Origin: Sphagnum magellanicum
Taxonomy: Eukaryota > Streptophyta > Sphagnopsida > Sphagnales > Sphagnaceae
Direction: 5' to 3'
Assembly (NCBI GenBank): GCA_021904315.1
Contig: CM038912.1
Location: forward strand, 18,749,061-18,813,060
DNA length: 64,000 nt
Both the position numbers and the translations under genes were made by a program. Position 1 is the stretch's first letter. Every line of letters starts with the position of its first letter. The notes beneath the pieces were generated by a model, which saw nothing but the letters and a program-made list of their open reading frames with translations, was not told where the DNA came from and ran no database searches. This document shows positions 1-64,000 of this stretch, in pieces.

Positions 1-1184
1 AAAGTAAAACAAAAATGATCATTTTTGCATACAATATTACTACTAGGTGAAAAATATTTTTTATTAATGATTTCATTGTTTTCACTCATGTGCACATATT
101 TTCAACTGAGGGCAAGATGCCCATTGACATTGCAAATGTACAAATGGAAGCACTTGCCATCAAAACTTGGTGATCATTTTGTGTTGTGGGGTTTGCAGTT
201 AGCTCCAAGTTCAATTGCAAATATAAAGATGCTAAGGTAGAGTTGCCCATCATTGAACACATAAATATCATCCTCATTTTTTAACCAAATTGAACGATTT
301 TTGTGTTGTTAGATGTGTAAACTAGAGGGCTACAAATGTTCTTTGAGCATTGGAAATAAAACAACAATGACAAACGCCCAAGAAGAGGAAGAGAAATACT
401 TTGATTCAATTTTTTAAAAAACAAAAAAAACTTTAAACTCCTCTCTAATTCCAACCCCATATCTTCCTCATTTTTAGTTTGTTTTGACTAATTTAGAACT
501 TGATGTGTGCACCAACTAGGGCTTTACAAAAAAAATTGTATTCTAAAAGCAAAGATGCAACAATCCAAGATTTTAAGCTCAAAATCTTAATCTCTTTCAA
601 TTCACCCATTAGTGAACACTAAATGCCCTTTACACCAAACACGCCATATCTTCCCCATTCATTTACCAAATTGAGCAATTTTTGCAACATTGGAAACATT
701 AAGTGGAAGGCTACAAATGTTTTTTGAGCTTCATAAGCATAGCAACAATATGTGAGGATTTGACTTCCTTTGAGTTCTAAACTATTCACCCAATGGCCTA
801 TCTACCCTACCCATAATAATATACATCAATGTAATTTTCATTTGGTTATCTATCAACCTTTATTGTTTGGTGGCTAAATATAGCCAAAAATATATATATA
901 ATGAAAAATGCTAAAATCAAAGGTGTTTTACTAAATTTTTCAATAGCCATGATTTGATAATTTTTTAAAAAATCACCAAAATTCTATTCATGGTTCTTAA
1001 AGTAGGTAGCCAAAAAATTTTAAATGAATTTTTATTTTATATTTAGCTTATGCCAAATTTGGTTAAATCTTCCCATAAATAATCCCCTCTCTGATCTTGA
1101 AATCATTTATAAATAGGAATTGACCATTATTGTAAACTCAAATAATTGCACCACTAATTTTCTTTTTTTTCAATTTTTTGATGT
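1..1184. other. AT-rich intergenic DNA, no gene seen
   Basis: Low-complexity AT-rich sequence with many A and T homopolymers. The open frames on either strand are short and have no recognisable domain. I see no RNA gene and no terminal repeats. Confidence 0.6.
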
Positions 1185-1830
1185 TGTGTCAGTGAGTGAC
1201 TAGCATCTCAAGAAGGATTTAGCATTAAATGGCGATGGGGTTTTAAACATGTTTACATGGTTTAAAAACTAACCAAAAAAAACAGGCTACCAAACTAAAA
1301 TCTGAGTCCAAAAGTGGCAAATTTTATTTTCAATCTATTTTCCAAATTTGGCGATGTTTATTTGGAAAGAATGAGAATATTGTAATAGAACATACCCTTT
1401 ATTTATTTATTTTTCATATTTTGGCGAAATTTCGCACCCAAAAAAAAAAACGCTAAATCACAAGAGTGATTTTATAAAATTTTATTGCAAATTCCTGTTG
1501 TTGCGTCATTCGCTAATATCCCAAGAGGGGATTAACATTAAATGGCGACAGGTTTTAAGAGCCCAAGTAAAAGAATAAAATTTCAACTTAAGAAAATACT
1601 ACCAAACTAAATTCAAAGTCCAAAGGGGAAAAAAGATTCTCAAAAAATAAAATAAAATAAAATAAAATAAAAATTTATATTCCAGGAATTGGAAATTTTA
1701 CGATTTTTTTCCAGAAAGAATAGGAATATTGCGACAGAGTAATGTTGCCCTTTTTAATTTTGGCGAGATTTAGCACCAAAAAAAAGAAAGGAAAACGCTG
1801 AAGTATAGCCGTAAAAAAAAACACTGCGCG
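1185..1830. repeat. Degenerate tandem duplication, period about 313 bp
   Basis: Two diverged copies lie head to tail, roughly 1185-1497 and 1498-1830. Shared landmarks occur in the same order in both: a 'caagaRGGGATT.AgCATTAAATGGCGA' block (near 1210 and 1523), 'accaaactaaa', 'agaatRggaatattg', 'ttggcgaRattt.gcacc' and an A-run followed by 'acgct'. The second copy also holds an (AAAAT)n run near 1643-1672. The repeat ends about 190 bp before the lumen-targeting exon at 2023, so it occupies that exon's promoter region. Confidence 0.7.
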
Positions 1831-2022
1831 GGTATAGGACACAATTCCCACACGAGCCTTATCCCATTATGATTTTGTTTTATTTTATTTTTTTTATTTA
1901 TTTTCCTGGACCCCTCCACAAAGAGACTCTCTGCAGCACTCTCTCTCTCTTTCTCCTTCTCTCTCTCTCTGCACGTCCGTTTGTAATCTGTTGCTTCTGT
2001 TTGCGATTGCGGAGGAGGAGCG

Positions 2023-2386
2023 ATGGCGTCCGCCATGGCCACCAAGCTTGCGTGTGCATCGTCCGCGCTCAAGAACAACTTTTCCTGCGGCGACGGCAAT
2101 CACAACATATTAGGGAAGAGGTGTAGGCGGCAGTTGTTGCGGGAGAGGTCGAGGTGTTTATTATGCGTGCACGCTGCTGCTGCTGCTGATGGTGATGGTG
2201 GCGTGTGCGAGAATCGTGATGCAGTGAGGTCCGGGAAAGTACTTGTCTCCACCAGTAGTAGGCGACAGGCGCTGGCGTTCACGACGTTTTCTGTTGTTTC
2301 TGCGGTTCTGATCTCGTCGCAACTCGCACAAGGCGCGTGATGTCCCGTTGTTTGGTTTCCGGAAAGTGCAGAAACAGGTTCTTATT
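2023..2386 (+). pseudogene. Broken first exon of a thylakoid-lumen protein (chloroplast plus lumen targeting)
   Basis: The frame from 2023 starts with two nearby Met codons (MASAMATKL). It continues as a Ser/Ala/Arg-rich chloroplast transit peptide and then a twin-arginine stretch with a hydrophobic core (SSRRQALAFTTFSVVSAVL), the bipartite signature of Tat-routed lumen proteins. It stops at TGA 2338-2340 right after AQGA. One base out of phase, the sequence continues as ARDVPLFGFRKVQKQ to a possible donor (CAG|GTTCTT, near 2386). The other frame would put an AxA lumenal cleavage site directly before that mature-type start. An extra G near 2334-2336 therefore looks like a frameshift. I found no following exons in the next 1 kb. 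Either this is a truncated gene fragment, or the base is an assembly error and the later exons are missed. A CT-rich leader (about 1935-1975) precedes the start. Confidence 0.55.
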
Positions 2387-2399
2387 TTTCCTTCTTTGG

Positions 2400-3240
2400 T
2401 TTTCAAAAAGTGTCTAAATAGCTCTGTCTTTTTGAGGCAATCTCTGCAGTTGTGAGTGGAATGAGGATGCTCTGCGAAATTTCACACCCAAAAAAACTCT
2501 GGTCCCCACATGTTCACAACGAATTCCATATAATCTGCTATAAAGCCATGGTACACATGTGTTGCCCATTAAAAAATCTGCTAAGAAAAAAGATGTCGGT
2601 TACTCCCGCTTTCCTACTATACTTCCCACCTCATGAGCAAAATGAATCAACATCGTAGAAACGAAGGTAGACGAATGGGAACAATGAAAGTTCTATAACC
2701 AAAGTCCACAATCTCCCATGCAGGGTTCTTTTGGTTAATTTTTTGTGAAGTAAGTAGAGTCGTAACCATTAAGAGAATTGATGAGCCAAATCTGACTGCT
2801 TTAGGTTAGGATCTGTTTCCACATTGAGAAAATGATTTTATTTTATTTTTTTTCAAAACTGGAATTCATTTAAATTTTCTGAAATTATATATATTTCCAT
2901 CATCGATCCATTTGAAGAAACAAATATGTGATTAATTGTTGCTTGAAACAAAAACGACAACTATTGCATGTTCAATTTCAAAGATTCAAGTATAGGGGCG
3001 CCATCGCTTCAAGCTTCTTGTTGCATCGCGTCTACTGTTGCAACTGCTACAATTTAGGAGCTTGGAAGGAAGGTAAAAGAAGGGAAGAAAAGAAAAGAAA
3101 AGGGAAGGGGAAGGAAGTAACGAGGGAGTTTTACTAACGCTACTGTTACTAGTCCAAGAAAAAACTATTGTAGCAATAGCAACAACAACGACAATCAACT
3201 ATAAATCCGGTGCACAAACAATAACAACAAACGCACTGTT
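2400..3240. other. Intergenic sequence, no gene seen
   Basis: No credible continuation of the upstream exon, and no domain-bearing open frame. A purine-rich patch (aaaagaaaagggaagg) lies near 3090-3115. Confidence 0.5.
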
Positions 3241-3244
3241 GCAA

Positions 3245-4255
3245 CCCTACTTTGAAAGAGTGTGAGGATGAAACTCACACTCCCGAAATTAGGACTTGGG
3301 AGTCCTTCGGGACGCCCAAAACTTCAGAGTTCGATTGCAGGGGTCCAAACACCTCACATTGGGGTGTTCCTTATATTATTGGAAAGCTATCGAAGTGTAG
3401 ATGTTGAAAATGGCCTTGCATGGGCCATTTGGACATCTACAACACAAGTTATGGCAAAAAGAAGGGTCGGGAGTCAAATTGGCAATTTGACTCTCGACCA
3501 TTAAAAGTCAAAAATCGACCCGACCTCGGTGCACACAGGTGAAGTGCGATACATCGTTGGAAAGCTCTCAAGGAGAGCTATAAGTTTGCTTTAGACCTCA
3601 TCCCAATCGGAGGTCTGAGCAAAGAGTTATGACCTCGCAAAATCTCGAGAGTGTGAACCCGGTGCATAATGCACCCGTCGAGCTCCCCCCCGCCCGTCCC
3701 CCCCCCCTCCCCCCCTCGGCCCGTGCTAGCCCCCCCCCCACCCCGTGCTTCACCGGGCTCTCCCTTCCCCCACCCCCCAAAACACTCCACAGGGAACGGG
3801 AGCCAATGGGATTACGCCAGAGAAAAAGAAGAAGAAAGAGGGTACCAAAGAAAAAGGGGCCAGGAATCGAAAGAAGTAAGAGATAAGTAAAAGACAGACA
3901 CACACACTGACGGACCCGAGAGACGTTCTTTAATCTTGCACAGCTACAGTACCCAAAATCAACAACGACCATACCAAAAACTTTCCGAAAAGTGACTACT
4001 GATAACTTCCCTCATTGGGTGTTCTCTGGAGCAAAAGTTTCCGAGCTCCGTCACACATAGTCTGGACCGGACCCGACCCGGCACCCCGTTCTTAACGTCG
4101 GCTATCCCGGGTCTCCATTCCGCGCTAGAATGTCGTAACCTAATTTCCTCCAATAGCTTTGCCCACAGACTGGGAACAGGAAATTCCGCCCTCCAATTAG
4201 CGCCGGGCCCGGTCAGCCTAAAACCCGAGCTTTGTTAGGGACATAGTGAATCTTA
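3245..4255 (+). repeat. GC-rich dispersed repeat, copy A, with LTR-like leading part
   Basis: About 3245-3640 reads like a plant retroelement LTR or leader fragment ('catcgttggaaagctctc', 'agagttatgacctcgc'). From about 3645 ('gtgaacccggtgcataatgca') the sequence becomes GC-rich, with C-runs. It continues through 'cgagagacgttct', 'cttgcacagctacagtaccc', 'tgggtgttctctggagcaaa' and 'cccggcaccccgttctt' to 'acatagtgaat' near 4250. From 3645 on it matches copy B at 7041 and, in its 3' half, copy C at 7768. Base composition is far from the AT-rich surroundings, which suggests an inserted element. No coding domain or confident terminal repeats were seen, so the class is open. Confidence 0.65.
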
Positions 4256-4372
4256 TAGAACGGGGTGTCGGGCCGGGTCCGGTCCGGACTGTGTGTGACG
4301 GAGCTCGGCAACTTTTGCTCCAGAGAACACCCACTGAGGGAAGTTATCAGCAGTCACTTTTCGGAAAGTTTT
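4256..4372 (-). repeat. Inverted fragment of the GC-rich dispersed repeat
   Basis: The reverse complement of this stretch matches about 3970-4087 of copy A ('ccgaaaagtgactgctgata' through 'ccggaccggacccggcccg' to 'caccccgttc'). It lies directly after copy A in opposite orientation, giving an inverted pair with a spacer of about 170 bp. The next bases hold short CA runs and a telomere-like aaaccctaaaccctaaacc at about 4469-4490. Confidence 0.75.
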
Positions 4373-4439
4373 TTGCTTCTCCTCCTTGACACACACACAC
4401 CTATGCCTTAGGCACGGGGCACACACACGGGGCATTTCA

Positions 4440-7035
4440 CATAGTAAGTAACATGTGGGAGCCCAATGAAAACCCTAAACCCTAAACCTTAAACATTCCT
4501 CAAAATGTGGGGGCCCAATGAAAACCTAATATTATCATTGTTCCATAGTGTCTCTCTCCCTTAGTGAACATTCCTTTTAAGATGAATGACCCAATATATG
4601 AAATCTAAGTCATTTTGGAATGTCTCTCTTGCTACCTATGTCCTACAACAGTTTGTGCCCCTGCCATTGTATTAGGAATGATGGGAATAATAGTGATAAG
4701 GATGTTATATTATGATTGCATCACCATAGCATACACATAGATATATAGAGTTCAATGTTGAGTCATACATTCGCATATTGGTGAACATCACTTGTTATAT
4801 AACACTTAAGTGAATGCAAACCAGCATGAAGGAGAAAAATATGTGTGCATGCCTAAGTATAAAAAACTCATGACAAAAATGTTCCATCAAAAATCACAAT
4901 TTATGTGAAAAAAACACAATTCTACACAATTTTAATATCTTAATTCTATGGTCAACTTTCAATCTTGTTTTGTGTTTGAAACACATAATTTTCATTGGAT
5001 TATTGCTAAATTCATGACATACTCTCACATTTTATCCCTCCTGCCCTTTGTGCATATGATTCCCACATAATATTTACATAATTGTCAAAAATTGCACAAA
5101 ATCGTATAATTTATGATATATGAAACAAAAAGAAGTAAATAAGAAATTGAGTACCATGCATAGTATGGAGATGACTCCATCATGGTTGTTTCTACATGCT
5201 AAACACAAAAGCATCTTTTAATTTTTGTATTGGGCCATCTATTACTTTGTTAACAATCTCTTGAACAATGTCAACATATACACATGAAGCCTAATTGAAC
5301 AACACAATTCATATGTCAATGACATGTCATTTTGAAATAAATAAATTTCTACCAAAGGGTAACAATGATGCGATGCAGTGTGTAACATTTAATAAATCTT
5401 TATTATTTGCACCAAAACAAGGAAATGACAAACTTTCCAAATGTTTTTGAAGTGAAAAACACTAATTCATTCCTATATGACATTGAAATTAAACATGAAA
5501 GGACACATATATTACAAAAGACATTGTTCCATTCCATTGAACAAAAATATAAAGTGATCCACCTCCATAATTGTTGTAATGAAAACCATTAATAGACCCT
5601 ATACTTGGTTCACATAAACCAATTCCAATTATCATCATCATTGTAAACTTGTCAAATTCATGAAAATCAAATGAATTAATTTGAATTTTGGGTGCCACTT
5701 GTCTTTATGCATTAGGGAAAGCTACAATGTTAAGGATTTTGGAGGCCGCACCAATATGATTCACAATTCTATCTATCTTCTTAGGATTTTCTATATTGCA
5801 TATTTTGTTATGCAAAAAAATTATCCATAAGGCACTCAAAGATGCATTCCTTTAAGTTTTACAAATAAATTATATGTAAATGCTTTTATTGGTCAATTTG
5901 TGAAACATTTTTTTGTTAATTGATAAGAAATTGCAACAAGGAGCCCATTCACATCAACTCTAATATCTTCCCAATTCCCTTGCCACCCTCTTAGCCTTAT
6001 AAATCCAACAAAAGAAAAATGAATGAATTGCCTACCAACATTGATTTATGAAAAATAAACAAACCATTTCATCAACTATTCAAATGATAACATGTGAATT
6101 AGGTAGTTATAACTTATAAAATTTCAAATCTTATGAACAAGGAAAACATTCATTTATATTAAATTGTTAATAACGTAAAATATAGATCACAATTGTGATC
6201 CCCTTTACATCAACACCATTTCAACAATATAATCCAATAAACACACAATGTGATTGGCTTGAAAACATATTTTAACATATTTCAATTTGACACTTGTATT
6301 AAAAACAATGCACAAAGATTTACATGGATAAGAGGGTGCAAAAAAACCAATTGGTGCAAAGTTGAACAAATGTTCATTTTTCTTATGTCATTCAATCTTT
6401 TGTACCTAGTAAAGCTTTTATGTAAGTTTTATTTTCTTGTTCTCCATACCATATAAACATATGTTCAAGCTATCCAACAACTAACCACTCCAAGTTTATT
6501 GAAGGTAAACTTATCTAAAAACACATCATAATCACATTGGTATATCATTTCCCCTTGTTTGTTTTCTTGGGTTTTCCTTTTGTTTCATTTTTCAACATAA
6601 CAACTACCACACCTTCAAATGGTAACCTTTGTAACATACCATTTGAATTGATTTCTTTTTCATTATTGCACTAAAACAATGATTGTTCACAAAATAATGA
6701 GATGATAACCACAAATATTACCCCTACCAAGTTGAGTTTTTAAGTGAGATTAAACATTGGAGTTCAATGGACAAAAGATCGTTTAAATCCTAATTTAACA
6801 AATTCAAATTTTAAAAACTCAATTTTCAATGCATGGTGTTCATATGTTCATACTTCATACCTATTGATTGTTACAATCAGATGCTAATGGGTATTTCAAA
6901 TAGCTTTGGCATGCATATGAAAGATGTATCAATATTTAAATCATTAATATTCACAAGATGTGACCTACATAGATTAGATAGATTATATTATTATTAATTT
7001 GAATTAAATAAAGTCCAAAAATAATGTATTGATTG
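4440..7035. other. AT-rich intergenic DNA, no gene seen
   Basis: Begins with about three degenerate CCCTAAA units. After that it is AT-rich DNA with only short open frames and no recognised domain or RNA. Confidence 0.55.
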
Positions 7036-7040
7036 TATTA

Positions 7041-7670
7041 GTGTGAACCCGGTGCATAATGCATCCGTCGAGCTCCCCCTCGCCCAGTCCTTCCCTGCTC
7101 GTCCCCCCCCGCCCGTGCTAGCCCCCCCCGCTAGCCCCCCCCGCCCCGTGTTTCACCGGGCTCTCCCTTCCCCCACCCCCCAAAACACTCCACAGGGAAC
7201 GGGAGCCAATGGGATTGCGCTAGAAAAAAAGAAGAAGAAAGAGGGTACCAAAAAAAAGGGGGTCAGGAATCGAAAGAAGTAAGAGATAAGTAAAAGACAG
7301 ACAGACACACTGACACACTGATGGACCCGAGAGACATTCTGTAATCTTGCACAGCTACAGTACCCAAAATCAACAACGACCATACCAAAAACTTTCTGAA
7401 AAGTGACTGCTGATAACTTCCCTCAGTGGGTGTTCTCTGGAGCAAAAGTTGCCGAGCTCCGTCACACACAATCCGGACCCGACCCGGCCCGGCACCCCGT
7501 TCTTGACGTCGGCTATCCCAGGTTTCCGTTCCGCGTTAGAATGTCATAACCTAATTTCCTCTAATAGCTTTGCCCACAGACTGGGAACAGGAAATTCCGC
7601 CCTCCGATTAACGCCGGGCCCGGTCGGCCTGAAACCCGAGCTCTGTCAGGGACGTAGTGAATTTATATAT
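7041..7670 (+). repeat. GC-rich dispersed repeat, copy B
   Basis: Colinear with copy A from 'gtgaacccggtgcataatgca' through the C-rich block, the 'cttgcacagctacagtaccc' block and 'cggcaccccgttcttgacgt' to 'gacgtagtgaatttatatat'. It differs by scattered substitutions and small indels in the C-runs. It sits abruptly in AT-rich DNA. Confidence 0.75.
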
Positions 7671-7767
7671 AAGATTTTCCCACCTTCCTTCCTTTCCCTC
7701 TTCCTTTATGTTTTTCCTCTCCACCTTCCTAGTTAATGCTTTTCTCTCCAAGCAGCAGCACAAATCC

Positions 7768-8116
7768 CGAGAGACGTTCTGTAATCTTGCACAGCTACAG
7801 TACCCAAAATCAGCAACGACCATACCAAAAACTTTCTGAAAAGTGACTGCTGATAACTTCCCTCAGTGGGTGTTCTCTGGAGCAAAAGTTGCCGAGCTTC
7901 GTCACACACAGTCCGGACCGGACCCGGCCCGGCACCCCGTTCTTGACGTCGGCTATCCCGGGTCTCCGTTTCGCGCTAGAATGTCGTAACCTAATTTCCT
8001 CCAATAGCTTTGCCCACATACTGGGAATAGGAAATTCCGCCCTCCGATTAGCACCGGGCCCGGTCGGCCTGAAACCCGAGCTCCGTCAGTGACGTAGTGA
8101 ATTTATATATAAGATT
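7768..8116 (+). repeat. GC-rich dispersed repeat, copy C (3' half)
   Basis: Starts at 'cccgagagacgttctgtaat' and ends at 'gacgtagtgaatttatatat' plus 'aagatt', the same end as copy B. It therefore lacks the C-rich 5' half. It follows copy B after a pyrimidine-rich spacer of about 100 bp. The very high similarity to B suggests a recent local duplication. Confidence 0.75.
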
Positions 8117-8160
8117 TGGTGAAGAATTGTTTCAAGAACAATTTTTTTTTTGGGGGGACT

Positions 8161-8755
8161 GTATGTGAATTGAGATAATGAATTAAAACATTCAATAAAT
8201 TAACAAACCTTAATCTCATAGACATTTGTCCCAAGGAAAGAAAAACATTATTTTGGGTGTGTGTGAAAGAGATAATGAATTCAAACACTTAGCAAATGGT
8301 TGAACCCTAACCTTAATTTGGTTGGAATTGAATAAATAAATAAATTTAATGAGTGTGTGCAAAAGAGATATAATGAGTTAAAATATTTCACAAATCAATC
8401 AAACCCTAACCCTAATTTGGTCAAAATTGTCCCAAGAATGAAATGTTCCTTTGAATGTATGCAAAAAATTAATAATGAATTAAAACATTTATCAAAATCA
8501 TCAAACTATAACCCTAATTCAGTTAGGATCACATTATTTTGAATGCATGCAAAAGAGAGAATGAATTAAAACCCTCAACAAATCATCAAAGCCTAACCCT
8601 AATTTGGTCAAAATTGTTCAAAGAAGAAAACATTTATTTTGAGTGTGTGCAAAATAAATTAAAACATTCAACAAATTATCAAGCCTTAACCTAATTAATT
8701 AGATAGGAATTGTCCCAAGACAAGAAGAACACTCTTTTTATAATGTGTGAAAAAA
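8161..8755. repeat. Tandem array, about six units of 88-103 bp
   Basis: Unit starts can be placed near 8161, 8257, 8353, 8456, 8544 and 8644, each opening with a 'gtgtgcaaaagagata' type block. Each continues with 'atgaattaaaaca', 'caaatcatcaaaccctaacc', 'ctaatttggtcaaaattgtc' and an A-rich 'aagaaaaacatt.ttttgagt' end. The units have diverged by substitutions and short indels. Several carry CCCTAACCCTAA, close to but not the same as the plant telomere repeat. The array ends about 590 bp before the PGK start codon. Confidence 0.8.
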
Positions 8756-9344
8756 ATATTTATTTTATTTTATAATTTTTATGCTGGTTCACTCTCGCCC
8801 TTTCTTTCTAGTAGGGAGTTGTCGTTACTAGTAAACTCACCAAAGTGTCCTTTCCTCGTCAGCAAAATGGACGACTAGAAAACCGAGAATTCCACAAATA
8901 GGCAGTCATGACAACTCAGCATGCTAACCACGTGGAGTGTCCACGCTGTCGCAGCTTAACCACGCAGTCGTACAACAAACCGCGAACCAAACCGCGCGGT
9001 CTTGTCTCGAGTCCGTCTGTCCTTCCGCTCGAGCGCGAGCTCGCGAGCGCTGGCGATGGACACACAGGATGCGCGACGCGACGCATTGGAGCTGCGGAAG
9101 TGGCTGCATAAGTAGCAAATTTTGGATTTGCAGAGCGACGGATTGGAAGCGCTGTGAGGGGGTTTTTTTTTTGTAGAGTGAAGAACTTGGGTTTGGTGTT
9201 GGGGATCGAAGGTGGTGGATTCTCGAGTGTGGTGTTGCTGAGCAGTTTTGTTATTGCACTTTGATTGCATTTCTCTAGTGGGAGTGAGAAGGAAGAAGAG
9301 GAGGAGGAGGAAGATCCGAGTTCGTTGAGGTGAAAGGTTTGAAG

Positions 9345-9567
9345 ATGGCGCCGTACGTGCCGTATCCGCCTGGACTGGGAAAAGTGGGCTATACGGTACC
9401 TGAGGGGCAGGAGGATGGACATGAGCACTTGGATCCACGCTTGCCTTTACTCCAACGCGCCGATCTCAAGGACAAAGTTGTGCTTCTCCGAGTCGATCAC
9501 AACGTTGTGAAGAAAGGTACGCTATAGATTCTGTCTGTTTGTGTAACTGTTCGAAACATGCACGTCT

Positions 9568-9607
<40 letters not shown>

Positions 9608-12450
9608 GAGAACAAGCCAGCAAGCCAATCGGAGATACATGTATGGTCGCTTAGAATGGTTCCGAGCTTGTGGAGAAAATTGGTTTGAATCATGCATCGT
9701 CATGTGGGTGGATGGCCGGGAGATCCTTGGACCAGGCAAGATCATGGATCAGTATCGGATTGAAGTCACCTTGGCAACCATGTACAACATCATCGAACGC
9801 GGTGGGAGGTAGGAAGCATGATGATGAACTTCTTGCAAGAACCCTTTTCTTGTTGTTGTTGTTGTTGTTGTTCTTCTTCTTCAGCCAGAAAACTTGGCTC
9901 TGGCATTTTGTTATTGCAGACTGATCCACACGCAAGTGTTTGATCCTCTGATGATGCATGCATGCATGCAACCCTTGGCATTGCTGTTGAATCTTGTTGG
10001 GTTTTGGCATTCTTCAGCCAGCAAACTTGGCCCTGGCATTCTGTCTTTGCAGACTGATCCAAAGGCTAGTGTTTGATCCTCCGATGATGCATGCATGCAT
10101 GCATTCAACCCTTGGGATTGCTGTCAAATCTTGTTGGGTTTTTGCTTTTTCTTTTTCCTGTTTTTTTGGGGGTGGGGGATTCACAGGCCAATCATCATGA
10201 CTCATGTTGGACGTCCGTATGACAAAAAAACTAAGATTCTGAGTGTGAAGCTTGAGGATGAATCCATTGAACCAGTGGTGGCATACTTGCAAAGAAAACT
10301 GCGCATCAAGTTTGCTGTCCCATTGTTCCATGTCACTGACAATGAAGGCATTCAGGACATTGACACCTCCATCAACTGGCTCATCAATGACCTTCGTGCT
10401 TGCAAAATTGGTGGCATCTACTTGCCAAACACTCGATGGTTTGCAGTAAGACCAATGCTCTTGATCAATGTTTTGCACAATCAAGCTCTCTCTCTCTCTC
10501 TCTCCCTCTCTTCCATGGGTGATGCTTTGTTTCATAATCTAGAGTATTATTCTGAGTGATTCTGCACACAATCAACTCAAAAAGCAAAAATGGGGGGTGA
10601 ATCTTTTCAAGCAAAAACATGTGCCTGAGAGCTTCATTTGGGATTTAGTTCTATGGTTTCCTTCAAAGTGTTGGAGGAAGTATATTTATATATCTCTAAT
10701 GGATGGCAGGGGGAAGAAGACAAAGGTGAAAAGATGGAGCGATTTGTAGTGCAATTGGCTGGAGTTGCAGATGTGTTTGTGAATGATGCATTTGGATCTT
10801 GGCAGCCTCATGCTTCCACTTACTACATCACAAAATACTTGCCATCATATGCTGGACTTTGCATGCAGGTATGCAGGTACTACTTACAGTTCTTTTCTAT
10901 CTGTTTGGTGTAAAACCCACTACAAGCTTTCTCTCTCAATGTAGACTTCTTTGCACCAAAGTAAAAATAATTTTCTTAAAAGGATTTTGTTGCATGTTTA
11001 TTAAAAGTCCAGCAGTGCAAAGCATAGGCTGAAGTTTTTTTTTGTTTGTCACTTTGTGGTGTGCAGAATGAACTGATTCATGTGCAAGAAATCCTCAACC
11101 CAAAACAGCCATTTCTTGCAATTGTTGCTGGTGCCAAATATGACACAAAAATTGGGCCATTGAAGGCAATGTACAAGAAAGTGGACAAGCTTATTCTTGG
11201 TGGGGTTGTATACAACACCTTCCTTTGTGCAAAATATGGTGTCAAGATTGAAGGTGTGGAGGTAAAAATATTTGTTGCAAATAAAACTGTAATCTCAGCA
11301 CTAGTGAACTGATAGAGTTCTTGCCATTTTGACAGTGTTTGTGGATTTCCTGAGGTCATTTATGTACTACAGGAAGTAGGCTGGAAATTCTGAAAAACCC
11401 ATTTTGAAAGAGTCTATTTTAAGTGTATGTCAGAAGGTAAGGGTGCTGATGGTAGGAAAGTGCACAAAGTGATGCAGGATTCAGATATTGCATTGGCAGA
11501 AGACCTGGTTGAGCAGGATAAGGTTGAACACAAAATTGTAGAGCTGCCATTTGTGGTTGAATCAGAAACACCTGAGGCACGAATTGAAGGGAAGTATCGC
11601 ACAATCAGCATCAAGGTTGGTTTGCACAATATCATTGTAACTGAGGCTCTTGATCTTTCCAGTGCCTGGCTAGACTTCCCACTTGTAGCCTGAAAATGTT
11701 CTAGAATGTTTCAGTTTTTGTATGGAAGAATCATTGCTGTACTCAATCATGTTACAACTGCGATCAGGTTCAAGATGCTCAGGGTAATTAATATCAAAAA
11801 CATCTGTTATCAGAATCTTACATTGGTTTTCACTCTGTATGAAAAACAGGACTTCACTCCAGGGAAAGAGTACAGCTACATTGTTGATGTGGATCCTTCT
11901 TCATTTGATGAACCACATGTGGTGGAGGCCATAGATTTGTCAAAGACCATCTTCGTAAATGCAGTGATGGGCTTAATGCCTCACTTCTGGCATGGCACTT
12001 ACAAGATGGATGAAATGATAGATTGCAATCGTTCTGCACAAAAGTTCTTCGGTGGTGGAGATACTCTGCAGGAATTTAAGAGGTGATAATGACTAGTCTT
12101 TTTTCCAGTTAGCATTTTGTGTGTGCAGACAACAACATAAGCATCCATCGACACACCCTTAGACATGAAAGCTTCTAAAACCCTAAATTCCACTTTCGGC
12201 AAAGAGTCATAGACTTGACATCTGTAATTTGACTCTTGCTGATGACAGTTGTGAATGTTGGTTGTTTGTGAAATGGGTTGGCAGTTTGCATCCTGGGCTA
12301 TATCAGAAAGCTCTGGAAAGTCCCAAGTACTACCTTTTCACCGGAGGTGGCACTGTTCTGAAGGTGATTGAAGAAGGGGATCCCTTTGCTTTACCCACAG
12401 TGAAAGCTCTCATTGAGAATGGGAAGCAATATGGTTACAACCCACAGTAG
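9345..12450 (+). CDS. PGK: Phosphoglycerate kinase, divergent form
   Basis: Eight exons: 9345-9516, 9736-9808, 10187-10445, 10710-10868, 11067-11261, about 11478-11615, 11850-12082 and 12285-12450. Joined, they give 464 residues in one frame. The enzyme moves phosphate between 1,3-bisphosphoglycerate and ADP. Family landmarks in order: LLRVDHNVVKKG (usually RVDFNVP), IIMTHVGRP (usually SHLGRP), LPNTRWFAGEE, VFVNDAFGSWQPHAST, AIVAGAKYDTKIGPL, LGGVVYNTFL, FVNAVMGLM (usually NGPMG), GGGDTLQEF and YLFTGGGTVLK (usually STGGGA). All core elements are present but changed, and the protein is longer than the usual ~400 residues. No obvious transit peptide leads the sequence, so a cytosolic site is likely. 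The start of exon 6 is uncertain: cag|GAT at 11478 keeps frame, and an earlier acceptor near 11429 with a different exon 5 donor would too. Introns hold GT/GA, GTT and CT microsatellites. Confidence 0.88.
9569..9608 (+). repeat. (GT)n(GA)n compound microsatellite in PGK intron 1
   Basis: A run of about nine GT dinucleotides is followed directly by about ten GA dinucleotides, inside the first PGK intron. Confidence 0.9.
9881..10146 (+). repeat. 133-bp tandem duplication in PGK intron 2
   Basis: Unit one begins at 9881 and unit two at 10014, both with 'tcagccag.aaacttggc'. Both carry 'ttgcagactgatcca', 'gtgtttgatcct', 'gatgatgcatgcatgcatgc' and 'aatcttgttgggttttt'. Similarity is roughly 85-90% by eye. 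The intron was therefore lengthened by a simple local duplication. Confidence 0.85.
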
Positions 12451-12454
12451 TTGT

Positions 12455-15400
12455 TCACATTCCACAATATATGTACCTGAGTGGAATTCCTTGGATAAAA
12501 ATCTAGTATTATATATAGCATTTTTGTTACATCTCACCAAAGCTGTTTCTATATTATAGTACCCCAGAGGCCAATACTTATCTATCTTTTGAAACTGATG
12601 ATGGCTCAAAGTGTGAATAAAACTTATCAATCCTTTCTTCCATGATCAGAACCCATAGTTACACCTGAAGAACCCATTTGCAGAAGCAGGCAAACTCCAG
12701 GAACTCACCAACTTTATGGTTGATTGCTGCATCTTCAAGAGTGAAAGTATGATGTAAATGGGCAAAGGTTTGTGACTCTGTGAAAAATTATATGACATGC
12801 AGTAAATGTAATTGAGTTGTGCAGTTAGCATCAAAACAAGAGGAACTGCATTTTCCATGAGGAACTGTCTTTTGAGGCAGTATAGACCCAAGATACAGAG
12901 CTCTAAAAGCAGATGTAATTTTGCCAGGTGAAATTGAATGTGTTGCCAGGAACTCACTTCTTAATGGTGATGATGACTGTTCCAGCATTGTTCTGAACCA
13001 GCAATGTGAGATGGTTTCAAGTCTCACCAGAACATATGCCAAAAACTTCTGAAGTTTGATATCTGTCATCAATCTTACCATTTTTTGAGCTCCATGTTGA
13101 AAATGAAAAATATGTGAAGGAAGTTCAAATTTGAAGTCTAATCATTCAAAATGATGAATCTTCTTTGAACAGAATTTTTTTAAAAGGGAATTTCAATGGC
13201 AAGCACTTAACAAGAGCAATGAATTAAATGCAATGCAATCTACAACACCCTTTGACTATTGCCTCTCCTGATCTTGATGACCCAAAGTCATGCCTCAAGG
13301 AAACATCACCCATCCAAGGAACCATAATCACAACACATAGCAGCTTCCTTCACAAGAATTCACACTCCCCTTGAAACATTCACCTTCCCAAGTGGAACAA
13401 CAGTCTTTTCTTTGAATTACAAAAGCTTGGCTCCCCTAGGGAATGATGCACTCCCCAATGGGAAACATAGTAGCTCCTCGGCCTTTGTGTATCCCCGATC
13501 TCAAACACAGACTCACACAACCATCCCCTTGAAAAAGATGGGCTGATTCCTTGGGAAGTCATTCTTCCCCAAACTCCTCAGAACCAAGTGAACCTTCCCT
13601 CCCCGAGAAAGCCTAGTTTCCCTTGGGGAACAAATGAACTTCTTGGCAAGGAAACACCACTACTACTTGGTCTTGATGTGTCCCCAACCTAAATATATTT
13701 TTACACAAGTTTTATTTCAATCAACACTTTTCAAAGTTTAAAATTTCATCCAATATCTCATTATTGTGCTCTTGGGAGGGGTTTCATCACAAGGTTCACC
13801 TTCCTTGAACTTCATCGATTCAACATCACTCCCTTGAGGAGATGTAGTTATCCATTCATTAAGAATCGAAATCCTAATTACATCACAACCTTGTCATTAT
13901 GACTGATCCAAATCTTGACAAGAACATAAAATCATGTTTTCCTTATCATTGAAAGGAATTTGAGCCTTCCCAAGTAGGCTTAGTTGCTTTGAATTTTGTC
14001 CCACTTCCACTTGTTTGTATGTTGTGCTTCATTCTTTGACACACATCTAAGCTTTGCATTTTTACATTCCTTGTAGCTTTGAACTTTTAAACTAGATTAC
14101 ATTCAAGGTGTCCATTACAAGTGCAACCATGATCGACTACAAATTTGACACCACATTTTTGAAGTCCATTGATGCAATTCATGTGTCAAGAGCTAACTTT
14201 TCATGTTTATACTTTGAATTGTAACACCTTCCTAAAGGTATTTCAATTGTTGTAAACTCTAATGGGTGAATAGAGACAAGTGGTCATGACTTACATAGGA
14301 CTTGTGCATACATTATATTCAATGGTCCAAAGTACCCTACTTTTTAGATGGGGAATGTAAACAACCTAGTGAAAAATTGTTTTTAACAAATGTACATCAA
14401 TTCTTCATGGTTTGCTCGAAGAACCTAGGATCAATAGTTGCCTTGTGATGTTAACATATCATTGTGCTTTTGGACCCAAGGATGAAAGGGTGTAAAATCC
14501 GATAGTGGATATATTGTAGCCCAATGGATTAGATGGAAAGTCAACCCATAGGAGAGTGAAGCAAATGCAGAATGAATTTATAAAGATGAAATATTGTCAA
14601 TGTGACTACAAAGTTGGGCAAAGCTATGTCACACTTGACCTTGCATTATTTTGTTATTATTGTATGAAACATGTAACATACAATAAGCATCCCTACACCT
14701 TGATTCCTACAATCAAGGTGTTCCTTATCACATGCATCAAGCCACAATGTTTAAGGATATGTGTTTATAGTGTGCAATCCCATGTTTGGATAAAGCCATC
14801 AAAGATTGGATATGGACAATGTTACACTTAGTCTTTCTATTGTGCAACTCCTAGCAAGACAAGAACAACATTGTGTTGAGTAAGACCTCATTAGATAATT
14901 GTGGACATAGTCATTTTATACTCATGCATGATATTTGCAATGTTATGGATACGTATGTTAATTTAGAATACAAACACCATTGGGACATGACAATCAACAT
15001 TAGGTTTTGGATGAATGCAAATTTTAATAAAATATTTTATTTTCAATAGGAACCAATTGTCTTGACATCATCTTGAACTCCTACTAGCCACATAGTTCAT
15101 TGTAAGGTTTAGAAAGGTTTACACCAACTTTGGCAAATATAACAATTTATCATATACCAATATGATAGATGGTATAAAAAATGAAAAAAAATAATGTTGA
15201 AATGGTATAGACATTAAATGAATTCCAAACTAATCCATATTGTTATGGTATGAGTATAATCAAATGTATATTTTTTAAGTAATGATATGAATATAAATAG
15301 TGAGGAAACTAATACTTACAAGTATTGAACATGCATATTGGTATTGTGTGAAAATTTCATTATACCTTAAAATGTTTTTCTTGTAGATTTTCAATTGTGA

Positions 15401-16900
15401 AATGAAGATTATTAAAATGTTCCAAATGAGTGCCACTAAAATGCTTGAAACATTGCTAACGAATATTATGATGTGAAAGCACATTACGATGGTCAAAAAA
15501 TGTTGTCACAAATATTGTTTTTCAAAACTATGCAATTTTCAACTTCCACCAAGCCAATATTAAAAGAGGTTTTCATAAATTATACTCAAAATAAGGTAGT
15601 TCAATACTCAAATACTGAAATTGTAAAAGGAAACTAAATTTTTTGATTAATATTAAATGATTAAAGAATATATTTGTAAGAATTTAAATGTTGTCATGAT
15701 ATACTACAAAGTGCAAATATACTTTTTAAATGTTTCAAATAATTTCAAAACTTGATGAAGTAATATATTGAATATGAATTGATTGTACCATTTCAATTAC
15801 AATTGAAAATTTTGACTCATGTGATTTCACAAAAAACATCTAGACAAGTTTTTCATTCAAATGAACATAAGTGTGTTGAAAACAAATATTTTGTTGAAAA
15901 TTTACTTTCATTCGAAAGATCACAAGAATTATGTTGGAGGCCTTTGTATCAAAATCAATTTTATATGTTTATCAAAACGTCAGGTGAAATCAAATAAAAA
16001 TTGTCCCTAAAATATACCAAAATATACCCCCCAAAAAAAAATTTATTGCTTGAAGTGGGCCTCCCTTGTGTGGGGTCCTTTTAATACAAATTGAAAAAAT
16101 TATGTTAAATTTTTCCACATTTTTGGCAAAGTTCATTACAATTTACATCTAACTTCTCCCTTACCCCCCTTCATTTTTTTCATTTCCTTTTTTTTTCCCC
16201 CTTAGGTTGTCATGTTTCATCTCATTTTGTTGAAATGAGGCATGTTACAATCAACAACTAGATCATAATTTAAATATGAAAAACCAAACTTTTATTTGTC
16301 AATGCAAGGTTTATATTAGTGTGGGGTGAGTATTACATTTGAAGTTGGGTATTTTTCAAAATGTTTGGCAACACGAAAATGGGTTTTACAATGAACATGC
16401 ATGATGTTGTTTTTAACCTCAATTCTCCTTCACTGGTCTATGTAGGATATGGCATAAACAACTTGCAAGTTGATGGTGATGGAAAACAAAATTTAAAGGA
16501 TGCAATGGTGATGAGTGACACCTATCTAAAGTGCACATGGAAGAATTGAAAACACAAGGAGTTGTTTGAAAGCCTTATAATCACAACTCACCAACATGGG
16601 TTTTTTCAAAATAAATGACAACCAACCTATAAATATGAATGTGAACCAAATCATGTGATGCATAATCTGGCACAACCATACATGTGGCCCTAAAATTTGA
16701 GCTTTGTGCATTAGGTGTTGTAAGGGTTTCATTACTACTTATCACAAAACAAATGGTATTGCTACCATGAAAGAACATATGGAAGTAGAATATAATCTTG
16801 ACCTTATTTAAATTCTACGAATAACAAGGTATAAATTGTTTCGAATCCCCACTTGATCAAAAACCAATTATTAAGAGGCCAAATGTAACATCAAATGCCA
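12455..16900. other. PGK 3' region and long intergenic stretch, no gene seen
   Basis: The first few hundred bases after the PGK stop should hold its 3' untranslated region. The rest, to about 16.9 kb, is AT-rich with short open frames only. I recognised no domain, RNA gene or intact element. Confidence 0.5.
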
Positions 16901-16949
16901 TTTTTGGTTTGTTTGCTATTACTAACAGGTTTTTAAAAGATCATGCCAC

Positions 16950-18620
16950 ACATAAGGGTTTTGTGGAGGACGTCATGTTGTTTGTGATCAATAGTTTTTT
17001 ACCATTAAGGACTCTTGTGGAATCAATTTAGTTGCAAAGATTGGCATATAGATTATGCCCAAGGATTGTCTTCCCATCCCAAAAAAAAATTGTTGAAAAA
17101 CTTCTGGTTCTGTTAATGCAAAAAACTTTGGTTGAATATGTTCAACTTGCATTAACCACATGTACTTTTGATCTTTGGATGTTGAAAAGGGTTCATGATG
17201 TGTTTTTATGGTTGTAAATTGTTTTTTAAGTGTTTGATAATCGAAACATGTAACAATTACGTTGTTTGAAGTTTTTGATACCTTTGGTGCAACTATGGCA
17301 ATATAATTACAACAAATCTTTAACATGTTTAACCTAATTTTAAAAATTTTAACATATGTAAAAAAAAAAGGTTCAATTTGTAGACCTATGCATTTAACCT
17401 AAACTCAATTATATCTTGTAATTTTGTGGGCATGTCTAAGCCATTTTGATGGATTAGGGTATGCATTATCCAGGTTTGTTAATACATTATTATAGATGAC
17501 AAAATTGCATGGGGTTTTAACGTTGCACCTATCAAGTTTGTTTAAATTGATTTCCAAAAATGTATAACATCATTGGCCAAAGAAAAATGGCAAAAGGAAA
17601 CAAGCACAGGATAAAACTTGCATAGATTTTGGGCTAAGGCCCAAAAAATTGAACACATTAATGAAAACCAAGTGAGTGAAAGATGGTTTCTTTCAATTTT
17701 CTTTTGTTGTGTTTAATTTGCAAATCTTACATGAGGATGTTTGTTCTAAGTTCCAACTAACAAGTTGTTTTGGCTTTTCTTGTCCTTGGGTTTTTCATTC
17801 AAATTTACAAGTTATGTGTTAATGTTCCAAGATGTTTTAACATTTAATTTGGCCATTGCCTTATGTTCTTATTAGCAAACAATGGTGTTTCAAACTTGGG
17901 CAGTTTGTGAAACTATTGTGAAAGTCTTGTCATTGATAATAATTGTTTGTGTGATGAGCTAGAGTCATGGTCATTGGTTGCTTGGAGATGCCTTACATTT
18001 TATCATTTCCACTTGTTGTGAAATTCATGACAAGATTTCATATAAAATTGTTTCTATCAACTTGATTGATTTGGAGATGTTTGTTTTTTGTGAAGAGTTG
18101 GAAGAGCTATGGGTTCACATGAAATATCAAGTTTTAGAAGTGGCTCTACCTTTTATTTTATTTTTGCAAGGATGTGATAGGAGGAAATGTCATTAGATGT
18201 TAACAATGATGTTAGATTTTAGGTTTAAAGGTTTGCATCACCTACCTATGTGGATTGTGAAAATGTAACTAACTTGGTTGTTAATTATAAGTCACAATTA
18301 TTGTTGCCTATGTTGGTGGAAGCCTATGAATCATTTATGCCAAATGCAATCAATGAACCCCATGTGAAAAGATCATAGGTTGATTTTCAAAATTGGTTCA
18401 CACCACTAAAACAAATCTAAATACTTTGAAACACCTTGTGTCAAAAAAACTTGATGAATATTGCCATTACCCCATTCATGTGGATTGCAAGGATGCCTTA
18501 AGTTGGTGGCACATGAAAGAATGAAAATTTTTTGCAATCACAAAACTAATGAAACACATTCTAAGCATTCCATCCTCCCAAATAAAATATAATTCTTTTT
18601 CAATAATTGGAATTTTGACT
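16950..18620 (+). pseudogene. Decayed hAT-family transposase
   Basis: Fragments in the order expected of a plant hAT transposase are spread over 1.7 kb in shifting frames. They are a helical part (HATHKGFVEDVMLFVINSF, about 16950), then PRIVFPSQKKIVEKLL (17055), then TTCTFDLWMLKRVHDVF (17158-17208), which resembles the first RNase-H strand with its FDLWM...HD motif. Next come MLDFRFKGLHHL (about 18208; the family usually has LDPRFK) and a dimerisation-type block DALSWWHMKE ... HILSIPSSQI (18492-18590). Stops and frameshifts separate the blocks, so it is dead. I could not find terminal inverted repeats or an 8-bp target duplication. Confidence 0.6.
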
Positions 18621-18624
18621 TCAC

Positions 18625-21600
18625 TTTGTAAATGACATCTTTAAATCAACAATCTTAACAAAATAATTTTTGTCAGTAAAAACTAGCCAACAAATTCGCA
18701 TGTTGTTTGCTTGAAACCTGTAGATTTGCAAGTACATGTGAAGTAGAATATGATTTGATAAATGAATTGGAATTTGAATTTGAAGATGAAGTGGAATGTG
18801 AGGAGTGGGGGTTATGAATTATTTACTTCAATACTAAATAAATGGTAAGACATGTTGTGTTTCCATTAAAGGTTTGTTTTGTTGTTTAGATTTATAGATT
18901 ATTCCATGGTTATGAAAACATGATGATGAAATATGTGTTTTTGGGGGTTGACTATTGTATTCTAATGTGAGCGTTTATAACTTTGTGAAATTTTGATAAT
19001 GGTGTGTATGAAAATGTAGTAGTGGTGTGATGGGTTTCTTATAAACACATGTTTTTGACATTTCTGTTTGTTGTTATTGAGTAACAATGACACCACCTAT
19101 GAAGCTTCAAATCTTGAGTTGTGCTATGTGTTATCCCATATATCATCCATGGTAAATGGGTGTAGTCATGTTAATAGGAGCCAAAAACAGTTGTAACCAT
19201 TGCTTAATTTTGTGTTTTTTACACCAAATTTTATTTAAAAAATTAACTTGACAATAAGTTAAAATTTTTGCACATTATCAAATTCAATATCTTATTCTAC
19301 AAATTTTCAAAATATGAAATTATTTCATTAACATTTGGACCTTCAAAAGTAATGTAATATCCATATAACCATTGTTTTAAAGTAATAAAAGGACTTGTAA
19401 ATGGACTTGGAAAACTTTGAAAATGACATATTTTTGGCAAATTTTTAACACAAACCTTAACAAAGTAGTACTAAATTTTTTAAGAGATTTTTTCAAAAAA
19501 ATTTGAAGTCTTTTTCTAAAAACATTTCAAAAATATTCTTTAAAAATAGTCACATAAGTGGGTAGCAATAACTCTTATTAGAATGATTGCACCTTTTTCA
19601 TGTAATTGTTGATCTATTTTTGGCATTGTTATTGACTATGCCATTGATGTTGTGCATGTTAATTACATATGCCATGGGTGAATTTCTTGAATTGACTTGA
19701 AAATGATTAAATGCATAATTGTCAAGGTGAAACCATATTTCACATCTTGCCAATTTATAGTTTAGGATCACTTCACCTTTGCTTTTGGTAGAGATGTGTT
19801 TTGCACCTTTCATACTTTTGTAAGTTTTGTGGATGTTTCAATGAAGTTATATGCAACATGGAACATGTAAAATTTATTCTTTAGTGATAGTCTTATTACA
19901 CAATGAGTTGAAATGTGGGATCCATGTTATGAACCACACATTCTTTATTCATCTTTGTTTTGCTTTTGGACAATGCTTACAATGTAAATGTTATACATGA
20001 GCATCAAGTTTTCAAGATGTAAATATGCGAATGTGTAAATGCTTTTTTTATAAAATTTTGTTTCATTTGGGTTCCAATTCAAAAAACTAAACATTATTAA
20101 CTAAACCAAGAGTTTGATAAAAACCACTAATATCTTTTGAATAACCAAGTGATATAATCGCCTTAAGTAATTTGAAATCCTCTACCCCAACTCTTACCCT
20201 CAATTTTCAAATGTTAAACAATTAGACCCACATGGTTTTCTTAATTTTATTTTTTCAAAAACCTAAACCCTCATGATTTTCTAAATGTTTTTTTTTTTCA
20301 AAAACCCAGGCTTGGCTAGTGTTTAAAAAATCAAATACTCACCCAACAATGGTTTGCACACAAAACCCTAACATGGTGTTCCAAGGTCCGCATATCAAAT
20401 CCGCACACACCAAACCAAGTTCTGTATATCAAACCCTTACTTGTCGGTTGTTTTGTGGGGGGGGGAAAGAGAATCACCCCAACATTGATAGTTAATACGC
20501 AATACATATCTAACCATTGTGGTTAGTTTGGGGGGCCCAAACACAATGAAAAAATGTTTTTCTATCCACATACCATCCATCATGTTGTCTTTATTCTCTA
20601 TAAGCAACTTTTCTCTTTCATCATTATTCTTGTTGCTTGGAGTGGTTCTTCAACAAGGCATCACCAAACACACTGGCCCTGCCAATAGATAAGATGTTGT
20701 ACATCTACCTACCATGTCCACACTCTGAACACCAAAAAAAATCCGTTCCAATCTAAACAGTCTAAACACTTTCACCAAAAAAACCAGTTCACCTAATGTG
20801 AAATCAGTTCTAATAAGGTAAAACTTCCAAAAGTTGGATCCAATGCAATAGTCCCTGGGCCCAACAAACGTGGACAAGGCAAAAAGCAAAAGTAGTGAGG
20901 AAAGAGCTTTGCTTTGTGCATTTATGTTGGTGGAAGAAGGCGAGTAGGCTATGTGAGAATGGGTCTTAGCACATGCACATCAAGGAAGAACCTCATTATT
21001 TAAATTATATATATATATATAGAAAGAAAAAAGATTGTTGTGCCTGGGACTTGGAAGTGCTCACTTAGGGAAAATAGTTTGTAATATGTTTTGTTAATTG
21101 TAGATATCACAAGTTTGTATTTTACAATAGATTTTATTTTTATTTTCAAAATTTGATGTTTTGAGATTGTCAGAATTTCAGATATTCAAATTGTAGGTCA
21201 ATATATAGTATTTTGGCTGTTTTGAAGAAAAATATATTCAGAAAAAAAAATTCAGACCTTTTTCCCAGAAAATATTCTCCACTTTTGTGAAATCAATAAA
21301 TTGGGGAGAAAAGAAAAACAAAGAATTTGATAATACATTAAAAAATTGTCATGTTACATCGAAATAAAAATAATTAAATTTTTTCAATTGTAATATATTA
21401 TATCCAAAAAAATTATTTTACAATAATTTAAAAATACATCCTACACAGTTGCAAATCTCAATTTCTATTAAAAAAAAATTCATAAGGGGAAACAAGTTAT
21501 GGCTTTTTTGGGTTGAATAATTTCTGAAAATACCTAAGAATTAAAATTCCCAAAATTTCTAACTTTCCTTTGAAAATTCTACTACCAAATTCATAATTGT

Positions 21601-21765
21601 TTTTATCTAGGTTTTATTAAAGTTTGCCATAGTACATTAGTGGGAACTTGATGGGGGTGGGTCCAGCGATTCGTGAACTTATCGATGAGCTAAAGGGGAG
21701 TTCACGAGACTTATTCATCAAAGAAAGAGCGCAATGACATCGAACGAATGGCTGGAAACGGCTCT
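18625..21765. other. AT-rich intergenic DNA, no gene seen
   Basis: A (TA)n run lies near 21008-21021. The minus-strand open frame at 20650-20889 has no domain I recognise. Nothing else is supportable. Confidence 0.5.
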
Positions 21766-21768
21766 CAG

Positions 21769-22139
21769 AGCATCTCCAGCGGTGCTCAGTACCTGACCCT
21801 ATTCTGCGTAAATACTTTTCACATCCAAGTTTAGTTATTTACTTTTTTGCAACCTCACCGATAAAACCGAAACTGTGAGAGCAAATAGTTGGGGGACTAC
21901 TAATAGCAAACCACCTGGACGAATCATTATGGTACTCCAATCAGAAACACTGATCAGTAGTCAGATTGTATTTTATTACACTCTTTTATATGCAGGTGGG
22001 CAGCGTTGTTGCTGAGACTTTTACCACAAGGCACCGGGAAACGACGCAGTTATGCTGAGCCAAAAATATTTTCCTGAGCCAAACCAGCATGTTTTGACTT
22101 TTCCTCATCCAATTTTACTGTGCACAGCTGGAGATGCTC
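21769..22139 (-). mobile_element. 371-bp MITE, copy 1 (PIF/Harbinger-like)
   Basis: The ends are inverted repeats, gagcatctccagcggtgctc at the left and the complement of ctgtgcacagctggagatgctc at the right. The interior matches the element at 39298-39668 in reverse orientation: 'gtttagttattt', 'caacctcaccgataaaac', 'ctactaatagcaaaccacct', 'gacgaatcattatg' and 'attacactctttt'. Both copies are 371 bp. The flanking target duplication is imperfect here (TCA/TCG), so this copy may be older. It encodes nothing. Confidence 0.8.
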
Positions 22140-22579
22140 TCGGGGAAGGTGGAGACTCGAAGGAACCTTTTGGTGAACTTGTTTCTGAACTACAATGCTA
22201 CAAAATCGGTGCTACATAGGATTCCAATCTTCAAGCAGCAGGTGCGACGAGATAGCCAGGCTTTTGCATCGAGGCTGTGTCAACAGCTGCAGCGTCGGAT
22301 GAGGAGAATCCCAAGGGCTTTCGGAGGCGGTTGAACGGATTAGGGTTTCGGTTTTAGGGTTAGGGTTGAAACCCTGGTTGCTGCCGTTGTCAGAATGAAA
22401 AGGCTATAAAAAACTGTGCAATGCCTTCTAACGCATCTCCTTCCTCAACGAGTTATAGTCCAAGTTTCGTTCTCACCAACTAAGAAATAGAACTTTGAGT
22501 GCCTCTTGCATGAAGGTGGTGCTGCAAAAAAGTGGAGTGAATGGCTCTTGTTCTGTAGGTAAATAAGCCAGGGTCTCTG

Positions 22580-23515
22580 GAAGAGTGTTCTGCTATGTGA
22601 AGGTTCTTGTGAGAGTTGACCATGAAATAGATTTTGTTGGAGAGACATATGCAATGAAGGTCCCTAAACAAGGACATTACAAGGATCTTTTGGATCGCCA
22701 GATCAAACCTCTTGCAGGTCTGTGGCAGCACCTGCATATCATAAGTCTTGTTGGCTTGAGATCGCAATACGCTAAGTTCTTGTTGTGAAGGTAACTCATC
22801 CCTTCTGCTATTTGAAGCATGAGGTCCACACCTTAGATAATGGAGAGTGGGCAGTCCTCTAACAGTTTGGAGAGGGGCTTATCTATATGCTCCTCCACAT
22901 ATAAGGTTCTTGTCAAGTGTCAAGAATCTGGCACTGAAAGTTTGATGGACTTCCCACTCTCCCCTTAGGCAATGTGTGGACCACATGCTTCAAAAAGCAG
23001 GCGGGTGAGTTATTCTCACAGCAAGAACTTAGTGCATCACAATCTCAATCCACAGAACATTCTTGTCAAGTTTGATGAGTCTGGACCTGGAAGTTTGATG
23101 TTATCTCGACTGATCGAGCAATTGTGGATCGCCAAGGTGTCTTACTTTGGCACGTGATAGAAAAAATGGATATGCACTTGAACATGATGATGAGAGAGCC
23201 TGAGAGGTTCCATTCCATGAAAACAGAAGTGTAAAGTTTTGCACTTGCTTGCTTTGTGGTGCTTACTTTAGAGTCTACTCCTTTTCCATTCAAAGAAGTA
23301 AGGAACCCTTCAGTGAAGGCCTCCAAAGATCATGTGCAAAGGGGTAACAGACCAGAGCCGTCTCCAAACTGCCCTTTTAACTTCTCTGATCTTGTCCATT
23401 ATTTTTTTTATGGTAACCCTGTCAAGGAACCCAACTTTGACTGCATTTGCACAGAGCTGAGACACATCAAAGAGTTTGTTCTTACAGGTTATATTGTCAA
23501 TTCAGCATAGCACAC
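22580..23515 (+). pseudogene. Protein kinase pseudogene (first of two)
   Basis: Pieces of a kinase domain occur in order. An N-lobe part reads FVGETYAMKVPKQGHYKDLL and then HLHIISLVGL (22640-22755). A catalytic-loop part reads SHSKNLVHHNLNPQNILVKF (about 23008-23070), where the usual HRD..K..N has become HHNLNPQN. The C-lobe reads SFALACFVVLTLESTPF (23235-23290), then NFDCICTELRHIKEF near 23433-23475. Frames change between 23160 and 23256, with several stops, including a TAA where DVYSF-type kinases have Tyr. The catalytic Asp is lost. The blocks run almost without intron-sized gaps, which fits either an intronless parent or a retrocopy. Confidence 0.7.
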
Positions 23516-23546
23516 TGTTTTTTGTAAACATGAAATTGTTGACAGG

Positions 23547-24496
23547 GGGGATTAAATAAGTGTACACAGGTTCATTGGGCAGCTACTAATGGCCATCTAC
23601 CAATTATGAAACTTCTGTTACAAAAGTTATATGCTTGTGTCAATGCTCTTCATGGGTCAGGTTCATCACAGAGCATCGATTGGGAGATATCACCTTCTGA
23701 GTTTGATCTCAATGACAGTGTCATTGGTAAAGGCTCATCTGGGGAGATCAGGAGAGCAATATGGAGAGGGCCACCCGTAGAAGTGAGATCCATCTGACCA
23801 TCGTTGCATGCAGATAAGATGGTGCTGAAGTATTTCTGACATGAGACAGAGGTTCTGGCTAGGGTGAGGCATCCTAACCTTGTGCAGTTTCTTGGAGCTG
23901 TAAGGCTGCAGCCTTCACTGATGCTAGTCACAGAGTATCTTGCAGGGGGAGACTTGCATGAGCTGTTGACAAAGGAAAAAATCTTGCCTGCCCCTCTTGC
24001 TGTGAAATACTCTCTGGAAATAGCAAGAGGGATGTGTTACCTGCACAATGGCCTAAATGCCATCAGCCATGGAGATCTGAATCCATGAAACCTCTTTCTT
24101 GACGAAGCCTGCAAGCTCTCAGTTCGGGACTTTGGGCTGCACAAGCTGATTGATGTGAATCATGTGCATGCTGTGTGCAAGTTGACAGGGGCGATGGGGA
24201 GCTACAGCCACATGGTTTTTCTGGATGAAAAGTACAATAAGAGTGTGGATGTGTTCTCATTTCACATGATTCTGTATGAGATGTTTGAGGGTGCTCCTCT
24301 TTTCAAAGAGCAGGCAGCCTATGATGCCACACAGCTTGCAGCAGAGGAAGATTGCTGGCCGGATATGAGATCCAAGACCTATCCTCCAGGTATGTGGGAA
24401 TTGATTCAGAGGTGTTGGTCAACAAGCCCTAAGGAAAGGCCATTGTCTGACAACATTGTACAAGAGCTGCAAGTGATGGAAGAGGATTTTCTGTAG
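23547..24496 (+). pseudogene. Ankyrin / integrin-linked-kinase type pseudogene
   Basis: One reading frame runs from an acceptor-like cag near 23547 to the terminal TAG at 24494-24496. It begins with an ankyrin-like piece (VHWAATNGHLPIMKLLLQ), then SIDWEISPSEFDLNDSVIGK with a glycine loop GKGSSGEI, RHPNLVQFLGAV, LVTEYLAGGDLHELL, ISHGDLNP, VRDFGLHKLI, VDVFSFHMILYEMFEG and RCWSTSPKERP. This order and wording match plant ILK/Raf-like ankyrin kinases. The frame is broken by three TGA codons only (23795, 23837, 24086), each where the family usually has Arg. HRD has become HGD, the lysine region reads VEVRS, and APE is lost. It is intronless over 950 bp, unlike most such genes, so a retrocopy is possible. 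It follows the first kinase relic after about 30 bp. Confidence 0.8.
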
Positions 24497-24499
24497 AAA

Positions 24500-27400
24500 T
24501 GGGTGGATTCATCTTTAGGATCTGTTGAACACTTTCATCTCTGAGGGTAATTAGAACAGCTGGAATATTGCTTTTGTTGGAGATGTTATCACACAGTGAA
24601 TTGATTACAGGTCTGCCAAACCAGAAGCAGCCAGATAGTAAATCCTATTTGTTCACCACAAGCAGGCTGAGAGAGTGATATTTGTATATGCACCTTTTTT
24701 CATGAGGATGCCTTGCTCCTTTGATTGTTTTCAATTCGCCAAGGGACAATGATACTGCTCTTGTGCACATGTCCTGTTGTGCTTCATAGTTTGTCCTTGG
24801 GTCATAGGTTTGTGGATGATCTTTTTGTTCCTGATTTTCCAGATTTTGAGAACTTCATGTACCTTAACCAAGACTCTTTTGGTAGCGGCATATACCCAAA
24901 AACCTCTTGTGAGTTGAATTGTACATATAAAGGCTTCTCTTGTAATTTCTTGGATCTAACTGTGAGACAGAGTCCTCAAGGTTTATCCTGTGACATTTTT
25001 GACCAGTGCTCTCAACAAGAGTATGCAGGTCTTGAAATGATTAGAATGCCTCATGTTCATTCCAATATCTCAATAACTGTGAAGCTGAGGGTTATCAATA
25101 GTCAATTTTACAAATTCTTGAGACTTTGTAGTTGTAAGAAGTTTTTTGTCTTCCAGATGGTCAGTCTTATTGTCTTTCTGAAGGCAAAAGGCTACCCTTA
25201 ACAAGTTTTTTAAGAGAAGTAGAGGGTTGGTTCTTAAAGAAAAATTCCTGTTTGAAATTTCTGCTTTTGGCATTTTCAGAATGATTTTGCTTCGGGTCAT
25301 GTAAGTGGGGAGCTTCCTGTAAGACCACTTGTTCTTAGTCTTTCCCTGTTCTTTTCCCTTTCTGTCTTTCTTTGTTTCTTTGTCTGGTCTTTGTTGTGGG
25401 GTCTGTTGCTAGCCAGTAGTATGGCTGAGTCTTCCTGTTGATTCCAGAATTGCAGCAGAAACTCAGTTCATAGGATGGTGCTTGTTGCTGGCCTTTACCC
25501 ACTCTAGGGAGCTGATGAAGTCAGTGGGGAAGTTGTGATAGTTAAGTCACTATCATACATACTACTGCTGTTGGTCCCTGAACAGGTGTGAGACTGGCAC
25601 TTTTGTTCATACCAGTGTGTGTTTTTCATTTTTTGTTTGTTTTTAGTCTCCCCTTGTTTGGTTCTTTCTGTGGCTTCCTGAGGAAGTATTAGCCTTGCTG
25701 TTTCTTCTTCATCGTGAGAATGGAGATTTCTCTATTCTTATGAAAGATATATTGTGCAAAGTAGATTCATATATACTGCAGAAGCAAGAGAGTTGGCAAC
25801 CTGGTGGGTGGAAATACCTGGATTTCCTGGTGCTGCTTATCTACATAAATGACTGCTAATGTTCCTTACTGAAGCAAAAAAGAGTCATCTATGATATGTA
25901 GGTACCATCATTGATGCTGGTCACTACCACATTTGTCTCTGTTGAAGGTCACTGAACGTTTGTGTGAAGCGCTGTTCATTTTGTGGATCTTTTAGGTTTG
26001 GGTTTCCTCTTTCTCCTGTTTACCAACATTGTGTTGGATCTTAAAACACTTGCAACCATACTATCAGGTCAGTACTCAACATATTGAACATTGATGGACA
26101 TGCCATCATTGTTGTTCTGATTCTCACTTCAACTCATTGTTCTGTAAGCTGTGGAGTTGCATTGATTCCAGGAAATGATTGTTTCTTGAGGCTATGGTTT
26201 GTTGGGCTACATCCCAGTTTTGTGAATGTGATGAGGAATTACGGTTTGAGATTGGAAGTGCAGGTGGGATCTGTCCCCCCTCACCTTTTTGCTAGGGCAT
26301 GATACCAATGAGGATTCAAGCAAGACCACAAAACCAGTGAGTATCCACACAGTTGTGAAGTTGACAATTACTGATCAAAAGGGTGGCAGTGGTAGTTGCA
26401 GAGAGCAATTGGATGAAGAAAATGTATCATGGACTGGTGGCAATGATTCCCTTTCACCAGTCACTCCAAAGCCAAATGTTGTCGAGAATGGTTTCCAAAT
26501 CATTTCTGTCAGCTAAAGTAGCCTGGAAAATGGGAAACTGTTACAGCAGAACTCTTTATTGAGCAGCACAGTAAGGACAATGAGGAAGCAGAAGCAGACT
26601 TTGTGCTGTGGAAGCTGGCCCAGTTCTACAACTCAAAAAAATAGCAGGAGAATCACTGGCACCCATGCTCTGCTCCTATGGGTTATTGAGAAACGGCAAC
26701 CCAAAGCTCCAGGTATCTCTTTTATCTGTATCCTTCATTTTGGCTTTTTGGTGGCAGAGATTTGATCTAATATATTGCATGCAGTGTGTGATTATCAATT
26801 TTGCTAGCTATGGCCAGGTACCTACAGAGTACTTTCTAGGATAGGTTGGGAATAAAAATAAAGGGCTGGCTGCCACAAAAGCTCACATGAAGAAGGCCTG
26901 ACAACATTACAGCTAACCATCTGAGGTTCTTTGCAGGTACCAGGGAAGCCTAGCACAAATGTTTTCAAGAGCAACCCCAGTCATAGCTCCAATCAGAGAC
27001 TCATTGGCAAGCATGTTGAAGTGGCTACTGAGGCCTCAAATGCTTTCTATAAGTTTGTAAACTAAGAGAATTACCTCTATCTTGACCACTCAAAAACAGT
27101 TTTGGAGATGAATGGAGTTGTGCATTTGGTGGGCTTGTTAGAGAACCCAGATTTGTTTGAACAGAAACACAAGCACTAAAGCTCCTTTGTTGTTTATCAA
27201 TGAATGTTCCAGACAGTTATTTTCTTGCACAAGCCCACATGTTGAAGACATTGGAAAGCATGACCCCCTCAGTGGTGCTGAGTCAAGACTTGAAACTCAA
27301 AAGTTTAGTCATGGAGGCCATTGCAAGGCTTGAGTTTTGACACCTGATTTGGTCTTCAATTAGGGATGGTTCTGTTGAGTATGATTGTGTGGTGTACAGA

Positions 27401-29000
27401 TTTGAGGTTAGTAGTGATGCATTCTTCCATTTCCGCTGCTGCATGTGTTTTTGTGCTTCTACGACCAATTCTGCATTTGCTTGTGGTTCTGTGCTTCCAT
27501 TGCTATTATTGTCTGTTCCTGTTGGTTTTGTGCTTCCATTGCCATTTCTGAAATTGGTTATGTCTCTGTGCCACTTTTGGCCATTACTGCGAGTTTCTTT
27601 TTGCCCTTCTATTATCATTTCATCAATTGCTTGTTTCTGTGCTTCCACTGCAATTACTACTAATTCCTTGTGTTTTTGTGCCTTTTATGTACATTTGTGT
27701 CACTTGCATTGTCTAGTGGGTGTTTAAATGTTCAGGATTGAATCACGGTTGGGAAGCTTTATTGTGAAACTTCATTGATTATTATGTGGAGGTTGTAAGT
27801 TTGTTGTTGGTGTGCTGTGCAAAAACCCCCATTTTGAGGAAGTGATTATGTTGCATGTAATTAATTCCGCTTTTGTGTAAGCTGGATGTGAGAAAGCAAT
27901 AGATGTGGTTCTACTTCATGAAGCTCACTCCAATGGATACAGAATGCTCTCCAAGATTCAAGGCTGTGAATTAGAGTTTGATACTACAATTTTCCCTTCA
28001 TTCATTTGTTGTTACACATGTGCTTGTATTAAGTTGATATTTGAGAAATAAGTGTTAGAAGACTTTACTTGTTTGGCACTTTCCTTGCAAGTGTTTTTTG
28101 GTCTTTTGTGAAGTAATGGAACACTTTATGTGATGAGTAGGGAAAACTACATAAAGACCATAGAAAAATGCATGCTTTTGTTGTTGATTTTGTGAATTTA
28201 CCTTGGCTCTGCACTATTGGTAACGATGAAATGATGAAAAAATGATGAAAAACTAAGTTGATTTTGTGAAAATTAAGTTCCATTTGAATGAAAATAATGA
28301 ATGAATTTGCATAATGCACCTTGAATTGAATGCAACCCAATTGAATTTGAATTCAATTCAATTCTTTAAAATTAAATCTTAATTCCATTGAATTGAACTC
28401 AATTCAAATTCAATGGAATTCATATGTAATCAAATTGAATTCAAATTCTTAAATTGAATTGAAGATAACACACTATGTTTTGTCTTTTGGATTAACAAGG
28501 TAAAGTTTTCATTGAAATTTGAATTGAATCATTTTCTTATTTTGGTTCAATTGAACCAAATTACGAAAGTTCAATATTGAAAAAGAAAACATGTGAATTT
28601 GCATGTTCATATTCATGTAAGTCCCTTGGTGAAACCAATGAAGTAGTTTTGGCTTCAAATATGGAACCATGTTTTCATAATTGTCAAGTTGAGAACCATA
28701 CTATTTAACCATATACATTTTTCAGCTAAACTAGTTCTAATTATCATTGGCATTAGTACCCGTAAACTCAAACCGCAATGGGGAGCCCCTCTCAAAAGAT
28801 ATGAAACCCATCATACCCAAGATCATGTCTGTGGAAAGCAACATGAAATCCAGAGGTTGTCAAAGAATTGTTCAGAACCTTACCCGAAGTTTCCATTGAA
28901 CTGAATAAAAAACATCTAAACTGGGACCCTAGGTTCTCAAAAAAACAAAAACAAAGAACTACCCAAACCTACAACCCTGGTTAGTAGTTAGTACTTGGTA
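24500..29000. other. Unresolved region, possible gene debris
   Basis: Open frames of 70-160 codons occur on the plus strand (24725-25201, 26289-26516 and others) with balanced composition, but no domain was recognised and no consistent exon chain could be built. About 27440-27690 holds degenerate copies of 'tgtgcttcca.tgc'. About 28318-28470 is a dense cluster of AATTGAATT words. Some of this could be exons of a rapidly evolving or dead gene. Confidence 0.35.
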
Positions 29001-29008
29001 CTTTTTTA

Positions 29009-29221
29009 AGGTGCATTCACACTTGGTGTTAAGGACTCTCGTATTAAGTCCCCTAACACCAAGCTAGTCATTTAGGACCTAAACCTATTTACCACTAAGA
29101 TTTTATGTTACATTAACATTCACTTAATATTAGACAATCACCCATTTAATATTGGGTGCCACCTAAGATGCCACCTAGATTTTCACTTAACACCGACTCA
29201 ACATTAGGTGTGAATGCACCT
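29009..29221. mobile_element. 213-bp Tourist-like MITE (PIF/Harbinger type)
   Basis: The inverted ends aggtgcattcacac and gtgtgaatgcacct are perfect over 14 bp. Further inside, 'ttggtgttaag' at the left faces 'cttaacaccgactcaacatta' at the right. The element is flanked by a direct TTA on both sides (29006-29008 and 29222-29224), the 3-bp target duplication typical of PIF/Harbinger. The interior is rich in 'taacacc' and 'ttaatatt' words and has no coding potential. Confidence 0.85.
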
Positions 29222-29608
29222 TTAGCTAAATAGTTTAGTCACAGGTATCAATGATTTGTTTTTTTGATGTCCAGATATATGTAGCCACATTGGCATCACC
29301 CACAAGAGGAATTAGCCAAATTTGGCTACAGGTTTAATTTGAGGAAAGTTTTTTTAAATTTAAGATTTTAGCTCTATTTTGATAACTTGCTGGAACTTAT
29401 TGTCTAAAAATGGAGATTTAAAAAACTGTTTCCTCAAAATCTGGCGACTTTGGCACTTTTTTTTTTTGCACAAAATTCCTTTGTATAAGTCACAGTGGAT
29501 TTTTTTTTGGTCACAAAGTGGCCAAAATTCACCAACAAATGAAAAATGCTGGTTCAGACTAAGTGTTCAATGGTTCTTTAAATTTATGAAAAATCTCTGG
29601 TTCAATTC

Positions 29609-29950
29609 TAAACAAGGGCTGTGTCACATTGCGGCCTTGCCATTTACATTAAAAAAAAAAGTATCATAAGCCAAAAGAAGAATTATGGAAACTCAAATAT
29701 TTCACCATGCCAAAATATACCTAATCTTCAAAAAAAGTCCTCTAAAAGAAACCAAAATCTTTCAAGATATTATAACTCTATAACTAATCTCAAGTTTCAA
29801 CACAAGCCAAAATATCATCTTTCAAAAATTCTCATATAAAAATAGACCTATTATTATTACCTAGGGGCCTATAAAAATCCCTTAAGCTACTAATACTCTA
29901 TAATGAATCTAAACACAAATATCCTTGTCTTCTTGGTAGGCAAAGACAAA
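29609..29950 (+). repeat. Dispersed repeat, copy 1 of a pair
   Basis: About 330 bp match 40025-40345 in the same orientation. Shared blocks include 'ggccttgcca', 'agaattatggaaactcaaat', 'aagaaaccaaaatc', 'tattataactctataactaa', 'acaagccaaaatatcatc', 'cctcatataaaaatagacct' (ctc here), 'cctaggggcc' and 'ctctataatgaatctaaaca'. No coding sequence is present. It may be a short non-autonomous element or part of a larger retroelement. Confidence 0.8.
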
Positions 29951-29954
29951 AATA

Positions 29955-30640
29955 AATTAGCATGGTTCCCATTCTGGTTCCGGTCTCAAAACATAACATC
30001 ATTAACTTAAAGCATGCAACTAAAGCTATTATGAACCTAAACATATGTAATTATCATTTGTGGGAGTTATCACCTCCACTCCAAGTATCCTACTAACCCA
30101 AAAAGCTTTTATGATCTATTTTTGGAAGGCCAAAAGATCATAAAAGCTTGACCCCCAAAATAAGTCACAGATCTTCTTTTGTAGCAAATAGATGATAAAC
30201 TCTCCTTGTGAATCTAACTCTTCGTTCCTTGAAATTCGTTCACAATGTACCATCCTTCCTTGATGTGGCAAAATTGCACAAATTAGCCTTCAGGATGAAT
30301 CATGTTTTGCTTGAGATTCCAATGTCTGTTTGCTGTAAGCACACCTTGATTATTCATTCAGTCCTGTTATTCTACATTGTTATGCACCAACTCAGACATA
30401 TTGATGCACATCATTTGCTCTTCACCATCATTCCTTCATAAACTTGCCAAGAAATGCCAAACGCACTTATGAAGCTTGTATGTCTACATATATTTGAAAA
30501 GAGGGGTTGGTTATCCACACAATTGCAAGTTTTTCAGTTTTTGTTCTTGTTACCTTGCTGCTTAATAAATCTTTAATTCAGCTGTTGGTGTGAATTTAAT
30601 GTGCTTAGTACTTGAGTTTTTTGGCACATTGACCATATCC
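29955..30640. other. Intergenic, no gene seen
   Basis: AT-rich sequence with no recognised motif. Confidence 0.45.
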
Positions 30641-31322
30641 ACATGAACCAAGCAAATTACAGGTGTTTGATACGTTCAAAGAGCATGGAATCAAGTTCAG
30701 AGCTTACTGGTGTCACATCTCGGGCAAAGATAATTGAGCCACTGACATTTGAGAAAAGAGGCAGCACCACTTCACTGGCATCAGGTACAACTGATCATGT
30801 CAGTCAAGCTCCAGGACACCAGGGCACTGCTAAACCTTCTGTGTTATCAAGTGAAGCAGAACCATTTGTTCCCAGGAGGTTTCCACAAATCATGCCATCC
30901 AAGGTATATGAGGTACCTAATCAGTTACCGCTGCATTAACACTTTCATAAATCATATTTGACCATCGTTGCAATTTGCCTTTGCTCACATGTTGAAGCTA
31001 GTTACTCTTTTGAGTGATGTTGTCTGCCAGAAGACATGAGGGCCCTCACTGATCAGTAAGGTTGCTTGATTGACAAGAAAAGTGATCTTTTATTGTCCTG
31101 GAATGATCTGCACAACACCAGCAAATTGCAGTGTGATCACATTGTTTCTACCTCCAGCAACGAATGCAATGAGAAAACCTTTAAAATATAGCTCTCATGA
31201 GTATTGAGAAATCACAATACTCATGATTAATGAAAACAGGACCAGGTGAAAATCTTTGAAGATGACTCCTAACTTGTTTTGTATAATGACATCCCTTTGT
31301 AGCCTGATGATCTGGTATCAAA

Positions 31323-31847
31323 ATGAAATCCAGTACTTATGTTGCAGAAAAGACCTACCCATCTTTCTTTGACTCCAGTACTCATATCCTACACATGCAG
31401 GCACACCAATCCAATGTCATGGAATACCAGGATATGATGGACAAATGGAATACCATGGCTAGTTTCAATGATGTCGTGATTCCTCAACTCTCCACAAACA
31501 TTGGTGCTCTCCCCTCAAAAAACGACCTTGTTTTGGGAGAAACTCCTTCAATTGGTCCTCATGGCCTACCTTTGCGCCCAGTAAGTCTGCTTCTTTGTTG
31601 CAAACTCCATGCCATGCCTTCATGAACCTTCTTGCTTGCTAAACACAGGTCTCTCTGCTCTTCTCCCATGGCAACCAAATGGATATTGACTGCAATTCAC
31701 CTGTGGTCTTCCACCAAATTTTGTTTGCTGCAGTGGGAGAAAGAATGCCGTGAATGGGAGACACAGATGGTCTGCAGGCATGGACCTTACTGCATATTTA
31801 ACCACTCATGGCCACCACAGTCCAGGAGCTCTCACCTCCAGCATTAA
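31323..31847 (+). CDS. CCCH zinc-finger exon pair (partial or degenerate gene)
   Basis: An open stretch ends at 31580 with PSIGPHGLPLRP just before a strong donor (gtaagt). After an intron of about 150 bp, an acceptor (tttgctgcag) opens the exon at 31734, in phase, with WEKECREWETQMVCRHGPYC and then IFNH. The spacing is C-x8-C-x5-C-x3-H, exactly a CCCH RNA-binding finger, and the preceding GLPLRP phrase is typical of plant ZFN/HUA1-like CCCH proteins just before a finger. The frame closes at TAA (31845-31847) only 12 residues after the finger. Plant members usually carry five fingers. I found no others upstream, although the frame at 30643-30910 (Ser/Pro-rich, ending at PSK before gtatat) could be an earlier exon. 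The true start is unknown. It may be a remnant. Confidence 0.45.
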
Positions 31848-31849
31848 CA

Positions 31850-32690
31850 ATGGAAAAAGAGATCTCTGGAATTTTCTCAAGGCTGCTCAACCAAATTTTC
31901 TCACACTGTTTGATCAAAGATTGCTTACCAAAAAGACTGCCAAAAATACTTCAGGGTCCACAAACTTTTGATCAACATTGACAAAGAACATCCAAATCAT
32001 ATGAATAAAAGCAGTGATATTTCGGGTGAGTAGACCTTGCAAGTCTGCCCAGGGTCTGACCTATCCCAATGTTCAAATCTTTTGCCGACCATCACAGAAG
32101 CATGTTTCATCATTGGGCCTCAATCTTAAACGGTCCTTGTGAATAGAAAGTTTAATATCAATCACAGCAAAGTCCTTTGATATGAAGGTTAGAATCTAGA
32201 TCAATGGCACACATAATGGCCTTGTTCGTTAGAACCAGCCAGATAGACAACCAATGACCCAAAGTAAGTATACCTTCATGTTCAAATGTGTGTCCAGAAA
32301 GCTATACCTTCTTGAATGTATGATAGAGGTGCGGGCTGAGCCAGTCCACACTACAAAGCACTCTCATGTACTAGTCATTAACATTAACAGAATGGTTTGA
32401 ATTTTGCTCCACAAGTAGACATATAAGTACATGTAATTCAGTAACAGATTTCCCAAGCACAAACATTTGGAAACATCAGGAACTGTTGGAATCACACTGC
32501 TTGCACCTTTTACTTGATGGAAAAGAATTGATCACAGTTAAGACCCATGAGGCCGCAGATGTCAAACCCCCACAGCTATAAATGATCAGAATATCAGTGG
32601 CAGCTTAACCTTTACTGGCAATGATGAGATTTATATAAATGGGGGCTAAGGAACAAATGTGAAGGTCACATTGTAGACACAATTTGGGTT
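31850..32690. other. Intergenic sequence, includes the probable MET1 3' untranslated region
   Basis: No open frame with a recognised domain. The right-hand end adjoins the minus-strand MET1 stop at 32695. Confidence 0.45.
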
Positions 32691-32694
32691 GAGG

Positions 32695-35441
32695 TTACTT
32701 TTTACCAAACAGCCCGAAAACAGACTTCAACGCATTAACTGCATTTTCATTGATGAAGGGTTCATCATACTTGTTGATGAGGGGCAAAAAGCCCGGTGAT
32801 GCTCTCACATTTGCCAAATCTGGATCTTGTCGCACTGTCTGCATGTGAAATCAAGTTTACTGTGAACACTCCTTTTCCTTGGAAATAGATACTCAACAAT
32901 GACGGTCACACCCTCCATCTTTATCTCATGGCATCTGTTTAGTATTTAATTGAGAAGTGTGAATGGTTGCAAACACTTACTGACACAATCCACACTTATT
33001 CAGAGGCTTAGAATGATGGCTTAAGCCTAGGAATCCTGCAGAGAATTTCAGCAGTAAATAATCCAACACTATGGTTCAAATTACTAAAATTTGTGTTGAA
33101 CAACCAGCAGGTGCCAAGTGCTCATCCATTCAGAGCCATGGATTCACTGCAATTAAGGGAGCATCACAGAGTAAGGGGAGAAGAGGAAGGCAACAGGGCC
33201 TCAGATCCAGATGGACAAGAAAATGGATCAGGCAGGCTGGTGATAAGGAGTGAGAAGTAGTTCACCTTGTAGTTATCAAACCCAGCTTCCATTGCTTGTT
33301 CAAGAGCTGACAGTGCACCATCAATCTACAACCAAATACAGCACACTGCTTTAAACATCCAGGTCTCATGCACTATACTGATGCTGCTTGTAGGACATAA
33401 GGTTGACCATATCAAGTCATCTACACATGGTGGCCACAAAGACCAAATAAATTGTGATGAAGTAATTTCAAAACCATAATCAAAAGTATCATTACCACAC
33501 CCAGACAAAGACACTTTTGGACGGTCACCCCTGGGGAGTCTTGTATTTCATATTTTAATGATGCAAAGGAAACAAATTTGACCTGTTTGAGTTGGGAATA
33601 GCAGCAAGCCACATTATAGCTGGCAACTGCTTCTTCTCGTGCCTCTGGCTTCAATCCCAAGACTGTCTCAAATTTCTCCAATGCTGCCTCATATTTTGCT
33701 GCCCTACAGACAGAAACAGGTCAAGGTTTCAGCCTTTCCTGGAGTTAGGCGAGAACAGTGACTTATTGGACGTCAGGAGAGGCTACAAAGGTGGCAGAAA
33801 GGGAGTGGTCAACCAGGGCTCTTGGATGCATTCCTAAATCATCATCCTTGGATAACCACAGTATCTAATTCACTGTTGAGAATGGGCAGAAATTTTAAGT
33901 GTGCAACACCAGGGGGATTTCAAGGTCAGGAGGTGGAATTCTAATCCTCAGACCACAAAGATAGAAAGAAAAAGAAACAGACCTTTGAGATGCAGACAAA
34001 ATTAGCATGAAAGGGACAAATGAAATTACTTATAAAGCTCGAGACCCGCAGCAAGTTCCTCTTCCCTCTGTTTCTTCAACTCCATCTTGCGCAGATAATT
34101 CTGAACCTGGCCCCCAGTAGTTCCTCCTCAGTTGTTAGCAATTGAAGAGTTCTCTGTTGCTGACCTTCATTTATTCAATATGTGCAATAAGAAAAACATG
34201 CAAATGCCCTTACTTGAATCTCTCGAATGCCCTCTCCAATTGATCCTGCATTCCGTTCAGCTGACAATACCTCTGCTGAAACTCCCCTATCTTCTCGGAC
34301 ACCTACCACATCATGACCAGTTCCACAACACTGTCAAGGAGGAAGCAAAATCACTGTTTGTAGTTCCTGCATATGCCAGGCAGTCATCACTCAAGTCCCA
34401 GGACATAATCCAAAGTTTTGGATAGGACAAACCATATCTCTTCTCCATTTTAATGGCAAGAGTGCCAATTCGCTGCCGTACTGTGTACATTGTGCGCCCG
34501 TATTCTGCTGCTGGCCACATCTCATTTCCAAATACAGCACTGCAAGTCATGCACATGGTTTCCACATAAGCCAAGTTGATCACTGACAAAGGGATGATGT
34601 ACAGGATCTCATTCTTATCCAATGTACATCTGTCGCTAAATTGTACTGCGATTTCGTTCTTCTTCATCCACACCTCAATGCAGGTCATCCTCAACTTTGC
34701 CATGCATTCTTTCTCGCTCTCTTCGTCCAATTGAATTCAGCTCAGTTTACGTCAAGCCTCGAAGTGCACAGTCTTCTCCTCAAACCCGTTTCAAAGCGCA
34801 AACAGGTCTGAAGATACAGTTATCTTCTTCAGTGGGACTTGAAATTTTATCGACATAGATACATCGCGAAAAGCTTACCTTGTCGCAATCACTCTATCGC
34901 CCGGCGTAAACAACTTCGTCTTGTCAGCACTACCGCCCGGCGCAATGGCGTCGATGTACGTGCCCCCGTCCGATCCTTTGTAAAACCTAAGCCCGAACGG
35001 CTTCTCCAGCTCGGCCTCGTACTCCTCCTTCGCCGCGGCAGCTTTCGAGCTGCTAGAGGCCATAGCCACAACAGACGCAGGTCCATTATTATTACTACTC
35101 CCGAGTAATACTCTTCCTCTCCCTCGCTCGGCAGCAGCCTCGCCCTTGAAACACAATAACAACCTCTGCGTTCCTCCGCATCCTAAGAAACCGGTAGCCA
35201 AATGCTCATCCTTACTCTTTTGGACGAAAGCGCGCGAACCGTTTCCAGCAGACCACGATTGCTGCTGCCACAATTGTTGTTGCACATTTACTTTTGCTAC
35301 AGCAGCAGAAGAAGAACAAGAAGAGCAAGAAGAAGAGCAAGAAGAAGAAAGAACCGCTCTCGTCGTGGTCTGATACATCACGTCCATCGCCACTACAACC
35401 ATGCTTGCTACTTCTGCTGCTGCTGCTGTAACTGTATGCAA
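32695..35441 (-). CDS. MET1: MET1/ZKT chloroplast PDZ-TPR protein
   Basis: Seven exons, read right to left: 35441-34879, 34539-34433, 34302-34214, 34106-34030, 33703-33583, 33325-33266 and 32838-32695. Together they give 386 residues in one frame. The N-terminus is Ser/Ala-rich with Ser-Cys runs, a likely chloroplast transit peptide. Later in-frame Met codons (VMYQTTT, residue 22) are alternative starts. Residues about 145-220 form a PDZ domain (EKPFGLRFYKGSDGGTYIDA, APGGSADKTKLFTPGDRVIA, then FGNEMWPAAEYGRTMYTVRQ). A K-box-like coiled coil follows (AERNAGSIGEGIREIQ, QNYLRKMELKKQREEELAAG), then TPR motifs (KYEAALEKFETVLGLKP, ASYNVACCYSQLKQ, GALSALEQAMEAGFDNYK, DPDLANVRASPGF). The order matches Arabidopsis MET1 (At1g55480), a stromal-side thylakoid protein that assists photosystem II assembly. 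All splice borders are GT/AG and nothing looks broken. Confidence 0.93.
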
Positions 35442-35784
35442 ATTGCTGCAAATTGTATGGCGCTGATGGCAGAAACGCTTAAGGACTCAGGACTCCCGCT
35501 GCTGTTGCTGCAATTTTTTTGCGAATTGTGTGACGCCGATTGCAGCAACGCTCAAGGACTCACTCCTGGGCAGCAACAAAACCATATCCACGAACTGTGC
35601 CAAGAAAGCAAGCGCAGTGCTTTTGAGCTTCACGAAACTTGGGCGACTTTTTTCATCCATTTTTGGGAGGCCCAAAATGGCCGTCATCAGCAGGAGCAGG
35701 CTGAAGCTTCTCGAAATATTCATCCATCTTTTTCATTTCATCTTTCTTTCTCATATTTTCAACTGTAAAAAGTAAATGAATTTA

Positions 35785-36095
35785 CAGGATCCTGCCACGT
35801 AGGAAAATACCCTCTTTATGGGATGATCTGGATGCAGTTTTTTTAATTAAAAAAATTCTTCAATTTTATTTTTTTCCCCCATATCTTTAACTGAAATCAT
35901 TTATTTATTTATTTATTTATTTATGTATAGGATCTTGCCATGTGAATAACCTCTTAATGGGATGAACTGGATGCATTCTTTAGAAAATTAATTCCATCCT
36001 TTTGTTTTATTATTTTCAACTGGTTTTATTTTTTTAATTACACGATCTCACCACATGGATAACCTCTTTTAATTGGATAATCTAGATTTCATTTT
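35785..36095. repeat. Degenerate tandem repeat upstream of MET1, three units
   Basis: Three diverged units begin near 35786, 35929 and 36043 with 'ggatcytgccacrtrgataa' type sequence. They continue 'cctctt..atgggatgatctgga' and end in T-rich DNA. A possible fourth 'gagatctctccacac' lies at 36160. An (ATTT)n run sits at about 35899-35924. The array lies about 350-650 bp 5' of the MET1 start codon. Confidence 0.65.
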
Positions 36096-36179
36096 CATTA
36101 TTTAAAAAATTCCTTTAGTTTTTTCCATGTTTTCAAAATGAAATAAATATATATATATATGAGATCTCTCCACACAATG

Positions 36180-37715
36180 TTGTTATTATCATTATTATTT
36201 GTGGGGAAAAAACAATGTGGGGTTGGGGAAGGGTAGGGGAGGATTAGAGAGATCTTCATCTCCAAGACAAAATTGGAACACATCTAAGCTGTAACCTTAC
36301 CAAACTTCACTGTCTCTAAGTTTGAAAAGCCACCAAGAGGAATTATGCAACATTTGCCAACCCATTCCCTAAGCAAGAGAGCCTCTATCAAGATATTTGC
36401 CCCAATTTGCCAACCAAATTTGATTGTCTAACTTAGAAAGTGTCAATTGAAAATATGGAAAAACAAATGAATGGATGATTTGAAAACCAAATGTGATTGT
36501 CTTGAGTGAAGAAGGATTCAAAGTGAACCAACCCCATCATTAGTTAGAAGAGCTTGACACTCTAGAATTGGTATATTTGGGAGAACAATGCATAACAATA
36601 ATAATTGTTGAAAACTAGGTTAATAGACAAAAAAGAACTTGCATAATTTTAACAAAGTTGGATTAAGTAACATTTTGAAATTTCTAATCACAATTTTGAG
36701 CACAAAATGATAATATTGTTTTACTAGACTTTGTCAAGGTTGGAATTCAAAATCTTGGGTCAAAATTCAAGTGATAGAGTTTTTAACAAAAAAATATATT
36801 ATTGTGTTGATTATGATGTGAAAAATAATATAATCAAGAAGAAAGTTAGGGTGACAAATCACATAGTTTTGAGATATACCAACCATCATTAAATATGTTA
36901 GCAATATGCATAATAACAAGGCTTTGTGGATTAAAAACATGATAAAAGGTAATCACGTGTTAATTCATTTGCCATGATGTCTTGCATGAATATGTGAATT
37001 TTTAGTGTTAGGATTATGATTGAAATTGTATGAAAGATTTTTTTGCAAAACTATTCATCAAGTAATGAAATATAGTTGAATATATTATTTATGGATGAAA
37101 TTTGAATGAAATTTTCTAATTAACACAAATGATCATTTACAAGGATCAAAGTAAGTGGTGAATTTTTTCAATGTATGGGAAAACTTGATTACAAATTATT
37201 CACTTGAAACACAACAATTGAGGTTGAACATAATATGCCCATGTGTCATGGTTGGTTAAGCTTTTCATAATTGAAATTGAAAATTATGTTGTACATTCTT
37301 TAAATGCAAAATCTTTTTTTCCCCTATCATTTCATTATCATAGCTTGTGTGGAGCCCATGTTAAATTGACAAAATCAAAAACAAAATTACTCATTATTAT
37401 GGGGGTGAAGTCTTTGATATAGTCTTCCTTATTCATTACATAAATTGCTCATCACTTCATAAAAAACAAGAAACTTCCAATTAAAGTGTCAAACAAATAA
37501 TGACTTCTAACACTTTACTTTTCGAATATCACCTTAATACAAAAATGTGTGTAACAACAAAGGTATGATGAATAAATTGTAATATCAAACTCTAATTTGC
37601 AGCCTTGAACTTTGAAGGTGATTTTCAAGGGTTTACAAATGTTTTTTTTCACCGGCCTTGTTAATCTCTTGTAGCTAACTCCTTGACTAAGACTTAATTG
37701 AATGCACCACACAAT
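36180..37715. other. AT-rich intergenic DNA, no gene seen
   Basis: No recognised motif, short open frames only. Confidence 0.5.
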
Positions 37716-37718
37716 ACA

Positions 37719-37963
37719 TGGATTCAAACCCTTGCAATCGTTGAAGCAAAATGCATTTGAAACTCATTTGAAGTACATTTGAAACCCGTGCAATCTTCAC
37801 AACTAAAGGTAATTTGAAACCCATTTTAAATTCATCAAAGGATTTGAATGCACATGCAATCTTCAAAGCAAAAGGTATTTTGAAACCCATTTGAAGTAGC
37901 TCCAAGGATTTGAAATCCATTCAATCTTCAAAGCAAAACATACTTTGAAACCTGTTTGAAGGA
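37719..37963. repeat. Tandem repeat, four degenerate units of about 55-66 bp
   Basis: Units start near 37719, 37774, 37839 and 37904. Each reads roughly 'ggatttgaaacccatgcaat', 'cttcaaagcaaaaggtattt', 'tgaaacccatttgaag', with substitutions and short indels. There is no coding function, despite a minus-strand open frame that simply reflects the period. Confidence 0.75.
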
Positions 37964-37969
37964 CTTTGG

Positions 37970-39290
37970 ATCTCATTTGGCCAAAGTGGGTAATGTTGTT
38001 TGAGGGCATAGCAAGAGGGGCTATGGAGGCACCGGCCCAAATCTCAAGCTTGAGGACAATATAAACCCAACATGTGACCTGCCCTTCCTCAACAATTGAA
38101 AATTGGCATAACTTGAATACCATATTGGAGGGTGCCATATTGGAGGCTAGGAGGAAAATTATGTTTTGCAATGTAAATGTACATACCCAAAATTTGAATT
38201 TAGGTCAAGTTTTTATGTGTAGAGTAATGCCTAAGAGTGGGGAGTTCTGGAATTAAGTGTCTGCTCAAGTAGAGTTGAGGGACATTTACTTTCAAAACTC
38301 TGAGATGCTTACTTGGGGGACTCCCCAATCCCAAGGGCATTATCAAGCATAAAAATCAACACAATTTTTATTTTTTTAAAAATTCCCCATGGTACCCGGT
38401 GGGTACTTGCTAAGTATCATTGGGAAAAAAACAACATGACGCATTTCCAAAATGGAATGTTCACATTTTTAGGCATTTCATTTTTCGAAATGCCTTGCAA
38501 GATTTTACATTTTATAAATGTATCTCCAAATATCCTAAGAAAAGTCTCGAAGGTTTTTACAGATAGGGGAAGATTTGGTCCCAAATAACTCCCCTATTTT
38601 GAAGGTCATAACCTCAAGGATGTAGGCTTGAAAGCTAGGGGAGACCCATTGGAAGAGGCTTCCCTACCATAAAGCATGAAAAGTTTTTTATTGAAATGTT
38701 AAAAGATTTGCATGTGATTCATGGAAAGGATTTTTTAAGGATTTTTTAATTTGTTACATGTTTACATCTTAGTTACTATAGATAAATTGAGTAAGTTAGC
38801 TTGGTGTTAGTTTTAATGTGTGTGAAAACGAAATATTATATGAGATATAATTTTAAGCTATGTGATTTCAAATCACTTTTGATCATTTGAGATTTTAAAA
38901 CACAACTTTATATTTTTATAAATATTTTTTTATACAAATTATTTATGACATGATTTCTGTGAATTTTTTTTGTGTCTTTTTTTAATTTTAAATTCTTGTT
39001 TGTTGCAAATGAATTTTTTTTTTGAAATTTGAATGTGTCGTACTATTCGTAATATTTTGTGTTATGTATTGTATGTATGTTGACAATGATAGAACAATAC
39101 ATATGAATGTCAACATAAGAATGCACGACATTTTCAACTCACAAATGAATCTTCCATGTGAGTATGTGCTAAGAGAAAAACCTCAAATTGCTTTATGGTA
39201 ATGGTATGATAAGGTTCCCCTTCGAAGGGATCATATTTGTTAGTTCCTTGTACCCAAGGGAGCAATATCCTGAAATATGAGGAGCTTAGG
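37970..39290. other. Intergenic DNA, no gene seen
   Basis: AT-rich with poly-T runs near 38930-39020. No domains recognised. Confidence 0.5.
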
Positions 39291-39297
39291 ATTATAA

Positions 39298-39668
39298 GAG
39301 CATCTCCACCGGTCCTCAATATGTGACTCCAGACAGTAAAATTTATTGCAAAAACATCAAAATGTGCCAGTTTAGCTCAGGAAATTGATTTTTCTGCACC
39401 AAATTCATGCAGCTTGCAGTGGCTGGTGAATGGCGCAACACAGTTGTGCACCTCCAAAAAAGAGTGTAATAAATTGGACCTGACTGCGGCTCAGTATTTG
39501 TGATCGGTCGATCATAATGATTGGTCCAGGTGGTTTGCTATTAGTAGTCGCCACATATATGCAGTTTCAGTTACAGTTTTATTGGTGGGGTTGCCAAAAC
39601 AAATAGCTAAACTTAGACTTTTAATTTTATTATCCAGAGTCACATACTGAGCACCGGTGGAGATGCTC
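39298..39668 (+). mobile_element. 371-bp MITE, copy 2 (PIF/Harbinger-like)
   Basis: The ends gagcatctccaccggtcctc and its counterpart gagcaccggtggagatgctc form an inverted repeat of about 33 bp with few mismatches, continuing into 'tatgtgact'. A direct TAA flanks both sides (39295-39297 and 39669-39671), as expected for PIF/Harbinger. The interior is the reverse complement of the copy at 21769-22139 and has the same length. No transposase is encoded. Confidence 0.88.
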
Positions 39669-39837
39669 TAATACCTCATTTTATTACCTGTTAAAACTAG
39701 TTTGAAATAGTAAAATCTAGCTCTTGAGGACGTCCTGAAGCGTAAGTAGCTTCTTTAACCATGGGCATATTTACCAGCCCAAATGAATTTCACACTATTT
39801 GACTGCAATACTTCATCCAAAATATATTGAACACACC

Positions 39838-39903
39838 ATTTTACTGCTGCCGTTGGGTATGCTCTAATACATTTTACTGCTGCCGTTGGGCATGCTCTAA
39901 TAC
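39838..39903 (+). repeat. 33-bp direct duplication
   Basis: Two nearly identical 33-bp units, 'attttactgctgccgttggg' followed by '(t/c)atgctctaatac', begin at 39838 and 39871. The 'atgctctaata' end matches the right end plus target site of the MITE about 170 bp upstream. Confidence 0.8.
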
Positions 39904-40024
39904 CAGAAATTGTCAAGGGCCTCACAAGTGTAATACCTAGCCCCCAAACAAAGGGAACCTCACAGGTTTAATTCCCTCCAAGGGCAATGGTCACAACTGA
40001 GCAAATTTCTGCCCTCACAAATGC

Positions 40025-40345
40025 CCTTAAAAAACAAGGGGTTTGTCGCACTGTGGCCTTGCCAAATACATTAAAGTATCTGAAGGCAAAAAAAAGAATT
40101 ATGGAAACTCAAATATTTCCCATGAAAAAATATAATCTTCAGAAAATCCCCTAAAAGAAACCAAAATCCTTCAACATATTATAACTCTATAACTAATTTC
40201 AAGCTCCAGCACAAGCCAAAATATCATCATCTTTCGAAAATCCTCATATAAAAATAGACCTATTATTACCTAGGGGCCAAAATCCCTTAAGCTACTATAC
40301 TCTATAATGAATCTAAACACAACAATATCCTTGCCTTGGTAGGCA
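40025..40345 (+). repeat. Dispersed repeat, copy 2 of a pair
   Basis: Same-orientation match to 29609-29950. The best conserved blocks are 'agaattatggaaactcaaat', 'tattataactctataactaa' and 'ctctataatgaatctaaaca'. It is slightly shorter through small deletions. Confidence 0.8.
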
Positions 40346-40484
40346 AGGCAAAGCAGGAACAGGCTCTTTTACTTTCTGACATGATGTGAAACCAACTATG
40401 CTATTCCATTTTTAAAAGCGCACCCAAATGATGAAAGTAATAGGATTTAAGAACAACCCACCTTTACACTCATTATTCCAACAG

Positions 40485-41215
40485 ACATTTTTGGATGAAA
40501 CTCATTCAATAGGATGACATTGTGTCTTTTAGCTTGTTCAATTTCAGTGAAGAGTTTTCTCAAAGTCATTATAGTGAGAGATTTTACATAATCTTTGTCC
40601 ATTGACAATTTCAGCTAACTAAAATGTGAAGATCACTATAAAAACTTAATTATTTCATTATTTTTTTAATAATTATATCATTCTTTTCCTCTACCCACTA
40701 ACATTGATTTTATTTTATTTTTAAATTAACATGTGTTTTTTCATGTTCATAATATTTATATTTATATTATTTACTAGGTAATAACTCTTTTTGTCTAACA
40801 ATAATAATAATAATAATGAAGCTCTTGGAAACCATATGGAAACATAAAGGAAAATAAAAAAGTTGAACGTGACTGATAATGTGAAGGAACGTGGAGCCCA
40901 AGTTCTTAAGAGAATTTAGGTCCAAACAATGATGTTGCACATAGATGATATTCTTGGATGAAACTCATCCAAGAGGATGAGTTTGTGTTGTACGTTTTGC
41001 TTGGCTTGCGAGATAATTTAGGTTCAAACAATCATGTCTCACCTAGATGACATTCTTGGATGAACCCATCCAAGAGGACGAGTTTCTGTGTATGTTTTGC
41101 TCGGCTTTCTTGGGAGGTAAACTTTGGGTTCCATCAATTCACTGTCCAAGTGGATGATACTTTTGGATGAAATTTATTGAAGAGGATGTCTTCGTGTCTT
41201 TTTAGCTTGGCTGCG
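40485..41215. repeat. Interspersed promoter repeat upstream of the AGP gene, four copies
   Basis: A unit of about 50-55 bp, 'ttcttggatgaaactcatcc', 'aagaggatgagtttgtgt', then 'gttttgcttggctt', occurs near 40491, 40947, 41050 and 41160. The last three are spaced about 105-110 bp apart. The last copy ends where the GC-richer leader of the AGP gene begins. Confidence 0.75.
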
Positions 41216-41246
41216 TATGCCCGCTGTGTTGCCATTGCGTTGTTTG

Positions 41247-41589
41247 CCGTTGGAGCGCAAGATAGCTGCGGTGTTCTGCGTTGGAGCGCAAGAGCGCTGC
41301 GGTGTTGCACTCAAAACCTCTCTCTGGTCTCTCGTGCAGCGTCGTTGCCATCGCTTCTTCGGCGCGCTTCATCCTACAGTATTCTTCTTTTTCCTTATCT
41401 TGCTGTAGAGAATTTCTTCCGTCGCATTCTTGTCTCGTTGTCGTTGCATCGGGAGCGGTTCTTGGACTTCATTGCTCAGGGACCGTGCATTCTTGCTGTA
41501 GAGAATTTCTTCCGTCGCATTCTTGCCTCATTGTCGTCGCATCGGGAGCGGTTCTTGGACTTCGTTGTTCAGGGAACGTGCATCCTCGT
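41247..41589 (+). repeat. Two nested direct duplications in the AGP leader
   Basis: First, a unit of about 31 bp ('gttggagcgcaaga.agctgc' and 'ggtgtt') repeats at about 41248 and 41279. Second, a 93-bp unit beginning 'tgctgtagagaatttcttcc' repeats at 41401 and 41494 with only a few changes. The 93-bp period equals 31 codons, and a frame open from 41186 to 41674 crosses both copies. Confidence 0.85.
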
Positions 41590-41849
41590 TTTGTGTTCTT
41601 CTTTCTGTTTACGGGGTTTTTTTTTTTTCCCACCCCCCTCTTTCTTTATGCGGAATTTTTTCTTGCTTATGTGATCTGCTTTCATACGAGTGGCAGGTTT
41701 TCATTGCAGGTCTCCTGATATTACAGGCGTGCTTTTGGTTTCTTGTGAAAGAGAGGCGTCACAGAAGGGGAAGTAACGACGGTGGGATAGTAACGGAAGC
41801 GCCTTCTTGCGCAAAGCAGTGAACACGAGTTTGTGGAAAGGAAGTGGAA

Positions 41850-42065
41850 ATGACGAGAACTATGATGCAGTTCGCGGTTTTGTTGGTTTGTTTGATGGGA
41901 GCGCTATTACCTGCAGTGCATGCACAAGCGGAAGGACCTGCAGTGCCTCCGACCAGCAACGGATCGACTATCGACCAGGGCATTGCATATGTTATGTTGT
42001 TTCTGGCACTCGTATTGACATACATTATCCATCCTCTGGAGTCTATCCCCTACAATCTTTTCTAG
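41850..42065 (+). CDS. Arabinogalactan peptide (AGP16/20/22-type)
   Basis: 71 residues in a single exon. The N-terminal signal peptide (MMQFAVLLVCLMGALLPAVH, then A) is followed by a very short mature peptide (QAEGPAVPPTS) with Pro residues for hydroxylation and O-glycosylation. A GPI-anchor signal comes next: a small-residue site near SNGS, then DQGIAYVMLFLALVLTYIIH and a polar tail. The IDQGIAYV...LALVLTY.IHPL wording is the hallmark of plant AG peptides related to Arabidopsis AGP16, 20 and 22. The product would be a lipid-anchored proteoglycan on the outer face of the plasma membrane. ATG 41850 is preferred because the longer frame from 41844 has no ATG. The leader is GC-rich with duplications and may contain an intron (acceptor-like sites near 41710). 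Confidence 0.9.
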   Translation: MTRTMMQFAVLLVCLMGALLPAVHAQAEGPAVPPTSNGSTIDQGIAYVMLFLALVLTYIIHPLESIPYNLF

Positions 42066-42069
42066 GACG

Positions 42070-43885
42070 GCGGCAGCGTCGTGAGGAGACCCTGTTGTCA
42101 ATGACGTCGTCCAATCTGGGAAGTGATAATAGTAGTTCGCTTATTGCTCCTCACGAGAAGCGCATTGTCGGAACGTGTTATTCGTAGATGACTTTTAAAT
42201 CTGTCTCTGTTTTTTCTCTGATGTAGAAGAACCCGCACAGGCTGAGTGCTGTACAATAGCATTTCATCTGGATACCATTCTTTTGTTCCGGTAATGTGAC
42301 TGTAATGCTTGTGGAGCCTCTTTTCTCCATGTGTCATGGAATCTGTCAACTGTTTCCCTGATGGTCTCAAGATGTCTTTCTTTTGCATTGCTAATGCTAA
42401 ATCTTCTTCTTGGACCTTGCCATTGATTCTATTCAATCCCTGAAAGTCCCCTGTTCAGATGTATGATGATGACTCACAGCCTTGAAATCATGACTTTCAA
42501 CATTCTTGGAATTCAGCCCAGACAATTTTTCCAGTGCTGGTTTTGTTGGAGGCAATGCAATCTTCTTGAGATTCCTGGTGAACGAACACACAAGGTTCAG
42601 CAGTGTGAATTCTTTGTTTTCAGATTGAACCTGGGTGTGGTGAATATCCAACAAACTATTAGATCTTGAGAGTTTTCGGAGTTCAGTAATGTTCCAGATG
42701 ATGCTCCTAGAGAGAATATCATCCTTTTGTGAAGAACTCTTTGGCATGTGAAGTTCTGACATTATAGCTCTACCTACTTGATTGGAACTGCAAAACTGGG
42801 AGATTGGAGCAGATTTGCAAGGACGAACAAGGTGGACACTGAGCTGACTTTGTACTGCACCTTGTTCATATGAGGTTCACATTGCTTACCTACCACTTTT
42901 GTACTGCAAAATTTTAGGGTTTAAAGAATCTCAGATATGGACCAATATCTGTGAGTACTCTTCACAGTTCAGTTCTGTGAACTTTTGAATGTTGGAAACA
43001 CAAAATTGTTCTTGATTGTTGTAAATTCTGGAAATGAAGTAGCTGCTTCTGTCCTGTATGTGGAATTGAAGAATAGTGTGCCTGAAGTTGGGACATTAAA
43101 TACATGTTGTATTTGTGTTGAATGCCAAATGCTGTCAATTCTCAGCACTCATATTTATATTGTGAGGCAATCATCAGTTACAAATTTGCAAATATAAGAT
43201 ATCTGCAGCCATGTGACTAATTTGCTGAATCATTTAAATCTACAGGTTTGCTCTGTTTATGGTAATAGAATCATTGGAAGATATAATCACAAAGAGTCTC
43301 ACAGTGCTCTACTCATCCCTGGTTTGTGGCGGGAGATGCACTGTGTGTTTTGATATGGAAAAATCTGCATGGTAAATATCTCTATGGTTGTGATTAATAC
43401 TCTTGTTTCAAGGTCTTAAGCACAGTGGAGTCTTTTGTCCTGTATTTAATGTATGTTGGATCTGAACCTCGCTGGTGATAAACTATACTGAACCTTTGCA
43501 AAGTAGCCACGAACATCTGACCCATCCCTACACAACATCAGGTGAACTTCAGAACCTTAACATAGCTGAGTATGTCTTTAGTTCATATCTGAGATTCTTC
43601 CTAATTACCTTGGAAGTTGGAAGTATTTTTGTTTGCAGTGCACCAGACATGGATGAAGCAACAAGCAAATTTTGTGATACCAATTTTCAGGCAGGGGTCT
43701 TATACAACTGAAAATAAGAGGTACTGTTTTGTTATGATGCTGCTTGTCCATCAATGGCATCAGTAACTTGAGGAGTGTATGTATGAAATGTGTGACTTCA
43801 ATCTTTGAAATCTGCTTGACAACAGTTTGAACATCCAAATCAGTTTGAAACATCAGTATGAAAATGGAAGGAACTTCATTTAGGT
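42070..43885. other. AGP 3' region and intergenic DNA, no gene seen
   Basis: Minus-strand frames of about 110 codons (42098-42436 and 42433-42762) have no recognisable domain. The first runs antisense to the AGP 3' region. They are not supported as genes. Confidence 0.45.
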
Positions 43886-43894
43886 TTAAGTTGT

Positions 43895-45913
<2,019 letters not shown>

Positions 45914-45914
45914 T

Positions 45915-48480
45915 TATCCAACCACAACCAAACAAACAAATCAACAGTAGTTAAGTTTTGAAAACTCATATGTTGTAGAATCAAAGTGGTTTTTCAAACC
46001 ATGATGCTTTAAACCTCCAACCTTCATAGTTTTTGACCATTTGTAATATTGTGATAAACTTGGAACCAAAACTCAAAGATTATTGTCTTTTGAGGATGTT
46101 TTGTGTTGCATGACCATCTATTACTTCAAACAATGCCAAAACCCCATGACACAATCTTTTCTCAACCTTCTTCATTTATTGTGCCTATTTTTAGTTCCTT
46201 TAAAACATTTCCCAATTTGTGTTTGAAGCTCTCCTCCTAAAATAATGAATTTGAAAATTGTAATTTGTAATCTTGGTAAATAGATTTATAGAGTTAGTTA
46301 AGAATAGGTGGTGTCACATTTTTTTTGTTTCAATTATATAAGATAAATGATGATGGTAAAAACTATAGCCATATAGTTCAAGCATAAGGAGTCCACAATG
46401 GACCTTGGGTTTTTCTTTTTCAAGGTACTATTGTGGGCCTTGTATTGGTTAGTGAGTCACATTTACCTTGTTGTGTCATAATGAATCATTATCAAATCCC
46501 TCCATACTTGAACAACTCCATTTGAATTTGGTCATTAATTTGGTTTGCAAGTCAAGAAAATCCAAAGAAAAAAATTGGCTATTCTAACTTATAAATAGGA
46601 AATTCAAATAGGAAATGATGTTAAATTCTAGAGAGGTTTGAAATTATAGTGAAATAAATCTAGTGACTAATCAATGAATAATTCAATGAACAAAATCCAA
46701 TTAACAATGCACTAATTATGTAATGAATAATCTAATGAAACAAATCCAATGAACCTAATATAAGGATATATCCAATGTGTTATCTAGTGAACAATTCAAA
46801 TCTCACAAAACCAATGAATAATGTAGTGAAAAACATGTGTTTAAAGGTGAGAACAAGTCTATTGCAAGTGTTTTGGGGTTTGTTAGAGCTTTTCTAGGTC
46901 TATAGAGGTTGTTAAATGTCTAAGTAGGTATGTATAAGGTCATATAGGAGGGTGCAAGTCATTAAAGGTTTGAGTAGGTATGTTAGAAGTCATTAGTTGT
47001 CATTACAAGTTTGTTAGAGGTTTATTTAGGTTGTTAGAGGCTCGTAAAGGATTGTAAAAGTTGTTAGAGGTTTAAAGTAAGTTAAGGATAAAAAAAGGCA
47101 ATAGATGAAAAAAGCAACCCAAATCAATTGAATTTCACCAATTAAATTCATTTGAAAGCAAACCAATAAACAACCAAATTGAAAACAAACGATTAGCGAT
47201 AACACAGTTCAACCAAATTCATATTATAACCAATTGCAATTGAAGATGACAATTTTCACAATGAGTGCACTTTCCTTTCAAGCATGCAACCTCTTTGTTG
47301 GCATATTTCGAACATTCACAACCCAAACCATTTTGTCTCTTTTCAAATGCACAACCTTATCCTTGGTGTTCTATTAAAGCTCACAAAAGAATATTTGTTT
47401 GCAACTTCCTTTGAACTTGCACCCTCATTCCTTTCCTTTTCATGTTCAAGTCTATTGAACTTCTCTTGCTTTTGCATATTTTTGAGATTTGCCACTTGCT
47501 TCGAGCGTTGCACACAAATGAAAACATTAAAAAAAGGGTGAAACTTGGGAATGCACCAAGGTGTGTTTTTGAGTTTAACCTTGTCTTTTTTCCTTTATCA
47601 TGTCTTTACTTCATTTTCTTGACTTTGCCCTGGCTTGTGAAGAAACACAAGGTACTCATCCCATGAAATGTCCACTTTATGAATATATTTAATATGTCAA
47701 AATTGCCACATAGGCATGCCACATAGTTAATTTTGGTGATAGGGCTAGTTACAAATCTTCAGAAAATGAAGATTTTAGATTCAATAGTTGGCGGTAAGTT
47801 ATCAACTTGAAAACTAGGCACTTAAATTTACTAATCTCTAGAAGCTTTGACATCCTTTTGTTCATGTGTCCTTGCACGAAGTTAGAGGCCAATCTTTGCA
47901 ATGCCATTATTCACATCTTCAAAAGCTTGTTGGAATGCCATAACAACACCAATGCAATGTAGCCATCACTTGAGTGACATCAACGAACTTGAGTGGCTTT
48001 GGCAAACAATTTTTTGAAAAGGGATTGTGAGAGCCATATGCAACAATTTGAAGAAAGATTATGAGCGTTCATATTTCAACATAACACAAATCCATCTTAC
48101 AAAAACATAGAGTGTAGCAATTAAGTCACAAATAATCCAATGCAATTTATAAAGAACAATCCAGCAGTAACAATCGCCAATAGTGGAAGTAGAGGTTCGT
48201 CTAGAGCAAGAACAACTCCTTCAAGTTGTTAGATGCAAAGAAATTGGGATCATAACAAGATCGTGGCTCTCATCAAATGCAAACATGTGGAGCATGTGGA
48301 ACTTGAGAGCTTTCATCCCTAACAACAAGACAAGTTTGTGAACAGAGACGTAAGGGTTTAGGGTTTTATTATGTTTTATTAGCAGGCAGGCTAAACTGAT
48401 TGGCGAGCAGGGTAAGTATTGTTTAGGCACTAGATGAGCGATTAACGGACGAAAGTATTTCCTGAAATCCTGAAATCGGG
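45915..48480. other. Intergenic DNA with short degenerate repeats, no gene seen
   Basis: About 46650-46830 repeats the theme 'caatgaataatctaatgaa'. About 46860-47080 repeats 'tgttagaggttt' at irregular spacing. No domain or RNA gene was recognised. Confidence 0.5.
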
Positions 48481-48533
48481 TCTTCATTCGTCGGCCATAG
48501 CCAGACGTGGAGAGTTCGCTCTCTCCGCCATAG

Positions 48534-48542
48534 CTAGGGTTT
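48534..48542 (+). promoter_or_regulatory. Telo-box-like motif in TM9 leader/promoter
   Basis: The word ctagggttt (complement aaaccctag) lies about 190 bp before the TM9 start codon. Such motifs are common near transcription starts of plant housekeeping genes. The role here is inferred from position only. Confidence 0.4.
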
Positions 48543-48732
48543 GAGCGTCTTCGTGCTCGTGGTCCTCCTCCTCCTCCTGCTCCTCGTCCTCACACCAAAC
48601 CCTGTCTCGACTTCAATTTTTCTCCCGCCTCTTGTCAGTGTTTGCGTAGTGCTCTTAGTGGCGTGGTGGAGCTACGGTGTTTTGTATTGACTGGTTTTTT
48701 TGTTTTTTTTTTTTTTTTTGGGGGGTGGAAGA

Positions 48733-51700
48733 ATGGCGGGCATGTGTGGTGCTCCGCGGGTGTTGGCGCTGCTGGTATGTGTGGTCATGCTGCAGCTCTG
48801 GGTTGTCAAGGCTTTCTACCTGCCCGGCGTGGCGCCGCAAGACTTTGCAGAGGTTTGTTTGTTTTTTTTTTCCCACCCTGCTCTTTTTTCTTGCCTCTAT
48901 GCGATATGTTCGATTACTCTTAACTGAGAAAGAGCACAAATCATGGGAAAGGCCTTCTCCAACGTCTTTTTAATATGTGGCAACAAGTATAGCTAATGCT
49001 TAATAACTAGAACGACTAGATGAGAGATCTTCCTCCTTCTGGTATTCGCTTATCTCGTTTTCACAGAACTAGCGTGACGGAACTAGCTATTTGCAAATCC
49101 GATCTTTCTAGCCTTTCGTGACCTCCTTGAATAGGATTTGTTTGTTTTGGAGATAATGACATGTATAGTCTTTGATTCGAAATCCTTACTCTGTATCACA
49201 GTGCATAAAGTTCCCTTCAAGGGATCTGCACACAACGATGGCAGATTCGTTTCTTGCAGCCAAGTCTCTGCTGCCTGTCATCTACTCGACACATAGAGGT
49301 TTGCAAGTTGAAATCGGAAATTTGGCAATCAGTTTGTTGTCTCTGTTCATAGAGAAAAGACTATGCATTGGTTTACGATTTGGGCATAAAATTTGGCTCG
49401 AACTTGACCCAATTTGTGAGTGACATCTGGAGTACTATGTCGTGCATATGAAGGATGGGCATGTTCCATAGAAGGGCATGCATCTAGATGAGAAGTTGTA
49501 GATCCAGTAAGAGAAGTTTTTGGTTTGTAGTTTAAACCTCCCATGAAGGGCAGAGTCATATTCACTTCTAGATGAGAAGTTCTAGATCCAGTAAGAGAAA
49601 TTTTTAGTTTGTAGTTTGAACCTGTCATAAAGGCAGAGCCATTATGCAATGAGCTGTTTGTTCTCTTTGCCTTCCTCCTCCTGCAGTTTTTATCAGGCTA
49701 AATTTGTGCAGGTGAATGGGCTAATTTGATGGAAGAGGTTGGTGTGTACAGGGAGCACAACTTCTGGTGAAGGTGAACAAGTTGACATCAATCAAGACAC
49801 AGTTACCATATGAATACTACTCACTAAACTATTGTAAGCCTGAAAAGATTTTGAACAAGGCTGAGAATTTGGGTGAGGTTCTCCGAGGTGACCGAATTGA
49901 AAACTCTCCTTATGAGGTGAGGGCAATTTCTATGTTATTGAATGCTCCCTGCAAGGATGATATTTGCAATGTGTGAATACTAAGTCCCTTGTAGTGACTT
50001 CATGGCAAAAAAGAGTTGTGGTTGTGACAGTGGCTCCTGTGCATGGCAGTTCCAAATGAAGGATCACCAGTTGTGCAAGGTCCTTTGCCGGAAAAAGCTT
50101 ACAGAAGAAGACGTGAAGAACTTTCATGAGAAGATTGACAATGACTACCGTGTAAATATGTAAGTACCTTGGAAAGGACATGACTGCGCACAGAAGCTAG
50201 TTGCTTCTTTGATGCCTGTAGTTCTTTTGAGGGAGTAACCTTTTGTTACTTAAGTTGGTTGGAAGTGCTGGTATTGGCTCTGTCTGATATTTGTTGTCTA
50301 ATTTGTTTTGTCCTAGGATTCTGGATAATCTGCCAGTAGCAGAACCAAGATCCAGAAATGAGAATGGTCACCAATTGACCATCTATGAATGGGGGTTCCC
50401 AGTTGGCCGTAAGGACCCACCGGTGAGTGATCTCTCTTGTATCTGGTCACCACAACCTGCATTGAACTAGTTTATCATATATGTATGGATACTGAATGAA
50501 AATTATGACACTATTGAAAGTTGATTAAGTTTTGTCATCTCTTGCAGGGAGGCTCAAAAGAGAAATACTTTATTAACAACCATCTCAGCTTTCGAGTCCT
50601 ATATCACCAGGATACTGGTTCTCCCTATTCTCGTGTTGTGGGCTTTGAAGTGACTCCTCACAGGTTTGTGACCTGCTGATCTGACAATGGCCTCATGGAG
50701 TGTATCATTTCAAGGGCTTGGGTATAATATTAGTGCCAAGAAGTTGTTCTTTGACATTTGTGTTTGGGATCAATTAGCTGGCCACCACATCATTTGGGGA
50801 ATAGTTGAAACCCACCCAGGCCAGATTACAATTTGTAGATCTTGCTTTTGTGCATGTTCAAGGCTTGCAACTGTATGCATCGGTGTTTTATTGATTTCGG
50901 TTGAGATGTGTTTCTGTTGTTTAGTGTGAAGCATGAGTATGAGCGCTGGAATGAAGATAAAACCAAGTTGTTGACATGCAATCCACATGAGAAGGTTTGG
51001 GTCTCTGATACACAGGCTGCTCAGGAAATTGAGGTTGGTGCTGAAATTGTCTTCAGTTATGATATTAATTTCAAGGTACTCTTCACAAATCCATCTTTCA
51101 TCTGTGTTTCCCCTGGCACCTGTTTTGTTGTACTAGCCCATAATCTTGTTTGAGTTTTTGAGAGGTTTTCTGTTGAGAAATTATGTATGTGTATATGGGC
51201 CTGGGTTCAGGTCTTTAGTCTTCATGTGGTCTGTCGACACATTTGTGTGGGTTACAAAGTCTGGCATTAGAGATGGATCAATTATCTGCTTATGTCACGT
51301 GCGTACTTTAGCTCTTTCTATATTTGTGAGATTCTGTCCTCACTGTGTTGGTTCAATGGTGGTTACCTTGCAGATAAGTGACCTCAAGTGGGCATCAAGG
51401 TGGGACACCTATCTGCTCATGAATGAAGCCCAGATTCACTGGTTCTCCATCATAAACTCCCTCATGATTGTGCTGTTCCTGTCAGGCATGGTGGCAATGA
51501 TCATGATGCGGACTCTGCATCGGGACATTTCAAAATACAATCAGCTTGAAACTCAAGAAGAAGCACAGGAAGAGACAGGCTGGAAGCTTGTCCATGGGGA
51601 TGTGTTCAGGCCACCAGCCCAAGCTGGTCTACTTTGTGTATATGTTGGGACGGGGGTGCAGTTCTTTGGAATGGCACTTGTTACCATGATTTTTGCTGTT

Positions 51701-52531
51701 CTCGGGTTCCTGTCTCCAGCAAATCGTGGTGGATTGATGACCGCTATGCTCATCCTCTGGGTCTTTATGGGGTTGTTTGCTGGTTATGCTTCTGCTCGAC
51801 TATACAAGATGTTCAATGGCACAGACTGGAAAATGAACACCTTGAAGACAGCCATCATGTTCCCAGGGAAAATATTCGTTGTTTTCTTCATTCTGAACAG
51901 CCTGATTTGGGGTGAGAAGTCATCAGGGGCTGTGCCTTTTACTACAATGTTTGTGCTCGTGTTCCTCTGGTTTGGTATCTCTGTTCCCCTTGTCTTTGTT
52001 GGTAGTTATTTTGGGTTCAAGAAGCCAACAGTGGAGAACCCAGTGAGGACCAACAAAATTCCCCGCCAGATCCCTGAGCAAGCTTGGTACATGCACCCAG
52101 TGTTTTCGATACTTATTGGGGGCATCCTACCTTTTGGGGCTGTGTTCATTGAACTCTTCTTCATCTTGACATCAATCTGGCAGCATCAATTCTACTACAT
52201 CTTTGGGTTCTTGTTTATTGTATTTTTGATCCTTGTGGTCACTTGTGCGGAGATTACAATTGTGCTTTGCTACTTCCAGCTGTGTAGCGAGGACTACCAT
52301 TGGTGGTGGCGGGCATATCTTACTTCAGGATCGTCAGCAGTCTACCTCTTCCTGTATGCAGCCTTGTACTTCTTCACAAAACTCGATATTACGTTGATTG
52401 TGTCGGGTATCCTCTACTTTGGCTACATGATCATCATCTCATATTCATTCTTTGTGCTCACAGGCACAATAGGATTTTATGCTTGCTATTGGTTTGTGCG
52501 AGTCATCTATGCATCGGTGAAGATTGACTGA
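48733..52531 (+). CDS. Transmembrane nine superfamily (TM9SF/EMP70) protein
   Basis: Seven exons: 48733-48852, 49752-49916, 50050-50159, 50317-50422, 50548-50663, 50925-51075 and 51374-52531. They encode 641 residues in one frame. A signal peptide ([20 protein letters not shown], then A) precedes [11 protein letters not shown] and a lumenal EMP70 domain ([60 protein letters not shown]). Exon 7 (from residue 257) encodes the [14 protein letters not shown] block and then nine hydrophobic spans, ending [11 protein letters not shown]. The last residues contain KxD, the Golgi-retention type signal known for plant TM9 proteins. Length and order match Arabidopsis TMN proteins of the Golgi and endosomes. 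No defects were seen. The long frame running back to 51146 is read-through of intron 6, not an alternative start. Confidence 0.95.
49483..49650 (+). repeat. 84-bp tandem duplication in TM9 intron 1
   Basis: Units starting at 49483 and 49567 both read 'tctagatgagaagtt.tagat', 'ccagtaagagaa.tttt', 'ggtttgtagttt.aacct' and 'aagggcagag.cat' (first copy; the second has 'aaaggcagagccat'). Similarity is around 85% by eye. Confidence 0.8.
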
Positions 52532-53509
52532 GGGAAGTGTCTGATAAAATCATATCTGGATCCCCATGTGGATGATGTGCCACTCCTACAGGGTGTTGTT
52601 AGGGAAAGTTTCTTAGATATGAGGCCAAAAGGCAGAAATTGTAGACAAGATTATCTAAAGGCTAGAATCTGAGTGAGACCTAAGAGTTTCAAGCGGCTTG
52701 GCATGTTTCTGACTGTTGATGGTTGGTACATTCCACATCTCAATTCATGGGGATGATGATGCAATCTTTTAGGGTACATTGATACGAAAAACTCCAGTAG
52801 GAAGAGATTTGACAGTGCCATATGACTATATGATGATACCTTTGAGGTCAAGTATGGCCAGCAGGAGTACCTCAAATGATGGGCTCTTGGATAGGCCAAA
52901 GTCTTCCAACTATCTCAGTTTATGTCCACAGGACTTGGCTAGGTTGTCATGCATGAACAATCTGATGAGGTATTACAGATGAATTATTAGAGATGAATCA
53001 ATTCTCCGTCTCTTTAAGTCTCCTCTGGATTTCAATTTCTATCTTTCTGTGTGGATAAGTATTTGTACTTTGACGGCAATTTAGAGCAATTTCCATTGCA
53101 AGGGAAACATTCCGAGAAATTTTTTTTGTAGAGCTTCTTGTTTGAGAGCCAGTTCTATACCAGATGGTTTTGTTTGGACTCTGTATGCTGTGTATTACAG
53201 TGTGCAAGGAGGTCCAATCCCAACGTAGAAGAACAAACTATGTCCTTAACTGCACTCCTAACACTCAGAGAAAACTAGAAACTGGTATGACTGTCTACTC
53301 TTCTTTACTGCTATGTTTCTGTAGATTTTTGCATAGAATATACCAGAGCATTGTGTATATTGTCTTTCCAAGTTGGTGGCATTTGCTAATATATTGCAGA
53401 GAGTTCAGCAAGATTGTGACCATAGACAACTAGTTCAGTTTTGTCACAGGTTACTAGCTTGTCTCTTATCATGACCCACGTTCCAAGGAAGTAATCTCTT
53501 GGGCACAGA

Positions 53510-54463
53510 TCATGAGGTGACAACACCTTGGTCCCCAAGAGTAGTTTTCTTGGTTGCAGTTTTGCTCTTGATTGTTTCACCAGTGTTTTCAATCACATCA
53601 CCAACTTTCTTAGCTGCATCAGAATCTGTTGCATCCTTGATTGATGCTCCTATATCCTTCACCGTCTCTCCGATTTTGTGTGCAGCATTTGTAGTCCCAG
53701 ACTTCACTCCACCTTCAGGTTCATTTAGTTCATCCCTCACCAAATTATGCACCTCCCGCTCCTCCTCCAACTCATTGCTGTTGGATGTACTTGACCCCTT
53801 TCTATTACCAGTGATATTTGCAGCAGCACTATTTTCCTGCTTATTTTCAATACCTGCAGCAAAAATGCACCTTTTCACCACTCATTGAAAGCTTCAAAGA
53901 TTGTATATGCTACAGGACATGTCTGCTTGCTTCCTGAAGACTGAGAAGTTGTGCAGTTTCAGATTGAAGCACCACGTGTAAGAAGCACTGTTGTGATCTA
54001 TGTTCTGTTTGAAATTACAGATCCTTGGTTGCTTCCAAGGTCAGATGAGAAAATTGAAATGCCTTTGTATCTTGAGTTCTCAGAAGCCTGGAAATCAAAT
54101 TCTGCGTACAACGTTGCAGTAGAGAGATAATCCGAGATGCCATGGCAAACAACAAAAATGAGTCTTCCAAAGGGAATCCCCGTTGTTCACACAATCTGAT
54201 CGAAGTCTTGAGATTCCAGAGCTTCCGTATAGGGGTAGGATGCACAATACTCCTCCAGTTTCACAGCAAGCAGCCAGTTGTGGCGGGGGGAAAGACTTAC
54301 TGTTGGAGGCAAAAAAGCCGTGGCTCAAGAATTGATGCAAACTTCTTGGCTCAAAATCTCGTGCAGAAGTTGTTGCAGTCGGTCTTTCGACAATCTGCAC
54401 TCGGACTGCTGCGGAGTTGATGGCACTCACATGCATCCTCAGGTTCCTTACTACTGCAGCCAT
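53510..54463 (-). CDS. LEA-like hydrophilic protein with mitochondrial-type presequence
   Basis: Two exons, 54463-54301 and 53853-53510, joined through a strong donor (a|gtaagt) and acceptor (gctgcag|gt) in matching phase, give 168 residues. Exon 1 is Arg/Ser/Ala-rich with few acidic residues (MAAVVRNLRMHVSAINSAAV, RPTATTSARDFEPRS), a typical mitochondrial presequence ending near GFFASN. Exon 2 is strongly hydrophilic and rich in Lys, Glu, Asp, Gly and Thr, with amphipathic stretches (AAHKIGETVKDIGASIKDAT, AAKKVGDVIENTGETIKSKT) like group 3/LEA_4 dehydration-tolerance proteins. A role protecting mitochondrial membranes or enzymes during drying is inferred from composition. I cannot name the exact subfamily. 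The gene lies head-to-head with RPS15, with 568 bp between the two start codons. Confidence 0.75.
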
Positions 54464-55031
54464 CCTAAAACTAAAAATCTAATACTGCCTCAAACAAATC
54501 AGTCAAGAACAATTCACAGAAAGCAGAAGCAAACACAGCAGATTTCCTCGAGTACGAGGGTGGATTCATACAAGGCTGAGAGAAGAGAAATCCAGCGAGA
54601 AAATACCAACAAAGGGATGTGGGACAGGAGGGGGGAATATGCACAAGCGTTCTACACTTGCAGACACGTTGAATGACCAACAACAAAGCTGCTGCAGCAC
54701 AGATGTCTCTTGCCTTCGAAACTCCCACTTCCGTCGCCATGCCCGAGCACACACGTCCCTCCCGCACAATGCCCTCTCATGTACATACATACCTAGATCG
54801 ATGCACACTCGCTCACACATACATACATCCATATCACGCTTTTCCCGAGCTCGCATCGAACCGGGGGAGACAGGACCAGACCTAAGCCGAGGCAAGAAGA
54901 GACTACAAGGAAGGAATTAGGGTTTGGAGCTCTTTCTCTTTGGCTGTGCGTTCTAGTTTGTCCGCCGTCTACGACTCGTCTTCTTCTTCATTCCTCCGTA
55001 ACAAGGTCTCTCTTCTCGCAAGCGTTTTACC
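54464..55031. promoter_or_regulatory. Shared intergenic region between divergent LEA-like and RPS15 genes
   Basis: This 568-bp gap between opposing start codons must hold both promoters and leaders. On the RPS15 side it ends in a pyrimidine-rich leader (ctctttctctttggctgtgc). On the LEA side it is moderately GC-rich. A (CA/TA)-rich stretch (cacacatacatacatcc) lies near 54812-54828. Confidence 0.5.
54917..54925 (+). promoter_or_regulatory. Telo-box upstream of RPS15
   Basis: ttagggttt (complement aaaccctaa) sits 107 bp before the RPS15 ATG, next to a pyrimidine-rich leader. Telo-boxes are a known element of plant ribosomal-protein gene promoters and leaders. Confidence 0.6.
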
Positions 55032-56488
55032 ATGGTACGTAACTCGCGCCTCTGCTCTTGTTTGTGGCTGCTTTCTAGAGCTTTGTTTCGAATTGTCTGA
55101 TGCGTGGTTAGAAGCTTGGGTTTTTTTGTAGGAAGCTTTCTTTGTCTTTAATCGGCTTGGTTTGCTAGAGTCTTTTCTCTTGTTTTTTTGCTTCAAAGTT
55201 TGTGCTTGTGTTTTTGGTGGATGTATAGAGGACTTCTTAGAGCAGCGGGTTGTTTCTTTAAGAGAGGTTTTTGTTTGTTTGAGAGGCTTTTCTTGTGTGG
55301 TGCGTTCATGCTTGCGGACTTTTTTTTGCAGGCGGACTTAGATCCCGAAGTCGGGTCGGTGCAACCGAAGAAGAGAACCTTCAAGAAGTTTACCTTCCGG
55401 GGAGTTGACCTCGATGCTCTCCTCGATATGAGCTCTGACGAGCTCGTCGAGCTTTTCCATGCCCGTGCTCGCCGCAGGTTCGTTCTTTACACGTGCACGA
55501 CTGTGGAGAATGTTTTGCGTCTTTGGCTTCTGTCACTATTGAAGGATTTCTAGTCCCTTTCTGTCCATTCTCTAGGAGATTTCTTTCTCTGCAAGTGCCA
55601 TTGTATCAATTTCTCCTCTGCTGCAGAATGACGAAGCTGAATGATTGCATGTTGGGATCGTTTTACATGGTAACAGGTTTCAAAGGGGTTTGAAGCGCAA
55701 GCCCATGGCTTTGATCAAAAAGCTTCGCAAAGCTGTAAGTGCAACTGTATACCAATAAGCTTGGAACCATCTTTTATCTGTGCAGATCAACTATGCTCTG
55801 TTTGAATATATGGGAGTTTTGATGGTGGATTCTATTTTCCAAAATTGCAGAAGCGTGAGGCTCCTTCAGGTGAGAAGCCAGAGCCAGTGAGGACTCATCT
55901 CCGCAACATGATCATTGTCCCAGAGATGATCGGAAGTGTGATTGGTGTGTACAATGGGAAGACCTTTAACCAGGTTGAGATCAAGGTATGTGGGATTGTC
56001 AAACATTACCCATGGTCACGACTGCCTCTCATGGCAATGAAACATGTTGATAGTATCCATAGAACTCTGGCATGGCACATTTTCCATTCGTGGCACAGCT
56101 TTGAGCAGGAGTAATTGTGTCACAAATTGAGATGGATTATGTTGCCGTTTAATCACTGGATGCTTGCTTTGGATTGTGTATATCTGAATTTGTATTCAGC
56201 TCTCCATCAGGTTATAGAAAATCTCAATCTGTCTGTATGTGTTTTGTTGCTGTGGTACATGAAGTATTTTTGGTAGTGTGAGGTTTGTTCCTTGTTCTTT
56301 GGTAGAACTTGCACTTGCTTTTCTAATTGCTGTTTTTTAGGCTCTGGCCCTGACTTGTTTGTTTTGGCATGCAGCCAGAGATGATTGGGCACTACCTAGC
56401 AGAGTTTTCCATCTCCTACAAGCCTGTGAAGCATGGTCGGCCTGGTATTGGAGCTACACACTCATCTCGTTTCATACCGCTGAAGTAG
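55032..56488 (+). CDS. RPS15: 40S ribosomal protein S15 (uS19)
   Basis: Five exons: 55032-55034, 55332-55477, 55677-55734, 55851-55985 and 56375-56488. They encode 151 residues in one frame, close to the family's ~152. Exon 1 contributes only the ATG (ccATG|gtacgt). Exon 2 then opens with ADLDPEVG. Family landmarks are [80 protein letters not shown] and [20 protein letters not shown]. It is the eukaryotic S19-family protein of the small-subunit head. All introns are GT/AG. Nothing is broken, and no competing frame is credible. Confidence 0.96.
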
Positions 56489-56489
56489 A

Positions 56490-59425
56490 CAGAAGCTGCA
56501 AGCTACCCTATGTGTTTGTGGCATTCTGTAGTGAGCTTTTCTGCAGATCAGAGTGGACAAATTTCAATGTCCAAGCTTCAATTTTGTCTGGAGTGGTTAG
56601 GGGTTGGCTTGTGCTTGGATTGGTGATTACAGATTATGCACATGTTTCATGATATTGTGCATTGCCTTTGCTTTGGTTCTCAAAAGATCATGCTATCAAA
56701 GTTCTCTGCCTTGTTTCTCTCTTTTTGTCTTCCTCTTTTCTTCTTGGGTATTTTATTTTTCTTTCACAATTTGTGTTCCTGTTTCTTGTTGGTTTCCTCT
56801 ATTGTTTTGTTCTCTTTTAGATTTTGTTGAGCCAGGCAGCATCATGGCTGAGTCTTGCCATTTCTGCTGTTCTTGTGAGAAAATCGAGAGCAGTGACTAA
56901 TTTATTATATCATATTGACCTTGACCCACTGTCAGGACTGACAAAGTCTGAGGACATGATGAATTCAGTGGGAAATGTATTAAAGCTGCAGTTCGGGAAT
57001 GCTTGTTGGGTACTTCGTATTTCAACATCATGTTTTGTTATGAACATTATGAATATTTGGAATCTATAGGTGCAATATAGTTAAATGGACAAATTAATTT
57101 CACATGAATTCCAAAGTCGAACGTGATGCCCTAAAGAGGATGAGGGAGAAATGGGTGAAGCACAAAACCCAAATGGAAAATAGGAGCATTTTGAAGTGCA
57201 AATCTGTAGATCTCCTCTATTTTTGGCTACACACTGAAGGCCAAATGTTTATATCTGGCTATTTTTATTAATTATTATTCGACTTCTGGCACCTAAAACC
57301 CCCAAAATCACTTCATTTAAAAAATAAATAAATAACTTTCTGGCAAAATTTTACCAGTAAACCAAATGCTGATTCATGCCAGTATCACATTGACCGTTCT
57401 AAAATTTGAATAATTAAGAAAGTATTTAGTTTTTAAATGTGTCCTATATGAAAAAGAAATGAACTTGCTTAATATCCTCTTTTTAAGGGCGTTGGGTTTT
57501 AAAATCTCAAATGCTACCATGGTTCTAGTTAGAGTTTGGAAATTTAGGACATTCATAATTTTACCTCTTACTTTCTCAAATGTGTTTGAACAATGACCTT
57601 CTTTCAAGACTTTTTAATTCAGGTCAAATCATGCATCTTTCCTTTCCAACCTTTGCTGAGGGTAGTTTGCGATTTTTTGTCACCTTATATTCCTTCCACA
57701 CTTAGAATTAGTGTCATTAGTGTTAGAAGCTTTAACACCTAGTTAGCTAAATTTATACATAAAAAGTAAACCTACCTTAACACGTAGGTGTCATAAAACT
57801 TTGATCATGAAGTAAATGTTGTTGCAATGTTCACACATGTTCCTTTGTGATATCTTTAACATCACAATGATATTTCTAACATTGTGCTATGTTGGAAAAA
57901 GAACACCATCGTCTACACCATTTCATGATAATTTGGAGGTATGTTATTCTTGTTTCCTCATTTTTGTTTTAAAATTTTTACATTTCTTTGCTCACTTCTT
58001 CATTTTACATTTCTTTCTTTAATCTTGCTCTTCTCTTGCTTTCTATATGTTACAATCCTCTTCCATGACTTATAGAGAATGTGGTTGGGAAGCACAATCA
58101 AGAGCATCATGGGCAATGAACTTGGAGGTAGCACTTCTAATAGTGGTGTAAATAAGTATATATATAGATAGTAAGAAATGTGCATGAAGGAGAACGTCAA
58201 AAGTAGAAGAGAGAGAATGCTGATAATGGACGATCTTTAATGATTTTAATTTTGAAAAAGAAAGAAACGTGCTTACACATGATGTACAAATTTTTGGAGA
58301 TATAACTTGTAAGTGGTGTGTGATTTCAAGTTTTGGGTATGGTTGGTTGTGTGGCTTGTGTTATGACAATTTTGCAATTGCTTTCAAGTTATTCTTTAAG
58401 AAGTGTGTGAATGGTCAAAAGCAATGACTAGAGACCAAAAAGAAACCAAAAGCTTAGGATCCATTGACAAGGGGTTAAAGAACCAAGCTTTCTAAATTGT
58501 AATACTTTGTAGGGAAGAGTGGTTAAAGGCCATTAAAATGGCTTTTGAAAATAGCAAGCCACCTAAGTGGCATGTAGCCACCTCTTTTGAGTATCTTTCT
58601 AGGGAGTTGTTGAACCTAGCAAGTAGGGGTTGTACTTGGTTTGTTATTATTATTTTATCATTTGCCTAGGCACTAGGTGCAAGTGACATAGGAGCAATGT
58701 ATTGTCCTTTCTTTCTCTTGTGATGTTTTGATGACTTTCTTCTCCCGAGTGCATCATTGATATAAAGTTGACAAGGTTGTGTTTCTTTCTCTTTTTGCAA
58801 TTGTGCATTGTTGCAAGTTTGTGCATTTTTTTGTTTTATTTGTTGTTGCAATTTTTTTGTCTTCTATGTTGCATTTTATTTTGTGTGTGATGTAGGTCAT
58901 TGGCATGGTGCATTTTTGTGCTATTTTGATCTCTTCTTTGTGAAGGTGTTTCTTTGGTTTGTTGGCTCTTTGATTCGATTGTGCATCTGCCTTTTTACAA
59001 CATTGCTACAATTAGGTGTGTGTTCATTTCAAAATTGTATTTTGATGTGTTTATCTTTATTATTATTATTATTATTTTCAAGTGATGTTGATGGATTTAT
59101 GTTTTTAAAAGTGATGTTTAATGCTTTTTTTTTAAAAAGTGTGGTAAGTTTTTCCAAATACCTATTCATCATGTTGTACACATGATTATCAACAACAATG
59201 TTGGTATTGTGGTCTAGTCATTTTTGTTTTCTTGGTTAAATTTTGAGAGAGCTTTGTAATGTGCTAGATTGAAGTTGTATTTCAACAAACGTGCTTGATG
59301 TAAATATGACAATGATTATGGACCAATGTTGTTTTTATGCTTTCAATTATCTACACAATAGAATGACTTGTTATTGTGGATTTTTTAGTGACAAGCTTCA
59401 ACATTGGGTCAAACCAAGGAGTAAG
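56490..59425. other. RPS15 3' region and AT-rich intergenic DNA, no gene seen
   Basis: Pyrimidine-rich stretches near 56700-56820 and AT-rich DNA after 57 kb. Open frames are short and hydrophobic, reflecting T-richness. Confidence 0.5.
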
Positions 59426-59433
59426 TCACTTGG

Positions 59434-59434
<1 letters not shown>

Positions 59435-59512
<78 letters not shown>
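59435..59512. repeat. (TA)n microsatellite, about 39 units
   Basis: An uninterrupted TA dinucleotide run of about 78 bp. An open frame crossing it (YIYIYI...) is an artefact. It is self-complementary and could form cruciform structures, and it may be collapsed or mis-sized in assembly. Confidence 0.95.
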
Positions 59513-59516
<4 letters not shown>

Positions 59517-59599
59517 TAAATATGACAATGATTATTGGCGTCACAATTTTCATATGATTAAAAAAAATAAAATCGACATTACAAATAAATTGAAACCTT

Positions 59600-60180
59600 T
59601 AATTTGGAAGTAGGACACAAAGTATTGTCTTTTTATTTTAGTTGAGGTATGTGTTGCTTGTGTGTTTTATAAGGTGGCACATGGCACCAATCTATTTATG
59701 CATAGTGAACTTTTTGTTGTAAGCAAACCTACAATCTTCCTTGTTGTTTGAGAGGTGATAAAAGCTATCAACATTGTGTTCAAAAATATGATGGCCTAAC
59801 TATTTGAATCCCAATGGATGTAGTGATGTATGGATTCAAAAGCTTTTGTACTCTTCCTAATGTTTAGGGTGCCATAAATGTTATTCACCTTTCCATTGCA
59901 AGACCTATGGGTGCATTTAGTGGGGATTACTATCAGCACTAACCTAGGGGTTACATTGTGTTATTTCAAGCTGTGGTTGATGACAATAAATAGTTCATTG
60001 ATTTGTTTGTGACGTTTCTTGGGAGTGTAAAAATTTGTGCATTTTTAGAAGCTGAAGCTTTTACAATAAAATGTAGTATCATGGATTGTTTAATTTAGAC
60101 AAAGGATGTAAAAAAGGTTTTTTTACTTATCTACTAATGGAGAAGGGGTACCCCTTGCTTGATTAGATTCTGAAACTTAA
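59600..60180 (+). pseudogene. Decayed PIF/Harbinger transposase fragment
   Basis: Across shifting frames the sequence reads like the DDE nuclease of plant Harbinger transposases. Blocks are AHGTNLFM (59677), then KPTIFLVV-like and VIKAINIVFKNMMA (59758-59800), then LPNV followed by a stop and a GVI.V.HLSIARPMGAF-like run (about 59857-59920). These are followed by GDYYQH, PRGYIVLFQAVVDDN and FIDLFVTFLGSV (59921-60028). The Asp of VVDD is in the position of a catalytic Asp. Several stops and frame changes make it non-functional. The N-terminus, terminal repeats and MYB-like partner gene were not identified. Confidence 0.6.
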
Positions 60181-60184
60181 AAAA

Positions 60185-61675
60185 AAACGAGGACCATAAC
60201 ATTTTAGAAAATCTTTTCAAACAAAAAAGGAATGTTTGTGGTAGAAAATGCACATAGAATCTTTAAAAAATCCTTTTCGTGAACTTCGTGGTAAAATATA
60301 AATTCATGTTGTAATTGTATTTTGACCTAGTTCTTTGTTGTTGTATGTTGAATAACATTTTTTTTAAACAAGAAAAAACATATGTGGATTGTATCTTACA
60401 TATTCTAAAAGTAATATTAGTTGTAGAAAGAATTGTTAGACTTCAAATGTTAAGTGCTATGCAAATGAAGATCAAGACTTGGGACACCAAATCATGCACA
60501 TGACAAGAAATTTACAAATGTCAACAAACAAGAGACATTTGGTGAGAATTTATGCACAAATCTAAAAGTTTATCTTGGGCACCCTAACAATTTATTTTGA
60601 AATAATTGAGTGCAATGTAAAGTCAATTGAAAAATGTAAATGTCTTGATAAAAACTCAATTATTCCAATTTCACAAGTTGTTTTAAAGTTGCTTTATGTT
60701 GATGCATTTGTTTTGTTTAACAACTTGGTGTGGATATCATTAGAGCTTGAAATTGTGGTAGATTGTCTTTCATGTACATCATTTTCATCACATTTGTAAA
60801 TCAAAAGATCACATCCACCATTCCCTTCTACTTGTGGTTTATTTTTGCATTTTCACTTTATAATATCCAACCTCTTGAATTTGAATTCGCAATTTTTCTT
60901 GTGCTTGTGACCTTCAACTTGAGCAATCTCTCTGTTTGTTTCTCCATTTTTGTCAGTGGATATTATTAACATCTTGTTGCCTTCTCTTGGAAATTCCACC
61001 ATAATGTTGTTGGTGGTAAATGATTTTTTAAAAAAATCATGCAAAGTAGAGGAGGAGCCTTCTTGAAAAATCTCACAAATGAATTTGAATCCTTCTTTAG
61101 AGTTATGTTGTTATTGAGGATTTGGTGTGCATAAGAATTGATTATTTGTTGGTGCTGTGCAAATTGGTGGACTTCTTGAAGGTATGGTTTCAACCACAAT
61201 GTTCTATCTTTGTGGGACAAATGGTGAAAGGGAAAAAGTTTCTTTTGCATTAATTCTTGGTGAAATGGATGCTATGTGTTGCCTTCTTAAGACCCTTCTT
61301 GCCCTTTGAAAAGGTTAGTACGTCTTTCATGTCATGTAATTAGTCTTGGAAACACAAAACACATAAACGTTGTCATTTAGAGACATTAAATTGCAAACAT
61401 GAGGTGGTCATAACATGGGTCTACTACCCATAAAAAAATCAATAAATTCATACATGCATTTTGTTTTAATCTCATGGTAGATTCGCTGTTCCTCTCACTT
61501 GAGGAGTAAGGTCCCAATATTCCATGTTATGGCCAATTCTTATCATATAATTAAAGAGTTATTTGAATCTTTTTACATAGCTCCCCACTTGTCTTTGCAA
61601 GTTGTGGTGTTCCAAGGCAAAGATGAGTGTTTGCTTGAATATATGCATGGCAATTGCAATCTTCCTCCAATTGAT
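60185..61675. other. AT-rich intergenic DNA, no gene seen
   Basis: No recognised domain. It may include the flanks of the Harbinger relic, but no inverted ends were found. Confidence 0.45.
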
Positions 61676-61677
61676 TG

Positions 61678-62330
61678 TTAATGTTAAAAGGTTAAGTTGT
61701 TGTCACTGAATCAAAGTGACAAGGTAGTGGAGAGGAGAGTGTGAATGTTGTGTGTGAAGCCTTATCAATTAGTTGCATCGTCAAGTTGATCAATTAGTTG
61801 CACCTTGAAGCCTGATCAATTAGTTGCACCGTCAAGCTGATCAATTAGTTGCACTGTGAAGACTGATCAATTAGTTGCACCGTTAAGCTGATTAATTAGT
61901 TGCACTGTGAAGCCCGATCAATTAGTTGCACCTTGAAGCCTGATCAATTAGTTGCATCGTCAAGCTGATCAATTAGTTGCACCGTGAAGCCTGATCAATT
62001 AGTTGCATCGTCAAGCCTATCTATTAGTTGCACCGTTGTTTAAGTTTAGTAGGAGTTGGTGAACTTGAAACTATATAGTTTTTTCATTGTAAGTATGTAG
62101 GTGTGGTGTGGAGTGCCAAGTAGAGAAGTGAGAAATTGTGAGAGTTGTGTGATAGTTCTTCACTGTTGTATTCATTGATTTCATAGTGTGAGTTGAGTGC
62201 GGGTGCGCTCCGTGGATGTGAGCTTTTGCTGAACCACCTAAAATCTTGTGTCCTTGGTTTTTTTTGTTGTTTGTGTGCATACCCCCTAAGTCGAATAATT
62301 TTTTATTTACTTATTAATTTTTTTTCTAAC
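61678..62330 (+). mobile_element. 5' LTR of a Copia retrotransposon
   Basis: The boundaries are inferred. It starts at a TG near 61678 (tgttaatgttaaaagg) and ends in CA at about 62330 (tttttttctaaca). Directly after it, actggtattaaagcatag resembles the primer-binding site complementary to initiator tRNA-Met (TGGTATCAGAGC), with two differences. The LTR holds an 11-unit tandem array (61764-62035) and a TATA-like tatatag near 62072 just downstream of it. The matching 3' LTR lies outside the window, so the exact start cannot be checked. Confidence 0.65.
61764..62037 (+). repeat. Eleven-unit tandem array inside the Copia LTR
   Basis: Eleven copies of gatcaattagttgca are spaced about 24-26 bp apart. 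Two spacer types mostly alternate: 'ccgtcaagct' and 'ctgtgaagcct'. The basic array is therefore a dimer of about 49-50 bp repeated five times. The first and last units are the most diverged (ttatcaatt..., tatctatt...). Confidence 0.9.
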
Positions 62331-62331
62331 A

Positions 62332-62350
62332 ACTGGTATTAAAGCATAGG
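62332..62350 (+). other. Probable primer-binding site of the Copia element
   Basis: tggtattaaagc follows the LTR end by two to three bases, the position where Copia elements pair with initiator tRNA-Met. It has two mismatches from the usual TGGTATCAGAGC, which suits an ageing copy. Confidence 0.6.
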
Positions 62351-62351
62351 T

Positions 62352-62814
62352 TTCAAGGCTTAGGGTGTATAGGATCTAGAGTTGAGGATTCTGTAGCACA
62401 AGGTTTCAGGAGTTCGGAACAACAACTGTGCAACTGACGCGCCGCCGGAGCAGCCACCGCCGCCCAGTTGCCGCCTTCGAGTTGAATGACACCACCACCA
62501 CCAAAAGAAGCGGAAAGAGGCAATCTTCAAGATTGTCTTCTTGGTTGTCATCAATCGAGTACTTGAAAATCCTCAAAACGGCCGTCAAAGTTTTTGAACC
62601 GAACGGTTATTGTCAGATCTATGCCAATCTGTCGTGAATCTGAGAAAACTGACACCACCAGTAGACTCAGCGTGGTGAAATCTTCCAAATCCGGTTCCTT
62701 TGACATTGAAATGGAAAGTTTTTGGATTTCGGCCAGATTCCGTCCAGGTTTGATTTATTTATTTTTTCATTGACCAGTTCAGATTGCTTGCCGTTCTTAG
62801 CTTGAGTCAGAGCA
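62352..62814 (+). other. Copia leader between primer-binding site and gag
   Basis: About 460 bp of non-coding leader, GC-richer than the flanks. It contains short frames on both strands but no recognised protein. Confidence 0.6.
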
Positions 62815-64000
62815 ATGGGGTCCGGAAAGGATACATACAAGATAAAGAAATTCAACGGGACGAATTTTAGCTTTTGGAAGATGCAGATGGAGGACCATCT
62901 ATACCAGAAGGACTTGTATTTGCCGATAGTAGAAAAACCGAAGGACATGTCTGATGAGGAATGAGTGGTCGAACGTAAACCAGGAGGTATGACTGACCTG
63001 CAGTGGATGGTTTTGGACCAGAAAGCGCTAGGAGCAATTCGACTTAGTTTGTTGAAATCAATCGCCTTCAACATCAAGGGTCAAGAAACAGCGACAGATC
63101 TCATGAAGGCCCTATCGAATTTATATGAACAACCTTTTGCGGCAAGGAAGGTCCATCTGATAAAAAAATTAATAAATATGAAGATGTTAGAAAATCAGAG
63201 CTTCAAGGAGCACCTGAATGTGTTCAATGAGGTAACAAATGGGTTAAATTCAGTTTCTATAGTATTTGATGATGAAGTGTTGGTAGGCATAATTCTAGGC
63301 CAAATGCCAGAGAGTTGGAGCACGACATGCCAATCGATCGCCAACTCATTCGGAAAAGAAAAGTTAGCCTTCCAACAAGTCGTAGACATGATTATGACCC
63401 AGGAAATCAGGATGCGTGAAGAGGGATCAGGGGCATCATCTTCAGCACTGAACATGGAAGGTAGAGAAAGGAGAAACAAGAATCGAAATAGAAATCAACG
63501 AGGTAGATAAAAGTCAAGAGGAAAATCCAAGTCCAGGAATCGTCAAGGCAACATTTCAGGTAATCAGCAACGAAGCAAGAAAGACATCGAGTGTTGGAAT
63601 TGTGGCAAGATGGGTCACTACTCTAGTGAGTGTAAATCTGGAAAGAAGGACGATGGCAAGAGTAGTGCAAATTGTGTTTCAGAGGAGGCAGACGATTGCC
63701 TTATTTGCGCATTTGAAAGCAAGATGGAATCTTGGGTGTTAGACTCAGGAGCGTCATTCCATGCCACTTCACACATGGATTTGTTCGAGAATTATATCTC
63801 CGGAAATTTCGGTAAGGTGTATCTTGGTGACGATCAAGCATGCGACATTACCGGGAAAGGAGATGTGAAGATCCAGCTGAATGGCTCAGTTTGGAAACTC
63901 GACAATGTGAGACACGTACCGGACTTGAGAAAGAATTTGATCTCCATTGGGCAGTTAGCATTAGACGGCTATGTGACGACTTTCACGGGAGATAAGTGGA
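62815..64000 (+). pseudogene. Copia gag-protease polyprotein, broken and cut by the window end
   Basis: From ATG 62815 the gag begins YKIKKFNGTNFSFWKMQMED, the typical start of the UBN2-type Copia gag. It continues through ALGAIRLSLLKSIAF, LYEQPFAARKVHLIKKLI, FNEVTNGLNSV and GIILGQMPESWS. A basic region leads to a CCHC zinc knuckle CWNCGKMGHYSSEC (63592-63633). The aspartic protease motif WVLDSGASFH follows (about 63733-63762), and HVPDLRKNLISIGQL of the gag-pre-integrase region near 63916. Two in-frame stops interrupt it, TGA at 62962-62964 and TAA at 63508-63510, with no frameshift between. This copy is therefore probably not autonomous. Integrase, reverse transcriptase and the 3' LTR lie beyond the window. 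Confidence 0.9.

Follow-up and report, generated by a model that had tools for sequence, protein, structure and literature searches.

Phosphoglycerate kinase (PGK) is central to glycolysis and the Calvin cycle. The ordinary PGK (PF00162), as in human PGK1 and the Chlamydomonas chloroplast PGK (7zy7), has the same two-domain fold and the same catalytic equivalents (D23...GGD) as the Sphagnum magellanicum protein described here, and the sequences are approximately 26–35% identical. However, there are clear differences between them: the ordinary HRAH motif is replaced by WQPH, the ordinary NGPMGVFE is replaced by NAVMG and a shorter loop lacking Glu, and the C-domain of the plant protein contains extra insertions. 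In Entamoeba histolytica, the PGK, whose structure is described as canonical, prefers GTP (PMC7729029), and that of Ruminiclostridium does not markedly favour either GDP or ADP (PMC11955521). Shifts in nucleotide preference thus occur among PGKs, and the Entamoeba enzyme, likened to the plant protein by description only, provides a precedent for such a change. In the Gloeobacteraceae, a foreign pgk_2 gained by transfer is reported to have replaced the native pgk_1, its donor being unidentified in that account (PMC13237429); this cyanobacterial case is likewise comparable by description only.

The plant protein most resembles a set of divergent bacterial PGKs, for which the label DHN-type is coined here, from Desulfobacterota, Nitrospirota, Cloacimonadota, Bacteroidales, and others, with 45–66% identity along most of the length. 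The loop change and the insertions are common to the bacterial DHN-type PGKs and the plant copies, whereas seven introns and an N-terminal extension of approximately 25 residues distinguish the plant copies. No prior account of the gene or of the DHN-type subfamily was found in the literature titles and abstracts listed, although the gene may already figure in a published table of moss HGT candidates. We consider it likely that the gene encodes a working, probably cytosolic PGK isoenzyme of the divergent type, which was derived from a bacterium, then acquired seven introns, was duplicated, and was retained as three intact copies. A land plant with a bacterial second PGK kept through old duplications would be an uncommon case of transfer into central carbon metabolism.

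Gene structure and copies in the host genome

The window is the whole 64,000-nucleotide stretch analysed, located at C6:18749061–18813060 of the host assembly (438,994,042 bases, 31 contigs). The eight-exon PGK gene is real: it occupies window positions 9345–12450 on the plus strand, and the gene model contains seven GT-AG introns and a 464-residue open frame. An earlier note on this DNA had described an unusually long eight-exon PGK gene with altered landmarks (RVDHNVV, THVGRP, NAVMG, and FTGGGT); the start and end are the same here, and all four landmarks are present. Exon 1 (9345–9516) contains the start codon, the N-terminal extension, and RVDHNVV, followed by exon 2 (9736–9808; 73 bp), which carries KIMDQYRIE...IIERGG with the R38-equivalent and is identical in length in both other intact host copies. 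Exon 3 (10187–10445) possesses THVGRP and LPNTRWFA, and exon 4 (10710–10868) possesses VNDAFGSWQPHAST in place of the ordinary HRAH. AGAKYDTK, with the K215 and K219 equivalents, and LGGVVYN are situated in exon 5 (11067–11261), and a family-specific C-domain insertion (KIVELPFVVESET..EGKYRT) is situated in exon 6 (11478–11615). Exon 7 (11850–12082) includes NAVMG, the loop shortened at the FE of ordinary PGKs, and GGGDT, while exon 8 (12285–12450) includes FTGGGT, the C-terminus, and a TAG stop. All eight exons are on the plus strand and are assigned by the gene model and alignment, together with composition (exon 1), spliced alignment (exon 3), the residue table (exons 4, 5, and 7), and residue counts (exon 7). 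The same junctions are obtained from a spliced alignment templated on the window protein itself and hence not independent, and no gap falls at an exon junction when the window protein is aligned with 21 bacterial relatives and one ordinary PGK. A longer exon 2 formed via other acceptors is dismissed, as the relatives read KKGKI without an insertion. Intron 2 contains a direct duplication at 9819–10148, in which 9819–10011 and 9949–10148 are 81% identical over 201 columns, the copies overlapping.

The Pfam PGK profile (PF00162) matches residues 37–439 with E = 4.3e-80 and 270 bits against a cut-off of 27, covering profile positions 2–377 of 379. A search of solved structures yields 47 sequences at E ≤ 0.001, every one named PGK (top score, 133 bits), and the window protein belongs to the PGK fold. 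The bifunctional PGK/TPI family (NF010569) is rejected at 177 bits versus the required 883, the match to profile positions 9–393 of 645 being the PGK part only. The aligned part of the host ordinary PGKs is approximately 400 residues, versus 464 residues in the window protein, and the extra length consists of the N-terminal extension, the C-domain insertion, and additional residues separating GGDT from TGGG. Of the first 33 residues, five are acidic, two are basic, and one is Ser or Thr, a composition unlike that of a chloroplast transit peptide; the protein is therefore probably cytosolic.

Three intact divergent copies exist in the host, namely the window gene on C6 and its counterparts on C12 and C8, each with an ATG start, no internal stops, and its own stop, giving 464, 468, and 474 residues to the next in-frame stop. 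All three contain seven GT-AG introns at identical positions and phases. A decayed fourth divergent copy with stops and missing exons is located on C7 (C7:10226500–10235500). The genome also contains standard PGKs, a point that the earlier note had proposed to check: four ordinary genes on C6, C10, C16, and C17 show no internal stops over the aligned part. Separately, a decayed ordinary-PGK fragment is located at C4:7300000–7309000. None of the seven intron positions (0/7) is shared with the four ordinary host PGKs, and the nearest pair, one codon apart, is not counted as the same position. The shared positions among the three copies, none equal to an ordinary-PGK intron, agree with the suggestion of the earlier note that the introns were gained later.

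The C6–C12 pair has a dN/dS of 0.10 with a dS of 0.52, and the C6–C8 pair has a dN/dS of 0.066 with a saturated dS of 2.6, while dS between C12 and C8 is not computable. The low ratios and the saturated C6–C8 dS show that the divergent copies are under purifying selection and that their split is old. Such saturation of synonymous sites between two intact copies also bears out the old acquisition supposed by the earlier note. If the contig numbers equal chromosome numbers, C6, C12, and C7 would be chromosomes of one ancestral group described in PMC9946827, and the C6–C12 dS falls between the two published Ks peaks. Whole-genome duplication as the origin of the copies receives no syntenic support from the EMP70 neighbour, and 15.5 kb of flank on C12 contains only three short matches to the window.

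Two further features are present in the window. A long open frame at 51137–52528 encodes an EMP70 (TM9SF) protein with paralogues on C6, C12, and C18 at 88–89% identity, and fragments of the gag and Pol beta-barrel parts of a copia-type LTR retrotransposon are located at 62965–63999. Bacterial contamination or an assembly artefact might be suspected solely from the bacterial similarity of the protein, but its probability is close to nil. The gene lies on a 26-Mb contig with the EMP70 gene and copia-type elements in the same window, and the seven GT-AG introns and the three intact copies on three contigs, with a decayed one besides, refute it.

Bacterial relatives and the origin of the plant copies

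When prokaryote genomes, one per species, are scanned with a DNA pattern (DHNV...HxGRP, fixed spacing), at least 118 loci are obtained, of which 116, among the matches listed, contain an ORF similar to the plant protein (E ≤ 1e-5). By title, these loci of at least 118 include 31 from Bacteroidota, 25 from Nitrospirota, 22 from Cloacimonadota, 16 from Thermodesulfobacteriota, and 9 from Myxococcota (a label drawn from 'Deltaproteobacteria' titles); further titles among those listed name no phylum (7), Spirochaetota (3), Pseudomonadota (2), and Planctomycetota, Delongbacteria, and Acidobacteriota (1 each). The family hence spans at least eight bacterial phyla as titled, and no cyanobacterial label occurs among the at least 118 loci listed. 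The best match among those listed, L107, is titled Desulfobacteraceae and is 65.4% identical over 428 aa. The earlier note had likened the protein to a divergent prokaryotic PGK group, and such a group is found, with identities reaching 66% for its Desulfobacterota members and 63% for its Nitrospirota members and with trees in agreement. The Bacteroidota and Cloacimonadota relatives are approximately 45–57% identical among the matches listed, and ordinary bacterial PGKs approximately 30–35%. Among 85 genomes of the order of L107, 66 match at 1e-30, with ten at 64–66% and five to ordinary PGKs alone (33–35%); of 295 genomes in the same phylum as one Nitrospirota genome, 46 match at 1e-100, the best at 63%.

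The plant protein carries the whole motif set of the subfamily, namely RxDHN, NAVMG with the shortened Glu-less loop, GGDT, and FTGGG. DHN and HxGRP served as search criteria for the at least 118 loci and are circular there, but not for 28 rows from a protein search. Peptide patterns from a single protein found 24 stretches in genome contigs with no relative among them, two DNA patterns found no matches in viral contigs, and structural comparison with viral proteins found none at E ≤ 0.001. No conserved operon was found with one member per cluster scanned; the recurrent neighbours (formyltransferase-like, peptidase C25, DUF3187, PFK, and methylmalonyl-CoA mutase) vary by phylum. One divergent PGK (L092:2308–3621) is located on a contig titled Candidatus Altiarchaeales archaeon and groups with mostly Bacteroidota rows, reflecting either contamination or transfer.

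For the trees, 102 ORFs from the at least 118 loci qualify with no fewer than 400 aligned residues and an identity of 42% or higher, the 16 shorter ones being left out. The first tree comprises the window protein together with 76 of the 102 ORFs and seven ordinary PGKs. The second comprises 65 bacterial family rows (28 new, three duplicates dropped), the three plant copies, and seven ordinary PGKs, four of them from the host and three from bacteria. The subfamily, with the plant copies inside it, is set apart from ordinary PGKs by a branch with 100/100 support. In the second tree, the plant copies form a clade (100/100) inside a 15-row set with Desulfobacterota rows (98/90). The tree with the host standard PGKs that the earlier note called for thus places the gene with the bacterial family; constraining the plant copies and the host ordinary PGKs as a clade lowers the log-likelihood by 166 (p-AU 2.4e-7) and is rejected. 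Within the PGK superfamily, of which it is a member, the plant protein falls outside the ordinary plant PGKs and inside a divergent subfamily that is mainly bacterial. The place of the plant copies inside the subfamily is less sure: with the outgroup removed, the plant–Desulfobacterota branch has a support of 90/53, and a grouping of the plant copies with Nitrospirota narrowly escapes rejection (p 0.065).

When the ordinary PGKs, a very distant outgroup, are joined to the plant branch, the log-likelihood falls by only 0.02 (p 0.52). This tolerance would permit old vertical inheritance: both PGK types would have been present in an early eukaryote or streptophyte, with later loss of the divergent one from most lineages, or the divergent family would have its root on the plant branch; the age of the copies, with the saturated C6–C8 dS, fits it as well. 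Nevertheless, such a history is unlikely. The family extends across the bacterial phyla listed above, the plant copies lie nearest to a single bacterial subset instead of being equidistant from all, midpoint rooting nests them within bacteria, and they have no intron position in common with the host ordinary PGKs. Because the outgroup is too distant to place the root, the direction rests on midpoint rooting and on how widely the family occurs in bacteria, and the gene was probably acquired long ago by transfer from a bacterium. Under transfer, the donor to a plant ancestor was most likely a bacterium close to the Desulfobacterota/Nitrospirota members of the subfamily; the gene would then have gained its seven introns and been duplicated, and the three intact copies would have been held by purifying selection beside the four ordinary PGKs.

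Active site and nucleotide pocket

The residues were compared among 122 bacterial rows, the three plant copies, and 13 ordinary rows, with positions in human PGK numbering. The equivalents of D23, N25, R38, H62, R65, R122, K215, K219, N336, G372, G373, and D374 are identical in all rows, although some of these conserved residues are part of the DNA search pattern. The phosphoryl-transfer residues (R38, K215, K219, N336, and GGD equivalents) are accordingly present in 3/3 plant copies and 122/122 relatives. Catalysis would proceed via the arginine/histidine patch, the two lysines, the Asn, and GGDT as in ordinary PGKs, with reversible phosphoryl transfer between 1,3-bisphosphoglycerate and a nucleotide.

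The differences are located elsewhere. The equivalents of H169, R170, and E343 are found in 13/13 ordinary rows and 0/3 plant copies. The H169 equivalent is W in 117 and Y in 5 of the 122 rows, and W in the plant copies; the R170 equivalent is Q in 112, R in 6, and G in 4 of the 122, and Q in all three plant copies. Arg170, named together with Arg65 in PMC7729029, is described there as aiding domain closure in human PGK, and its replacement weighs against the reading as a working isoenzyme. In the family, NGPMG is changed to NAVMG, and the loop that follows, up to G[TS], is seven residues long in 123 of 125 sequences and five residues long in the other two, whereas the ordinary PGKs shown have nine residues there. 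In ordinary PGKs this loop carries the conserved Glu E343; none of the 125 sequences has Glu among its first four residues. Furthermore, the third Gly of GGG is V, L, or I in 120/122 rows, and the G312 equivalent is D, A, or H in 108/122. These landmark changes are family traits, not decay. The Glu of the ordinary loop binds the ribose of the nucleotide.

Such residue patterns suggest that the nucleotide site is probably remodelled family-wide, with the nucleoside side altered by shortening of the FE loop and changes in the Gly-rich contacts. With the loss of the ribose-binding Glu and the changed pocket residues, altered nucleotide handling is expected, and nucleotide preference, affinity, or direction may differ from those of ordinary PGKs.

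PGK content of bacterial genomes and the role of the divergent type

Among 27 genomes of relatives searched with PF00162, 16 also contain an ordinary PGK, a point against the reading as a working isoenzyme, and 11 contain the divergent type alone. In the order of L107, with PGK types sorted by bit score and protein-search matches, a PGK match occurs in 73 of 85 genomes, for which completeness is not given, many bacterial genomes being drafts. The divergent type is the only PGK found in 55 of these 73. An ordinary PGK occurs in 16, five of which contain the divergent type too; G104 contains a divergent PGK with an ordinary-looking fragment, and G053 is too short to call. Within the 55 genomes, the GAPDH C-domain is strong (>180 bits) in 48, weak in 3, and not found in 4, and GAPDH is found in 79 of the 85. 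Missing sequence alone hence does not explain the lack of an ordinary PGK, as GAPDH is present in most of the same genomes. In four Nitrospirota loci, the divergent PGK and a phosphofructokinase ORF are 18–89 bases apart and share a strand; one of these ORFs was scanned with Pfam, and the other three cluster with it. Together, the only-PGK genomes, the GAPDH presence, and the phosphofructokinase adjacency argue that the divergent type performs the PGK step in many bacteria. Given that no other PGK was found in 55 of the 73 PGK-bearing genomes of this order, the divergent form, and with it the plant protein, is very probably a working PGK.

An expressed protein with a non-PGK role (regulatory, moonlighting, or a kinase of another substrate) would accord with the altered nucleotide-site residues that ordinary PGKs conserve and with the four ordinary PGKs already in the host. 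Such a role is improbable, however, for the phosphoryl-transfer and most 3-phosphoglycerate residues are intact in all three copies, the same changes exist in bacteria where the divergent type is the only PGK found, and dN/dS is low. Returning to a working isoenzyme, the divergent copies probably serve particular conditions, since four ordinary PGKs are already present; low oxygen in waterlogged tissue is perhaps one such condition, which is speculation. Many bacteria of the divergent family belong to anaerobic lineages.

The family-wide change in the nucleotide site, in a protein that is often the only PGK found in bacteria, points to an uncharacterised PGK class. A bolder and rather doubtful extension is that this second class, with its nucleoside pocket rebuilt through loss of the Glu loop, uses a phosphoryl carrier other than the usual one, such as GTP/GDP, a different nucleotide, or pyrophosphate, or operates at very different nucleotide levels, and that the plant kept three copies as a parallel energy-coupling step of glycolysis, possibly suited to oxygen-poor, waterlogged tissue.

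Some of the bacterial genomes show other PGK arrangements. Genome G001 (with L107 and L104) and genome G030 each possess two divergent subtypes, and no ordinary PGK was found in either. Two complete ordinary PGK domains are fused in one ORF of 795–846 aa at L003:3643–6096, L056:2907–5312, L087:1630–4029, and L101:2832–5216, as well as in G014 and G025. This fused double PGK is present in 5 of the 27 genomes of relatives, its hosts being titled Bacteroidales, Bacteroidetes, Delongbacteria, Aminicenantes, and Holophagaceae, and it adjoins the divergent PGK in L003, L056, and L101.
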